Source of the DNA: Prosthecobacter sp.
GTDB taxonomy: Bacteria; Verrucomicrobiota; Verrucomicrobiia; Verrucomicrobiales; Verrucomicrobiaceae
Direction of reading: 5' to 3'
NCBI GenBank assembly: GCA_017853885.1
Contig: JAFMIR010000013.1
Span: forward strand, 1-64,000
Length of the DNA: 64,000 bases
Shown here: positions 1 to 64,000 of the stretch, in pieces
How positions within the stretch are numbered: position 1 is the stretch's first letter
How the letters are laid out: each line of letters opens with the position of its first letter
Translations under genes and position numbers: made by a program
The notes under the pieces: model-generated
The model's database searches: none
What the model was told of the DNA's origin: nothing
What the model saw: the letters and a program-made list of their open reading frames with translations, nothing else

Positions 1-337
<337 letters not shown>

Positions 338-419
338 TGGTGCTGGCTTTATAAAAAGCCAGCCAAATTGAGACCGTGATTGCTTCCAATCACAGCTGCA
401 TGCGGTTTTGGCATGCAGC
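338..419 (-). promoter_or_regulatory. Structured rRNA leader: three consecutive hairpins upstream of the 16S gene
   Basis: GCTGGCTTT-ATAA-AAAGCCAGC (~343-364), TGATTG-CTTC-CAATCA (377-392), GCTGCATGC-GGTTTTG-GCATGCAGC (395-419), just upstream of 16S on the minus strand. Confidence 0.6.
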
Positions 420-1254
420 GCACAATTTAGCTTTTGTGTTTTCGAGTGGGCGCTTTGCATTTCTGCTTGGCTTCCCACTGCTTTGTTTCTGAAAGATCAC
501 TTCTAACTCAAGAAACTGTGAGCTGCATTTTGCTTCTCGCGGTCCATTTGTTAGCCGCTGCTTTTCGCAAGCGGGTAAGCAGATTAGAGCATGGAGGAAA
601 GTGTGCAACAGGATTTTGATCTTTTTTCATTTTCTGGGAGTTCAACTTCTTGTGAGTTCGTTGAATTAAAGTTTGACATTTCAAACGTGAGCTAATTCGG
701 CCACGAGCGGTGATGAATGAGCCTGCCAGCGCTCTTCGATGTCGCGCCACTTCGTTGCCATGTGGGTTTGTCGAGTTGGGTTCAACTGCATGGCCCAATC
801 CGATTCGGCGCAGTGCCGCGTGCGCCAGCCAGTTTTACAAAGGGCATTGTGGCTTGCTTGGAATGGTATTCCAAAAACAGCTTGGATGACGTTTCGTTAC
901 TGCCTGCCGTGATGATGAAACCTCTGAAGCGCGCAAAAGCGAGCGCTCGAGTGCTATGTGAAATGAACGCCATGCGTGGGCGTGATACGTCATACACTGC
1001 GAAGCCATTTTAAAAGCCGGGATTGATTCTAGGATGGCGTGCTTCAGCGACGATGGTTTGCGCGACTGAGACTCTTGGTGTGGTAAAGCCTACGAATACA
1101 ACGCCGTCTCCTACAAGCAGCTGATTTCCGCTCTTAACGAAAGCTATCGCCAACAAGCCGCAATGGACACGCACAATACTGCCACCCATACGTGATTTTG
1201 CGATTTAAATGGGCCGATCTGGCGTTCAATGACTGAGCAAGCAAGGAGCGCCGC

Positions 1255-1611
1255 CTACACCTGCTCAAACTCCGTCTGCCGATCAGCAGATGAGAAACAG
1301 ATCACCATTTCTGCATCTCGACCATCGAGTGCCTTCGCATTGTGCCACTGGCCGGCAGGAATGGAAATGGTGCCGCCGGCTTGAAGCACGAAGCGTTGTT
1401 CCCCGAGGCTGTGCTCAATGCGGCCAGACAGCAGGTGCAGGATCTCATCGCAGTTCGGATGGCAGTGGCGTGGGTTTTCTTGATCGGCGGCGATCACAAC
1501 GCGGCCAAAGGTCATTGTGGTGGAGTTTCCAATCTCCCTCGAGGCGAGCCAAGTGAGACAGCCCCAAGGCTGATCGAAGCGAATGCCTTCAGACGGTGAG
1601 ATGACGCTCAT
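1255..1611 (-). CDS. Cupin-domain protein
   Basis: 118 aa; cupin-like motifs HCHPNCDEILHLLSGRIEHSLG and GGTISIPAGQWHNA. Confidence 0.85.
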   Translation of the reverse strand: MSVISPSEGIRFDQPWGCLTWLASREIGNSTTMTFGRVVIAADQENPRHCHPNCDEILHLLSGRIEHSLGEQRFVLQAGGTISIPAGQWHNAKALDGRDAEMVICFSSADRQTEFEQV

Positions 1612-1648
1612 GAGGAAAGGGGTAGGATTTGAGTGGAGTCAGATGAAG

Positions 1649-1713
1649 CTCACGCAAAGGCGCAAAGCCAGAAAGATTTCCAAGGTATTCTGATCTTTGC
1701 GCCTTTGCGTGAG
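1649..1713. repeat. Inverted repeat/stem-loop with perfect 19-bp arms (CTCACGCAAAGGCGCAAAG / CTTTGCGCCTTTGCGTGAG)
   Basis: Arms at 1649-1667 and 1695-1713 with a 27-nt loop, 5 bp from the stop of the minus-strand gene at 1718. Confidence 0.9.
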
Positions 1714-1717
1714 GCTT

Positions 1718-3073
1718 TCATTCATTGAGCGACTTGCGCAATTCCATCACTGTGGTGGAGATGTGCTCCTCGGTCTTTTCACTCCAGCGGGTGGGGTGGC
1801 TACCGTAGATCATCGCACCACCGCCCTCGTAGCCGCCTTCCTTCCAGATGCGCAGGCTGGGGATGTAGGCCATCACGTCATTCGTGTAGCCGCTCACCCA
1901 CACGATCGGGTCTTGAATATCCGCTTTGAACCGCAGCGCGTAATCAATGACAACCTCGCCGCCGAGTGTGATCCATGTTAGGTCGTTGCCGAGGCGTAGC
2001 ACCTGCACCGGATATGGGTAGGTCGTGGGCAGTGAACCTTCCTTTTGAGTGCGCTCAAGCACCCGCATAGCATGCGTTGAGAGCCACTTGTCCTTCGACT
2101 TCTGCTCTTCGAGCAGTTTTTCTTTTGTCGGCAATGTGTCATAGGCGAGAGGGATCTCACGATATGCCGAACGAATGGAGCCGGTGAGGCGGCGCAGCTG
2201 TGTTTGCAGCGCGGACTCGACGGCGGTGGCCAGCGTCTGCCCGTGTGTCTGCGCCAACTCCATCGTGCGGCGCGGATACGGATTCTGATCGCCGCTGCAG
2301 CCGTTCATGAACATCGCCACCGCGCCCGAATGCGCCTTCTCGATGCTGTGCTGCGCGTAGCCCGCGTAGTCGCCGCTGAACTTCTGGTGCCCCAGCGTCG
2401 TGCAGTGGCAAGCATAGCCAAAGATTACAGCAATCTCCTTTCCATCCTCTGCACTGGCCTTCAAAACCGGCACGCTATGATCCACCGGCCCTTCGGGATT
2501 CGGAAAGTTGCTCCAGCCGCCCTTACCATCTGACGTGCGACGATTCATCGCGAAGCCGCAGCGGGCATGGCAGTAGTCAAGATGCGCGGGCACGGACTTC
2601 GCCAACGCCTCGCCAATCAGCTGCAGGATCTTGTTTTCGAGCGCGGCGGTGTATTTCGCCGCTTCCTGCTCGCGCTGCGCGAGATCATCCGCGCCATGGA
2701 ATCGGCTCGTGCGCAACTCCGGACCGCTGTGTGTGTGCGAGGCATTGATGGCGAGGTTTGCAGGCTCGATACCGTGCTGCTTCTTCGCCCGCTCAGCCAC
2801 TGCCAGTCGCAGATTTCTCGGCACACCAATCAAATCGAGCGTCACCAGCACAAATCGACCACCTTGATGATCCGTGAGCGCAAAAGCCTTCGCGAACAGA
2901 TCCAGTTCCACCCCTTCGGAGGGCTTCGTACGCCCTGCGTAGCCCGCCATCCACATGGACTTCTCAGGAGTGATTTTTGCCGATGCCGCGCCCGCCTTCC
3001 AAGCGGCTTTTTCAGCCACTGGTGCCGCGGCGATGACAAATAGCGAAAGGACAAATGGCAGCCAGAGTTTCAT
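1718..3073 (-). CDS. Secreted neutral/alkaline ceramidase-like protein
   Basis: Signal peptide MKLWLPFVLSLFVIAAAP; AGAASAKITPEKSMWMAGYAGR and NASHTHSGPE motifs typical of the family. Start trimmed from 3244 to the Met before the signal peptide. Confidence 0.75.
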   Translation of the reverse strand: MKLWLPFVLSLFVIAAAPVAEKAAWKAGAASAKITPEKSMWMAGYAGRTKPSEGVELDLFAKAFALTDHQGGRFVLVTLDLIGVPRNLRLAVAERAKKQHGIEPANLAINASHTHSGPELRTSRFHGADDLAQREQEAAKYTAALENKILQLIGEALAKSVPAHLDYCHARCGFAMNRRTSDGKGGWSNFPNPEGPVDHSVPVLKASAEDGKEIAVIFGYACHCTTLGHQKFSGDYAGYAQHSIEKAHSGAVAMFMNGCSGDQNPYPRRTMELAQTHGQTLATAVESALQTQLRRLTGSIRSAYREIPLAYDTLPTKEKLLEEQKSKDKWLSTHAMRVLERTQKEGSLPTTYPYPVQVLRLGNDLTWITLGGEVVIDYALRFKADIQDPIVWVSGYTNDVMAYIPSLRIWKEGGYEGGGAMIYGSHPTRWSEKTEEHISTTVMELRKSLNE

Positions 3074-3122
3074 GATGTTTCTGTAAGCCGAACCGCGTCT
3101 GAATCTTTCCTTCCTGACAGCC

Positions 3123-4031
3123 ATGCATTCCTTCATCCTCCTGCCGCTCCTTGTCTTGCCCGCCTTTGCCCAGCAGCCCAAATCTACACCCACCAAGCTT
3201 GCGCCTGAAGCCACTGCCACCATCGAAGCGCACCCCGGCCTCATTTACGCGCGCTATGGTCAGCGTGAGATGCAGCTCGATCTCTGGAAGCCCAAAATCT
3301 CTTCGCTGCCACGGCCCACGATCATCTGCATCCACGGCGGTGGTTGGTATAAAGGAGAGCGTTCCAACATGGCGAACCTCGCGCAGGCCTTGGCCGCAAA
3401 GGGCTTCGTCGCAGCGACGATCAGTTATCGCCTCAGCGGCGAAGCAAAGTTCCCCGCCGCCATTCAGGACTGCAAAGCCGCCGTGCGCTTCCTGCGGGCC
3501 AATGCGGACCAGTTTGGCGTCAACGCCAATGCCATCGGCGTCACCGGCCTTTCCGCGGGCGGTCATCTCGCCGCGCTGCTCACCACCAGTGGAGATGTGA
3601 AGGAGCTCGAAGGTCAAGGTGGACACGCTGGCCAATCCAGCACCGTTCAGGCAGGCATTGCCATGGGTGCACAGAGCGATCTAGAAAGCGCCCGCATCGG
3701 CGATCTTAGTAGCAAGCCCGACGATCCTTTCTACCGCACCTTCCTCGGCGATTCACAGGCCAAAATCCCGCAAACCTATGCCCTCGCCTCGCCACGTCAT
3801 CATCTAGACAAATCTGATCCTCCCCTGCTCTTCATGACCGGCGCCCTCGACGATACCAGCACCCATGCCGAAGAAACGCGTGCAGATCTTTCGAAACTCG
3901 GCATCCCAACTCGGCTCGAAATCATCCCACAAGCCCCTCATGCGTTCCTTGGCCAACAAAAAGCTTTCGACATCTGTGTCATGACCTGCGTCGATTTCTT
4001 CGCGAAGCACCTCCAAGGCATCGCTCCATGA
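3123..4031 (+). CDS. Alpha/beta hydrolase (esterase/lipase, BD-FAE-like)
   Basis: 302 aa, signal peptide, CIHGGGWYKGERS (HGGG oxyanion motif), GLSAGGHLAALL nucleophile elbow. Confidence 0.88.
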   Translation: MHSFILLPLLVLPAFAQQPKSTPTKLAPEATATIEAHPGLIYARYGQREMQLDLWKPKISSLPRPTIICIHGGGWYKGERSNMANLAQALAAKGFVAATISYRLSGEAKFPAAIQDCKAAVRFLRANADQFGVNANAIGVTGLSAGGHLAALLTTSGDVKELEGQGGHAGQSSTVQAGIAMGAQSDLESARIGDLSSKPDDPFYRTFLGDSQAKIPQTYALASPRHHLDKSDPPLLFMTGALDDTSTHAEETRADLSKLGIPTRLEIIPQAPHAFLGQQKAFDICVMTCVDFFAKHLQGIAP

Positions 4032-4537
4032 GCCTCGTCATCCACTTCACCACCCACGCCTCACCAATTGGCGAACTCACCCTCGCTGCGACAGATGAAG
4101 GTCTCTGCGGCCTCTATTTCAAAGGCCACACACCCTCGCCGAAGCGCGATGGCTGGAAACACGACAACGGAACGAGATTCGATGCGGCACGCGCCTGGCT
4201 AGATGCTTGGTTCGCAGGTGAAAAACCACACAAGCAGCCCGCACATGTGATCACAGGCGGCACAGCCTTCCAACGATGCGTGTGGAGTGCATTACGAGCC
4301 ATTCCAATCGGCCAAACGACGACCTATACCGAACTGGCCTCCGCTATTGGTTCACCAAAGGCCACACGAGCTGTTGGAGCTGCCGTAGGCCGCAATCCGC
4401 TGTGCATCCTCATACCATGCCATCGTGTCATCGGGAGCGATGGTTCGCTCACCGGCTACGCGGGCGGTGTGAAGCGCAAAAAGCAGCTTCTTGCTCTCGA
4501 AGGTGTGACATTCGCCGTGACGAATGCCGAACGATGA
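4028..4537 (+). CDS. ogt: Methylated-DNA--[protein]-cysteine S-methyltransferase
   Basis: 169 aa; ILIPCHRVIGSDGSLTGYAGGVKRKKQLLALEG active-site motif. Overlaps previous gene by ATGA. Confidence 0.93.
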   Translation: MSLVIHFTTHASPIGELTLAATDEGLCGLYFKGHTPSPKRDGWKHDNGTRFDAARAWLDAWFAGEKPHKQPAHVITGGTAFQRCVWSALRAIPIGQTTTYTELASAIGSPKATRAVGAAVGRNPLCILIPCHRVIGSDGSLTGYAGGVKRKKQLLALEGVTFAVTNAER

Positions 4538-4680
4538 GTTTCCCAATATGCCGCTCATGTTTACCATCTTGGACCGCATTCGATCCACAGTGAGGGTTGG
4601 GTCGCTTTCATTCCAGAAAGTCAGCTCAGCACTGAGTTGGGGCAAGAGTGAAACTTTTGAGCTGAAGCTTCATTTGCACA

Positions 4681-5023
4681 GCATGAATTTTCGCCTGATC
4701 TGGGCTTTCCTCGCTGGCTCCGCCCTGCATGCGGAGGATGCCGAGCAGTTGTCGCACAACGTTTGTGGCCGTTGTTTCAGCAAAAATGCCTTACCTGCCA
4801 TGGGAAGGACGAAAAGCAGATCAAAGCGGATTTTCGACATGAGCACACTCACCAGTGTGACGTAGCGTGGCGAAAGCGGCTTGAAGGCCCTAGTGCCCAG
4901 AAAACCGGCTGAAAGCTCTATCTACCTTGCCTCCAACCCGCTGGCTGCGATACAAAAAGCCGCACCCTCGCAGAGGTCTGCCTCGTGTTGCTGAACTCAA
5001 ATGAATTCGCTTCCCTCGATTAA
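4681..5023 (+). pseudogene. Decayed PSD1-type (DUF1549/DUF1553) cytochrome gene: signal peptide and CxxCH region, frameshift, large internal deletion, C-terminal tail
   Basis: MNFRLIWAFLAGSALHAEDAEQLSHNV, then after a ~2-nt shift WPLFQQKCLTCHGKDEKQIKADF; the far end reads RTLAEVCLVLLNSNEFASLD*, matching the tail of the intact paralog at 58463-61393 (ALCRVLLNSNEFLFVD*). Confidence 0.8.
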
Positions 5024-5835
5024 CTGACTGCGATCACGCTGACCCTGAGTTCGCCGCAGATTTTTAAAACCTCATCGCGGCCCAGAAGGAGCGTCTTGTT
5101 TGCTTCCACGGCAACGAGATCCACACCGGCACCTGCCGCCGTGCGGATGGTTTCGGGCCCAACGACGGGCACGTCGAAGCGCATGTCGTGGTTCGGCTTG
5201 GACACCTTCACCATCGTCGCACCGCCACGACCGAGCGCACCACCACGTTTCACGGCCTCGTTCGTGCCTTCAAAGGCCTCCACGGCGAGGACGGTACCGT
5301 TTTTGACCACCACGGTCTGCCCAATGTCGAGGCGGCTACTTTCCTTTGCGATCTTGAAACCGTATTCGGCATCCTCCTGTCGGCGTTTTTTAATCTGCGG
5401 ACCCGCGATGTGACCGGGACCGGGCATGAAGTCTTCGAGGAAGGTGGTTGCTGGCAAGAGCGTGATGCCGTCCTTGGCTAGTTCGTTGCCGATAGCTCCG
5501 AAAAGCGTCTCGGCATTCCGCTGCTTGAGCTTCGCCATCATGATGAGCGTGCGGAGGTCGGGTCGCAGGTCGAAGAGGTTCTTCGGCGCGATTTGGCCGA
5601 CCATAACTGTCTGTGTGACACCTTCTTTTTTGAAGAAGGCGATCATCTTGCCAAGCTGCCCCACGCGGAACCACTCGATGGCATCCACCCTTTCCCCGAG
5701 CTCTGGCTTTGTCTCATTCGTGAAGGCGGCGGCAACAAGCCTCTTCACGCCTGCCTTCCGCGCTGCCGCAATAAAGGTCTCTGGGTAGATACCGTTTCCA
5801 GCCATAAGGGCCACACAATCGAGATTCACACTCAT
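5020..5835 (-). CDS. lpxI: UDP-2,3-diacylglucosamine pyrophosphatase, LpxI/DUF1009 family
   Basis: 271 aa; MAGNGIYPETFIAAARKAG, MVGQIAPKNLFD and GFEGTNEAVKRGG-like motifs of the LpxI family. Confidence 0.9.
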   Translation of the reverse strand: MSVNLDCVALMAGNGIYPETFIAAARKAGVKRLVAAAFTNETKPELGERVDAIEWFRVGQLGKMIAFFKKEGVTQTVMVGQIAPKNLFDLRPDLRTLIMMAKLKQRNAETLFGAIGNELAKDGITLLPATTFLEDFMPGPGHIAGPQIKKRRQEDAEYGFKIAKESSRLDIGQTVVVKNGTVLAVEAFEGTNEAVKRGGALGRGGATMVKVSKPNHDMRFDVPVVGPETIRTAAGAGVDLVAVEANKTLLLGRDEVLKICGELRVSVIAVS

Positions 5836-5838
5836 CGG

Positions 5839-6639
5839 TCAGATGGAAAATTTGGGGCACTGGCCCATGAAGGCTCGCGGGTTATCCCAAGCGACGCGTT
5901 GGATCATTTCAGAGCTCCAGCCGCGGTGGCGCATGGCTTGCATGGTCTTAGGAACGGCGAGGGGGTCGCTCACGCCCCAGTCACAAGCGCTGTTCATCCA
6001 GATGCGCTCGGCGTGCCGGTGCTCCAGCATGTCAATGGCACGATGGGGAGTGCATTTGCTTTCCGGGTAGAGCGTGATTCCAGCCCAGAAACCATGGTCG
6101 AGCACGTGGTCGATAGTATGCTCCTCGACGTGATCGATGATGATGCGCTCCGGCTTGATCTTGGAGAAGTTTTTCAGCGCCTGGACGATGAGGTGCGTAC
6201 CTTTGAGCTTATCCTCCAGATGTGGGGTATGGATGAGCACGAGTTGGTCATAATCTTGCGCGACCTGAAGATGGCGCTCAAAAATGGCGAGCTCGTTGCG
6301 GCTGTTTTTGTTAAGGCCGATCTCGCCAATGCCAAGTACGCCGGGCTTGTCGATGAACTGCGGGATAAGGGCGATGACGTCCTCGGCGAGCTTCAGGTCC
6401 TCCGCTTCCTTCGGATTGATGCAAAGCCAGCAGAAGTGTTTGATGCCAAACTTCGCGGCGCGTTTCGGCTCATACTCGGTGATCTGGCGGAAGTAATCGT
6501 AGAAACCGTCGGCGCTGGCGCGGTCGAAACCGGCCCAGAACGCAGGCTCGCAGATGGCCTGACAGCCAGCGAGCGCCATACGCTCGTAGCAATCCGTGGT
6601 TCGGCTGACCATGTGGCCGTGGGGTTCGATGTAGTTCAT
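5839..6639 (-). CDS. TatD-family metal-dependent hydrolase (EboC-like)
   Basis: 266 aa; MNYIEPHGHMVSRTTDCYERMALAGCQAICEPAFWAGFDR, GIGEIGLNKNSRNE, VLIHTPH, IIDHVEEHT. Confidence 0.8.
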   Translation of the reverse strand: MNYIEPHGHMVSRTTDCYERMALAGCQAICEPAFWAGFDRASADGFYDYFRQITEYEPKRAAKFGIKHFCWLCINPKEAEDLKLAEDVIALIPQFIDKPGVLGIGEIGLNKNSRNELAIFERHLQVAQDYDQLVLIHTPHLEDKLKGTHLIVQALKNFSKIKPERIIIDHVEEHTIDHVLDHGFWAGITLYPESKCTPHRAIDMLEHRHAERIWMNSACDWGVSDPLAVPKTMQAMRHRGWSSEMIQRVAWDNPRAFMGQCPKFSI

Positions 6640-6672
6640 CGCTGATTGAGAGATAAGATCTGAGATAAAGGA

Positions 6673-6951
6673 TCATGCCTTATGAGCGCCGATGGCCCCT
6701 TGCATCGTGGCTTTGGCAATGGGCTCGGTGCTGGGATCGCTGAAGCTGAGGAGGACGTCCTTCGCACGCTGCGGTTTGTCTTGGGAGAGAAGTGTGAGGG
6801 CATTCTTGAGAGCCTGCACGCGGAAATCCTCCTCCTGGCCGGCGCGTTGCACGCGGTCTAGGAAGGCGGCGAGGTCGATGAGCTTCGAACGCGAGTCCAT
6901 GAAGCCGAGATCGACCAGATTGACGGAAGCTGGGGAAGTCCAATCAGGCAT
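6673..6951 (-). CDS. Small conserved-looking hypothetical protein upstream of the TatD/EboC-like gene
   Basis: 92 aa, helical and charged; co-directional with the TatD-like gene. Confidence 0.6.
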   Translation of the reverse strand: MPDWTSPASVNLVDLGFMDSRSKLIDLAAFLDRVQRAGQEEDFRVQALKNALTLLSQDKPQRAKDVLLSFSDPSTEPIAKATMQGAIGAHKA

Positions 6952-7034
6952 GTCAGGAAACTAGACGGGGCATTTCGTGCCGCAACCATGGGAATCGTTG
7001 CGCCCGCGCTTGGGCACGCCATCGTTAGACTGCC

Positions 7035-8180
7035 ATGTCCGACCTGACCTCCGACGAACTGCGCCGCTATGCGCGTCACCTCGCGATTCCCGAATTTGGG
7101 ATTGATGGTCAGCGGCGGCTGAAGGCAGCCCGTGTGCTGTGTATTGGTGCGGGGGGATTGGGGTCGCCGATCACGATGTACCTAGCGGCGGCGGGCATTG
7201 GCGGACTGGGGCTCGTGGACCCAGATGTTGTTGAAGTGAGCAATCTGCAGCGGCAAATTCTTTTTGGACAAAAGGACATCGGCCGCAAGAAGCTCGACGC
7301 GGCCCGCGAGCGCTTGTTGGACATCCATCCGCAGCTCGATGTGCAAGTTTACCCCGAGCGATTCACTGCTGGGAATGCGATGGGCATAGCCGCAGACTAC
7401 GATTTGATCATCGACGGTACGGATAACTTCCCCACGCGCTACTTGAGTAACGACGTGGCGGTGTGGCTGAAAAAGCCGAACGTTTATGGCAGCATTCTGC
7501 GCTTTGACGGGCAGGTAGGCGTCTTTGCACCCCATCTCGGTGCTCCATGCTACCGCTGCATGTGTCCGCAGCCTCCACCGCCTGGTCTTGTGCCTTCATG
7601 TGCCGAAGGTGGCGTTCTCGGCGTGCTGCCCGGCCTGATCGGATCGATGCAGGCGCTCGAGGCCATCAAACTGATCACCGGCATCGGCCAACCCCTGCTC
7701 GGCAAGCTTCTCCACCTCGACACGCTGAGCATGCGCTTTCGCACGCTCACGCTGCGCCGCGATCCCGACTGTCCGGTGTGCGGCGACAAACCCACCATCA
7801 CCCAACCCATTGATTACGAGGGCTTCTGCGGCATTCCCCAATCCCGTGCGGCAGCTCCCAACATGCCAACCATGACTGTCCACGAACTCAAAGATCTCCG
7901 CCATTCTGGAGATGACCATTTCCTCCTCGACGTGCGCGAGCCGCACGAGCAAGCCATCTGCCGCATCGAGGGCGCCACCCTCATTCCCCTCGGCGAGCTG
8001 GAAAATCGCCTTGGCGAACTGCCGCGTCACAAGCGCATCCTTGTGCACTGCAAGAGCGGTGGGCGCAGCGCACGCGCTGTGAGCCGCCTGCGCGAACTAG
8101 GTTTTAGCGACGTATGGAATGTGTCGGGTGGCATCATCGCCTGGGCGCGTGAGATTGATCCCAAGATGTCTGAATACTGA
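7035..8180 (+). CDS. MoeB/ThiF-type E1-like adenylyltransferase with C-terminal rhodanese domain
   Basis: GAGGLGSPITMYLAAAGIGGLGLVDPDVVEVSNLQRQILF; CxxC pairs (CYRCMC, CPVC); rhodanese domain with active-site-like VHCKSGGRSA. Confidence 0.95.
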   Translation: MSDLTSDELRRYARHLAIPEFGIDGQRRLKAARVLCIGAGGLGSPITMYLAAAGIGGLGLVDPDVVEVSNLQRQILFGQKDIGRKKLDAARERLLDIHPQLDVQVYPERFTAGNAMGIAADYDLIIDGTDNFPTRYLSNDVAVWLKKPNVYGSILRFDGQVGVFAPHLGAPCYRCMCPQPPPPGLVPSCAEGGVLGVLPGLIGSMQALEAIKLITGIGQPLLGKLLHLDTLSMRFRTLTLRRDPDCPVCGDKPTITQPIDYEGFCGIPQSRAAAPNMPTMTVHELKDLRHSGDDHFLLDVREPHEQAICRIEGATLIPLGELENRLGELPRHKRILVHCKSGGRSARAVSRLRELGFSDVWNVSGGIIAWAREIDPKMSEY

Positions 8181-8383
8181 TGAACACGGAAAAGGACACT
8201 ACTTGGCTAGAAGACTTTCTTCCGCTAATGCGCTGCCCGGACACGCAGCAGCCAATTCGCCGTGCAACGGCAGAAGAATGCGCGAAGCATGGTGTCGAAG
8301 CCGCACTCATCACTGAGGACGGCACTCGCGTTTTCGTCATCGATGCGGGCATTCCGATTCTGCTGCCATCATCAGCTTCGTAG
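8180..8383 (+). CDS. Small Trm112/UPF0434-like protein
   Basis: 67 aa; PLMRCPDTQQPIR...FVIDAGIPILLP; start overlaps the moeB-like stop (TGATG). Confidence 0.65.
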   Translation: MNTEKDTTWLEDFLPLMRCPDTQQPIRRATAEECAKHGVEAALITEDGTRVFVIDAGIPILLPSSAS

Positions 8384-8758
8384 CATCTCAACCACCGGCA
8401 GATCCGCCGGAGCCATGTTGTAGCTGGAAAGCTCCTCCAGAGTGACCCAGGCCAACTCAGAGTGTTCGTGCGCATGTGGTTCAGCACTCGACTCAGCGAG
8501 TTCGCATTCGAATGGAATCAGCTGGATGCTGCCCCAGTCGTAAGTGTGCTGGCAGGGTGGCAGGGAGCGGGTGATGCGGACATCGCAGCCCAACTCTTCC
8601 TTAAATTCGCGGCAAAGCGCGTCTGCAGATGCTTCACCGGGCTCCACTTTGCCCCCTGGAAACTCCCACAGGCCACCGAGTTTCTTCCCCTCGGGACGAC
8701 GGGCAATCATAACGGTCTCTCCGCGCTTTAAAATGGCACACACAACATCCACAGGCAT
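8372..8758 (-). CDS. NUDIX hydrolase (MutT-like 8-oxo-dGTP diphosphatase)
   Basis: GGKVEPGEASADALCREFKEELGC Nudix box. Start trimmed to MPVDVVCAILKRG. Confidence 0.93.
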   Translation of the reverse strand: MPVDVVCAILKRGETVMIARRPEGKKLGGLWEFPGGKVEPGEASADALCREFKEELGCDVRITRSLPPCQHTYDWGSIQLIPFECELAESSAEPHAHEHSELAWVTLEELSSYNMAPADLPVVEMLRS

Positions 8759-9017
8759 ACGGCGCACCCTGCCAACGTTCCGCTTAGATGCAATGAGAGC
8801 CGAGCAGCTCCCGTCTCCGCCCAACTCCATGGCAGGTTTTGGCAGCCAACCTTAACAGGTTAACTGTCCATCACTCTCAAGAACCAGAGACGAAGGCTTG
8901 CGCCCATAGCACCTGTATAAATGTTGGATGTGAGGGGCGCTTCTGTTCATAGAAAGGCCGCATTTCTTGCCGTTGTCTCGCTTCCGCAAAGCCATTCAGC
9001 ACTGTTTCACGAGAAAT

Positions 9018-10463
9018 CTACTTCCGGCGGTTGAGCGTGTAATAAGCCATGCGGTGCCAGAGCGATGCCCCGTGTTTCGATTTCAGGTTGGGAAGTTCGA
9101 ATTCATGCACGTAGCCTTCGCGGAGATTGGCGATGGTCACGTCGAGGCTCTTGTCATCTTCGGAGAGCTTCACGTTGCTAATTTGCAGAGGTTTGGCATC
9201 AACCTCTTCGCCACCGTATTTGCTTTGGAAGGGGTACGTGTAGCTCTGTCCGGTGAGTTGGCCAAGGGAGGCCTTTTCCACCGGCAGGGTGAAGGTGAAG
9301 CGGAAACCGGTCTTGGTGAGTTCGAGCTTTTGCACATCAAACGGCGTCTTTTTCGACCAAACGATTTTTTGCAGACCGAAGGGGCGGTTGCCTTTGCTGT
9401 TCCAGCCACGGTTCGACTCACCAACCACCAGCGAGCCATCTGGAAGGAAAGCGAGCGCGAGCGCGGCACATTGCAGGCCTTCGATGAAGGGAAAACACGC
9501 GCCTTGATACTCACCGCCGACTTTTTCAAGGAAGACTCGGTTCACCCCACTGAGCACGAATTCGCCTACAAAGAGCTGCTTTGTGAAAGGTCCGAATTTA
9601 CCATCACTACGGTCGCAGGCGATTCCGGTGGCGCTCTGGCCCATTTTCACATACGGCAGCCAAACGGCGGGTGGGCAGTAGCCGGGCACGGTTTTGATTG
9701 CCTCGGCCACGGTGATGCCGTCGGGCTGCTTCGGCTGGATTTTCACCGATGAATCCAAGCGCATGGCATCAGGAATAGAGTCGGCATGACCAAAGTAGGC
9801 GCCTTTTTTCGCGTGGAAGATGGGCGTAGTCGGCATCCAGTTGCCCTGCTGGTCGGAGATGAAGATATCGCCTTCGAAATTCGTGCCGATGCCACATGGA
9901 CTACGGAAGCCGGCGCACCAAGGCTCCCATTTGCCATCCGGCGAAGTACGCACCATCCAGCCGCGCCAAAGCGCGTGCTTTTCACTCTCGCCCGCGCCTT
10001 TCCAGCCTTTGCCCATGCTGGCGTTGAGGCTGGTGAAGAGGTTGCCGCCTTGGTCGATGACGGGACCATAAGCGTATTCGTGGTAGTTGCCGCTCACTCC
10101 CCATCCGGTGGCGGCGGTGAGGTATTCATCGGCGGTGCCGTCGCCATCGGTATCGCGGATCTTCGTGACCTCCGAACGCTGCGTGGCGTAAAGCGCTCCA
10201 TCATGAAACACAAGACCGAGGATCTCATGCAGGCCGCTGGCGAAGCGCTGAAAACCTTTTTCTCCTTCCAGCCAGATCTCGCCTTTGCGCAAAGCGACGG
10301 CGAGCTTGCCGTTTGGCATGACTGCAAGGCCGCTGGATTCGAAATTCACGCCTGCGGGCAAGTCATAGGTCTTGATGCGATAGGGAACATCGGCGGGCAG
10401 CACAGTGCAAAGGCACTGAAAACTGAGAATGGAAAAAGGAAGGCTGAAAATGGCTTTCACCAT
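9018..10463 (-). CDS. PQQ/sorbosone-dehydrogenase-like beta-propeller protein, secreted
   Basis: 481 aa; signal peptide; RDTDGDGTADEYLT, HEYAYGPVIDQGGNLFTSLN, GFRSPCGIGTNFEGDIFISDQQGNW. Confidence 0.8.
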   Translation of the reverse strand: MVKAIFSLPFSILSFQCLCTVLPADVPYRIKTYDLPAGVNFESSGLAVMPNGKLAVALRKGEIWLEGEKGFQRFASGLHEILGLVFHDGALYATQRSEVTKIRDTDGDGTADEYLTAATGWGVSGNYHEYAYGPVIDQGGNLFTSLNASMGKGWKGAGESEKHALWRGWMVRTSPDGKWEPWCAGFRSPCGIGTNFEGDIFISDQQGNWMPTTPIFHAKKGAYFGHADSIPDAMRLDSSVKIQPKQPDGITVAEAIKTVPGYCPPAVWLPYVKMGQSATGIACDRSDGKFGPFTKQLFVGEFVLSGVNRVFLEKVGGEYQGACFPFIEGLQCAALALAFLPDGSLVVGESNRGWNSKGNRPFGLQKIVWSKKTPFDVQKLELTKTGFRFTFTLPVEKASLGQLTGQSYTYPFQSKYGGEEVDAKPLQISNVKLSEDDKSLDVTIANLREGYVHEFELPNLKSKHGASLWHRMAYYTLNRRK

Positions 10464-12532
10464 GACACGACCTCCTTCGTTTGTTTGCCGTTGGTTTTGA
10501 TCATGCGCTCAAAGTGGTCTCCAGCGGGTTTGAGCGTGTCTTCGATTTGCTGACCTTTTTCGCGGTAGAGGAAAGTGGGAATGCCGTCTTTGCCAACCCG
10601 ATAGCCTCCAAAGAGGCGTTCGCTACTGGTGGGTGGGAGTTGTTTCAACTCGGTGCCGAGCGGTTTGATCGGGGGCATGGCGCGATCCTGCCAGTTGCTC
10701 ATGGCATCGAGAAAGCGGCCTTTCCAGACCAGCGCCCAGCGACTCGTTTTAGCATCGAAAGCCGCATTAATACCGCCGGGAAAACCGACGCCGATGGCGT
10801 GCGTGCCAACGCCTTCGATGAAGCTGCGGAAGACAATCGGCCTGTCGGTGGGCTTGAGCTCAAAGTCCGCAGCGGAGGCAAGACCTTCCGGCAAAGGCTG
10901 TCCTTCGACCTCCCGCAGGTAGGTCCAGATGCTTTCGATGTCTTTGTCGGCCGTCTTGCGACCGACAAACATCGGCGGCATGACCGTGCCGGGTTGCGTG
11001 AGCTGCGGATTGAGCAACAGTTCTTTAAAATATTCGGGCTGAAGCCGGCCCACAGTGTGCGTGAGTCGAATGACGGGCGGGCCGAGTGATTTGCGATCCT
11101 TCAATCCGTGGCACGACACACAAGCGAGGCCCGTAGCACCGAGCAGTTTCCGGCCAAGCTCGGCACGATGATGTTTTTCGAGGCCGCTGATATCGATCTT
11201 TATGGGTTTGGCCGGTTTATCCGCCATGCTGAAGGCGCTGATAAGCATCTCTGTCTGCGCCTGACCGAAGTTCGGCATACGTGTATCCATATAAGGCCTC
11301 ACGCTGCCATTTTGACCCCAGAGGATTTTTTCAAACCAGCCACGCGTGAGCTTGCGGCCGACCTTGTCGAGGTTGGGTGGCAGATGCGCAAGTTCACCGA
11401 GCGATTCGGAGGTGGGATCGTTTACACCGAAATACTGGGCACGTGAATCTTCGGGGCCTCCCTTGCCATCGCGATCGTGGCAGGCATAGCAGTTCAGGCG
11501 TGACATCTGCCAGTCGATCTGCTGCTGCGCGCTGAGTTTAGGTGCGGGTTTCTGGATCTCCGACAGCGCGAGACGCAGTGCACGTTTTTGGAGTTCGTTC
11601 AAATCGAAGCGGGGGGTGCCGGTGGGTTGTTTTTCGGCGAGGCAGCCTGCATCGGTTTGAGTCAGATGGGTCAGGCTTGTCGCACTTTTCTGGCCAGTTT
11701 GGTGGCAGGCGATACAGTTCATGGAGGCGAAAAGCTGTTTACCCTTCTCGATGCCCTGTTTCGGGATCTTCAGTGCGGCGCGAGCATTGGCTTTTTCAGC
11801 GATGCGACCCATGTGGAGGTAGGCGGCCAGATCGGATGCTTCCTGCTCGCTGAGACGCATGTCTGGCATTCGACCGGCCGCTCGGACATGCAGTGGATTC
11901 CTCAAAAAGGCAGCCAGCGCGTTGAATTCATAGGCGTCGGCCAATGCTATGGGCACGGATGCATTTCCCGGTTTTTCGACTTCAGCATCGGCTGGCACCT
12001 TCGGGGGCCGCACATCAAGCGCAGGCTCGTGACAGGCCACGCAGCCGACTTTGTGATACAGCTCCTTGCCGCGTTCGGCATCGCCCGCGGGCATTTTCGG
12101 CGTTTCGGCCTTCAATGATGCCAGATACTCCACCAGCGCTTCGACCTTCTCGTCATCGCCTTCTTCACCGGCGAAGAGTCCCGGCATCTGGGTGCCTTTC
12201 TTGCGATGCTGCGGGCTGCGAATCATGAGCCATAAAGTGTCTTCATCCAGCCTTGAGCCCACAGCGCTCAAATCGGGAGCAGGTTTCGGCATGAGCCGCT
12301 CCTGCCAAGCTTTTGGCGCTGAATGGCAGGCCATGCAATTCAGCTCCGCCAGCAAAAGCAGTCCACCAGTGACAAGATGCTCATCTGGATCCTCAGGCAG
12401 GTTGAACTGGTCGAAGTTAAACACGTAAGCGTGATCGATCGGTTCCGCCTGGAGCGGGTGCGCGTGCGAAACCGAGTGGATCGACCCGATCCCCCCGAAG
12501 AATGCCATCATGATCTGGAATGAGCAGCGCAT
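10457..12532 (-). CDS. Multiheme c-type cytochrome (five CxxCH motifs), secreted
   Basis: 691 aa with CMACH, CVACH, CIACH, CYACH and CVSCH. Overlaps the downstream beta-propeller gene by 7 bp. Confidence 0.88.
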   Translation of the reverse strand: MRCSFQIMMAFFGGIGSIHSVSHAHPLQAEPIDHAYVFNFDQFNLPEDPDEHLVTGGLLLLAELNCMACHSAPKAWQERLMPKPAPDLSAVGSRLDEDTLWLMIRSPQHRKKGTQMPGLFAGEEGDDEKVEALVEYLASLKAETPKMPAGDAERGKELYHKVGCVACHEPALDVRPPKVPADAEVEKPGNASVPIALADAYEFNALAAFLRNPLHVRAAGRMPDMRLSEQEASDLAAYLHMGRIAEKANARAALKIPKQGIEKGKQLFASMNCIACHQTGQKSATSLTHLTQTDAGCLAEKQPTGTPRFDLNELQKRALRLALSEIQKPAPKLSAQQQIDWQMSRLNCYACHDRDGKGGPEDSRAQYFGVNDPTSESLGELAHLPPNLDKVGRKLTRGWFEKILWGQNGSVRPYMDTRMPNFGQAQTEMLISAFSMADKPAKPIKIDISGLEKHHRAELGRKLLGATGLACVSCHGLKDRKSLGPPVIRLTHTVGRLQPEYFKELLLNPQLTQPGTVMPPMFVGRKTADKDIESIWTYLREVEGQPLPEGLASAADFELKPTDRPIVFRSFIEGVGTHAIGVGFPGGINAAFDAKTSRWALVWKGRFLDAMSNWQDRAMPPIKPLGTELKQLPPTSSERLFGGYRVGKDGIPTFLYREKGQQIEDTLKPAGDHFERMIKTNGKQTKEVVSW

Positions 12533-12538
12533 GCTGGT

Positions 12539-13114
12539 TCAAATGCCCATTTTTGTTCGCTCAGCATCCAAGGCAGCAATCCAAGGACCGACGAAATGGC
12601 CGCTGTCATGATACGTGCGTCCAGAATACATGTGCTGGTCGATCACGCACGGTTCGTTGACGTAGATGCCGCCGCAGATTTCGAGGTCGAACTTGCACTT
12701 CGCGACGGTGGCCATGCGCAGGCCTTTGACGATGTCAGCTCGGGCGGGGATCTCCACGCCATGGCAGACACTGGCACAGGGCTTCTTTTGATCCCAGAAC
12801 CACTTCGTGATGCGCAGGAGATCGGCGTCCTCGCGGATGTATTCTGGCGCGCGACCGCCGCTGAAGAAGATACCCACGTACTCTTCGGGCTTGATGTCTT
12901 TGAACGCGATGTCTGCATCAATGCTGTAACCTTCCCACTCCTTCGTGATGGTCCAGCCTGGCTTTACCTCATGCAACACCATCTGGTACTTCCGTTTTTC
13001 CGGCGCGGCGACAATGGGCTTGTAGCCTCCCTCAATGAGGCGGTAGTAGGGGTAGAGCGTGTCAACAGTCTCGGTGGCGTCACCGACGATGAGGAGGACT
13101 TTGGCTTCGGGCAT
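12539..13114 (-). CDS. DJ-1/PfpI family protein
   Basis: MPEAKVLLIVGDATETVDTLYPYYRLIEGG; IFFSGGRAPEYIRED; SVCHGVEIPARADIVKG. Start trimmed. Confidence 0.9.
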   Translation of the reverse strand: MPEAKVLLIVGDATETVDTLYPYYRLIEGGYKPIVAAPEKRKYQMVLHEVKPGWTITKEWEGYSIDADIAFKDIKPEEYVGIFFSGGRAPEYIREDADLLRITKWFWDQKKPCASVCHGVEIPARADIVKGLRMATVAKCKFDLEICGGIYVNEPCVIDQHMYSGRTYHDSGHFVGPWIAALDAERTKMGI

Positions 13115-13214
13115 GGTGAGTAGAGTGGTGGAGTTTGGGAGTATCAAGGGGATTACGAGTGCGATGAGGCAGCTTCATTCAGACTTTGCGCTGTGCTTTG
13201 CAGCTAATGCGGCA

Positions 13215-14108
13215 TCAGGCAGCCACTCGCAGCCGGAATGGAGCGGCTCGAAACTCCACGGACGGACCGAGGCCCGTGATTAGCTCGCCGTCGAGCTCAA
13301 CGGGCAGGTCGCAGCCGTCATGGGACGAGACGGTGAAGGCAGCGGCCTGCATGCAGTCGAGGTATTCGCTCTGCGAGTAGCCTTCGTCCAAGAGGCGGCG
13401 GAAGAGTTGAAGAAACTCCATGCCTCCAAGGCCGCGAAAGATGATGAGGTCGAGCTTTCCATCAGCGTTTGAGGCATCTCGAAAAAGCGGGAAGGCTCCC
13501 CCGTAATGACGACCGTTGCCGATGAGCACCACGGTGCCGAGCAGCGGAGGTTTGCCCGGAATCTGAACGCTGAGCAATGGCGGTGGGCGCATAAGCACAT
13601 TCACTGCGCTCATCACGTAGCTCAGCGGTCCGAATTTCTTCTTTTGCTCCCACGAAGTCTCCTGAACAATCTGCGCATCGAGTCCCACGCCACCGAGTTG
13701 GATGAAAAAGTGCTCATTAGCCTGCCAGAGGTCGATTTCCTTGCACGAATTATTGGATATCCGCTCCCAGCAGTCTTTCAAATGGCGTCCGGCGAGTCGG
13801 AGTTCGATCGAGAACACGTTCATCGTGCCAAGCGGCAGCACGCCCAGCGCGGTGTGCGCTGCGCCAACAGGTCGCCGTGAATTGGAGCGGCAGAGTCCCT
13901 GCAAAACTTCGTTCATCGTGCCATCACCCCCCGCGGCCACGATGAGTTCATGGCCCTCGTCGGCGAGTGCCTCCGCGATTGTCGCGGCATCTCCGGGGCA
14001 GGTCGTCAAATGAAGCTCCGGCTCAGGTGAGAGTGCGCGCAGCGCATTCTCCAATGCGGCTGCCCTAGTGCTGCGAGCAGCGGGATTTAAAATGATCGGA
14101 ATCGACAT
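13215..14108 (-). CDS. Diacylglycerol/sphingosine kinase-family lipid kinase
   Basis: 297 aa; NPAARSTRAAALENA, AAGGDGTMNEVLQGL, LGVLPLGTMNVFSIEL. Confidence 0.92.
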   Translation of the reverse strand: MSIPIILNPAARSTRAAALENALRALSPEPELHLTTCPGDAATIAEALADEGHELIVAAGGDGTMNEVLQGLCRSNSRRPVGAAHTALGVLPLGTMNVFSIELRLAGRHLKDCWERISNNSCKEIDLWQANEHFFIQLGGVGLDAQIVQETSWEQKKKFGPLSYVMSAVNVLMRPPPLLSVQIPGKPPLLGTVVLIGNGRHYGGAFPLFRDASNADGKLDLIIFRGLGGMEFLQLFRRLLDEGYSQSEYLDCMQAAAFTVSSHDGCDLPVELDGELITGLGPSVEFRAAPFRLRVAA

Positions 14109-14159
14109 TCAGCACACAGAATGGCGGCCGCAGCGCAGCCTTCCAGCAACAATTCGTTC

Positions 14160-14648
14160 TCAAGGAAGCGCCCCAGGTTCACCACGCAAGAGCTGGGAGC
14201 CGTTGAAGCGTTCATTCGGTCGAAACAGGTAGCCGGGTTTATCGCTCACGAGCTTGTGGCTGCGCAGGACGAACTCTGGCAACACCATGTTGCTATTCGG
14301 ATCGAACACCTTGCGGCCGCTGAACTCACCTGTGACATGATATTCGTAGTTGTGATTGAACCCGTAGGCCGGCCCGCTGTCGGGCTGCTCAGGCAACCGG
14401 TCCGGTATTTTGCAGAAGCGCTCATTGATGATGACCAGACGGGACCTGTCCCATGACTCCCCGGGGCGGCGCAGATAACCCCAGAAATGCGTGTGATCGA
14501 TGTGGAAACGTCTTGCCACGTAGTAATCACCACGTGGCTCGGCGGCGATCGCTGCCCGGCGCTGCGCCTCCAGCTCAGCATGACGCGCGGAAGAAGCGCA
14601 GCCGCTGAGCAAGCAGGCGGCAAGGAGCAAAAAATATCGAGGAGGCAT
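14160..14648 (-). CDS. Predicted lipoprotein of unknown function
   Basis: MPPRYFLLLAACLLSGCASSARH lipobox; start trimmed. Confidence 0.75.
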   Translation of the reverse strand: MPPRYFLLLAACLLSGCASSARHAELEAQRRAAIAAEPRGDYYVARRFHIDHTHFWGYLRRPGESWDRSRLVIINERFCKIPDRLPEQPDSGPAYGFNHNYEYHVTGEFSGRKVFDPNSNMVLPEFVLRSHKLVSDKPGYLFRPNERFNGSQLLRGEPGALP

Positions 14649-14700
14649 GCGAGCTAACATTGAACATCGAAGAGTGAACATTCAACATGGAACCTGCCAC

Positions 14701-15414
14701 ATGAAACTGGACCGCCTGATCGCGAAACACCGTCAGATGGGTCGCACGGCCGCGCTGCGAGCCATCGCGACCAGTCGGGTAAGGGTCAACAATGTCGTGA
14801 CGACTGATGGTCATGCGGAGGTGGATCGTTTCTGCGCCGTGATGCTGGATGAGGAGCCCGTGCAGAGCGCTGAGCGCGGGCTTTACCTCATCATGCACAA
14901 GCCCGTCGGCTGGCTGAGTGCCACGAAGGATGCACAGCATCCCACCGTGCTCGATTGGATCGACGATCCGGATAAACACACGCTGCATCTCGCCGGTCGG
15001 CTGGACCGAAACACCTCCGGCCTGCTCATCCTGACGAATGACGGCGCCTGGTCCAAGCGGCTCATGGCGTCTGATTTCAAGGTGCCGAAGGTTTACCACG
15101 TTGAAACCGATGTGCCCGTGCCTCCTGAGGCTGTCGAGGCTTTCCAACGCGGCTTCTACTTTCACACGGAAGACATCACAACCTTGCCCGCCAAGCTCGA
15201 CATCCTAGGCGGGTGTCTGGCCCGGGTCACGCTGCATGAAGGGCGTTATCATCAAGTGAAGCGCATGTTTCACCGCGTCGGCTGCCGTGTGATCGTGCTG
15301 CATCGTGAGAGCGTGGGGGCGCTGTGCCTGCCGGAGGATTTGAAGCCAGGCGAATGGCGATCTATGTCCGAAGCAGAGCGTCAGTCAGCGCTTGCTTCAT
15401 CGGCTGCAGCTTGA
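14701..15414 (+). CDS. RsuA/RluB-family rRNA pseudouridine synthase
   Basis: S4 domain MKLDRLIAKHRQMGRTAALRAIATSRVRVN; LAGRLDRNTSGLLILTNDG catalytic motif; VGCRVIVLHRESVGAL. Confidence 0.93.
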   Translation: MKLDRLIAKHRQMGRTAALRAIATSRVRVNNVVTTDGHAEVDRFCAVMLDEEPVQSAERGLYLIMHKPVGWLSATKDAQHPTVLDWIDDPDKHTLHLAGRLDRNTSGLLILTNDGAWSKRLMASDFKVPKVYHVETDVPVPPEAVEAFQRGFYFHTEDITTLPAKLDILGGCLARVTLHEGRYHQVKRMFHRVGCRVIVLHRESVGALCLPEDLKPGEWRSMSEAERQSALASSAAA

Positions 15415-16760
15415 GCAAGCTTCCGGAAATGAAGCTGCATCACACGCCGCTGATCGGCCTTGGTGGTGGTGACTTCGTAATCTTCGATGGTGACTTTTTC
15501 GCCGGGTTTAGGCAGGTGGCCGAGCAAATGAGTGACGTAGCCGCCGATGGTGGTGACCTCGTCGCTATCCAAGTCAATGCCGGCGTGCTTGGCGAGCTCG
15601 TAGAGATTAAAGGTCCCTTCGACGGTGAATTCGGATTCGTTGATGCGGCGGAACTCGCTGATCTCGTGGTCGAACTCGTCCTGGATATCGCCGACAATCT
15701 CTTCGAGCACGTTGTCGAGCGTGACAACGCCGACAGCGCCGCCGAATTCATCGACGGCGAGCACGAAGTGGACGTGCTTGTCGAGACAGAAGCGCAGGAG
15801 CTTGTCGATCGGCATCAACTCAGGAACCATGTGCAGCTCGCGCTTGATTTTACGTAGGTCAGGCTGCGGTTTGCCGACGAGGGCGAGCAGGTCTTTGATA
15901 TGAATGATGCCGATGGCTTGGTCGAGGTGGCCTTCCACGAGAGGGTAACGTGTGTGCTTGCTGTCGATGGCGACTTTGAGGTTCGCCTCGAAGCTGTCAT
16001 CGGCATCGAGGGAGACGACCGTGTTGCGCGGCGTCATGACATCGCGAGCGCAGCGGTCATTGAGGGCGAGCGCATTGAGCAGGATGTCTTTTTCGGTCTC
16101 GGTGACCTCCTTGGACTTCTGGCTCTCGGCCACGATGTGCCGCAGCTCTTCTTCTGAGTGGGCGATCTCGTGCTCGGAGACGCTGGTGATGCCAAAGAGT
16201 CGCAGGACGAGGTTCGTGCTGTTGCTGAGCAGCCAGATGGCTGGGCGCGTGCAGACGTAAAAGAGGTGCAGCGGCCGGGCCACCCAGAGCGTGGCGGTGA
16301 GTGATTTGCGGATGGCGAGCACCTTCGGCGCCTGCTCACCAAATACGACGTGCATGTAGGTGACGAGAGCATACGCCACGAGGATGGAGGTAAGTCTAAC
16401 GGCTGCTTCGCTGTTCACGCCGAGCTTGAACAGGAGCGGCTGCAGCACGTTGGAGACATATGGCTCTCCGAAAATACCGAGCGCGATGGAGGTGAGAGTG
16501 ATGCCCAACTGGCCGGCGGAGAGGTAGGCGTCCAGATTGCGCGTGACCTGGCGTGCGAATCTCGCGCCGCGCACGCCGTCCTCAATGGCGGCCTGCATTT
16601 GGCTGTCACGCACTTTGACGATGGCAAACTCTGCGGCGACGAAGAAGGCGTTCAGCAGCACGATGGCTAAGATGATCGCTACCCGCCAGAAGTGGTAGGA
16701 GGCATCCGGCTGCCAGTCGTGGGCCAACTCGGCGGCGGCATTGGCGAGGAGAGGTGTCAT
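15381..16760 (-). CDS. HlyC/CorC-type membrane protein (DUF21/CNNM, CBS pair, CorC_HlyC domain)
   Basis: 459 aa; LNAFFVAAEFAIVKVRDSQM; DVMTPRNTVVSLDAD; VVTLDNVLEEIVGDIQDEFD. Confidence 0.93.
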   Translation of the reverse strand: MTPLLANAAAELAHDWQPDASYHFWRVAIILAIVLLNAFFVAAEFAIVKVRDSQMQAAIEDGVRGARFARQVTRNLDAYLSAGQLGITLTSIALGIFGEPYVSNVLQPLLFKLGVNSEAAVRLTSILVAYALVTYMHVVFGEQAPKVLAIRKSLTATLWVARPLHLFYVCTRPAIWLLSNSTNLVLRLFGITSVSEHEIAHSEEELRHIVAESQKSKEVTETEKDILLNALALNDRCARDVMTPRNTVVSLDADDSFEANLKVAIDSKHTRYPLVEGHLDQAIGIIHIKDLLALVGKPQPDLRKIKRELHMVPELMPIDKLLRFCLDKHVHFVLAVDEFGGAVGVVTLDNVLEEIVGDIQDEFDHEISEFRRINESEFTVEGTFNLYELAKHAGIDLDSDEVTTIGGYVTHLLGHLPKPGEKVTIEDYEVTTTKADQRRVMQLHFRKLAQAAADEASAD

Positions 16761-17012
16761 TCAGAGCTTCTCGTAGCTGCCATCGCAGCGTTTCTCCAAG
16801 ATGGTGAATCCGGCCTTTTTGGCATCGGAAACGGAGAGCGGCTTGGTGTATTTGGGTGTGTTGAAGCCCGCCACAAGCTTCTTCACCGGTTTTTTGCAAA
16901 GAGGGCAGACCTCCAAAGGAGCGCGATCCATGGGACGGCGCAGGTCAAAACCCCTCCGGCAGGACGGGCAGCCTTTTTCGGGATCTTCCGCGATGTAGGA
17001 ATAAGTGGGCAT
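16761..17012 (-). CDS. FmdB-type zinc-ribbon protein
   Basis: MPTYSYIAEDPEKGCPSCRRGF...CPLCKKPVKKL; start trimmed. Confidence 0.75.
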   Translation of the reverse strand: MPTYSYIAEDPEKGCPSCRRGFDLRRPMDRAPLEVCPLCKKPVKKLVAGFNTPKYTKPLSVSDAKKAGFTILEKRCDGSYEKL

Positions 17013-17061
17013 TGCTAAGCAGGGGCATGGATAGTACGAGGATAAGTCATGCCTCTGCATG

Positions 17062-17092
17062 AAAACGGCCCGGTTTTAGACCGGGCCGAACT
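17062..17092 (-). terminator. Rho-independent terminator of rpsN
   Basis: Minus strand: CGGCCCGGTC-TAAAA-CCGGGCCG followed by TTTTC. Confidence 0.8.
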
Positions 17093-17120
17093 TTGGAAAA
17101 CCAAAATCAAGACGTGCGGC

Positions 17121-17390
17121 TTACCAACTGGACTTGGTCACACCGGGGATCATTCCCTGGCAAGCCATTTCACGGAAGGTGAGGCGAGACATCTGAAAAC
17201 GACGGATGTAGGCGCGACGACGACCTGAGACGCGGCAACGATTCGTGAGGCGGGTCGGGCTGGCGTCACGGGGAAGCAGGGACAGACCAATGTAATCTCC
17301 GGCGGCCTTCAGTTCGGCACGGAGCTTCGCATATTTGGAGACGGTTTTTTGTTTGCGCTTTTCGCGCTCAAGCCAGCAGGTTTTTGCCAT
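17121..17390 (-). CDS. rpsN: 30S ribosomal protein S14 (zinc-independent type)
   Basis: 89 aa; [43 protein letters not shown]. Confidence 0.98.
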
Positions 17391-17479
17391 AGGGGCGAGG
17401 AGTCTGCCCCAGAGAGCTTTTTTAGCAAGGGGAAATTTTCACTGGCACCCGGCCCCCAGCACGCTATCTGCCCGCCGCT

Positions 17480-17557
17480 ATGTTTACCGGAATGGTTCTC
17501 GCTTTCTCGCTGTTGTTCCTCGGAGTGGTCGTTTTCACCTACTTGGTGAAGGGTTAA
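17480..17557 (+). CDS. Candidate 25-aa single-transmembrane small protein
   Basis: ATG...TAA encodes MFTGMVLAFSLLFLGVVVFTYLVKG; below the cutoff of the supplied ORF track; in the rpsN-thiG intergenic gap. Confidence 0.5.
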   Translation: MFTGMVLAFSLLFLGVVVFTYLVKG

Positions 17558-17576
17558 ACTCACGCTCCGGCCATTT

Positions 17577-18380
17577 TCATTGGTAAAGAAACGTCGTCAG
17601 CGGACTCGTGGCTGAAGCCATTTCCGCTGACTCGCCGAGACCGACTTCGAACGCGGCGCGACCCGCCTCGGCAGCTGCCTTGAAAGCTTGTGCCATGCGC
17701 ACGGGGTCGGAGGCCACGGCAATGGCCGTGTTCACCAACACGGCATCCGCACCCATCTCAAAGGCCTCCGCCGCATGGCTGGGAGCACCGATGCCCGCGT
17801 CCACAACAACCGGGACGGTAGCCTGAGCGATGATGATCTCAATCTGCCGGCGCGTGGTGATCCCTTGGTGGGAGCCGATGGGCGAACCGAGCGGCATGAC
17901 TGTCACGGTGCCGACATCTTGAAGCCGCCGGGCCAAAACGGGGTCGGCATTGATATAGGGCAACACCTTGAAACCTTCTTTGACGAGGATTTCAGCCGCC
18001 TTGAGTGTTTCGATCGGGTCGGGCAGCAAGTACCGGGGGTCGGGGTGGATTTCGAGCTTCACCCAGTCCGGCAAGCCAGCGGCCACAGCCAATCGCGCTA
18101 GACGAACCGCTTCATCGGCGTTCATCGCGCCGCTGGTGTTGGGCAGCAACAGGACATTATTCGGGATAAAGTCGAGGATGTTGGCGAAAGGATCGCCTTT
18201 GCCGCTGAGGTCCGCACGGCGCAGCGCCACAGTCACGATTTCCGTTTCCGAAGCGACGATCGCGTCCCGCATGAGCTCGCTGCTGGCAAATTTTCCTGTT
18301 CCCAGCATGAGACGGGAACGAAATGTACGGTCGAGGATGGTGAGGGGCTGGTTTTGCACGGGCGGGCAGTGATGGGTCAA
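17577..18380 (-). CDS. thiG: Thiazole synthase ThiG
   Basis: 267 aa; [61 protein letters not shown]. Confidence 0.97.
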
Positions 18381-18388
18381 ATCCTACC

Positions 18389-19246
18389 TCACGCAAGCAT
18401 CACGCGCTGCAGCAGCTCGGAGGTGGGCGCTTGGATGCCGATATAGAAGTCGCCGAATTCACCATACTGAGTCGTCACTTCATCGAAGCGCATCTCATAA
18501 ACAATGCTCTTCACTTGGAAGACATCGTGAGCGAAGAGGGTCACGCCCCATTCATGGCTGTCCAGACCGGTGGAGCCGGTGATGAGCTGGCGGACCTTGC
18601 CGGCATATTTGCGGCCTGTCTTCGCGTGACCGCCCATGAGCTCACGACGCTTGGCGAATTCGTTTGCATACCAGTTCGCACCCACGTTGCGGCGCTTGCT
18701 CATCGGGTAGAAGCACATGACCTGCCAGTCCGGCATGTTTGGGTAAAGGCGATCGTTGAAGTACTTCGTCATGTGTCCCTTCCACTCACCAAGACGCTTT
18801 TCATAGGCCTCCGATCCGGGTGCGAGGCCCTCCGTTTTCTCTAGCTGTGCTTTGAACTCGTCCTCACTCTGCGAGTACTCTGTCCACTCGGTCATCGAGA
18901 GGTAGCTGTAGCAAGGTGTGAGCACATCCGTGCCGAGCGAGAGGCTAAGCTGCTTCTCGAAACGTTGCGAGTCATGCAGATCCGGTGTGAGCAGCATGAA
19001 CCCGAGGTCGGACTTCGCGGAGACCATCGCAAAGCACAACAGCTGTGTGCCGGGATGCTTGCGGATGCTTTCGATGGTCCTGAAAAAGCTCGCGCGGCGT
19101 TCCTCACGTTCCTCGACAGTCAAAGCGGCCCAGTAACCATGGTCGATGGTGTAAAATATGTGCTGAACGATCCAACCCTCCTGCGAGATGAGCGGCTTGG
19201 ACTCGGCGGGGCCGTTGGAAGTGGGAAACGAGGTTGGAATGAGCAT
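18389..19246 (-). CDS. hemQ: Coproheme decarboxylase / heme synthase HemQ (chlorite-dismutase-like)
   Basis: 285 aa; TGRKYAGKVRQLITGSTGLDSHEWGVTLFAHDVFQVKSIVYEMRFDEVTTQYGEFGDFYIG. Confidence 0.92.
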   Translation of the reverse strand: MLIPTSFPTSNGPAESKPLISQEGWIVQHIFYTIDHGYWAALTVEEREERRASFFRTIESIRKHPGTQLLCFAMVSAKSDLGFMLLTPDLHDSQRFEKQLSLSLGTDVLTPCYSYLSMTEWTEYSQSEDEFKAQLEKTEGLAPGSEAYEKRLGEWKGHMTKYFNDRLYPNMPDWQVMCFYPMSKRRNVGANWYANEFAKRRELMGGHAKTGRKYAGKVRQLITGSTGLDSHEWGVTLFAHDVFQVKSIVYEMRFDEVTTQYGEFGDFYIGIQAPTSELLQRVMLA

Positions 19247-19293
19247 GGCGAGCCGCGTTCATACGCCAGAATGGCGGCGGCTCAATGCTGGAA

Positions 19294-20355
19294 TCATGCC
19301 TTCCCACATCCGCCATTGTCTTTTAAAAAACGCTCCATCATCGCCAGCGAGAGCTGGCCACCGGGGGAGTTTGGGAAGTAGTCGCAGCCGTGATCACCCC
19401 AGGGGAGTTCGAGGTAGGCGCAGCGGGCCACCCCTTGCATTTTCGCGTGAAGGCGGCGGCTGTGCTCCACCCAGACGAGCGAATCGCTCCTCCCGTGGAT
19501 AAGGAGAGTGGCGGGGCTGCTAGCGGAGATGAATTCAGTGGCGGAGGCAGTGCGGTAGGCATCGGGGACATCCTCTGGGTCACCCCCCATGTATTGCCGC
19601 ACAAGCTTCAGGGACTTCAGGATATCATCGGGATAGGACCACTTGCGAGCGAAGAACATGTCCGGCGGGCCATACACGGCGATGCAGGTGCTCACGCGAA
19701 GCTCAGGCATGCCAAAGGCGCACGCGGCGGCGATCTGCGCCCCGGCGCTACGGCCGAGCAGGATCAAATCGTCCGCGGCGATGCCTAGCGTGGCCGCGTT
19801 CGCACGCACCCACTCGATGGCTCGACGCGTGTCCTCGGCCTGAGCGGGCCAGCGATGCTTCGGCGCGAGTCGATAACCGACCGAGCAAATCACGGCATCG
19901 CATCGCACAGCGAACTCGCGGTTCGCGGCGGGAAACTCGCCTGGATCGCCACTGTCCCAACCGCCCGTGTGCAATGCCATGATGCAGCGGCGCTTTTTGC
20001 CATCGCGAGCCGGTTCGTAGGTCACCACATCGATTTGATCGCCATCATGCTCGAAAGCAGCGGTGCGGGTGACGATCACGTTCTTGCCTTCGTAACGCGG
20101 GAACCACAGTCGGACCCACGAAAATGGCAGGGCATGCTTCTTCGCGATCCGCGAGGCTTGCCACGCAGGCCGGAGAAAAACGATCGCGAGGCCTGAAAAG
20201 GCCCAATGCCATGCCGCGAGCACCAAACAAGCCAGCGAGAGCCAGTGACCGAATTCCAGCGTGACGAGCCGCAATTGCCAGCGCAGCCGCGACTTGGCCT
20301 GAAGGGCCGCGTTGAGCGCCAGGAGGCTCAAAAGGGCGAAAACGGCGGCCAGCAT
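19294..20355 (-). CDS. Alpha/beta hydrolase with N-terminal membrane segment
   Basis: 353 aa; LILLGRSAGAQIAAACAFG nucleophile elbow; LLIHGRSDSLVWVEHSRRL. Confidence 0.82.
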   Translation of the reverse strand: MLAAVFALLSLLALNAALQAKSRLRWQLRLVTLEFGHWLSLACLVLAAWHWAFSGLAIVFLRPAWQASRIAKKHALPFSWVRLWFPRYEGKNVIVTRTAAFEHDGDQIDVVTYEPARDGKKRRCIMALHTGGWDSGDPGEFPAANREFAVRCDAVICSVGYRLAPKHRWPAQAEDTRRAIEWVRANAATLGIAADDLILLGRSAGAQIAAACAFGMPELRVSTCIAVYGPPDMFFARKWSYPDDILKSLKLVRQYMGGDPEDVPDAYRTASATEFISASSPATLLIHGRSDSLVWVEHSRRLHAKMQGVARCAYLELPWGDHGCDYFPNSPGGQLSLAMMERFLKDNGGCGKA

Positions 20356-20358
20356 GAG

Positions 20359-21267
20359 CTATTTCTTCCTCCAACCCAAGCCGTGCAGCCAGCGACGGGC
20401 ACGCGGCTCGACATTGAGGGCTTCTGCCAAGATATCGTTATCACCTGAATCAAAGTCCTCTGCGCGTGGCAAGCCGATGGGCAGCAGCGGTTGCGTCTTT
20501 TTTTCCTGTTCTTTGGGCTTCGTTTCAGGCTCGGGCGCAGGATTGTTTGGCGCCAATGGATTGAGCGGCGGCAGGATCGTCTGCGGACCCACTAGACCGC
20601 CAGAGAGGATCATCTTCATCGAGTCCTCGATGGAGATCGGCGCATCGGTGATTTTATCGCTGTCCACGATGAGAAGGATGGCCGTCATCGGGCTGGGAGA
20701 GGTAGGCACAAGCACACAGGTCATTGCCTTGCCATTTTGCGTATCAGTGAACTGACCGGTGGCAAAGCCCAACATGCGCACGCCACCTCCTTGCTCGATG
20801 TAAACAACTCGCTTCAGGTTCTGGCGAGTACCAAAACCGCGGAAAGCATCAATCACCTGCTTCAACGTCTTGTAGATGACCGCCACCATAGGCACGCGCA
20901 AAAGCAGCTTGTCCGTAGCGGTTACGATGCGGGCGCCGATCACGTTGGTAGCCAATACGCCAAGTCCGGCGACGACGACCAGCGGCAGCATAAAGCCCGC
21001 GAAGGCGGTGATGCGTTTCACCATTGGGTCATCCAGATTGATCACCGGACGGCCAACGATCTCCTCAGTCATCTGAGCCACATAACCGAGCAGGCCTTCC
21101 GCCCAGCCATGCAGCAGGCCATAGACGAATTGTAGGATCCAAAACGTAACAATAAGCGGCGCGGCCAAGGCCAGCCCAGCGAGGAACTTGTTTCGCACCC
21201 AAGCCACCCACGTTTTCGCTGCGTGAGTTTGGAGACAGGGTTCAGGGGCATTGTTCACCGGATGCAT
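20359..21267 (-). CDS. DUF502 family membrane protein
   Basis: 302 aa; FLAGLALAAPLIVTFWILQFVYGLL; RIVTATDKLLLRVPMVAVIYKTLKQVIDAF. Confidence 0.9.
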   Translation of the reverse strand: MHPVNNAPEPCLQTHAAKTWVAWVRNKFLAGLALAAPLIVTFWILQFVYGLLHGWAEGLLGYVAQMTEEIVGRPVINLDDPMVKRITAFAGFMLPLVVVAGLGVLATNVIGARIVTATDKLLLRVPMVAVIYKTLKQVIDAFRGFGTRQNLKRVVYIEQGGGVRMLGFATGQFTDTQNGKAMTCVLVPTSPSPMTAILLIVDSDKITDAPISIEDSMKMILSGGLVGPQTILPPLNPLAPNNPAPEPETKPKEQEKKTQPLLPIGLPRAEDFDSGDNDILAEALNVEPRARRWLHGLGWRKK

Positions 21268-21388
21268 TTAGGAATAGCGTGTTGTGCCTGCGGAGAAACT
21301 CGCAGCAAATCGATTGTTCATGTTATTAAGCTACGTGGATGCAGTTTTTCGTGCGTTTTTTGGCTCCAGTCGCTAAAAAGCCGCTGCC

Positions 21389-22414
21389 ATGAACACTGAC
21401 CGCCGCTCTTTCCTCAGCACTTTCGTCGCCGCCACCGCCAGCTCCGCGATCGCCCGCGACTGGACCGGCCAGACGCCTGAGCGCTATCCCGATCCTGATG
21501 TGATTGCACTCGATCCCTCCTTTACCAAACTCGTTCAAGGCAATGCTCCGATCCGCCGCCTGCACACCGGCATGCTCTGGGCCGAAGGTCCCGCTTGGAA
21601 TGGCAGCGGCAACTATTTGGTGTGGAGTGACATCCCCAATAATGTCCAAATGCGCTGGTTACCGGAAGACGGTCACGTGAGCGTGATGCGCAACAACGCC
21701 AACAACTGCAACGGCAACACCTTCGACCTGCGAGGCCGCCAAATCAGCTTCGAACACGCGACGCGCCGTGTGGTACGCTATGAACTCGACGGAAAGGTCA
21801 CCATTCTGGCAGCTACCTTCGACGGCAAACCTCTCAATGCCCCGAATGACGGAGCAGTCCATCCCGATGGCTCTATCTGGTTCACCGATCCCGGTTACGG
21901 CAGCATGATGGACTACGAGGGCAACAAAGGAGATCTGCTGCTCAAGGAATCCGTCTATCGCATCGATCCAGCAGGTGAAATCACCAAGATCACCGAAGAT
22001 CTCGAAAAGCCGAATGGCCTCTGCTTCTCACCCGATTACAAGAAGGTGTACATCGTCGATACTGGCAGCCCGAAGAACATCCGCGTCTATGACGTCGACG
22101 GCACGAAGGTGAAAAACGGCAAAGTCTTCGCCACGAACAAAGGCCAGCTCGCCGATCCGAAAGCGAATGGCAACTCCGACGGCATCCGCTGCGATGTGGA
22201 AGGCAATCTTTGGTGCAGCGCCGGATGGATTGGCGATGGCTACGACGGTGTCCACGTTTTCAATCCCGAAGGCAAGCTTATCGGCTTCATCAAGTTGCCC
22301 GAGACTGCCAGCAACGTTTGCTTCGGCGGCTCGAAGCGAAACCGCCTTTTCATTACGGCCTCACAGAGCCTCTACTCGCTCTATGTCAACACACGAGGTG
22401 CTCATCACTGCTGA
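21389..22414 (+). CDS. SMP-30/gluconolactonase/LRE-like protein, TAT-like signal
   Basis: 341 aa; NTDRRSFLSTFVAATASS; EGPAWNGSGNYLVWSDIPNN; NAPNDGAVHPDGSIWFTDPGYG. Confidence 0.93.
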   Translation: MNTDRRSFLSTFVAATASSAIARDWTGQTPERYPDPDVIALDPSFTKLVQGNAPIRRLHTGMLWAEGPAWNGSGNYLVWSDIPNNVQMRWLPEDGHVSVMRNNANNCNGNTFDLRGRQISFEHATRRVVRYELDGKVTILAATFDGKPLNAPNDGAVHPDGSIWFTDPGYGSMMDYEGNKGDLLLKESVYRIDPAGEITKITEDLEKPNGLCFSPDYKKVYIVDTGSPKNIRVYDVDGTKVKNGKVFATNKGQLADPKANGNSDGIRCDVEGNLWCSAGWIGDGYDGVHVFNPEGKLIGFIKLPETASNVCFGGSKRNRLFITASQSLYSLYVNTRGAHHC

Positions 22415-22494
22415 TCGTGGCATGAATCACTGGCCGACGGACGGCTTCACGGAGGTTGGCGATGGGTCCGCTGACGCGTCTGCGCCTCTGCGAC

Positions 22495-23337
22495 TCACTC
22501 TTCCATCAACCGCACGGCTAGGCGGCGCATGAATTGCCGCTCTGAAAAACGGTTCGACCGCGTAAAGGCCTCGTCGAGGTTCCGCAGGATGCGCAACAGG
22601 ATGACATTCACGCTCGCGGGCTCGCGCACGAGGTCCTCCATGGCGGGATTGGCGGTGGGATGATGTTTGGCCACGCTCTCGGCGTCCATGAACTTGCCGC
22701 GATTAAAGCAATCCACGAGCCACTCTTTTCCGTCCACCATGACACGAGCGAGGAAATGACCTGGGAAATTGCAGCCACCGATATCGAGGCCAAAGCGCTG
22801 GCCGATGAAGCGGTAGAGGCAACAAAGGCTCAAGGGATTGCCCAGACCCGTCTCGATGACCCAAAAGAGGTTGCTGTTCAACGGTGAGTAATAATCCTTT
22901 GTGTTTCCGCGGAAACGGGTGATGCCGCCGCGTTGGGCAAAGAGCCACTCGGCGAGCTCATGGGCATTCATTCGTCCGCCTTCTTCAAAGGCTACCCTTG
23001 CAAGCGTGTCGAGCTGGCGTCCAAGATCCCCAGGATGCGTCTTCCAGCCGTCGAGAAAAGCGCAGACTTGGCACATGGCCTCCTCAAGCTGCGTGGTGGC
23101 ACCTTCCAGCCAGCGCCAGCGCATCCAAGTTTCTTCCATCTCAGCACGGCGAGCTGGTTCCAGCAACTCAGCCACTACCTGCTCCTCCTCCGGTGTGAGC
23201 GGATTCTCAAGATGCTCCAAAAAATGCGGTAAGTCGCGGCGCATGCCGGTGAGTTGCTGCCTCACGGCCTCGCGCACTACTTCAGACTCATCGTCGAGCA
23301 GTTTGCGGAGGTGGTTGAGCTGAAGCACACCGGACAT
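22495..23337 (-). CDS. Transglutaminase-like (SirB1-type) protein
   Basis: MSGVLQLNHLRKLLDDESEVVREAVRQQL; GNTKDYYSPLNSNLFWVIETGLGNPLSLCCLYRFIGQRFGLDIGGCNFPGHFLAR. Start trimmed. Confidence 0.85.
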   Translation of the reverse strand: MSGVLQLNHLRKLLDDESEVVREAVRQQLTGMRRDLPHFLEHLENPLTPEEEQVVAELLEPARRAEMEETWMRWRWLEGATTQLEEAMCQVCAFLDGWKTHPGDLGRQLDTLARVAFEEGGRMNAHELAEWLFAQRGGITRFRGNTKDYYSPLNSNLFWVIETGLGNPLSLCCLYRFIGQRFGLDIGGCNFPGHFLARVMVDGKEWLVDCFNRGKFMDAESVAKHHPTANPAMEDLVREPASVNVILLRILRNLDEAFTRSNRFSERQFMRRLAVRLMEE

Positions 23338-23446
23338 GAGTGGGTGATAGCATTTGGTGAAGGTGGCAGGCAACAGGGAAGTGAGACCGCCTTTGGCCCT
23401 CGCTTGACCTTGGCACTCATTGCTGCTCTCGCTAGATGCGACCTCC

Positions 23447-24343
23447 ATGACAGCACGCGACCTCCTCATCCTCACGAAATTTCGCCTCAGTGCACTCGTG
23501 ATTGTGACAACGTTTGTCGGGTTCTGGGTACGGGCAAACAGGCCGCTGGATCCATGGCTGCTGGTGCATACGATTCTCGGTAGCACGCTGGCGGCGTTTG
23601 GCGCAGCGGTCTTCAACCAACTCATGGAGATCGAACCTGACAGCCGCATGCAGCGCACGGCGGACCGGCCCCTGCCCTCCGGACGGGTAAGTCCTTCCGC
23701 AGCCTTCGGTTTGGGTTGGTTGCTCAGCGCGGCAGCACTCATCCACCTTGCCAACCGCGTGAATGTGGAGGCGGCGGCGCTTACGGCGTCTACGCTGGCG
23801 GTTTATCTCTTCATATACACCCCCCTGAAGAGGCAAAACGCCATCAACACCCTTGTCGGGGCAGTTTCGGGCGCTTTGCCACCGCTGATCGGATGGGCAG
23901 GTGCGGCCGGGCCGGCCACCGGGATCACGCCCTACTTCCGCTGGCAACTGATGTTAGAGCCTGGGGCCATCTACCTTTTCCTGCTGCTCTTCCTGTGGCA
24001 GCTCCCGCATTTCTTGGCCATTAATTGGATGTATCGAGACGAGTACCGCAAAGGCGGCTTTGTGATGCTGGCGAATGAGGATGAGCACGGTGCAAAGACC
24101 TCCCGCCATGCACTCGCTTACGCCATCGCCACGCTGCTGCTCATGCTGTATCCGGCCTACGCAGGCACAGTGAGCGTGGCATGGTTCTTGCCACCAGCCC
24201 TGCTGCTTAGCGGTTGGCTGGGCTGGCTGGCGCTGCGTTTCAACCGCCAATCGGAGCGGGCTACCGCGCGCAAGCTCTTCTTTTGCACGCTTGCTTACCT
24301 GCCACTGATCTTGCTGGTCACCGTTCTAACTTGGAAACGCTGA
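23447..24343 (+). CDS. ctaB: Protoheme IX farnesyltransferase
   Basis: Multi-TM; NQLMEIEPDSRMQRTADRPLPSGRVS; YTPLKRQNAINTLVGAVSGALPPLIGW; WQLPHFLAINWMYRDEYRKGGFVML. Confidence 0.96.
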   Translation: MTARDLLILTKFRLSALVIVTTFVGFWVRANRPLDPWLLVHTILGSTLAAFGAAVFNQLMEIEPDSRMQRTADRPLPSGRVSPSAAFGLGWLLSAAALIHLANRVNVEAAALTASTLAVYLFIYTPLKRQNAINTLVGAVSGALPPLIGWAGAAGPATGITPYFRWQLMLEPGAIYLFLLLFLWQLPHFLAINWMYRDEYRKGGFVMLANEDEHGAKTSRHALAYAIATLLLMLYPAYAGTVSVAWFLPPALLLSGWLGWLALRFNRQSERATARKLFFCTLAYLPLILLVTVLTWKR

Positions 24344-24380
24344 TCCAAAAGCCCTTACGCCTCGTACCTTTCTTTGTTTC

Positions 24381-25109
24381 ATGTCCGAACCTGTCTCTCC
24401 GCCCGCCAAACGCTCTCTGAATCCGTGGTCGATCTGGATCCCGATCATCATGGTGATACTGGGCATCGTTGTTTTCTACAACTGGCTCATCTTTCGCCAA
24501 CGCCAAGAAATGGACCGTGTGAAAGCGGAAGCCGCAGGCGCGCCCTCGCGCCCGCCGATCATGAGCCGACTGGCGACGGATTTGGAACTCACGGAGCGCA
24601 GCGGCAAGAAGGTGCACCTAGCCGAACTCAAAGGAAAAATCCTCGTCACCTCATGGGTCTTTACTCGCTGCACGCGAGGCTGCTCGGCAGTCACTTCGCT
24701 GATGAAAAAACTCTATGACGAGTTCGCTGATCATCCGGAGATCCATTTTCTGTCCTTTTCGCTCGACGCCGATGACACACCCCAAATGTTGGCGAAGTTT
24801 GCCGAGCAGTTCGGCATTCCCGCCGATGCCCGCTGGTGGTTCCTCAGCGGCGATAAGAAAGCCGTGCGCGACTACATGACACGCCAATTTGGCTTCCGGC
24901 CTGTCGAAGACATGCCCGAGAAGGACCGCCTCGGACCTGATGACAAATACATTCACGACCTGCGCATCGCCGTCGTCGATCATCAAGGGCATGTCCGCCG
25001 CCTTGAAGACGTGATGAATCAAGATCCTGCCACCGCCAAGTACTGGAACGAACAACTCCGCCGAGACCTACGCTGGTTGATCGACTACCGTGACGGCAAG
25101 GTGAACTGA
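24381..25109 (+). CDS. SCO1/SenC family copper chaperone-like protein
   Basis: 242 aa; TSWVFTRCTRGCSAVTSLM (CxxxC); FLSFSLDADDTPQML; conserved His in the KYIHDLRIAVVD region. Confidence 0.93.
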   Translation: MSEPVSPPAKRSLNPWSIWIPIIMVILGIVVFYNWLIFRQRQEMDRVKAEAAGAPSRPPIMSRLATDLELTERSGKKVHLAELKGKILVTSWVFTRCTRGCSAVTSLMKKLYDEFADHPEIHFLSFSLDADDTPQMLAKFAEQFGIPADARWWFLSGDKKAVRDYMTRQFGFRPVEDMPEKDRLGPDDKYIHDLRIAVVDHQGHVRRLEDVMNQDPATAKYWNEQLRRDLRWLIDYRDGKVN

Positions 25110-25123
25110 ATCCAACCTCCTCC

Positions 25124-25558
25124 ATGACTGTCTTCGACCTCCCCAAAATTTACACGCTGTTCAACGCCTGCGCGCTGCTTCACATCATTCTCGGCCTAGT
25201 GATGATCAAAATGGGGCAACGCAAGGCTCATGTCGCGAGCATGACTATTGCGTTGCTTTTCTCGGCAGCGTTCCTTGGCTGTTACCTGTATTATCATTAC
25301 CACGCCGGGCATGTGAAATTTGCCGGCACCGGAATGACCCGCCCTATTTACTTCATCCTCCTTTTCACCCACATCCCGCTGGCTGTTTTGAATCTGCCAA
25401 TGATCATCATGACCGTCGTTCCGGCAATGCGGAACCGCTTCGACAAACACAAGCGCATGGCCAAATGGACTGTGCCCATTTGGCTCTACGTTTCCGTCAC
25501 CGGCATCATCGTTTATCTGATGTGCTATGTCTGGTATGGGCCGCCGATTCGCGGTTGA
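25124..25558 (+). CDS. DUF420-like membrane protein
   Basis: 144 aa, four TM; downstream of ctaB and sco; HIPLAVLNLPMIIMTVVPAMRNRFDKHKRMAKWTVPIWLYVSVTGIIVYLMCYVWYGP. Confidence 0.85.
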   Translation: MTVFDLPKIYTLFNACALLHIILGLVMIKMGQRKAHVASMTIALLFSAAFLGCYLYYHYHAGHVKFAGTGMTRPIYFILLFTHIPLAVLNLPMIIMTVVPAMRNRFDKHKRMAKWTVPIWLYVSVTGIIVYLMCYVWYGPPIRG

Positions 25559-25591
25559 GAAAGTGGAACAGGTTGAAAACCTGAGACACTT

Positions 25592-26353
25592 TCATCCTCC
25601 AAACTGCCGCCAGAACATCACGACCGAGATCACCAGTCCGATCAGCGTGATCAAATGCCGCACGCGACGTGGCTCGATGCGCTGGGAAAAGTGCGCCCCG
25701 AGATAGTAGCCGACCAGAGCGCCCGCCGTCAGCGCCAGCGCCTGCGGCCATTGCACCATCCCCGCCGCGATGAACCACACCGCGGCCACGACATTGATCA
25801 GGCTGCCAAGCAGGTTTTTCAGCGCGTTCATCTCGTGGATGTGCGACATGCCCATGAAGCCAAACGAGGCCAGCATCAGGATGCCGATCCCCGCACCGAA
25901 AAAGGCTCCGTAGATCGCCACGGGCAGTTGAAGGGCGATGGAGAACCAGATCGTACTCCGTTGGCTGGTCGCTCCCGGCTTCTTTAAGAAGCCTTGGAGG
26001 AAAAACAGCACCGTGGCGAATAGCACGAGAAACGGCACCAGCTTTGAAAACTGGTCATCGCTCGTCTGCGTGAGCAGCCAGCTCCCAAAGGCAGCGCCCG
26101 CTGTTCCCACCGGGATGAACCACGGCAGCCATTGCCGCACGGCTTTCAAGTGATGGCGGAAGCTCACCAAGCTGCTCGACGTGCCGATGACCAACCCCAC
26201 CGTGCTCGTGGCATTTGCTGTCACTGGCGGCACGCCGCACATGAGCAGGACCGGAAAAGTCAAAAGCGTGCCTCCGCCGGCCACGGCATTCACGGCCCCC
26301 GCCGCACATCCGGCGGCGCTGAGGGCAAGGGCATCGGAAAAGGTCATTGGCAT
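25592..26353 (-). CDS. TauE/SafE family sulfite exporter-like membrane protein
   Basis: 253 aa; AAGAVNAVAGGGTLLTFPVLLMCGVPPVTANATSTVGL. Confidence 0.93.
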   Translation of the reverse strand: MPMTFSDALALSAAGCAAGAVNAVAGGGTLLTFPVLLMCGVPPVTANATSTVGLVIGTSSSLVSFRHHLKAVRQWLPWFIPVGTAGAAFGSWLLTQTSDDQFSKLVPFLVLFATVLFFLQGFLKKPGATSQRSTIWFSIALQLPVAIYGAFFGAGIGILMLASFGFMGMSHIHEMNALKNLLGSLINVVAAVWFIAAGMVQWPQALALTAGALVGYYLGAHFSQRIEPRRVRHLITLIGLVISVVMFWRQFGG

Positions 26354-26409
26354 GCTTTTTGGCGCTTCCGGCCCTTTTCGCCAGCGGAAGCTCGTTTTAA
26401 CCTCCCACC

Positions 26410-26802
26410 ATGGACCTCGCCGATGTCATCGACCTCTGCCTCAGCCTCCCCGGAGCCGAGGAAACGCAGCCTTTTGGCCCCGAGGCGCTCGTTTACAAGG
26501 TCGGCGGCAAGCTCTTTGCCATCACCGTGCCTGAGGACCATCCGGCCCGCGTCAACCTCAAGTGCGACCCCGAGCGTTCCCTGGAGCTTCGTGATCAATA
26601 CCAGGCCATCAAACCCGGCTGGCACATGAACAAGAAACACTGGAACACCCTCATCCTCGACGGGTCCGTGCCTCCCAAGCTCATCCGTGAACTCGTCCAG
26701 CACAGCTACGACCTCGTCATGGCCGCCATGCCGGCCAGATCGCGGCCGAAGATGGAGGGGCCCGGGAAAGTCTCGTCCAAGCCCCGCAAAGCCAAAAAGT
26801 AG
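26410..26802 (+). CDS. MmcQ/YjbR family protein
   Basis: 130 aa; [55 protein letters not shown]. Confidence 0.93.
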
Positions 26803-26890
26803 GTGTCAAAGCTGCTCTCTTGGTTATCTCTCCGGCCCGCCGGTCCAGACCGGCATCCTCTTTGCTCTACGCCCTCCGCTCTCAGCCCCC

Positions 26891-29575
<2,685 letters not shown>

Positions 29576-29629
29576 ACCGTCGAACCTAAAGATCTCGCTC
29601 ATCCACGCGATCGCGCATGCGCCCCGATC

Positions 29630-30373
29630 TCATCGGCGCTGCAAGGCACGGTCCACAAGGCCTTCGTAGATCTGTCGGCGGGCGTCGAGGCCGAGTCCTT
29701 GGTTCCGATGACCAAACATGGTCCTGTTGATCTCTTCGCGCTGAGAGGTGCTAAGGCGGGAAAGTTTTTCGACCATCTCACGCGGTGGCTTGTCGGGATA
29801 CCCATCCGCGAGAAAGCCGTCTTTGTAGTTCAAGGCAGCGGCTTTGGCTTCGCTAAGCTGCTTGTCACTGATCGCAGGAAGATTTCCGCCGCCGCTGACG
29901 GAGCTACCTCGGCTGCCACTGACAGACTTTGGTGGACGAGGCGGAGGCTTTTGGTAGCGGATCGTGACAACTTCGCCGCCGGCAGTCTGAATCTTCGCGC
30001 TCCAAGTCTGCGTCCTCGCCGGATCCCCGCCAACGCCGACCAGCTGCCAGCCCTCGCGATTGGGCTGCCGGGAAACCATGATCGACTCCATCGTCCTAGT
30101 GTCCATGAGCGTAGCAAAGGTGTTCTGATCAAAACGGGCAACGCCTGTGAGAATCAGCGAATCGGAGATGCCAAGCGAGCGCGTGAAGGGTGAGTTCGTC
30201 ATGAGCGCATCGAAAGTCTCGTGCCGCAGCGGTCGAGGAATGGCTCCATCCTCACCCTGCGAACGTAAAGTGCCCTTAATAGCGAGTGCTAGGACAACGA
30301 GTCTGAAGACACGCGAGCCCAGCGAGGTGATTAAACGCATAGGCTGCTGTACGAATTGAGACCCCACTGCCAT
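29630..30373 (-). CDS. Hypothetical secreted protein with Pro/Gly/Ser-rich linker
   Basis: Up to 247 aa; hydrophobic N-terminus; low-complexity PPPRPPKSVSGSRGSSVSGGG. Start may be internal (~30340). Confidence 0.65.
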   Translation of the reverse strand: MAVGSQFVQQPMRLITSLGSRVFRLVVLALAIKGTLRSQGEDGAIPRPLRHETFDALMTNSPFTRSLGISDSLILTGVARFDQNTFATLMDTRTMESIMVSRQPNREGWQLVGVGGDPARTQTWSAKIQTAGGEVVTIRYQKPPPRPPKSVSGSRGSSVSGGGNLPAISDKQLSEAKAAALNYKDGFLADGYPDKPPREMVEKLSRLSTSQREEINRTMFGHRNQGLGLDARRQIYEGLVDRALQRR

Positions 30374-30448
30374 GCAAAAACTCGAAAGGAGCCTGCTGCG
30401 AGTTTTTTCGTTGTGTGCATAGCACCAGGTCCCTAAACGATACTACCC

Positions 30449-30724
30449 ATGAAAAAACTTCTTTTCATCCTGATCAGCGTCATGGCGGCACTGGCGGCGC
30501 TGAATCCGTCCGAGGAGGACTATCGCGAGCATGTGCGGAAGAAAAAGGGCGTGAGCGGTGCCGCAGCGCTGGCGTTGATGGACCTGCTATCCTTCGATAA
30601 GAAAGGCAGCATCCGGCGGCAGAATTTCCTCATCGCCAGCCGTTTCTATCTCGACGGTGATGGTCTGCTGCCGCGTGAAAACCGCGCTTGGGGCATCGCA
30701 GGCTTGTTCATCGACTCCAACTAA
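30449..30724 (+). CDS. Small hypothetical secreted protein
   Basis: 91 aa; signal-like MKKLLFILISVMAALAAL. Confidence 0.6.
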   Translation: MKKLLFILISVMAALAALNPSEEDYREHVRKKKGVSGAAALALMDLLSFDKKGSIRRQNFLIASRFYLDGDGLLPRENRAWGIAGLFIDSN

Positions 30725-30744
30725 ACTCTCCATTCCATCTAATT

Positions 30745-31515
30745 ATGACACGAAGCACTTTTTTGAAGACGACCGTGGCTGCTGCAGGCCTGGCCGCCAA
30801 CGCGCCAGCCGCCGAAACCAGCGGACGCGAGTATATTGAAATCCGCAAAATCACACTCAAGAGCCCCGAGAAGCAAACTCTGCTGGAAACTTACCTGCGT
30901 GACGCAGCAATCCCAGCGCTGAACAAGCTGGGGGTTAGCCATGTGGGTGTGTTCCTTCCTGAAAAGCCAGACGGCGATGCCGTGGTGTATGTGCTGCTGC
31001 GTCATGCCTCACTCGAAACAGTGGCAAAGAGTGCGGATTTGCTCAGTGAAGCCTTGGTGCAGCAGGTGGGCGCATCTTACCTCAATTTGACTTCAGAGGA
31101 CCCAGCATATGAGCGCATTGAGAGCTGGCTCACACGCGGCATTGGAGGCATGCCGGGCATGAACCTGCCGCCCAAGGACAGTGGACTCTACCAGCTACGC
31201 ATCTACGAAAGCCACAATGAGAAGGCAGCGAAGAAGAAGATCGAGATGTTCGATATCGGCGAGCTGGCCATCTTTGCGCGCTGTGGGTTGAACGCGGTTT
31301 TCTTTGGCGAGACAATTCTCGGTCCTCTGATGCCAAACCTGACTTACATGCTCGCCTTTGCCGACACCGCCGCCAAGGACACGGCATGGAATGCCTTCCG
31401 CGCTGATCCAGAATGGGTGCGCCTGAAGGCAATCCCCGGTTTCACAGACAAGGAAATCGTAACACGCATTACAAACCTGCTTCTTGTGCCGGCAGCATAC
31501 TCGCAGATCAGATGA
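30745..31515 (+). CDS. NIPSNAP family protein with TAT-like signal
   Basis: MTRSTFLKTTVAAAGLAANAPA; YIEIRKITLKSPEKQTLLETYLRDAAIPALNKLG; LYQLRIYESHNEKAAKKKIEMF. Confidence 0.85.
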   Translation: MTRSTFLKTTVAAAGLAANAPAAETSGREYIEIRKITLKSPEKQTLLETYLRDAAIPALNKLGVSHVGVFLPEKPDGDAVVYVLLRHASLETVAKSADLLSEALVQQVGASYLNLTSEDPAYERIESWLTRGIGGMPGMNLPPKDSGLYQLRIYESHNEKAAKKKIEMFDIGELAIFARCGLNAVFFGETILGPLMPNLTYMLAFADTAAKDTAWNAFRADPEWVRLKAIPGFTDKEIVTRITNLLLVPAAYSQIR

Positions 31516-32189
31516 CCCACATGCGGATCGGCCTTGCGCGTCATTTTCCCGTCTCAGTGCCTTGGCCCAGCGGCTGGCGCACATCCGCTGAATTGCAAAC
31601 TTGGCGTGAGCAATACGACCACGCGGAGGTGATTTCTTTTCCAGTGCCCGACGAGACTCCAAACTGGTCTCACTGCTACACCAGCGATCTTCCACGAGCT
31701 GAGAAGACGGCACGGACGCTTTTTCGCGCTGCAGTCACCCCCCTTTCACTGCTACGCGAGGGAGAATTTGGCCCATTTCCGACCGGAAGGCTGCGTCTTC
31801 CGGTTTGGATATGGTACCGTGTGATCCGCTTGGCCTGGTTGGCAGGACACCCGTCTCAAAAACATCTGCGTGATGACTTTTTCAAGCGTGTCCGCGCCGT
31901 GGCAGACATCATCGAATCGCACCAAGAGGATCTGCTGCTCGTCTCGCATGCCGGGATGATGCTGTATCTGCGCAAAGAACTCATACGGCGAGGTTTTCGG
32001 GGCCCCCGCTTCGACACGGCACAACATGCGCGGGTGTATGAATTCCATCGCCAGTCGGTTGCTCGAACCTCTACCTCCATTGGCGTGACTCTGCTGCCCG
32101 AGGCGAGCTTGGAGAGAAAAGACCTGCCAAAACGAAACACCCGCATCTTTTCAAAAACAGCCGTTGCTCATGCATCTCGAGAAGGCTGA
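31512..32189 (+). CDS. Histidine phosphatase family protein
   Basis: MRIGLARHFPVS (RH motif), SDLPRAEKTARTLF, LLLVSHAGMMLYLRKEL. ATGA overlap with the upstream gene. Confidence 0.82.
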   Translation: MTHMRIGLARHFPVSVPWPSGWRTSAELQTWREQYDHAEVISFPVPDETPNWSHCYTSDLPRAEKTARTLFRAAVTPLSLLREGEFGPFPTGRLRLPVWIWYRVIRLAWLAGHPSQKHLRDDFFKRVRAVADIIESHQEDLLLVSHAGMMLYLRKELIRRGFRGPRFDTAQHARVYEFHRQSVARTSTSIGVTLLPEASLERKDLPKRNTRIFSKTAVAHASREG

Positions 32190-32265
32190 AAAGTGCGGAG
32201 AATCAGGCCTTGCCATCCCATGATGCCCTGCTAATGAGCTTGCTTCAGAAGCTTGTCTTAAGCAC

Positions 32266-32336
32266 GCGGGTATAGCTTAATGGTAAAGTTCCAGCCTTCC
32301 ACGCTGGCCATGTGGGTTCGATTCCCACTACCCGCT
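32266..32336 (+). tRNA. tRNA-Gly (anticodon TCC)
   Basis: Acceptor GCGGGTA/TACCCGC, anticodon stem-loop CCAGC-CTTCCAC-GCTGG, T-arm GTGGG-TTCGATT-CCCAC. Confidence 0.95.
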
Positions 32337-32498
32337 CTGAAAACATGTTGGAGATGAATCTGAAATCATCACCTAGCGGAAACAAGTTCCCGAACGAAGG
32401 CTCGAATCGTTGACTTGGACTCATGTGATCGATATTCCGTGTTTCCGTTTTGCGCCAGCCGGCCCAAAATACCTTGGACCATGCACCCTGCCTGAAAC

Positions 32499-34244
32499 TT
32501 GAAACCTGAAACCCGCCCCTCTCTCATCCTCGGCATGGATCTTGGCACCACGAACTCTCTCGTCGGTGTTGTGGACAGCGGCTTCCCCATTCTGCTTGCT
32601 GATGAGAATGGCAACCGCAGCACCCCAAGCGCTGTCTGTTATGACCACAATGGTAGCATTCAAGTGGGAAACATAGCGCTGAGACAGCGGGCCTTGAATC
32701 CGAGCCGCACCGTTACCTCTGTGAAGCGTCTGATCGGACGCCGTGGCGGCGAGAGCGACTGGCGGCCACACTACAACCTCAGTGAGCTTGGTGTTACACC
32801 CGCCGAAGTCTCCGCCGAGATTCTCAAACGGCTCAAAAGCATCGCCGAAAATGCGCTGGAGCAAAATGTCAGCCGCGCTGTCATCACCGTGCCCGCCTTC
32901 TTCAATGACGCGCAACGCGCCGCGACGAAGAAAGCAGGTGAGCTAGCCGGCCTCACTGTCGAACGCATCCTCAGCGAGCCCACCGCCGCCGCACTCGCCT
33001 ACGGCCTCGATAAACTCGACGAGCATCAAAAAGTCGCCGTCTATGATCTGGGTGGTGGCACCTTCGACATCAGTATTCTCGAGATGCGCGATGGCGTTTT
33101 TCAAGTGCTTGCCACTGCCGGCGATACTCAGCTCGGCGGCGACGACCTCGACCAAGCATTAGCCTGCTTCCTCGCGGAGAAGCTCTCGCGCCCGGCCACC
33201 GACCTCCACCTTCTTGAAGCCGCCGAAAGCATCAAAAAACGTCTTTCCACCGATGACACCACGGAGTTTCATGGAGTGACGATCACACGTGGCGACCTCG
33301 AAAAGCTGGCCAAACCTTGGCTGGATCGCACTCGACAACACTGCCTTCGAGCTTTGAGCGATGCCAAGATCAAACCCGGCGTTCTCGACGAGGTCATCCT
33401 CGTGGGCGGCAGCACACGAATGCCACTGGTACGGCAATTCGTGGCTGAACTCTTCGGTAAAGAACCCAACACGTCACAAAATCCCGACGAAGCGATCGCG
33501 CTAGGCGCCACCATTCAGGCTGGCATCCTCGCCGGCAGCCTGCGGCAGGTGCTGCTGCTCGATGTCACCCCGCTCTCGCTTGGCATCGAGACTTTCGGCG
33601 GCTTGATGAACATCATCATCCCGCGAAACACCACCCTCCCCGCGAAGGCAGGCGAGATGTTCACCAACGCAGTCGCCAACCAAGACATCATGCTCATTCG
33701 CATTTTGCAGGGCGAACGGGAGTTGGCGAACGACAACTGGGAACTCGGCCGTATCGAAGTCCCCTTCCCCGGCGGACCCAAAGGCAGCGCCCGTGTCGGC
33801 GTGCAGTTCAGCCTCGATGCCGATGGCATCCTCCACGTCCTTGCTCGTGATACCGTCACGAACAGTGACACCAACCTTGAGATCCGCGGCACTGCCATCG
33901 ACGTCGCCGACGAGCGTGTGGAGCAGATGATCGCCGAAAGTATTGAGTTCGCCTTCGACGACATGAACGAGCGCATCTGGACCGAAGCCAAACTCAAAGC
34001 CGAGGAACTCCTCCCCGCCGTGGAAGCCGCCCTCACGCAACTCGGCGATGCTATCACCGCTGACGAAGCCCAAACCGTCCGCCAGCACGCCGCCAACGTC
34101 CGCGAGCTACTCGATGGAACCGATCATGATGCCAAAGCCCTCAAAACCGCCACTCAGCTCCTCGACGACGCCACCCAAACCCTCGCCGTCTTGCTTCTCG
34201 ACCGTGCAATGGAGGAGTCACTAGCCCGGCGGGGCATCCTTTGA
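32499..34244 (+). CDS. Hsp70-family chaperone (short, HscA/HscC-like)
   Basis: 581 aa; GMDLGTTNSLVGVV; VPAFFNDAQRAATKKAGELAGL; VYDLGGGTFDISILE; TPLSLGIETFGG. Start could be 32535. Confidence 0.93.
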   Translation: MKPETRPSLILGMDLGTTNSLVGVVDSGFPILLADENGNRSTPSAVCYDHNGSIQVGNIALRQRALNPSRTVTSVKRLIGRRGGESDWRPHYNLSELGVTPAEVSAEILKRLKSIAENALEQNVSRAVITVPAFFNDAQRAATKKAGELAGLTVERILSEPTAAALAYGLDKLDEHQKVAVYDLGGGTFDISILEMRDGVFQVLATAGDTQLGGDDLDQALACFLAEKLSRPATDLHLLEAAESIKKRLSTDDTTEFHGVTITRGDLEKLAKPWLDRTRQHCLRALSDAKIKPGVLDEVILVGGSTRMPLVRQFVAELFGKEPNTSQNPDEAIALGATIQAGILAGSLRQVLLLDVTPLSLGIETFGGLMNIIIPRNTTLPAKAGEMFTNAVANQDIMLIRILQGERELANDNWELGRIEVPFPGGPKGSARVGVQFSLDADGILHVLARDTVTNSDTNLEIRGTAIDVADERVEQMIAESIEFAFDDMNERIWTEAKLKAEELLPAVEAALTQLGDAITADEAQTVRQHAANVRELLDGTDHDAKALKTATQLLDDATQTLAVLLLDRAMEESLARRGIL

Positions 34245-34330
34245 AGAGTTCGCCCATGGGCTTTCATGCCCCATTCCTTGCTTTCGCACCATTCTGCGGC
34301 ATTTTGACTGCCCCCAAACCTTAAAAAGAC

Positions 34331-36127
34331 ATGTCCAAAGCCTCCGTTGAAGAAATCAAACTCGCCTCCGCTGGCCTCCGTGGCCAGCTTGCCGAGCTTT
34401 TCGCTGACACCAGCACCCCGAACATTCCGGAGGACAGCAATATCCTCATGAAGCATCACGGGTCCTACCAGCAAGACGACCGCGACTTGCGTGCCCAGCT
34501 TTCCAAAGAAAAGAAGGAAAAGGCATGGAGCTTCATGATCCGCAGCAAGATGCCCGGCGGCCGTATCACCGCCGAACAATGGATGATCCACGACGCCCTT
34601 TGCACCAAAGCCATGGGCAACATGCGCCTCACCAACCGCCAAGGCATTCAGCTCCATGGCGTGCTCAAAGGCGGCGTGAAGGAAGTCATCAGCAACGTTT
34701 GTCACAGCGGCCTTTCCACCATGGGCGCCTGCGGCGACGTCGTGCGCAACACCATGGGCCCCGCCGCGCCGATCAAGGACGCCGTGCATGCTGATACGCA
34801 AAAACTCACCGAAGAGATCAGCCAGCGCTTCCTCTGGCGCAGCTCCGCCTACGCAGACATCTGGCTCGATGGCGAAAAGCTTGAACCCAACTGGATCAAG
34901 GACCCCGAGGTCAATCCCGCCGTGCGCGAGGCCACCAAGGCCACCGAAGGCGATGACCCAATCTACGGCAAAGTCTATCTGCCGCGCAAATTCAAGATCG
35001 GTGTGGCCATCCAGCCACTCAATGACGCGGACATCTACTCGCAAGATGTCGGTCTCGTGCCGCATGTCGTGAATGGCGAGGTCGAAGGCTATACCATCAC
35101 CGTCGGCGGCGGCTTCGGTATGAGCCACGGCCAGCTCAACACGCGCCCTTTCCTCGGCCAGCCTCTACTTTACGCGAAGCGTGCAAATGTCGTCGATGCC
35201 ATCGAAGCCATCGTCACCACCCAGCGCGACCACGGCAACCGCACCGAGCGCAAAAACGCCCGCCTGAAATATACCGTGCAGACCATGGGCCTCGATGGTT
35301 TCCGCGCTGAAGTCGTGCGCCGTTTGCCCGGCATCGAGACCTTCCCGCCAAAGCAGCTGAAATTTAACACCGTCGAAGACAACATGGGCTGGCATGAGCA
35401 GGGCGACGGCAAGCTCTACTGCTGCGTTTACGTCAACATGGGCCGCGTCGTCGATCGCGAAAATGGACCGAAATACCGCTCCTGCTTTGCTGAGATCGCC
35501 ACCACGCTGAAGCTGCCTCTCATCGTCACACCGAATACGAACCTCATCATTGCCGAGGTCGTGCCCGAGCAAAAAGCCTCCGTCGATGCCATCCTCGCCA
35601 AACATGGCGTCGTTCACGCTGATGAGGCTGGCTTCACCCGCGCCCGCAAGGTCGCCCACGCCTGTGTTGCTTTACCAACCTGCGGTTTGAGCCTCAGCGA
35701 GTCCGAACGCGCCCTTCCCGGCATTCTCGACAAGATCGACCCGATCCTGAAGGAGCTGGGCCTAGAAGACGAGCCCATCCTCTTCCGCATGACTGGTTGC
35801 CCCAATGGCTGCGGCCGCCCCTACAACGCCGATTTCGGTTTCGTGGGCCGTGCGCCGAACAAATACGCGATGTTCGTCGGTGGCAGCATCCGCGGCAACG
35901 CGCTCGCCGGCCTCGAATTCAAATCCGTGCTCGGTGACGAGATCCCCGGCAAGGTCCGCACCTTCCTAGAAGCCTTCAAAGCCGAGCGCCAGCCTGGCGA
36001 ACTCTTCGCCGACTGGTTCGCACGCACCCGAACCAAGGGTGAAGCCCCGACGCCTGAGCAATTCCACATTGAACTCGCCGAACGTGCCGCCAAGCTCGCC
36101 GGTGAGAAGGTGGAAGCGGCAGGATAA
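34331..36127 (+). CDS. Assimilatory sulfite reductase hemoprotein (siroheme/4Fe-4S)
   Basis: 598 aa; ACVALPTCGLSLSESERALPG and RMTGCPNGCGRPYNADFGFVGRAPNKYAMFVGG (SiR siroheme/4Fe-4S ligand motifs). Confidence 0.92.
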   Translation: MSKASVEEIKLASAGLRGQLAELFADTSTPNIPEDSNILMKHHGSYQQDDRDLRAQLSKEKKEKAWSFMIRSKMPGGRITAEQWMIHDALCTKAMGNMRLTNRQGIQLHGVLKGGVKEVISNVCHSGLSTMGACGDVVRNTMGPAAPIKDAVHADTQKLTEEISQRFLWRSSAYADIWLDGEKLEPNWIKDPEVNPAVREATKATEGDDPIYGKVYLPRKFKIGVAIQPLNDADIYSQDVGLVPHVVNGEVEGYTITVGGGFGMSHGQLNTRPFLGQPLLYAKRANVVDAIEAIVTTQRDHGNRTERKNARLKYTVQTMGLDGFRAEVVRRLPGIETFPPKQLKFNTVEDNMGWHEQGDGKLYCCVYVNMGRVVDRENGPKYRSCFAEIATTLKLPLIVTPNTNLIIAEVVPEQKASVDAILAKHGVVHADEAGFTRARKVAHACVALPTCGLSLSESERALPGILDKIDPILKELGLEDEPILFRMTGCPNGCGRPYNADFGFVGRAPNKYAMFVGGSIRGNALAGLEFKSVLGDEIPGKVRTFLEAFKAERQPGELFADWFARTRTKGEAPTPEQFHIELAERAAKLAGEKVEAAG

Positions 36128-36142
36128 GGCCTACCTTCCAAA

Positions 36143-36309
36143 TAGACCGTTTCTCAAAAAGAATGTCTGAAATGACCGGCGAGCGCGGCGGCTTCAGTGG
36201 CAAGGAAAGAGCGAGGATGCTATTGGGACAATAGCTGACGAGCGAATGACGCCGCCAATGAGGCTGCCCCGCCGCCGGGAATCTGACAGACATTTTGAGA
36301 ACCGGTCTA
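36143..36309. repeat. ~167-bp full-length imperfect palindrome with TA ends (candidate MITE/REP-like element)
   Basis: TAGACCGTTTCTCAAAA...TGTCTG at the left and CAGACATTTTGAGAACCGGTCTA at the right; interior also pairs (CCGGCG.., AGAGCGAGGATGCTATTG / CAATAGCTGACGAGCGAA) with a GCTATTG-GGA-CAATAGC tip. Confidence 0.8.
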
Positions 36310-36322
36310 GATTCATTCACCC

Positions 36323-36354
36323 AAAACGGGACGAGCCTTCGCTCGTCCCGTTTT
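36323..36354. terminator. Bidirectional rho-independent terminator between convergent genes
   Basis: Perfect hairpin AAAACGGGACGAGC-CTTC-GCTCGTCCCGTTTT. Confidence 0.92.
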
Positions 36355-36366
36355 GTTTGATGAAAC

Positions 36367-37674
36367 TCACTCCGCCTTGAGCAGCTTCTCGTCGATGCGC
36401 GCGACGAGCGTGTCGAGCACCTCGCTATTGCCGAAGCGTTCGATGACGTCGGCGAGGAAGCCTTCGACGATGAGGCGGCGGCTTTCGGTGTCGGGGATGC
36501 CGCGAGCTTTCAGGTAGAAGAGCTCTTCATCGGCGATGGGACCACTGGTGCTGCCATGGCTGCATTTGACCTGATCGGCATTGATTTCGAGACCAGGAAG
36601 GCTGTTGGCCTCGGCTTCATTGCTGTTGAGCAGGTTGCGACACGTTTGATAGGCATCGGTGTAGTGGGCGCCTTCATCGACGATGATGAGGCCACTGAAA
36701 ACGGTGCGCGATTTGCCATAGAGGGCGTTTTTGTAGAGCAGGTCGCTGGTGGCACGCGGAGCTTTGTGACGCTGAAGCGTGCGCTGATCGACGATTTGAT
36801 CACCGATGGGCAAACTGACGCTGAGCATGTCGCTGCGGGCACCCTGGCCGACGAGATCGCTGACGCTCTCGCTGCGGCTGAAGGCGGCACCGAGCTGCAC
36901 CTGGAAGCTTTTCACGCTGGCATCCCGTCCGGCGGTGATGCTGGAAAGATGAAGCGCCTGGGCGTCATCGGCCAGCTCCTGGCAGGCGGCGTAGGTGATC
37001 TGGCTGCCGCTACCGCCGACGAGATCGGCGATGGCGATGCTGAGGCCGCCTTCCCCTTCGAGGCTGCGGTAATGATCGACGACACTGACCTGCGCATGGT
37101 CGCCCGTGACGACGAGCGTGTGCGGGAAGATGGCGGCGTGGTCGCCGACGACCCAGTGGAAGACTTCAATGGGCTTTTCGATGACGACGTTCTTCGGCAC
37201 GATGATGACGGTACCCGCTTTGACATGCGCGAGGTGCAATGCGGCAAATTTATTCGAGCCCAGAGCTTGTTCGCCCTTCATGAAATGCTGCTGGAGGACG
37301 GCTTCATGCGATTTCAGGGCTTCCTCGAAGCTCACGCACACAACGTCGGCGGGAAGACTGTTCGTGTCGGATTCGATGAGCGTGTCATTCACGAAGACAA
37401 ATCGTGCGGCGCGTTCTTTGAGGCCTTCGGTGGCTGCGAGCGCGGCTTTCGACTGCTCGGCGGTCGGTGTTTTAGCCTGAGCGTGGTCGGCGAGCTCGAT
37501 CTTCTTCGCGTTCGAGTAGCGCCAGTGCTCGTCATTGAGGCCGGGAAGCGGCAGGGACTGGAATTCGGTCCAGGCGGCTTCTGAGCGAATGCGGAACCAG
37601 TCAGGCGTGGAGGTGCTACGAGCAGGTGTGGTGGAGAGAAGGCCAGTGGAGGTCTCGGAGGAAGCAGTAGGCAT
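36367..37674 (-). CDS. sufD: Fe-S cluster assembly protein SufD
   Basis: 435 aa; KCSHGSTSGPIADEELFYLKARGIPDTESRRLIVEGFLADVIERF. Confidence 0.95.
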   Translation of the reverse strand: MPTASSETSTGLLSTTPARSTSTPDWFRIRSEAAWTEFQSLPLPGLNDEHWRYSNAKKIELADHAQAKTPTAEQSKAALAATEGLKERAARFVFVNDTLIESDTNSLPADVVCVSFEEALKSHEAVLQQHFMKGEQALGSNKFAALHLAHVKAGTVIIVPKNVVIEKPIEVFHWVVGDHAAIFPHTLVVTGDHAQVSVVDHYRSLEGEGGLSIAIADLVGGSGSQITYAACQELADDAQALHLSSITAGRDASVKSFQVQLGAAFSRSESVSDLVGQGARSDMLSVSLPIGDQIVDQRTLQRHKAPRATSDLLYKNALYGKSRTVFSGLIIVDEGAHYTDAYQTCRNLLNSNEAEANSLPGLEINADQVKCSHGSTSGPIADEELFYLKARGIPDTESRRLIVEGFLADVIERFGNSEVLDTLVARIDEKLLKAE

Positions 37675-37722
37675 TGAGCGAGAAAAGTAGCGAATGGCGA
37701 ATTCAGAGTGTCGAATGCAATG

Positions 37723-39171
37723 TCAGCCAACACTGCCTTCCATTTCGAGGTCGATAAGCCGTTTCAGCTCGACGCTGTATTCCATGGGGAATTCCTTCAC
37801 GAGGTCGTTGATGAAACCATTAACGGACAAGCTCATGGCTTCGGCTTCGGTGAGGCCGCGTTGCATGAGGTAGAAGATTTGGTCGGCGCTGACCTGGCTG
37901 ACGCTGGCCTCATGCTGGGTGGCGTGCTGGTTGCCGCGGACGCTGATGGCGGGGTAGGTGTCGGTGCGGCTGTTGGGGTTGATGAGCAGGGCGTCGCACT
38001 CGGTGTTGTTTTTGCAGCCTTTGAGGTGCTTGGGGATGTGCACGAGGCCGCGGTAGGTGGCGCGACCTTCGCCGATGCTGATGGATTTGCTGATGACGTT
38101 GCTGGTGGTATCGTCGGCAGCGTGGACCATTTTGGCGCCGGTGTCCTGATGCTGGCCGCTGTTGGCCAGAGCAATGCTGATGACCTCGCCACGGGCGCGG
38201 CGGCCTTTCATGATGACGCCGGGGTATTTCATGGTGAGGCGGCTGCCGATGTTGCAGTCGATCCAGCGCACTTCGGCGTCTTCGTGGGCGATGCCGCGCT
38301 TGGTGACGAGGTTGAAGACGTTGCTGCTCCAGTTCTGCACGGTGACGTATTGGATCTTCGCGCCTTTCATGGCGACGAGTTCGACGACGGCGCTGTGCAG
38401 CGTGGCGGTCTCAAACTTCGGCGCGGTGCAGCCTTCCATGTACATCACTTCCGCGCCTTCATCGGCGATGATGAGCGTGCGCTCGAACTGGCCGAACTGC
38501 TCGCTGTTGATGCGGAAGTAGGCCTGAAGCGGATGCTTCACCTTCACGCCGGGCGGCACGTAGATGAACGAGCCGCCGCTGAAGACGGCGCTGTTGAGCG
38601 CGGAGAATTTGTTGTCGCCGGTGGGGATGACCTTGCCGAACCACTTCTTGAAGATCTCGGGGTATTTGTGCAGGCCTTCGGTGCTGTTGACGAAGATGAC
38701 GCCCTGCTCCTCGACGGCGGCTTTGATGTTCGAGTAGGCGGCCTCGCTGTCATACTGCGCCTCGACGCCGGCGAGGAACTTTCTTTCTTGCTCAGGAATG
38801 CCGAGACGATCGAAGGTCTTCTTCACGTCCTCGGGCACTTCGTCCCAGGAGCGCTTCGGCTTCTGGCCGTCGCTGAGGTAGTAGCGGAACTCGTCGAACT
38901 TGATGTTTTCGAGGTCCTTCGTGGCCCAATGCGTGGGCATGGGCTTTTCCTGGAAGACCTTCAAGGCTTTGTGCCGGAACTCACGGATCCAATCGGGATC
39001 GCCCTTCACATCGGCGATGTAGTCGATGGTCTTTTCGGTGATGCCGAAGCCGGAGTCGAACTTGTTGCGCTCGGGGAAGGTGAAGTCGCCGACGCTATCG
39101 ACGCGGATGTCGGAGATGTCGTTGGCTTCCGTGACGGGAAGTTCGAGGGTGGAGTCAGGGGCGGAGACCAT
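37723..39171 (-). CDS. sufB: Fe-S cluster assembly protein SufB
   Basis: 482 aa; YIPPGVKV-like [82 protein letters not shown]. Confidence 0.98.
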
Positions 39172-39200
39172 AATGATAAAGTTGGAGGGTTTCAGAGCAC

Positions 39201-39959
39201 TTATGCAGCAGCGGCCAAAGGCTCCTCAGTCACCCAGTCGTAGCCGCGTTCTTCGAGTTCGAGGGAGAGCTCTTTGCCGCCGGTTTTGACGATGCGGCCG
39301 TCTTTGAGGACGTGGACGATATCGGGCTGGATGTAGTTCAGCAGGCGCTGGTAGTGGGTGATGACGAGGAAGCCGCGGTTCTCGCTGCGCATGGCGTTCA
39401 CACCGCGGGAGACGATCTTGAGGGCGTCGATGTCGAGGCCGGAGTCGGTTTCGTCGAGGATGGCGTATTTCGGCTCCAGCATCATGAGCTGGAGGATCTC
39501 GTTGCGCTTCTTTTCACCGCCGGAGAAGCCTTCATTCACGCTGCGGCTGGTGAAGCTGCGGTCCATCTCGAGCTGGTCCATGCGGGCGTAGAGCTGCTTG
39601 TAGAACTTCACGGCATCGATGTCCTCGCCCTTCGGCAGGCGGGCCTTCAGCGCGGCGCGGAGGAAGTTGGCGTTGCTGACGCCGGGGATCTCATGCGGAT
39701 ACTGGAAGGCGAGGAACAGACCGGCGCGGCTGCGAGCATCGACGGCCATGTCCAGGATGTTTTCGCCATCGAGGAGGACCTCGCCGCTGGTGACTTCGTA
39801 GTCTTCGTGGCCGCAGAGGACCTTGCTCAGCGTGCTCTTGCCAGAGCCGTTCGGGCCCATGATGGCGTGAACTTCACCGGGCTTGATGATGAGGTTCAGG
39901 CCTTTGAGGATTTCGCGGCCAGGAATCTGAGCGTGGAGGTCTTTGATCTCGAGTGACAT
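39201..39959 (-). CDS. sufC: Fe-S cluster assembly ATPase SufC
   Basis: 252 aa; [23 protein letters not shown] Walker [30 protein letters not shown]. Confidence 0.98.
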
Positions 39960-39998
39960 GTCGTGGGTGGTGGCGGGGAAAAAATGAGGAATGACGAA

Positions 39999-40457
39999 CT
40001 ACTTCGCCGCGCAGGCATCGCAGGTGCCGTGGATGGCGAGGTCGGTGCGGGTGATGCGGGTGCCTTTGGGGAGGTTCCAGAACTTGGCGGGGTCAAAATC
40101 GGTGGCCGGGTGGGCGTCGATGACTTTGCCGCAGGTTTCGCAGTGGAAATGAACGTGCTCGTGGAGGTTCGCGCAGTAGCGGGACTGGCCGCGCTCGAGG
40201 TGGACCTGCTTGATCAGCCCGGCGGAGGTGAGGTGGTCGAGGCAGTTGTAAACCGTGGCCAAAGAGATGCCGGGGGAGCGGGCCTTCACGCGATCGAGGA
40301 TGTCGTAGGCCGTGGGGTGGTCCGTGGAGGCGGCGAGCACATCGAAAACCTCGCGGCGGTGGGGTGTGAGGCGCACATCGGCACCGAGGACGGCCATGCG
40401 GCACTCGAGGCCGGTGGGCTTCGAAGGGACACGGGTGGAGGTGGCAGAGGGTGTCAT
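39999..40457 (-). CDS. Fur-family transcriptional regulator (Fur/PerR-like), first gene of the suf cluster
   Basis: 152 aa; LTPHRREVFDVLAASTDHPTAYDILDRVKARSPGISLATVYNCLDHL; HVHFHCETCGKVID; CDAC. Confidence 0.92.
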   Translation of the reverse strand: MTPSATSTRVPSKPTGLECRMAVLGADVRLTPHRREVFDVLAASTDHPTAYDILDRVKARSPGISLATVYNCLDHLTSAGLIKQVHLERGQSRYCANLHEHVHFHCETCGKVIDAHPATDFDPAKFWNLPKGTRITRTDLAIHGTCDACAAK

Positions 40458-40469
40458 GACGGCTCTGGC

Positions 40470-40492
40470 TTTAGAATTGGAATGATTCTAAA
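40470..40492 (-). promoter_or_regulatory. Fur/PerR-box-like palindrome upstream of the fur-suf cluster
   Basis: TTTAGAAT-TGGAATG-ATTCTAAA, perfect 8-bp arms, 13 bp from the annotated Fur-family start. Confidence 0.65.
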
Positions 40493-40584
40493 GCAAGTCA
40501 CAAGATGCCTAGACCCATTCTCACAATGTCTATCTGACTCCCGTCGGTGGGGCTGTTTTGCATTGGGTGGGCCTGATGTGCCGG

Positions 40585-42363
40585 TCAGACCGATCTTTCA
40601 TCCTCAGACAGTTGCTGCCGAGCAGATTGGAGAGCTTGGAGGGTCCAGATAACTGGATAGAGCCGCTCATGATACCACAGCCGGGCGAAATAGAGACCAA
40701 TCGGAGCACTGGGGAAGTGGGTGCCGTGTTGCGTGGCCTGGATGAGCCAATCGAGCGAAAGGTGGATGGCGGAGCGCGAAGCACCCGATAGGCACAGGGC
40801 ATGCAGCGCGACGGCGGTTTCTTCGAGACTCGGCGAGCTCAAGGAATCGCCGCCGAACGAGCCATCAGGTTTTTGGGCGCGGCCTAGAAAGTACAGGCCG
40901 GCTTGGATGAGGTCGGCAGCACTGGCGGCGAGATCGAAATGACTGCCGAGGTGGTTCAGGACCTGCGCGGTGCCATAGACAGGGTTCGTTTCGTTAGGCG
41001 TGTGTTCATTGCCAAACCAAAGAGGGAACCAAGAACCGTCGGGTGCCTGGTTTTTCTTCAGATAGGCCAGAGCACGGCGAGTGGCTGTCTCGATAGATTT
41101 TTGGAGATCGGCCGGCAGCTCGGCCTTCCAAGTCCAACACGCGAGGAGCGCGTGGGCGGTGATTTCAGGCGTGGAGCGATCAAACGGCAGCGCGCCCCAG
41201 CCGCGACAAAAGGTCGGGATGCCGCCATCGCGGTTTTGCAGGTCCAGAAGCCACTGGATACCGGCTGAAGCAGAATGACGAATGTCGAATGAAGCGTTTC
41301 GAAACGTTGGGGCAGAGAGCCGATGGAGAGCAATGAGTGCGCTTGAGGTATCATCAGCATCGGGCACGCCGCCGGGGAGATCCGTCCATGCCCATCCGCC
41401 GGGCGCAGCGTTGGTGAAGGGATGCACCTCTCGGTATTGCTGGGAGAGGAGCCAATCGCTCACGACTCGGCGGACAGGAGTGTCTGCGCTCTCTTCCAAA
41501 GCCCGCACGGCAAGCGTCGTGCCCCAGGTGGCGAGGTTGGTGTCGATGGGCCATGCGCCATCTCTGCGCATGCTACGGTGGAGAAACTCTACGGCGAGAG
41601 GCAGGCAAGGATGATCGAGATCCCCTGCCCCGGCGAGGGCCATGGTGACAAAACTGGTCAATGGCGTGGCCTCCAAATAGCCGCCACTGGAAGGTTGCAG
41701 CGTTTGGAGCATCGGCCGCACGCGTCTCCATGCGAGCGCCCGCAGCCAACGCAGCGGATTCCACCAGGCAGGAGGGGCTTTCCGAAAGCGGATGTGCCCG
41801 ATGGCAATGAGTGCGGGCAGCGCATAACTCACGACCGGCAGTCCGATGGCTCCGAACCACGTTCGCGGCAGCGCGGCAAGCTCAAACGGCAGCGCGATGA
41901 CGTGTCGCCATGGTTTCTCGCCGAGCGTGCCGCAGAGCGAGCAGAGCATCAAAATGGGCACGCTGAAGGTCTTGTCCTTGCCGTAGCGGGCAATGACGGC
42001 CTTTGCGATAGCTGCGGGCTCCAGCGACCCCGTGCGAGCGATGATCCAGTTCTCCGCCGCAGGCGACGAAACGCCTAGCAGATGCAACGCGCTCCAGCCA
42101 AGCAGCGTGGTAGATAGATTGCTTTTGCTGATCGTCGTGTCGCCCCAGCCGCCGTCGGCATTTTGATGCTGGCGGAGCCATGCAGCGCCTTTTTCGATGA
42201 AGTCGACATGCTTCGCGGCATCGACGAGTGTCAGCGCGACGATAGCCGTGGCAGTGGAAAGGGCGCTGGAGCTAAGCTCCCCTTCCCAATGACCTTGACC
42301 GTTCCGCAGGCTCAAAAGATGAGTCTGTGTGCGGGCGATGGCACGATCAAGTTCGGCGGGCAT
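40585..42363 (-). CDS. Squalene-hopene cyclase/terpene cyclase family protein
   Basis: 592 aa; QW repeats (QNADGGWGD, QNRDGGIPTF, QAPDGSWFPLWFGNEH, QKPDGSFGG) and DADDTSSALIAL, an Asp-rich DXDD-type motif. Confidence 0.88.
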   Translation of the reverse strand: MPAELDRAIARTQTHLLSLRNGQGHWEGELSSSALSTATAIVALTLVDAAKHVDFIEKGAAWLRQHQNADGGWGDTTISKSNLSTTLLGWSALHLLGVSSPAAENWIIARTGSLEPAAIAKAVIARYGKDKTFSVPILMLCSLCGTLGEKPWRHVIALPFELAALPRTWFGAIGLPVVSYALPALIAIGHIRFRKAPPAWWNPLRWLRALAWRRVRPMLQTLQPSSGGYLEATPLTSFVTMALAGAGDLDHPCLPLAVEFLHRSMRRDGAWPIDTNLATWGTTLAVRALEESADTPVRRVVSDWLLSQQYREVHPFTNAAPGGWAWTDLPGGVPDADDTSSALIALHRLSAPTFRNASFDIRHSASAGIQWLLDLQNRDGGIPTFCRGWGALPFDRSTPEITAHALLACWTWKAELPADLQKSIETATRRALAYLKKNQAPDGSWFPLWFGNEHTPNETNPVYGTAQVLNHLGSHFDLAASAADLIQAGLYFLGRAQKPDGSFGGDSLSSPSLEETAVALHALCLSGASRSAIHLSLDWLIQATQHGTHFPSAPIGLYFARLWYHERLYPVIWTLQALQSARQQLSEDERSV

Positions 42364-42390
42364 CGCAGCAGAAGGGGCATGAAGACCTGT

Positions 42391-42888
42391 TTAGGCGAGT
42401 TGAAGCTCAGGACGGGCCTCAATGGCCTTCGTCAGCCCTGGCCAGCCACCGGGACGCTGGGTCTGGAAAAGGCTCAAATACACGGCGACGTGTTTGGCCG
42501 GATGCGCAGCGAGCAAGGCGGCGACAGCCGTCTCCGCTTTGTCTTCAGCGATCTCAGCCGGGAGATCGGTGATCTCTCCTTTGCCATCGTGGGTAATGCC
42601 AACGCCATCCAAGAAGGCTGTCAGCATGTCCACCTTGCCTTTGATGAGCCAGATCTGAAAGATCTGTTCGGTGACACCTTCGTTTGTGCGAAGGCGAAGC
42701 TGATCGAGGAGCCAAGTAGCCTGCTTATCCTTCGATTTCTCATAGATGAAGGTGGGGCGCAACCTGCGCTGCGGTGCCAAGGTGTTGATGATGGCTTTGT
42801 AAGCTGGGCGCTGCTCATCTTGCATGTAGCGCATGAGCTGGAGCTGCATTTCGGAACCGATGGCGGAAAGAATCTGGTTGGGGGTCAT
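42391..42888 (-). CDS. Hypothetical protein
   Basis: MTPNQILSAIGSEMQLQLMRYMQDEQRPAYKAIINTLAPQRRLRPTFIYEKSK...; start trimmed from 43197. Confidence 0.7.
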   Translation of the reverse strand: MTPNQILSAIGSEMQLQLMRYMQDEQRPAYKAIINTLAPQRRLRPTFIYEKSKDKQATWLLDQLRLRTNEGVTEQIFQIWLIKGKVDMLTAFLDGVGITHDGKGEITDLPAEIAEDKAETAVAALLAAHPAKHVAVYLSLFQTQRPGGWPGLTKAIEARPELQLA

Positions 42889-42953
42889 GCGGAAAAAAGG
42901 AGGACGTGTGGTATCATGAGGCGGGATAGGAGGCAAGGTGGGGAATATCGAAG

Positions 42954-42988
42954 CGAAAAAAAGAGCCGACCTCTTCAGGGGTCGGCTC
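42954..42988 (-). terminator. Rho-independent terminator downstream of the Gfo/Idh/MocA gene
   Basis: Minus strand: GAGCCGACC-CCTGAAGA-GGTCGGCTC followed by TTTTTTTCGC. Confidence 0.9.
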
Positions 42989-43012
42989 CGTGAGGTATGC
43001 TGAAACAGCCAT

Positions 43013-44554
43013 TTAGCTGATGATGGGCAGCTCAAAACCGGCGGCGTATTCGTCTTGGGCAAGTTGGTTGGCCTCAGCGGCGAACTCACCGATAAACTTC
43101 TCGGCAACTGGATCGAATTCGAGCCATGGGCCCGCAGTGATCTGCTGCTTCGAGAGATCGATCTTGTTGGCCTCGAGGTTGGCCATGAAGTCCGCAAGGG
43201 TTTCTTGACCGGCTTTGTCGGCCGCCAGACGTTCCTTCACCTCAGCAATGCTGATCTGTTTACCCAGACGGTAGGAGATATTGGCGAGCTGTGAGAGCGC
43301 GGCAGCATGATAACCGTGGGCGACATGCAGGTTGCTATTGACGAGCTTGCCTGCGCGAACGCTGTCGATGAAGTTTTTCATGTGATCCTTGCCCTCGTCG
43401 AAGTTTTCAAACTTCGTCAGCGTGTTGCCATCGTTGTCATAGGCCTTGGATTCAGCAACGAAGCCGCCTTCACAATGAATCACGTTGCCGATGCGAGGTG
43501 CGCCGGTCTTGCCATTGATGCGAAACACAGGCTCGTAGCCCTTGGCCCAGTTCATGTCCTTCATGGGTAGGCCGCGGTTGTCGAAGAGCATCGGGGCACC
43601 TTCCGCCCACTGGTAAAAGGCGAGCTGGTTGTTGGCTGTCTCACCATCGTCGTCGTAGCCCCAGCGCCCGCCAAAGCTCATGAGACGCTTCGGAAGCAAC
43701 TCGGGATTGCCAAGACCCCAGCGGGCCACATCGAGCTGGTGTGGGCCTTGATTTCCAATGTCGCCATTGCCGTAGGCCCACTGCCAGTGCCAGTCATAGT
43801 GCATCTGCTCACGCTGAACAGGCATCACAGGCCGCGGAGCAGACCAGAGCTTGTAATCGAGATCGATCATCTGCGGCTTGCCGCCGGTATCGCGGAAGGT
43901 GCCGGCAATGCGGCCATTGGCATCCGGCTGCACAGGGGCTGCCACCTTACCGATGGATTTGCGGGCCTTGAAATTGATGCCGCGGGAAAGGGTGACCTTG
44001 CCGATCTGACCGGACTTGACGTAATCCATGGCGGCCTGCCATCCGGGAGATGAACGACGCTGCATGCCATGCTGGACCACGATGCCCTTCTTTTCGACCA
44101 GGGCGGCAGCATCGACGAGCTTGCGTCCCTCCGACATATTGTGGCAAACAGGCTTCTCGACATAAACGTGCTTGCCATTGGCAATCGCCGTCATGGCGAT
44201 GAGCGTATGACTGTGGTTCGGCGTCGCGATCGTAATGGCATCAATTTCCTTGTCAGCACAGCACTCACGGTAATCGCTGTACTGTTTCACGGTGATGTTT
44301 TTCTTGGCGAGGGAGGCGACGTGCCTATCCATCACCTTCTTGTCCACATCGCAGAGGGCGACAAGACGCACGCCCTTGATGCCCAGAAGGCTGCCGATGT
44401 GGCCGGCACCACGGCCATTGAATCCGATGACCGCGACGCGGACATCATCATTGGCCCCGATGGGGGCGGAGTAGGAGGGAAGCACGGCAAGGCTGGCCGC
44501 GCCGGCGACAGTGCCGCGGACAAAGGTGCGGCGTGTGGTTGGAGTGGTGTTCAT
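43013..44554 (-). CDS. Gfo/Idh/MocA family oxidoreductase, TAT-exported
   Basis: 513 aa; TTRRTFVRGTVAGAASLAVLPS; VAVIGFNGRGAGHIGSLLGIKGVRLVALCDVD; EKPVCHNMSEGRKLVDAA. Confidence 0.95.
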   Translation of the reverse strand: MNTTPTTRRTFVRGTVAGAASLAVLPSYSAPIGANDDVRVAVIGFNGRGAGHIGSLLGIKGVRLVALCDVDKKVMDRHVASLAKKNITVKQYSDYRECCADKEIDAITIATPNHSHTLIAMTAIANGKHVYVEKPVCHNMSEGRKLVDAAALVEKKGIVVQHGMQRRSSPGWQAAMDYVKSGQIGKVTLSRGINFKARKSIGKVAAPVQPDANGRIAGTFRDTGGKPQMIDLDYKLWSAPRPVMPVQREQMHYDWHWQWAYGNGDIGNQGPHQLDVARWGLGNPELLPKRLMSFGGRWGYDDDGETANNQLAFYQWAEGAPMLFDNRGLPMKDMNWAKGYEPVFRINGKTGAPRIGNVIHCEGGFVAESKAYDNDGNTLTKFENFDEGKDHMKNFIDSVRAGKLVNSNLHVAHGYHAAALSQLANISYRLGKQISIAEVKERLAADKAGQETLADFMANLEANKIDLSKQQITAGPWLEFDPVAEKFIGEFAAEANQLAQDEYAAGFELPIIS

Positions 44555-44753
44555 GGCAATGAGCAGGTGAGAACGGTCAGACTACAAGGATTCTTCGAGG
44601 CTGGCTCGTCTTTTTATGACTAAAGAAGGTGCCAGGATGACGCGGGTGTCGTAATTCACGTGACCAGCACCTTACCACACTTCCGTGTGATCCATGGTCT
44701 CGGTGAAGAGCCGTGAACAAGCTCAAGCATGTCTCAGCTGAGAGATTCGCATT

Positions 44754-47360
44754 TCAATGAGTCTGCGTCGGCGCTTTGGATTCGACGTCGAGTTTTCGAT
44801 AAAGAAAGGCGTCGCTGGTGAGCAAAGAAGTGATCAGAGCCTTCATGCTGCCGCCATTGTTCCTATAGGCGGCATGAGCGTCTTGGAGAACCGGTGCGTC
44901 GTTCAGCGTCTCATTGCGGCCCATCCAGAAACGGAAGGCATGGCGCACGAAGACCTGCTCGACGCGTTGGCTTTGTGCCAGCTTTTTGATCATCTCGATC
45001 GCGTTAGACACGGGGCCGTCCAGCACGGGATCGCCGCTGCTGATGATCTCGCCTGTGGTGTCCACGGGCTTTTCCAATTCCGTAGTGCGGAAGATGCCGG
45101 CGTGGTTGAACATCTCAAACGGTAGGCCGAGCGGGTCCATTTTTTGATGGCAGGTCCAACAGTAAGTCTGCCTAGTGACTCGCATGCGCTCACGCAGCGT
45201 GCTCTGAGGCTCGACAGGGAGCTGTGCATCCACAGTGATGGGCACATCGGGAATGCCGCCGCCGAGCAGACGTTCACGAATCCAGATGCCGCGGTGGATG
45301 GCATGATTGTCCATGGCATCGGAATGGGAGACGAGCCACGCCGGGTGCGTCAAAATGCCCAAACGTTGGCCTTCCGGCACGGTGGCCAGAATGCGTCCAG
45401 GTTTCATGGAGCCACCGCCAAAGGTAGGACGGCTGACCCGGGCCGTTTCAGCCGGACCTTGGAGTTTGGCTGGAGCGATGGCCAACTTGGCGGCTTTGTC
45501 GCGAGTGCGTTGCCGCTGATCATTTTGGAGATCCTTCTCCGCAGCAGCCAGCGCTTTCTTTTTTTCAACGAGCTGTTTCTTCGCTTCTTTGTCCTTTGGA
45601 TTGGCCTGCATGGTGTCCTCCCATTTAACCACCTCAACCCTCAGAGCCCTGAGCTTGGCCTCAGCCTTCTGCTGACGTTCTGCGGATACCTTTTCCTCGG
45701 CGGCGGCAGCAGCGGCTTGCTCTTGTTTGTTGAGCCTCCTGCCGAAGTAAATCTCGTCCGTCGGCGTGACGATAGCACGCCGTGTGGTGAGCAGCTCCTT
45801 GAGCACGTTCTTGTCCTCTGCGAGAATGATTTCAACAAGGCGGTCGGTGCTGGCAGTGGCGGCAAACATGGCACTGTAGTGGTCCGCGCCGCGGTTGGAG
45901 GCGCCCGTGTCTGCGAGCGCCCGGGTGTCCTTGCAGATGTAGCCACCAAGATCGTAATCGAAGTAGTCGCGAAAGAACTGCAGCACACGCGGCTTGCGGA
46001 TGCTGTCATCGGCCAACATGCGGGTGACCTCGCGCCGCACGTCCTCGCGAGTCTTCATGCGGCCTTCCAAGATGGCACTGCGCAGGGATTCGTCCGGCTT
46101 CAGATAACGCAGCGCGTGGTTCACAGCCAATCCCAGCTCCCAATCCTGCAGCATCACACGGCCATGCGCATCCGGCCTGCCGCCTTGCCCCAGCTCGGGC
46201 CGGAAGAGCGCATCGCGATCTAGAAAGATGGCCGACAAACCCATTACGATGCCATCGTTCTTGCCCACCTTCGCCATGCTGTCTTTAACCAAAGCCATGT
46301 AGGTGTCCCTCTCCTCATGGCTCGGTGGGCGGAAGGTTAATGCCTCGAACAAGTCATCCACCGTAGCCCGCAGCCGTTCTTCACTGAGGCCCGGCTCCTT
46401 CATGAGGTCCTGCAGCGGCGTCTTCGGCCGAGTGTCTTTGGGGCTGTAAACGATGGAGGTAGGCTGGCCACGGATATCACCCGGCGGTTTCACCTTATCG
46501 TAGGTCTTGGGGTCATCGGTGATCTGCTCCGGCAGGCCCACGAGGCTGCGAACACCCTGTGCCATATAGTTGAGGATGTCCGTCGCCTTGCTCAAAATCT
46601 GCGTAGACTCGGCGCTGTTGACCGAAGTCAGGGTAGGATAGTTTTTCAGACCGCTTTTGCGCGGGGAGGATAGCACCACAGGCACGCTTTTCACTGCGGT
46701 GGCATAGGCGACCGTTCCACCATCGACTCGGAGGATCTGGTCGATGCCAAAGTAGAGTTTCAACTCGCCGCCGTGGTTCGTGGGCACGGAGTCGCCATGA
46801 GCTCGCAGGCCCGGCTGGGCTGGATCAAAAGGCGGTTCCACGTTAATCAGCTCATTGAGCCTCGTGATGTGCTCCTGTGGTGTGACACGCCAGAGGCGAG
46901 CCGGCGAGGATGCAGGTGCCAGCACGATACCCTTGGGCAGCGGCCCGAACAGCAGCTCGTGATCCACGAAATTGCCCTTCTTCGGATCGAGATGCGCCTC
47001 AAAGCCACCCTTGTCTTTCATCGCCCGCTGCAACTCGGTGATGATCCACCCGGCAAAGCGGAGTCGCTCGACGACCTCCGGCTGATCTCGCTTCTTGGGT
47101 GGCATTTCCTTCAGCGAAACCTGTGCCCAGATGGATTTCCAAAGCGCGGCATTCGTCTCATCAACAGTGCCCAGACCCTCCAGCGAGAGGCCACCTTTTT
47201 TCGTGTCGTTATCATGGCACTCGATGCAGTGCTTGTCCAAAAAGACACGGCCCAGCTTTTGGAAAGAACCATGCACCGGCTGTCCGGGATAATAGAGATC
47301 AGAGCCAGAAGCCGCAGCACCAGCCAGCGCAGTCGTGATGAAGAAGGCTATCTTTGTCAC
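44754..47360 (-). CDS. PVC-type cytochrome-domain protein (DUF1592/DUF1588/DUF1585 type)
   Basis: 868 aa; [84 protein letters not shown]. Confidence 0.9.
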
Positions 47361-48685
47361 ACGAGGATTTCCTTCAGGGGGCCTTTGCCAGCATCGAACT
47401 GCGCGGCCATCTTGTCGCTCATGTTAAAGCGGTCACAATTCACGCCAGCGACATTCAGCAATGTGGAGTAGAGCGCATTGATCGGGCGCTTGCCATCGAA
47501 CTGAGTGAAGCAGCCTGTTTTGAAGATGCCCCCGCAGTTACCGATCAGCATCACCGGCCAAGTGGCGCCGTTGGTGTGCTGCTTGTCGGCGTTGTTGCTA
47601 GTGTAAACAATGAGGGTGTTGTCCATCATGGTGCCACTGCCCTCGCGCACACTCTCGAGCTGCTCGACAAGACGCACCAACATGCGGCTGTTGTATTGGC
47701 GAATCTTGATCCAGATCGGATTGTCCGGCTGCTCCATGTGCCCGAGGTTGTGTCCTTGTTCCTGCACGCCAATACCTTTCCACGAACCGAAGATCTCACC
47801 GCGCCCGGAACCGATGGTCAGCACACTGGTGATACCGGACTTCAAGGCCGAAATGCCTATATCCAGCAGCGCATCATGCCAGTCCGTTTCGAATTGTGGC
47901 CTCGTGTAGCGCTCATCCACCTTCGGTGCGAATTGGCGCAGGTGAGCCGAGGCAGCGCCCAGCCTCGCCCGCAATCCGTTCATGTCCTCAAAGCCCCTCA
48001 CAAATTGGCTGTAGCGTCCCTGATCCGCCATCGGCAGATGCTTGCCATGAGCACCGGCCATCTGCTCGATGCGATCAAACAAATGCGACCGCGCCTCATG
48101 CTGCCTGCGAATGCCTCCCTCTGAGATACCACCGTAAAGCATCTGATAGAGATGATTGGGATTGGAGTGCATGAAGATCGGCTGACCCGCGCCGCTGGCG
48201 GAGAGATTTGCCACCGTGGGCTTTGCCTTCATGTTCTCCATTGAGTCCATCCCGATGCACAGGAGTGGCAGGAGGGTCTCCGGTAGCTGTTTGCTCAGCT
48301 CATAGTCAATGGTCGGACCCAGCGGCGGGGAGCCATCATCACCACGATATCCGCCCAACGCGCCGAAGAAAGCGCTGTGCGCAGGGCTGGTGTGCAAACC
48401 ATGCAAGCCGTTGATGATGTGCAGCCGTTCCTTCAGAGGCTCCAGTGGCGAGATCGGCTCCGGCAGCCTCACCTTGGCCAGCGAGCCACTGTGTGTCATG
48501 CCTGCGGGGACGCAGGTCTTTGGGTCAAAGCCTTGATTCTGTAAAAAGAATACGACACGCTTGGGACCACCGGATGATTTCGAAGAAGCAGCGGCTGCCT
48601 GGCGGATGGCAGGAAAGAAGGTGCCGGCAAGAGTCGCGCCTGCTGAGGCCACAGCCTGACTGAGAAGGGTTCTTCGGTGCAGCAT
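47357..48685 (-). CDS. DUF1552 family protein
   Basis: 442 aa; [18 protein letters not shown] signal; [34 protein letters not shown]; 4-bp overlap with the downstream cytochrome gene. Confidence 0.85.
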
Positions 48686-48762
48686 ACTTCGCCCTTAACG
48701 CGATGCCAGACGGCGTTTTTCAAGAGACCTGCGCTAGACGCCACGCCGCATCCTCCTTCCTT

Positions 48763-48950
48763 TCATGCCAACAGTTCAGACACGATCCGCGCTCCGGTGA
48801 CCTCGGGATCGGTGAGGCGTTCGGGGCGGCCGTTGTGGAGGCGGGTGTGGTCGAGACCGAGTTGGTTCAGGATGGTGGCGTGAAGGTCGTAGCCGGCGGC
48901 AATGTCTTAAAAGCGGCCTGGCGCCGATGTCGTCGCTGGTGACATCGTGA
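48763..48950 (-). pseudogene. DUF1501 C-terminal remnant (frameshifted, truncated)
   Basis: Minus strand reads VTSDDIGARPLL -frameshift- [47 protein letters not shown], matching the tail of the DUF1501 gene at 56102 ([23 protein letters not shown]...RLTDVHGHVVKEVLA*). No upstream body present. Confidence 0.82.
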
Positions 48951-49097
48951 TTGGTTCAATCCAGCTCTCCGGGTTCGCGGAGTTACCGCAAGCGCCTCGG
49001 CACCCTATGGTGAACACGCTCAACGTCATCGTGGTTGCTTGGTTGTCTGGATTGCAGACAGGTCGTTAACGATGAGGCACCGGCTGACAGCAGCCAA

Positions 49098-49841
49098 TTA
49101 CGGCTCAATCCGATAGTGGCCACTGCGTTGCTTGACCTTGAGCCCCAATTGTCCGGCGAATTTCTCAAGCACCATTGCCAAGCTTTGATTCTCCAGATTC
49201 AGTGTGATTAGGGGACCGCTCCGCCCTTGATCATTGCGATCAAACTCACGATCTGTGAGCACCCTGCCGAGTCTGACCTGCATGCTGATGTGGATGTCGG
49301 GATCGGTCACTGCGTTGCGCGCCTTCTCGACTAGGATGCGGAATGCTTCATTGAGGGGCGTGCCGGACAGATGGATCGCGGGGATGATCAACTTTTCTGC
49401 ATAACCGGGAATGTCCGCCGCTTGCCTCGTCTGATTTGGCAAAAGGACGACTTGGTTCAAGGGGGCACGAACTAGCGGGACCACAGCAGCGGTCTCCTTC
49501 CGTGGTTTGAGCACGTAAGCGCCTTTTTCCTGCGCAAGCTCAAGGCCAGAAAGATCCGCGATTGTTCTCAAGATGGATTTCACGCTTTGTCCTTGGAGTT
49601 TCAACGTAAGTTTGGCCACCTCGGCATTTCCCTTCTTCATGATGACATTGACGCCCTGTTTATGCGGGTCCACCTCCACCGATTTTCGGATAACAGACAT
49701 GACCGCATCTTCTAGCGTGACGTTGTCGAGAGAAAACTCGGGGATGATGATGTCACTCGCCTCCGCATGGAGGACGCTGACTGACAAAAGGCCGCAAAAG
49801 GCCACAAGCACAAGAGTGAAGAAGCGACGAATGGTTTTCAT
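49098..49841 (-). CDS. Hypothetical secreted protein with STN/secretin-N-like repeats
   Basis: 247 aa; signal peptide; two related segments (FSLDNVTLEDAVMSVI...VKSILRTIADLSGLELAQEKGAYVLKP and HLSGTPLNEAFRILVEKA...LAMVLEKFAGQLGLKVKQRSGHYRIEP). Confidence 0.7.
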   Translation of the reverse strand: MKTIRRFFTLVLVAFCGLLSVSVLHAEASDIIIPEFSLDNVTLEDAVMSVIRKSVEVDPHKQGVNVIMKKGNAEVAKLTLKLQGQSVKSILRTIADLSGLELAQEKGAYVLKPRKETAAVVPLVRAPLNQVVLLPNQTRQAADIPGYAEKLIIPAIHLSGTPLNEAFRILVEKARNAVTDPDIHISMQVRLGRVLTDREFDRNDQGRSGPLITLNLENQSLAMVLEKFAGQLGLKVKQRSGHYRIEP

Positions 49842-50056
49842 GAGACAATCATCCGAATTTTCCCACGTGATGCCAACTCACAATTTTCGGTGCAAGCCGG
49901 AAAATCGTCGGCCACGACTTGACCAGCGATCCCTCATCGGCACAGCGGCCCCGACTTCCCATCGCACGTCTGGCTGAACAGAGCGACAAACCGCTCGCGA
50001 ATGCGTTCGGCGCAATCGTGGGCGTCGTGGTTGTTCCGCGCAGTGGGCATGGCGAC

Positions 50057-51454
50057 TCATGCGAGGATGTCTTTCACCACATGCCCATGCACATCGGTGA
50101 GGCGGTAATCACGGCCTGCGTGGCGGTAGGTGAGCTGTTCGTGGTTGATGCCGAGGAGATGCAGGATGGTGGCCTGGAGGTCGTGGACGTGGACGGGGGC
50201 GCTGACGACGCCGTAGCCGAAGTCGTCGGTGGCGCCGTGGACGTGGCCGCGCTTCACGCCGCCGCCGGCCATCCAGAGGGTGAAGGCGTTCGGGTGATGA
50301 TCGCGTCCGTCGCCGCTTACGCCGCGTCGCACCTCGCCCATTGGCGTGCGGCCGAACTCGCCCGCCCAGACGACGAGCGTGTCATCGAGTAAGCCGCGCT
50401 GCTTGAGATCCTTCAGCAGCGCGGCGGCCCCCTGGTCGGTCATGGCGCAGTTGTCAGCGAGGCGTTGGGTCAGTTTGCCGTGATGATCCCATGAACTGTG
50501 CACGAGATGCACGAAGCGCACGCCGCGCTCCACCATGCGGCGGGCGAGCAGGCAGTTCGTGCCAAAGGCGCGCGTCGTTTCGTGGTTCAGGCCATACATC
50601 TCGCGCGTGGCCTCGCTCTCGCCGCGCAGGTCGATCAGGTCGGGCGCGGCGCTTTGCATGCGAAAAGCCATCTCATATGCGGCGATGCGCGAGGCGATCT
50701 CGGCATCGCCGGTGCGCTGCTGGTTCATCGAGTTCAGATCACGCAACGCATCCAGCCGGGCGCGCTGCGTGGTGGTGCTGATGCCTCGCGGATTGCTGAG
50801 ATGTAGAATGGGATCGCCGGAGCCGCGGAAGGTCACGCCGCGATAGGTCGAGGGCATGAAGCCGCTGCCCCAGAGAGCCGCGCCCGCGCCTTCGAGCCCG
50901 TGGCTGTCATCGGAGAGCAGCACGAGGTAGCCGGGCAGATTCTGGCTGACGCTGCCGAGGCCGTAGTTCACCCACGCGCCCATGCTGGGATTTCCAAACA
51001 ACGGCGTGCCGCAGTGCAGCAGCAGTTGCGCGGGGTCGTGATTGCTCTGCTCGCAGTGCATCGAGCGGATCATGCAAATCTCGTCGGCGAGCGCGGCGGT
51101 GTGCGGCAGCAACTCGGAGAACTCCATGCCGCACTGCCCGTGGCGCGCAAACTTCCGCGGACTGGCCATCACGGTCTCAAGCACGCCTCCGGTCGCGCTC
51201 TTCTTGGCAGAACCGAGGATGGACGTGGGCATCGGCTGGCCGTGCATGGCCGCCATCTTCGGTTTCGGATCAAACAGATCGACCTGCGACGGACCGCCCA
51301 TCATGAAGAGGAAGATCACGTTTTTCGCCCTCGGCGCAAAATGCGGCTGTGCGGCGAATCCATCGCGTGCGAGCAGATGCCACAAGGCAGCCGCGCCAAT
51401 GCCATGCGAGCTTTGGGCGAGGAAGGAGCGGCGGGTGATCGGCATGGGGTTCAT
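50057..51454 (-). CDS. DUF1501 family protein, TAT signal
   Basis: MNPMPITRRSFLAQSSHGIGAAALWHLL; FLFMMGGPSQVDLFDPKP; VVWAGEFGRTPMGE; LQATILHLLGINHEQLTYRHAGRDYRLTDVHGHVVKDILA. Confidence 0.95.
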   Translation of the reverse strand: MNPMPITRRSFLAQSSHGIGAAALWHLLARDGFAAQPHFAPRAKNVIFLFMMGGPSQVDLFDPKPKMAAMHGQPMPTSILGSAKKSATGGVLETVMASPRKFARHGQCGMEFSELLPHTAALADEICMIRSMHCEQSNHDPAQLLLHCGTPLFGNPSMGAWVNYGLGSVSQNLPGYLVLLSDDSHGLEGAGAALWGSGFMPSTYRGVTFRGSGDPILHLSNPRGISTTTQRARLDALRDLNSMNQQRTGDAEIASRIAAYEMAFRMQSAAPDLIDLRGESEATREMYGLNHETTRAFGTNCLLARRMVERGVRFVHLVHSSWDHHGKLTQRLADNCAMTDQGAAALLKDLKQRGLLDDTLVVWAGEFGRTPMGEVRRGVSGDGRDHHPNAFTLWMAGGGVKRGHVHGATDDFGYGVVSAPVHVHDLQATILHLLGINHEQLTYRHAGRDYRLTDVHGHVVKDILA

Positions 51455-51476
51455 GGTGCGGGATTGCGATTCGAGT

Positions 51477-52472
51477 TCAGCGACCACCAAGTTTGAGGAG
51501 ACGTATGGCATTGCCGCGATGGATCTTGTATTGCACCTCGTCGGGCAGGTTCATCGCGGACAGGATTTGAAACTGCGGTATCTCCTGGCCCGGCGCTAGG
51601 AAGTCGCTGCCAAAGAGCAGGCGGTCGGTGCGGCGGATGACGAACTCCCGCGCGAAGACCGGATCACGCGTAAGCGCGATCTGGCCGCCGGGCTCGGAGA
51701 GGTCGCCGTGGAGATTGGGATACGCGTCCATGAGCCGGTCGAGCGCGCCACCCGGCGTGATGGGACGCGGCACCTTCGGATAACGTCCAAAGTCCTCCTT
51801 CGTCACATCGCCCGAGATGGAGGACCAGAAGCCGCACGCATGGCCGATGAAGGGCAGCTTCGGGAATGCCTTCAGTGCGTTCTCCAGCCGGGGCAGGCCT
51901 GGCGTGTCGATGCCGCGCAGATCGTCGAGATGGAAAAGAATCGGCAGCTCCAGCGTCTGGCAGGCCTCGTAGAGCTGCATCATCTGCGGATGGTCGAAAG
52001 GCAGGCCCACCTTGTGCTCGCCGAGTCCGCGAGCGCCAGCGTCCTTGTAGCGCTTGAGGATCTCGATCAGCCCCTTCACGCCATTCACGTGTCCCTGTCG
52101 CTCGGGGTAGGTCTTCGGCGCGGCGGGATCGATGGTGACACGCGGATCGAGACCACAAAACGCGATCAAGCGATCAGGATGGGCTTTTGCAGCCTCCAAC
52201 GCCGCCTCGCTCGTCTGCATCGGCTGGATGCCAGGAGACGACTCTGGCGAAACGAGCGGTTGGATGCAGGCGCGCTCGACATCATTCGAATCCATCCATT
52301 GAAGCAACCCTTTGATGCTGACCATCTTTCCGAAACGAAACGCACCGAGATGTGTGTGGATGTCGATGTAGGGATGCGCGGGCGCGGCGCGTGCCGACGG
52401 AATCACCGTCGCGGCCATGGCGGCTGATGCAGACTGTAGAAAACTACGGCGGCTGAAGGGCTGGGGATTCAT
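51477..52472 (-). CDS. TAT-exported amidohydrolase (amidohydrolase-2/TIM-barrel)
   Basis: MNPQPFSRRSFLQSASAAMAATVIPSARAAPAHPYIDIHTHLGAF; LPFIGHACGFW; RLLFGSDFLAPG. Start trimmed from 52922. Confidence 0.9.
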   Translation of the reverse strand: MNPQPFSRRSFLQSASAAMAATVIPSARAAPAHPYIDIHTHLGAFRFGKMVSIKGLLQWMDSNDVERACIQPLVSPESSPGIQPMQTSEAALEAAKAHPDRLIAFCGLDPRVTIDPAAPKTYPERQGHVNGVKGLIEILKRYKDAGARGLGEHKVGLPFDHPQMMQLYEACQTLELPILFHLDDLRGIDTPGLPRLENALKAFPKLPFIGHACGFWSSISGDVTKEDFGRYPKVPRPITPGGALDRLMDAYPNLHGDLSEPGGQIALTRDPVFAREFVIRRTDRLLFGSDFLAPGQEIPQFQILSAMNLPDEVQYKIHRGNAIRLLKLGGR

Positions 52473-52476
52473 GCGG

Positions 52477-55005
52477 TCATTCACGGGTGATGAACTCATC
52501 GAGATTGAGCAGCACGCTGGCGAGCGCGATCCACGCGGCATCAGTCCCGGCGGGCTGGTCTTGGAGGAGATCGACGGCGGATTTCGGATCGCTGGCAAAG
52601 ATCGCACGCTGCTGTTGCAGGTAGTCGAGCAGACGCTTCTGCTCCTCCTCGCGCGGCGGGCGTGAGAGCGTGAGCTGGAAGGCCTGGTGCAGACGCTTGG
52701 CATCATCGCCGTGGCATTCACGCCGCACGCGTGATGCGAGAGCCTGCGCGGCTTCGAGGAAGGCGGGATCGTTGAGGAGATTGAGCGATTGCAGCGGCGT
52801 GTTGGACCGCTCGCGACGTGTGCAGCTCCGGCTGAGGTCGGGAAGGTCAAAGGTGACCGATTGAGCGAAGGGCGAGGTGCGTTGCAGCCAGGTGTAAAGC
52901 CCACGCCGGTAGCGGTCCGCACCGGCGGACGTCGTCCAGTCGTTCTTGTAGCCGTCTTTTGATACTGCCGCTGGCTGCGGCGGTTTCACGCTCGGGCCGC
53001 CGATCGTGCGCGTAAGCAAGCCGCTCGCCGCCAGCGACGCGTCGCGCACAGCCTCCGCGGAAAGCCGCATGCGCTGTTGCCGAGCCACGAGCACGTTCAA
53101 AGGGTCGCGCTCCGCAAGTTCGGGCCGCGCTTTGGAGGACTGGCGATAGGTCTGTGAAAGCACGATCTGCCGCAGCGTCGATTTGATGCTCCAGCCGCCG
53201 CGCATGAAGTCCACCGCCAGCCAGTCGAGCAGTTCAGGATGCGCAGGCCGGTTTCCGCGCACGCCAAAATTCTCCGACGTGGCCACGATGCCGCGCCCGA
53301 ACATCTCCTGCCACAGACGGTTCACCACCACACGAGCGGTCAAAGGATGCTCGGAGGAGACAAGCCACCGCGCGAGCGCGAAGCGGTCGCTGCCGCCCTT
53401 CAGCGGAGGCAGCGCGGCAGGTGTGCCGGGATTCACTTCCGCGCCCTTCCGGCGGAAGTCGCCGCGTTCAAAGAGATGCGTGGTCCGCTGATGCGAATAA
53501 CTCATCATGCCCGGCGCGCGTGTCACGGGCGGCAGCTCCTTTGCCAGCGCGTCGAGCTTTGATTTGAGTTCGGCGAGCTTCAGCGTCTTCCACTTGTCCG
53601 CGTAGGCCACGGGCGCTGCTTTGAGGAAATAGTCAAGCAGCTGGTCCTTCTGATCCTGCGTGCGTTGCGCGAGCGGCGTCTTGATGATGTTGATGCCTTC
53701 GAGTTGTCCCTCGCCGAGGCCTTGCCCCCACTGCAATCCCAGCAACTCCAACGAACGATCCCAGGTGAAGTCCTCACCCGGGTGCGCCTCGGCATGCAGC
53801 AGCCGCTTTTCCCAATCCGCCTGCAATTCCGCCACCTGCGCCGCCAGAGGCGCGATCAGCTCCGCGCGCTTGCGGTCATGGTCCGCCTGCGCGGCCTCGC
53901 GCGGCTCACGCTCGCCGGGCAGCGGCGCGTCGATGTTCACCTCGTCCGCATTGTTGAAGAAGGCATACAGTTGGTAAAACTCGCGCTGCGAGATGGCGTC
54001 GAACTTGTGATCGTGGCACTGCGCGCAGCCGGTGGTCAGCGCCAGCCACGTCGTGCCGAGAGTCGCGGCGCGGTCGAGCACCTGGTTCACGCGATACTCC
54101 TCCAGATCCGCGCCGCCCTCGCGATTGCTCAGCGTGTTGCGCAGGAAACCCGTCCCCATGCGCTGCGAGATCGTCGCGTCAGGCAACAGATCGCCCGCGA
54201 GCTGCTCGACGGTGAATTGATCGAACGGCATGTCGCGATTGAACGCGTCCACCACCCACTGCCGCCAGCGCCACGCCACCGGCCGAATGAAGTCCTGCAA
54301 ATAGCCGTCGCTGTCCGCATAGTGCGCCAGGTCGAGCCACCAGCGCGCCCAGCGCTCACCGAAATGCTCCGATTGCAGCAAGCGATCCACCACACGCTCA
54401 AACGCGTCTGCTCGCTGATCATTCACATACGCGTCCACCTCCAGCGGCGTAGGAGGCAGGCCGGTCAAATCAAGCGTCACGCGGCGGATCAATGTCGCGC
54501 GATCCGCTTCCGCTGCAGGCGCGATGCCTTCCTTCGCCAGTCGCGCGTGAATGAAACGATCGACCGGCTGAGTCACAGCCGCCACCACGGGCGGCTCCGT
54601 CTTCACCGGCGGAACATAGGCCCAATGCGGCTCATATTTCGCCCCCTGCTCGATCCATCGCTTCAAGACCTCCATCTGCGCCGACGTGAGCGCCTTGCCC
54701 GATTTCTTCGGCGGCATCACCTCATCCGTGTCGCTCGTGAAAAGGCGCTCCACCAGCGCGCTCGCCTTCACATCCCCGGGCACGATCGCGCGTGCTCCCG
54801 ACTCCAGCTCTGCCATCGCACCCTCGCGCTGATCCAGACGCAGCCCCGCTTTGCGGTTGGCCTTGTCAAAGCCGTGGCACTGGAAACACTGATCCGCCAG
54901 GATCGGCAGCACATCGCGGTTGTAGCGCACGACCGACAGGTCACCAGCGCACAGCGCCGCCATTGGCACGTGGAAAAGGGTGATGATGGGAAACGACAGT
55001 CGCAT
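52477..55005 (-). CDS. PSD1/DUF1549/DUF1553 cytochrome-domain protein
   Basis: QCFQCHGFDKANRKAGLRLDQREGAMAE; RRVTLDLTGLPPTPLEVDAYVND; GCAQCHDHKFDAISQREFYQLYAFFNN; VVNRLWQEMFGRGIVATSENFG. Confidence 0.95.
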   Translation of the reverse strand: MRLSFPIITLFHVPMAALCAGDLSVVRYNRDVLPILADQCFQCHGFDKANRKAGLRLDQREGAMAELESGARAIVPGDVKASALVERLFTSDTDEVMPPKKSGKALTSAQMEVLKRWIEQGAKYEPHWAYVPPVKTEPPVVAAVTQPVDRFIHARLAKEGIAPAAEADRATLIRRVTLDLTGLPPTPLEVDAYVNDQRADAFERVVDRLLQSEHFGERWARWWLDLAHYADSDGYLQDFIRPVAWRWRQWVVDAFNRDMPFDQFTVEQLAGDLLPDATISQRMGTGFLRNTLSNREGGADLEEYRVNQVLDRAATLGTTWLALTTGCAQCHDHKFDAISQREFYQLYAFFNNADEVNIDAPLPGEREPREAAQADHDRKRAELIAPLAAQVAELQADWEKRLLHAEAHPGEDFTWDRSLELLGLQWGQGLGEGQLEGINIIKTPLAQRTQDQKDQLLDYFLKAAPVAYADKWKTLKLAELKSKLDALAKELPPVTRAPGMMSYSHQRTTHLFERGDFRRKGAEVNPGTPAALPPLKGGSDRFALARWLVSSEHPLTARVVVNRLWQEMFGRGIVATSENFGVRGNRPAHPELLDWLAVDFMRGGWSIKSTLRQIVLSQTYRQSSKARPELAERDPLNVLVARQQRMRLSAEAVRDASLAASGLLTRTIGGPSVKPPQPAAVSKDGYKNDWTTSAGADRYRRGLYTWLQRTSPFAQSVTFDLPDLSRSCTRRERSNTPLQSLNLLNDPAFLEAAQALASRVRRECHGDDAKRLHQAFQLTLSRPPREEEQKRLLDYLQQQRAIFASDPKSAVDLLQDQPAGTDAAWIALASVLLNLDEFITRE

Positions 55006-55075
55006 GCGGCTCCATGACATACCCGTCACGAGACGGATTCATTGCATAAGCCGTTTGAAAACCTTCCTAACGACC

Positions 55076-56041
55076 ATGAAGCTGAGCTTAATGAAGGAAA
55101 ATAGCCGTCACTACTACAAGGAGGTTCGCCTGCGACAGATGCGAGCGCTCGTCGAGATCTCGCGCGGGCGCAGTTTTGCCGAGGCCGCGAGGAAGCTCGG
55201 ATTGTCCGGCCCCGCTGTCTGGCAGCAGGTGCGCGCGCTGGAGCGGGAGTTCGAAGTCAGGCTGGTGTCCACCAGCGGACGCGAGGCGGTGCTCACGGAG
55301 GATGGCGAGCTTTTACTCCAATTGGCCTCCCCGTTGCTCGAAAGCTTCGACGGCATCCGTGCCCTCTTTGCCGAACGCCGCGGCACCCTCCAGCGCCGGC
55401 TCACGCTCGCCACGACCACCGCGCTGCTCACCCATGAGTTGCCTCACCTCATCGCGAAATATCGTCAGAAGCATCCCAACGTGGAACTGACGCTTCTGGA
55501 CCGTCCGTCCTTGGAATCCCTGGACCTCTTCAAGCGCGGACAGGCGGACATTGCCATCGTCGGGGCCGAAAATGCCGACAGCAGACACTCAGGCTCCCAG
55601 GCAGTGGAGCTGACGCGGTTCTGTTTTCACCTGCTCTGTCCTTCGAATCATCCGCTTCTAAGCCGACGGCGCCTCACGCATGCCGATGTGAGCACACACC
55701 GTCTGATCCTCCCTGGCCAGGGCTCTGCGGTGAGTGGCAGGGTTCCTCGCGTGCTGGCCGAGCATGGCTTTTCAGAAGCCCGTGTCGCACTCACCTCCAC
55801 CAACCTTGCACTGACCATCAGCTACGTGCAGATGGGCCTGGGGATCGCCGTCGTGCCATTACCCTCCACCGCCGCGCGGCACTGGAAGCCCTCGCTGCAC
55901 GGGGCTGTCCATCTGCGGGATGTGTCGGCACTTTTCGGCCACGAATCCATCCTGCTGCATCATCACCAGGCAGATCATGAACTCGCCCACATCCGCGCCT
56001 TCCGCGAGATGGTGATGAAGGCGCTCAAGACGGAGGCGTAA
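55076..56041 (+). CDS. LysR-family transcriptional regulator, divergent from the PSD1 operon
   Basis: MRALVEISRGRSFAEAARKLGLSGPAVWQQVRALEREFEVRLVSTSGREAVLTEDGELLL; substrate-binding domain. Start trimmed. Confidence 0.92.
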   Translation: MKLSLMKENSRHYYKEVRLRQMRALVEISRGRSFAEAARKLGLSGPAVWQQVRALEREFEVRLVSTSGREAVLTEDGELLLQLASPLLESFDGIRALFAERRGTLQRRLTLATTTALLTHELPHLIAKYRQKHPNVELTLLDRPSLESLDLFKRGQADIAIVGAENADSRHSGSQAVELTRFCFHLLCPSNHPLLSRRRLTHADVSTHRLILPGQGSAVSGRVPRVLAEHGFSEARVALTSTNLALTISYVQMGLGIAVVPLPSTAARHWKPSLHGAVHLRDVSALFGHESILLHHHQADHELAHIRAFREMVMKALKTEA

Positions 56042-56101
56042 GCGTGGTTTCAAGGGGAATGGCTTCTGAGGCTTCAGTTGGAAGGCAAGCCACTCCGCTG
56101 G

Positions 56102-57529
56102 TCACGCCAGCACTTCCTTCACCACATGCCCATGCACATCGGTGAGGCGTCGGTCGACACCGTTGGTGCGCACGGTGAGCTTCTCGTGATCAATACCGAG
56201 CAGGTGCAGGATGGTGGCGTGGAGATCGTAGCCAGTGGTGATGTCTTGGGCGGCCTGGTAGCCGATTTCGTCGCTGACGCCGTGGGTGATGCCACCTTTG
56301 ATGCCTGCGCCCCAGAGCCAGCTGACGAAGGTGCCGCAGTTGTGGTCGCGGCCAAGCGAGCCTTGGGAGAAGGGCGTGCGGCCAAACTCGGTGGCCCACA
56401 CGACGAGCGTGTCCTCGGCGAGACCGCGCTGGCGGAGGTCGCGCAGCAACGCGGCAATGGGCTGATCGATGCTGCGGGCCATGGGCGGGAGTTGCGTGGG
56501 AATGTTGCCGTGGTTGTCCCAGTTGTTTACCGCGCCTTCGGGGCCGCTCCACACTTGGACAAAACGCACGCCGCGCTCGATGAGACGCGTGGCGAGGAGG
56601 CAGCGCTTGGCGAAGTCGGCGGTGGCTTTGTCCGGGTTGTCGAGTCCGTAGGCCTTGCGGGCGGACTCGGGCTCGCGCATGACATCAAAGGCTTCTGGGG
56701 CGCTCATCTGCATCTTCGCGGCGAGTTCATAACCGGAGACGCGGGCAGCGAGCCGTGAGTCGCCAGGATGTTGCGCGACATGGGCGCGGTTCAGTTGATT
56801 GAGCAGCGCAAGACCGTCGGCATCGGCGCTGCGCGTGGCGTAGGCGAACTGGTCCGAGGCAAAGAGGTCGGGAATCGGCTGCGGGCTGTCGCTCTTGATG
56901 ACCGTGCCTTGATGCACGGCCGGTAAAAAGCCGGCGGTGAAGCAGCCGCGGCCGTTGTAGGGCAGGCCGCGCGCATCCGGCAGGACGATGAAGCCAGGCA
57001 GGTTATCGCTGAGGCTGCCGAGCGCATACGAGATCCACGCGCCCATGCAGGGAAAGCCGGGCAGCAGGAAGCCGTTGTTCATCAGGTAGGCGTTCTGGCC
57101 ATGGACATTCGAGCGACCGGTCATCGCCTGGAGAAAGGCCATCTCATCGACGAGTTTCGCCTGCTCAGGAAAGAGGCTGCTCACCCACTTGCCGCACTGC
57201 CCGTGCGGCTTGAACTCGAAGGGGCTTTTCATCAACGCGCCCTGCATGCCCGTCGCGCCTTCGATCTTCGTTTTGGAGCCGAGCTTCTGTCCGTCGAGCT
57301 TCGTGAGCGCGGATTTGTAGTCCCAGGTGTCCATCGGGCTCGCGCCGCCATTCATGAAGAGCTGGATCACACGCTTCACCTTCGCACGATGATGAATGCC
57401 GCCATTGAGTTCCGGCTTGGCAAAAGAGCCCGATGACTCACGGGCCAGCAAATGCGTGAGCGCGAGACCGGTGAAGCCTCCGCTCACGCTGGAGAGAAAA
57501 TCACGGCGCAGGATGGGATGCGGGTTCAT
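56102..57529 (-). CDS. DUF1501 family protein, TAT signal
   Basis: MNPHPILRRDFLSSVSGGFTGLALTHLLARES; FMNGGASPMDTWDYK; VVWATEFGRTPFSQGSLGRDHN. Confidence 0.95.
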   Translation of the reverse strand: MNPHPILRRDFLSSVSGGFTGLALTHLLARESSGSFAKPELNGGIHHRAKVKRVIQLFMNGGASPMDTWDYKSALTKLDGQKLGSKTKIEGATGMQGALMKSPFEFKPHGQCGKWVSSLFPEQAKLVDEMAFLQAMTGRSNVHGQNAYLMNNGFLLPGFPCMGAWISYALGSLSDNLPGFIVLPDARGLPYNGRGCFTAGFLPAVHQGTVIKSDSPQPIPDLFASDQFAYATRSADADGLALLNQLNRAHVAQHPGDSRLAARVSGYELAAKMQMSAPEAFDVMREPESARKAYGLDNPDKATADFAKRCLLATRLIERGVRFVQVWSGPEGAVNNWDNHGNIPTQLPPMARSIDQPIAALLRDLRQRGLAEDTLVVWATEFGRTPFSQGSLGRDHNCGTFVSWLWGAGIKGGITHGVSDEIGYQAAQDITTGYDLHATILHLLGIDHEKLTVRTNGVDRRLTDVHGHVVKEVLA

Positions 57530-57547
57530 GGCATGAAGAGAAGGTTT

Positions 57548-58456
57548 TCAGCGCAGCACCTCGCCATTCAGCGGGTCGGCGGGCGTGTCGATGATCTGCA
57601 TCTGGCAGACGGTCTTGAAGCGGGTGTGGTCGGCGAACTCCCAGACCACTTTCTTGTCCGGCGTCACCTCGAAGAGCATGGGTTGCTTGCGGGTGAAGCC
57701 GTGGCCGATGTAATTGCCGAAGACGGTGTTGCCGTTCGGAAGCCGATGAATGCCCATGGGGATGCGCAGCGGGTTTCCGGCCAACTCGTTCTCGCCGATG
57801 CGCCACACGGTCTTCAAGTTTTCGTCGAGTTCGACAATGCTCGTCTTGTCCCAAAGACTGACGATGAGATGACCGTTCGGCAGCTTCACGATCCCGCCGG
57901 GTTGCCCGTTGAGCGGGATCTCGCGCAATTGTGCCCCTTCAGCATCGAGTTCGACGACCTTCTTTTCATCCATGAGGCACACCCAGAAGTGACCGTCCGT
58001 GCTGCGGCGCACGCCGCGAAACTGGTGGCTCATGACCTTCGGTGTGGACTTCACTGGCAGTTCCTTCACCACACGGCCATCGCGGCCGACGATGACGAGG
58101 CGGCTCATGAAGCACTCGGCCACGAGCACGCTGCCATCGGGCAAAGGCTGGCAGGAGTGGACCTTGGCCTGCGGCGGCGCGGTGTATTGCCATACCACCT
58201 TCTTGTCCCGCGTGACCTCCACCGCGCCGGTGCTCTGGCTGAAGAGCACGTTTCCATTTGCCAGCAGCCAGCAGTCCTGCGGCGTGGTCGCCGGATATTC
58301 CCACTCGATCTCACCGGATGCAGACACAATGCACACGCGGTTGCCGCCGTAGTCGGTGACGAGGAGGCGGTGGGAGATTTTGTCCTCCGCTTTCAACGCA
58401 CTGAGAGGAGTAGCCAAGAGCCAGAGGATGAGTAAAAGACCGTTTTTCATGAGCAA
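57548..58456 (-). CDS. Secreted beta-propeller (NHL/PQQ-like) protein
   Basis: 302 aa; signal peptide; repeats such as GGNRVCIVSASGEIEWEYPA, LPNGHLIVSLWDKTSIVELDENLKTVW. Confidence 0.82.
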   Translation of the reverse strand: MLMKNGLLLILWLLATPLSALKAEDKISHRLLVTDYGGNRVCIVSASGEIEWEYPATTPQDCWLLANGNVLFSQSTGAVEVTRDKKVVWQYTAPPQAKVHSCQPLPDGSVLVAECFMSRLVIVGRDGRVVKELPVKSTPKVMSHQFRGVRRSTDGHFWVCLMDEKKVVELDAEGAQLREIPLNGQPGGIVKLPNGHLIVSLWDKTSIVELDENLKTVWRIGENELAGNPLRIPMGIHRLPNGNTVFGNYIGHGFTRKQPMLFEVTPDKKVVWEFADHTRFKTVCQMQIIDTPADPLNGEVLR

Positions 58457-58462
58457 GATGGT

Positions 58463-61393
58463 TCAATCCACAAACAGGAACTCGTTGCTGTTGAGCAGCA
58501 CGCGACAGAGCGCGGCGAGGCCGTTCTTTTGGGCGAAGGTGGTGAAGTTCGTTTTCTCTTCCGCATTGGGTTCGCGGAGCAAGACACGGCGCACGGCTTC
58601 TTCGGGCGTGGTGAGTTGTTTTCCAAGCTCGCCGCTGAAGTAGAGCACGAAGCGGTTGTTGTAGAGCGCCAGCGATTGCAGCGCGGAGGCGGAGAAACCA
58701 CGTGCGGGAGCGAGCATGCCGAGATCGGGGAAGTCGAGCGCGTCCATGAAGGGATCGGGCACGCCACGCCAGACGAAGCGGTAGATGCTGCGGCGATGCT
58801 TGGGCAGCACGGACCAGTCGTAGGCCTCGTAGTTCAGCGTGGGCGTGAGCTGCACGGGCGGGCCGGTGACGAACTGCCGCACGCTCGGGCCACCAAGCGC
58901 GGGATCGAGGCAATCGCTGGTGGCGAGCACAAAGTCGCGATAGCTGTCCGCATCGAGCCGCAGGCGGTTCATGCGCCAGAGGAGACGATTGTCAGCATCC
59001 AAAAGCACCGCGTCGTCGCGATGGGCGCTGCTTTGCCGATAGGCGGCGCTGGTCACGATAAGACGATGCAGATGCTTCAGCGAGCCGCCGTGGTTACGCA
59101 GCTCGCAGGCGAGCCAGTCGAGCAATTCGGGATGCGAGGGCGTGCCGCCCATGCGGCCAAAATCGTTCGGTGTATCGCAAAGGCCGCGACCGAAATGATA
59201 GTGCCACACGCGGTTCGCAATGCTGCGCCACGTAAGCGGGTTCTTTTCATCCGCGAGCCAGTCGGCCAGCGCGGCGCGGCGCGCGGATTCATCCGAGGTG
59301 TGCGCTTTTTCAAAACGGGCGGGCAGCGCCTGAATCGCACTCAAGGCACCGCTCACAGCCTCCTTCATCGGCTTGTCAAACTCGCCGCGCTTCAGCACCT
59401 GCACGGTCTTCGCTTTCGCGATGGTGGTCGGCGTGCCTTTGCCCACGGCGAGCAGCACATCGGCCTTCTTCGCCGCGGCATAGACCTGCGCGGGCGCGGG
59501 CAGCTTTTTCATTTCCTCATCGGCACGAATCCGCAGCGCGTGAGCGGCAAGCGCGAGTCGCTGTGGCTCGCTGCGTTTCTCAGCAGGCAGCATGAGCGCC
59601 TCCTGCGCCAATATCGGCATGGCAGCAGCGCGTGCGACGGGTTCATCGGTAGCGGACAGCTTGAAGGAGCCGATGAGGTGCGACCTGCCGGCCAACTGCT
59701 TGAGCGAGAGGGTGAGCCTGGCTCCCGCTTTCAGCGTGAGGGGTTGCGCCAGCTCAAACACGATGTGATGCGACTGGCCGACAGAAGGGTGAATGCCCCA
59801 GCCGGTCGCTGGATTGCCATCAATGGCTGCTGCTGCCGCATAGCCTGCTTGATCGAAGTCGGCCGTCGCTCGCGCGAACTTCAGCCTGGCCGGCTGCGTC
59901 GTCCCCGGTTCAAAGACCTGCGCCTCGAGCTCGCTGAGCGTGAGGTTGCCGTTGTCCTGACGGCCTGGGCCTTTTTGCGGCAGTGAGTCGTTTGCCAGCG
60001 TGTCGAGTCGCAGCGCCGTGATGGTGGTCAGCGGCGTGCTCCCGGTGACGATGTAAGTGTCCTTATCCGGCTTCGGGCCATTGGCGAGCAGGATGTCGGC
60101 ATACCGCGCGAAGCCCGTGCCGTCGGTGCTGACATAGCTCTCGTAACTCAGCGGCATCCACTTCACCGGCGCTCCTTGGATTTTTTCCCAGGCGCTGACC
60201 AGCGCGGCATTTTCCGGCGTGAGCAGCGCGGCCTTGTCCTTCGCCTCGGCGGCGGTGAGGAGCGATTGCCAGCGTTTTCTCGACTGCGCGACCGTCTTGT
60301 CCTCATCGAAAGGAATGTCGCCCTCGATGAGCCCCGCGAACACCGCCTGCAGCGCGTAGTAGTCGTCCTGCGAGATGGGATCGAATTTGTGCGCGTGGCA
60401 GCGGGCACAGTTCGCCGTGGTGCTGGCAAAGGCACCCAGCGTCTGCGTCACGAGGTCATCGCGGTCGAGGTAATCGAAGTTTTTCGGTGCGGTCTGATAG
60501 GCGCTGTGGTCAAAGACACCCGCACCAAGAAAACCGAGCGCCGCGATGAGCTTCGGCTCCTCGGGAAACAACACATCGGCCGCGAGCTGCTCGCGCACGA
60601 AGCGCGACCACGGCTTGTCCTCGTTCAGCGCGGTGATGACATAGTCGCGGTAGCGCCACGCCTGATCGCGGGGTAGGTCGTGACCGCAGCCGTGCGTCTC
60701 GGCAAAATGAATCGTGTCCAGCCAGTGCCGCGCCCAGCGCTCACCATAGCGTGGTGATTCCAGCAGGCGATCCACCAGCTTCTCATAAGCCTTCGGGTCC
60801 ATATTCTGCATAAACGCCTCCACGTCCGCCTGCGATGGCGGCAACCCATGCAGATCAAACATCACGCGCCGAATCAACGTACGCCGATCCGCCTCCGGCG
60901 AAGGCATAATCTTCAGCTCGGCGAGGCGTGTGCGGATGAAACGATCCACCGGATGTTCAACTTGAGCGACCTCAGGCACCTTCGGTAGCACCAGCGGCTT
61001 CAACGACCACCAATCCGACTCCGTGGGTCGTTTCTTCACCACGACGCGAGGATCCAGCGCACCGCGCTTCACCCATTCCTCCAGCAGCGCAATCTCTGTC
61101 GATGGCAGTTTTTCCTTCGGCGGCATCTGGTGTTCCTCGTCACTCCAGCGCACCATCTTGATGAGCAGACTCTCCTCGGGTTTGCCCGGCAAAACTGCCG
61201 GCCCCAAGTCCCCGCCTTGCTCCCAGCCTGATTTCGAATCGAGCGTCAGCCCGCCCTTCATCTTCTTCTCATGCGAATGGCACTCGTAGCAGCGCTGCCT
61301 GAGCAGTGGCTCGATTTTCGCGGTGAAGAAATCATCCGCAAAGACACTCGAAAGCCCCGTCAGGCATCCAAAGATCCAAAAGACGCGCTTCAT
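58463..61393 (-). CDS. PSD1/DUF1549/DUF1553 cytochrome-domain protein
   Basis: 976 aa; RCYECHSHEKKMKGGLTLDSKSGWEQGGDLGPAVLPGKPEES; RRVMFDLHGLPPSQADVEAF; NCARCHAHKFDPISQDDYYALQAVFAG. Confidence 0.96.
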   Translation of the reverse strand: MKRVFWIFGCLTGLSSVFADDFFTAKIEPLLRQRCYECHSHEKKMKGGLTLDSKSGWEQGGDLGPAVLPGKPEESLLIKMVRWSDEEHQMPPKEKLPSTEIALLEEWVKRGALDPRVVVKKRPTESDWWSLKPLVLPKVPEVAQVEHPVDRFIRTRLAELKIMPSPEADRRTLIRRVMFDLHGLPPSQADVEAFMQNMDPKAYEKLVDRLLESPRYGERWARHWLDTIHFAETHGCGHDLPRDQAWRYRDYVITALNEDKPWSRFVREQLAADVLFPEEPKLIAALGFLGAGVFDHSAYQTAPKNFDYLDRDDLVTQTLGAFASTTANCARCHAHKFDPISQDDYYALQAVFAGLIEGDIPFDEDKTVAQSRKRWQSLLTAAEAKDKAALLTPENAALVSAWEKIQGAPVKWMPLSYESYVSTDGTGFARYADILLANGPKPDKDTYIVTGSTPLTTITALRLDTLANDSLPQKGPGRQDNGNLTLSELEAQVFEPGTTQPARLKFARATADFDQAGYAAAAAIDGNPATGWGIHPSVGQSHHIVFELAQPLTLKAGARLTLSLKQLAGRSHLIGSFKLSATDEPVARAAAMPILAQEALMLPAEKRSEPQRLALAAHALRIRADEEMKKLPAPAQVYAAAKKADVLLAVGKGTPTTIAKAKTVQVLKRGEFDKPMKEAVSGALSAIQALPARFEKAHTSDESARRAALADWLADEKNPLTWRSIANRVWHYHFGRGLCDTPNDFGRMGGTPSHPELLDWLACELRNHGGSLKHLHRLIVTSAAYRQSSAHRDDAVLLDADNRLLWRMNRLRLDADSYRDFVLATSDCLDPALGGPSVRQFVTGPPVQLTPTLNYEAYDWSVLPKHRRSIYRFVWRGVPDPFMDALDFPDLGMLAPARGFSASALQSLALYNNRFVLYFSGELGKQLTTPEEAVRRVLLREPNAEEKTNFTTFAQKNGLAALCRVLLNSNEFLFVD

Positions 61394-62205
61394 GCCCGCA
61401 GCCTCCTTTCGATCTCACGCGCGGCTTTCATCACCTCGACCGCCACTTTCGGAAAACGTGCCTTCGGCATGCGTCCAGCCACCGCGGAGGCCCAAATCAC
61501 CGCCAGCAGGTGATTCGGCCGGTCAAACACCGGCGCAGCCACGCAATGAATGCCTTCGTCCGCCTCGCCCCAGTCCGTGCCATAGCCCAGCTTCACCACG
61601 CGCTCACATTCTTGCCGCAGCGCCTCCTTCGTGGTGATCGTGCGCGCGGTGAAACGCGCCAGCTTCAATCGCTGGATCGTGCGCTCGCACGACTTCGGAT
61701 GCTGAAAAGCCAGCAGCACCTTGCCGGGAGCGTTATTGTGCAGCGGAAAGCGCAGCCCGATCTCCACGCAGATGCGCACCGCCTGCGTGCTCTCCACCTG
61801 CTCGATGACCACACCTTCATCGCCGATGGGAATGCCAAGCTGCACCGTCTCGCCCACCGTATCCCGCAGCGACCGCATCGGTTCCAATGCACACTCCACC
61901 AAGCTCACGCGCCCCACGCGCGGATGCCCCAGACGGAGCAGTTTGCCCGTCAGTCGGATGATCATCGTCGCCTCATCCCGCTCCACATAACCGCGCACCA
62001 TCAGCGTCTGTAGCAAGCGTGAGGTCGAGTTTTTCGGACTACCGATCACACGACTGATCTCCGACAAACTCATCCCCTCCGGCCTCGCATCCAGCGCCTC
62101 CAGGACCGCCAGCCCCCGATCCAGCGCCGGAGCCTCAATGTTTGCACCCGCAGCGCTCTTGGAACGCTTCTGTGCCGTATTTGGAACGTGTTCTATGGGT
62201 GTCAC
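61390..62205 (-). CDS. IclR-family transcriptional regulator (GTG start), first gene of the PSD1 operon
   Basis: 271 aa; ALDRGLAVLEALDARPEGMSLSEISRVIGSPKNSTSRLLQTL HTH; NNAPGKVLLAF, WGEADEGIHCVAAPVFD. 4-bp overlap with the PSD1 gene. Confidence 0.94.
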   Translation of the reverse strand: MTPIEHVPNTAQKRSKSAAGANIEAPALDRGLAVLEALDARPEGMSLSEISRVIGSPKNSTSRLLQTLMVRGYVERDEATMIIRLTGKLLRLGHPRVGRVSLVECALEPMRSLRDTVGETVQLGIPIGDEGVVIEQVESTQAVRICVEIGLRFPLHNNAPGKVLLAFQHPKSCERTIQRLKLARFTARTITTKEALRQECERVVKLGYGTDWGEADEGIHCVAAPVFDRPNHLLAVIWASAVAGRMPKARFPKVAVEVMKAAREIERRLRA

Positions 62206-62536
62206 GAGCCTAATACCCGCAACACTAAAATTTCTTGCACAGAAGTTTCACGGAAGGATCCCACGCACGGTCCACGAGTCCGTCACTTCCGCTTCGGGAA
62301 AGGCATGCGATGCTTGGTGGGCCCTCGATGGATTCATCCTGAAAATCACATACTGAGCCCTGCGAGAGTCTCATTGTTGCTGGTGCCAAACTTGCTGGTC
62401 TCCACGCCCATCTCCTGCAGCAGCTTGGCCGAATCGGAAAAATCGTCCTCCCAACGGGAGAGATCGGCAGCGCCCAGAAGAGGGGGCATCATGAGCAGGA
62501 TGGCAGGATTTCTCATGGAATGCAGGCTGAGTTTTC

Positions 62537-63922
62537 TCAAGCATCAGTGAAAGGACCTGCACCGAGAGAGGCGAGCTTTTCCCGCACGCGAACACCGTCG
62601 ATCTCAGCGACGCGGGTCTTTTCCTTCAGCGCCAGAGCGGCGGCGACGCCGGCGGCCTCGCCCATGGCCATGGCGGTGACGGTGACGCGGGTGGAGGCAT
62701 GGGCGCCGCGTGTAGCGCTGTGGCAGCGGCCGGCGACGAGCAAGTTCTCGATTTTTTGCGGCACGAGCGAGCGGTAGGGGATGTCGTAGGGCTCCGGCTG
62801 GACCTTCTTCGGATCAAAATCATTCGCGCTGCCGACCACGGTCTTGTTGGGATGCAGGTCGAGATACCAGCAACCGGTGGCGATGGCGTCATCAAAGCGC
62901 CGCGCCTTCATGAGATCGTCCTCGCTCAGCACATGCTGACCGAGGATGCGGCGGGACTCGCGCACGCCGATCCAGGGATAGGCCTCCATGAAGTAGGCGT
63001 CCTTGAAGGCGAGCACGTCTTGCTTCCAGGCACGGAACATCGCATGCGCATCGGCGCGGCCCTGCATCTCGGCACGGGAGAGATCGGCGGCATCGGTGGG
63101 ATTGGCGGGCACGCGCACGCCGTGGACATAGACCTCGTTCTTGCCGAAGAGGAACATCACGCCCGGCCCATAGTAGTGAGGCAGCTCGCCGCGCTCCTGG
63201 GCCGCCTTCAGTGCGGCACGGCAGGCTCCACCGATGGTCGCATCGGCCGCCACGTTGTTGATGCGGAAATGCAGGGTGAGTGGCTGCACCTCGGCATTTT
63301 GCTCAAAAGGCGCGCCCGCCCAGGCGGCCACATCGGCATCACCAGAGCAGTCGATGACAACTTTCGGCTTTACAGTCACAAGGCCGTCTTTGTTCGCGAT
63401 GGTGACGCTCACGATGCGGCCGCCGCTGCTTTGCGCATCACACATGAAGCTGTTGAAGAGCACGCTGAGGTGGTTCTTCTGCTCCTGAAACAGACGATCG
63501 AGCAGCAACTTGAACTCGAAGGTGTTCGGGATGGTGGGATTGTGCTTCGACACGGTCTGCGCATCCGGGGCGCAAACACCGGACTTCGAGAGCATCTCCA
63601 ACGCGATGCCGCGCACGACGATTCGCTTCGTGTCGATGTGGGCGATACCATCGAAGTATGGCAAACCCACGCTGGTGATGATGCCACCGGCGAAGGGGGC
63701 CTTCTCCACCAACAGCGTCTTCGCCCCGGCGCGAGCCGCCGCCAGAGCGGCAGCACTTCCCGCACAGCCACCACCGCAGACGAGCACGTCCGTCTCGATG
63801 ACCCTGCGGTCTCTGGCAGACTTTGGACCCTCGACGGCGATCGCTGATGCCGCGGACGCGACTCCGCCGATCGCGGAGGTCTGGATGAAAGTGCGGCGCG
63901 TTTGGGTAGGTGCGGCAGTCAT
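62537..63922 (-). CDS. FAD-dependent oxidoreductase (FAD-dependent-oxidored family), TAT signal
   Basis: 461 aa; TRRTFIQTSAIGGVASAASA; DVLVCGGGCAGSAAALAAARAGAKTLLVEKAPFAGGIITSVG; DCSGDADVAAWAG; LLVAGRCHSATRGAHASTRVTVTAMAMGEAAGVAA. Confidence 0.94.
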   Translation of the reverse strand: MTAAPTQTRRTFIQTSAIGGVASAASAIAVEGPKSARDRRVIETDVLVCGGGCAGSAAALAAARAGAKTLLVEKAPFAGGIITSVGLPYFDGIAHIDTKRIVVRGIALEMLSKSGVCAPDAQTVSKHNPTIPNTFEFKLLLDRLFQEQKNHLSVLFNSFMCDAQSSGGRIVSVTIANKDGLVTVKPKVVIDCSGDADVAAWAGAPFEQNAEVQPLTLHFRINNVAADATIGGACRAALKAAQERGELPHYYGPGVMFLFGKNEVYVHGVRVPANPTDAADLSRAEMQGRADAHAMFRAWKQDVLAFKDAYFMEAYPWIGVRESRRILGQHVLSEDDLMKARRFDDAIATGCWYLDLHPNKTVVGSANDFDPKKVQPEPYDIPYRSLVPQKIENLLVAGRCHSATRGAHASTRVTVTAMAMGEAAGVAAALALKEKTRVAEIDGVRVREKLASLGAGPFTDA

Positions 63923-64000
63923 ATCAGTGAAATAGACTAAACCTTACGCTCATGCCTCCTACTTATTGGCGTCAAAGACTGTTCGAAATGCGACAAGACA

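Follow-up and report, generated by a model that had tools for sequence, protein, structure and literature searches.

The 167-bp palindrome that separates the convergent sir and sufD genes of a Prosthecobacter genome is almost certainly a miniature inverted-repeat transposable element (MITE), a non-autonomous member of the IS630 (Tc1/mariner-type) family. This assignment follows from the existence of multiple copies, a relative in which the same locus is free of the element, empty sites that reveal duplication of the target TA, and autonomous IS630 transposons with the same ends. The initial annotation of the window (the entire 64,000-nucleotide stretch of DNA analysed here, on contig C93 of the 4.27-Mb assembly G000, which is about 94% complete) offered a choice between a Tc1/mariner- or ISNCY-type MITE with a TA duplication and a REP/BIME-like hairpin; the copies, the empty sites and the shared ends bear out the Tc1/mariner-type MITE and speak against the REP/BIME reading, and the match to IS630 leaves no need for an ISNCY partner.

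In the proposed mechanism, a transposase encoded elsewhere would recognise the TAGACCRGTTCTCAAAAAGAATGTC ends, excise the element and reinsert it at a TA dinucleotide, preferably in the context YTAR, with duplication of the TA. Judging from sequence comparison, a transposase of the type described below probably moved the window copy, presumably by a cut-and-paste mechanism like that of ISY100. The window copy itself is a recent entrant into the sir-sufD intergenic region.

The element and its locus

The element starts with TAGACCGTTTCTC at position 36143 and ends with GAGAACCGGTCTA at position 36309, and these coordinates are exact. It is an imperfect palindrome over its full length, with TA at either end, and is predicted to fold into a single near-continuous stem of -83.9 kcal/mol (z = -9.57), with none of 200 dinucleotide shuffles being equally stable; the hairpin GCTATTG-GGA-CAATAGC (36219-36235) forms the tip. 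The near end-to-end pairing and the tip described in the initial annotation, which had proposed an RNA fold as a check, are thus upheld. An Rfam search of the window yielded no family matching the element, and a motif search for a second copy inside the window produced matches at the chance level only. The features of the locus are as follows.

34331..36127, + strand: upstream nitrite/sulfite reductase-like gene, sir (predicted function; name from the initial annotation)
36143..36309, + strand: MITE copy with the presumably duplicated TA at each end (sequence, fold, copy search)
36145-36307, + strand: element proper, GACC...GGTC without the target TA (part of 36143..36309)
36143..36167, + strand: left terminal inverted repeat TAGACCGTTTCTCAAAAAGAATGTC (match to autonomous IS630 ends)
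36168..36284, + strand: inner palindrome including the tip hairpin 36219-36235 (fold, comparison with the transposon)
36285..36309, - strand: right terminal inverted repeat, reading inward TAGACCGGTTCTCAAAATGTCTGTC (match to autonomous ends)
36323..36354, no strand assigned: intrinsic terminator between the convergent genes (perfect, adjoins the element)
36367..37674, - strand: downstream convergent gene, sufD in the initial annotation (predicted function)

The element is located 15 bases past the stop codon of the upstream gene and 13 bases ahead of the terminator, and sufB- and sufC-like ORFs lie beyond the sufD-like gene. In the closest genome (L082, CALMTT010000660.1, also G056/G061), sir, a terminator and sufD follow one another in the same order with no element between them, and the 29 orthologous sir loci compared in other genomes are all free of it. 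The perfect terminator noted beside the element in the initial annotation is real and older than the insertion, given that the element-free relative has a similar one in the same place. Divergence of the short 3' UTR prevents a base-exact definition of the empty site for the window copy.

Copies in the genome and in relatives

The genome contains about 20 copies of the element, 16 of which, including the window copy, are near-complete, and about four are internally deleted or truncated. Identity to the window copy is 73-87% among the remaining near-complete ones. As expected of a MITE, the copies are up to about 167 bp long, have no coding capacity and are dispersed among unrelated flanks. A first survey detected the element in 13 further genomes of the genus. 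A wider one found it in 22 out of 48 congeneric genomes, in three genomes from another genus of the same taxonomic family, each giving at least 12 matches, and as one fragment elsewhere. The initial annotation, which had proposed a BLASTN comparison, knew of one copy; this holds for the window and not for the multicopy family that such a comparison uncovers in the genome and across the genus. The genus of the three additional genomes (G067-G069, genus g15) may be the most heavily colonised of all; the partner transposon of its elements was not found in the search made.

Copies in relatives fall into subfamilies. G015 contains at least 17 copies with 92-98% identity to the window copy and G044 at least six near-complete elements with 90-93%, and more than 20 copies in G022 make up a 169-bp subfamily. 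Within G015, two copies in the same orientation lie just 19 bases apart (L031/L078, C3:42454-42805). The window copy and the G015 subfamily consensus disagree at three of the 167 positions (98% identity), compared with a mean identity of 82% between the older copies in its own genome and their own consensus, which identifies the window copy as a recently arrived member of a young subfamily; this subfamily is also represented in G015, G056, G043 and G044. It arrived either via transfer or via a burst from a source that is now lost.

The autonomous partner

A search for solitary element ends led to the autonomous partner. In G022, this is a 1129-bp transposon (L173 1903-3031) that encodes an intact transposase of 346 residues, with matches to the NCBIfam family transpos_IS630 (NF033545, 1e-59) and the Pfam domain DDE_3 (PF13358, 5e-28). 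Complete transposons of 1129-1130 bp that share the element's ends and encode intact IS630 transposases are present in G022, in G044 (an intact copy, L309, and a split one) and in G076, which belongs to another genus (L310), and decayed copies with these ends are found in G070 and G010. The left end of the window copy is identical to the autonomous ends at 22-24 of 25 positions (G022, G044, G076, G070), compared with 18 for the best of 200 shuffles of the G022 locus, and the right end at 19-22 of 25 positions (four genomes). The inner part of the MITE has no match in the transposon interior, that is, inside the ends. The intact transposase and window-type elements occur together in G044.

The genome that harbours the window copy, in an assembly about 94% complete, has no relative of the partner transposase and no IS630-family match, and no transposase with these ends was found in G015, so that the mobiliser must have been lost, unassembled or foreign. 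The IS630 transposases of G015, G059, G006, G018 and G001 were considered as partners and rejected; no matching end pair surrounds them. G015 also contains a second non-autonomous family, 281 bp long, with the same TAGACCGGTTCTC ends, whose copies (L169 2940-3220, L171 2992-3272, L163 2659-2939) are 99.6-100% identical and occupy different sites. The interior of this family is a row of small separate hairpins, such as GAGGCTGAAAGCCTC and GGGCCTTTCAGGCCC.

Target duplication and empty sites

An exact empty site is available in G022, where the sequence GCGGTCTTC-TA-ATCTCTCGCG corresponds to the filled site ...GGTCTTC-TA[GACC...GGTC]TA-ATCTCTCG. The copies L065 and L075 lie within a short dispersed repeat of this genome and read GGTCTTC-TA[GACC...GGTC]TA-ATCTCT, and the uninterrupted repeats L317, L325, L327 and L329 read CGGTCTTC-TA-ATCTCT. 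These paralogous empty sites show, to the base, that the TA is duplicated on insertion. The MITE has thus inserted more than once into this repeat (CTCTGCGGTCTTCTAATCTCTCGCGGTGTTAAATCAG, at the six loci just named). The copies L068 and L213 are flanked by TG on either side, which fits a dinucleotide that stems from target duplication and lies outside the element proper. Together with the empty sites of other copies, these two suggest that the TA of the window copy was duplicated as well. The empty TA sites that the initial annotation had proposed to look for thus exist in base-exact form in G022, next to the element-free sir-sufD locus of the closest relative. The predicted empty sites of the G015 copies, concatenated and queried across the genus, gave mostly one-sided matches; the L206 site alone, which coincides with the stop codon of a widely conserved gene, yielded useful information. 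The IS630-family element ISY100 inserts in vitro almost exclusively at TA, which is duplicated, and rare non-TA insertions have been reported as well (PMC2170065).

Insertion-site preference

The targets favour YTAR. Their distribution relative to genes, which were called by a simple codon model with the window as its training sequence, was compared with a census of TA sites in the same flanks. Stop codons account for 16 of the 62 non-genic TA insertions as opposed to 4.9% of the non-genic TA sites (6.0% expected with YTAR weighting), an enrichment with P = 4e-8 raw and 6e-7 after weighting by neighbouring bases. Of the 62 insertions, 22 lie no more than 10 bases from the 3' end of a gene (6.8% expected), and just one falls in the 60 bases upstream of a start codon (13% expected). 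In many cases, for example at L206, L276, L008 and L217, the element coincides exactly with a stop codon and terminates the gene with its own TAG.

The simplest explanation of this bias is selection against harmful insertions. Active targeting of stop codons and gene 3' ends by the transposase would account for both enrichments but is unlikely. Since the element reads TAG at either end, a gene whose TAA or TAG stop is hit at its TA still yields the same protein, and selection would retain such a copy; insertions upstream of start codons are depleted, and the enrichment at stop codons is no higher than in the next ten bases. Moreover, the gene calls come from a simple codon model, and the QMITEs of Coxiella display a similar 3'-end pattern (PMC5896051).

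Hairpin, host function and the mobile phase

In the 15 old copies of the window copy's own genome, the change per site is 0.156 at paired and 0.154 at unpaired positions, the number of compensated pairs is 12 vs the random expectation of 10.9 +- 2.9, and the mean folding energy has weakened from -85 to -52 kcal/mol. Equal change at paired and unpaired sites and compensation at the random level indicate that resident copies are not kept as hairpins. By this comparative measure, the hairpin appears to have, on average, no general host function after insertion.

These observations bear directly on the possibility that the palindrome is a conserved functional RNA of the 3' UTR or an extra terminator of sir, a very improbable explanation even though a highly stable hairpin 15 bases beyond a stop codon and the clustering of copies at gene 3' ends would fit it. 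Apart from the neutral decay of the hairpin in the old copies and the lack of an Rfam match, the element is absent from the 29 orthologous sir loci in other genomes, and a terminator already adjoins it. Accordingly, the initial annotation, which considered the element superfluous for termination, was right on this point, the adjoining terminator having a similar counterpart in the element-free relative, and the possibility it had raised of a single-copy, conserved 3' UTR sequence is excluded by the 20 or so copies in the genome and by those same orthologous loci. What is contradicted here is a general host role of the RNA; an individual copy could possibly have been co-opted. There is even less to be said for a REP/BIME-like hairpin mobilised by a RAYT (a tyrosine HUH transposase), an explanation that has next to no probability. 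The element is, indeed, palindromic, extragenic and multicopy, and one verrucomicrobium, O. terrae, is reported to carry GTAG REPs (PMC3733652), but the unit is 167 bp long vs 20-40 bp, the TA target is duplicated, and the ends are common to an element with a DDE transposase.

The IS630-type MITE, then, shows a different pattern among its subfamilies than among its resident copies. Nine subfamily or group consensus sequences, 65-88% identical in the pairs compared, all form hairpins of nearly full length (-85 to -108 kcal/mol), and RNAalifold finds changes on both sides in 11 of 31 consensus pairs. The inner stem contains paired changes such as GGCCCC/GGGGCC, GGCCTC/GAGGCC and GGGATG/CGTCCC. 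Between G018 and either G022 or G001, 10-11 double changes are kept, compared with about 2-3 expected from divergence by a rough estimate. The excess is modest or weak for G015 vs other subfamilies and the consensus pairs are not independent, so that the paired changes should be read cautiously; with this caution, they suggest that the palindrome is maintained, or re-symmetrised, during the mobile phase. That the whole 167-bp palindrome, beyond the 25-bp ends, would be required while the element is mobile is a tentative idea, more doubtful than probable; it would fit the full-length hairpins of active subfamilies that share as little as 65-75% identity, as opposed to the neutral decay of residents.

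Relationship to known elements

Among described elements, RUP of pneumococcus, a MITE proposed to be moved by IS630-Spn1, comes closest (PMC2229807), and the Prosthecobacter element is a new family of that kind. Like the present family, RUP is about 100-170 bp long, mostly intergenic and non-coding, has TA ends with target duplication and shares its ends with an IS630 element (PMC2229807); it differs in sequence and in host phylum. Unlike RUP, the Prosthecobacter element is wholly one palindrome, and its complete partners reside in relatives and not in its own genome. ERIC of enterobacteria (127 bp), compared here by its published description, is likewise a full-length imperfect palindrome with TA ends, target duplication and intergenic location (PMC2229807), whereas the Prosthecobacter MITE has an identified autonomous partner with the same ends. 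The Correia/NEMIS elements of Neisseria, comparable in size, are also TA-flanked MITEs in stem-loop form, with terminal inverted repeats of about 25 bp, and give stable stem-loop transcripts (PMC2229807), but differ in host and ends.

ISY100 and other IS630-Tc1/mariner elements share the TA target and its duplication and, like the partner transposon, have a DDE transposase with helix-turn-helix domains that read the inverted repeats (PMC2170065); unlike ISY100, the window element contains no transposase gene. In REPINs (REP doublets), compensatory changes similarly keep the hairpin in the replicative unit (PMC3116915), but these are tied to RAYT tyrosine transposases, in contrast to the DDE-shared ends and TA duplication of the window family. 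QMITE1 and QMITE2 of Coxiella burnetii resemble it in inserting at the 3' ends of functional genes, with some supplying the stop codon (PMC5896051), and differ in their ends and in the variable target duplications.

Possibly no MITE family has been described in Prosthecobacter before: a limited literature search found no paper joining this genus with miniature inverted-repeat elements, which is weak evidence. What is new is the host group, the identified partner and the decay of resident copies vs the conservation of structure in active lineages. A palindromic MITE that can be tied to a complete partner transposon is rare for ERIC-type bacterial repeats (PMC2229807). Whether palindromic repeats of bacteria are selfish or serve the host is an old question that the G022 or G044 transposase now makes testable, with neutral decay after insertion vs conservation among active subfamilies separating selfish from host function. 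If the entire palindrome were indeed required during mobility, a structural step, such as a cruciform or hairpin or arm-to-arm correction, would be part of the spread of Tc1/mariner-type MITEs, for which, to our knowledge, no such step has been established.
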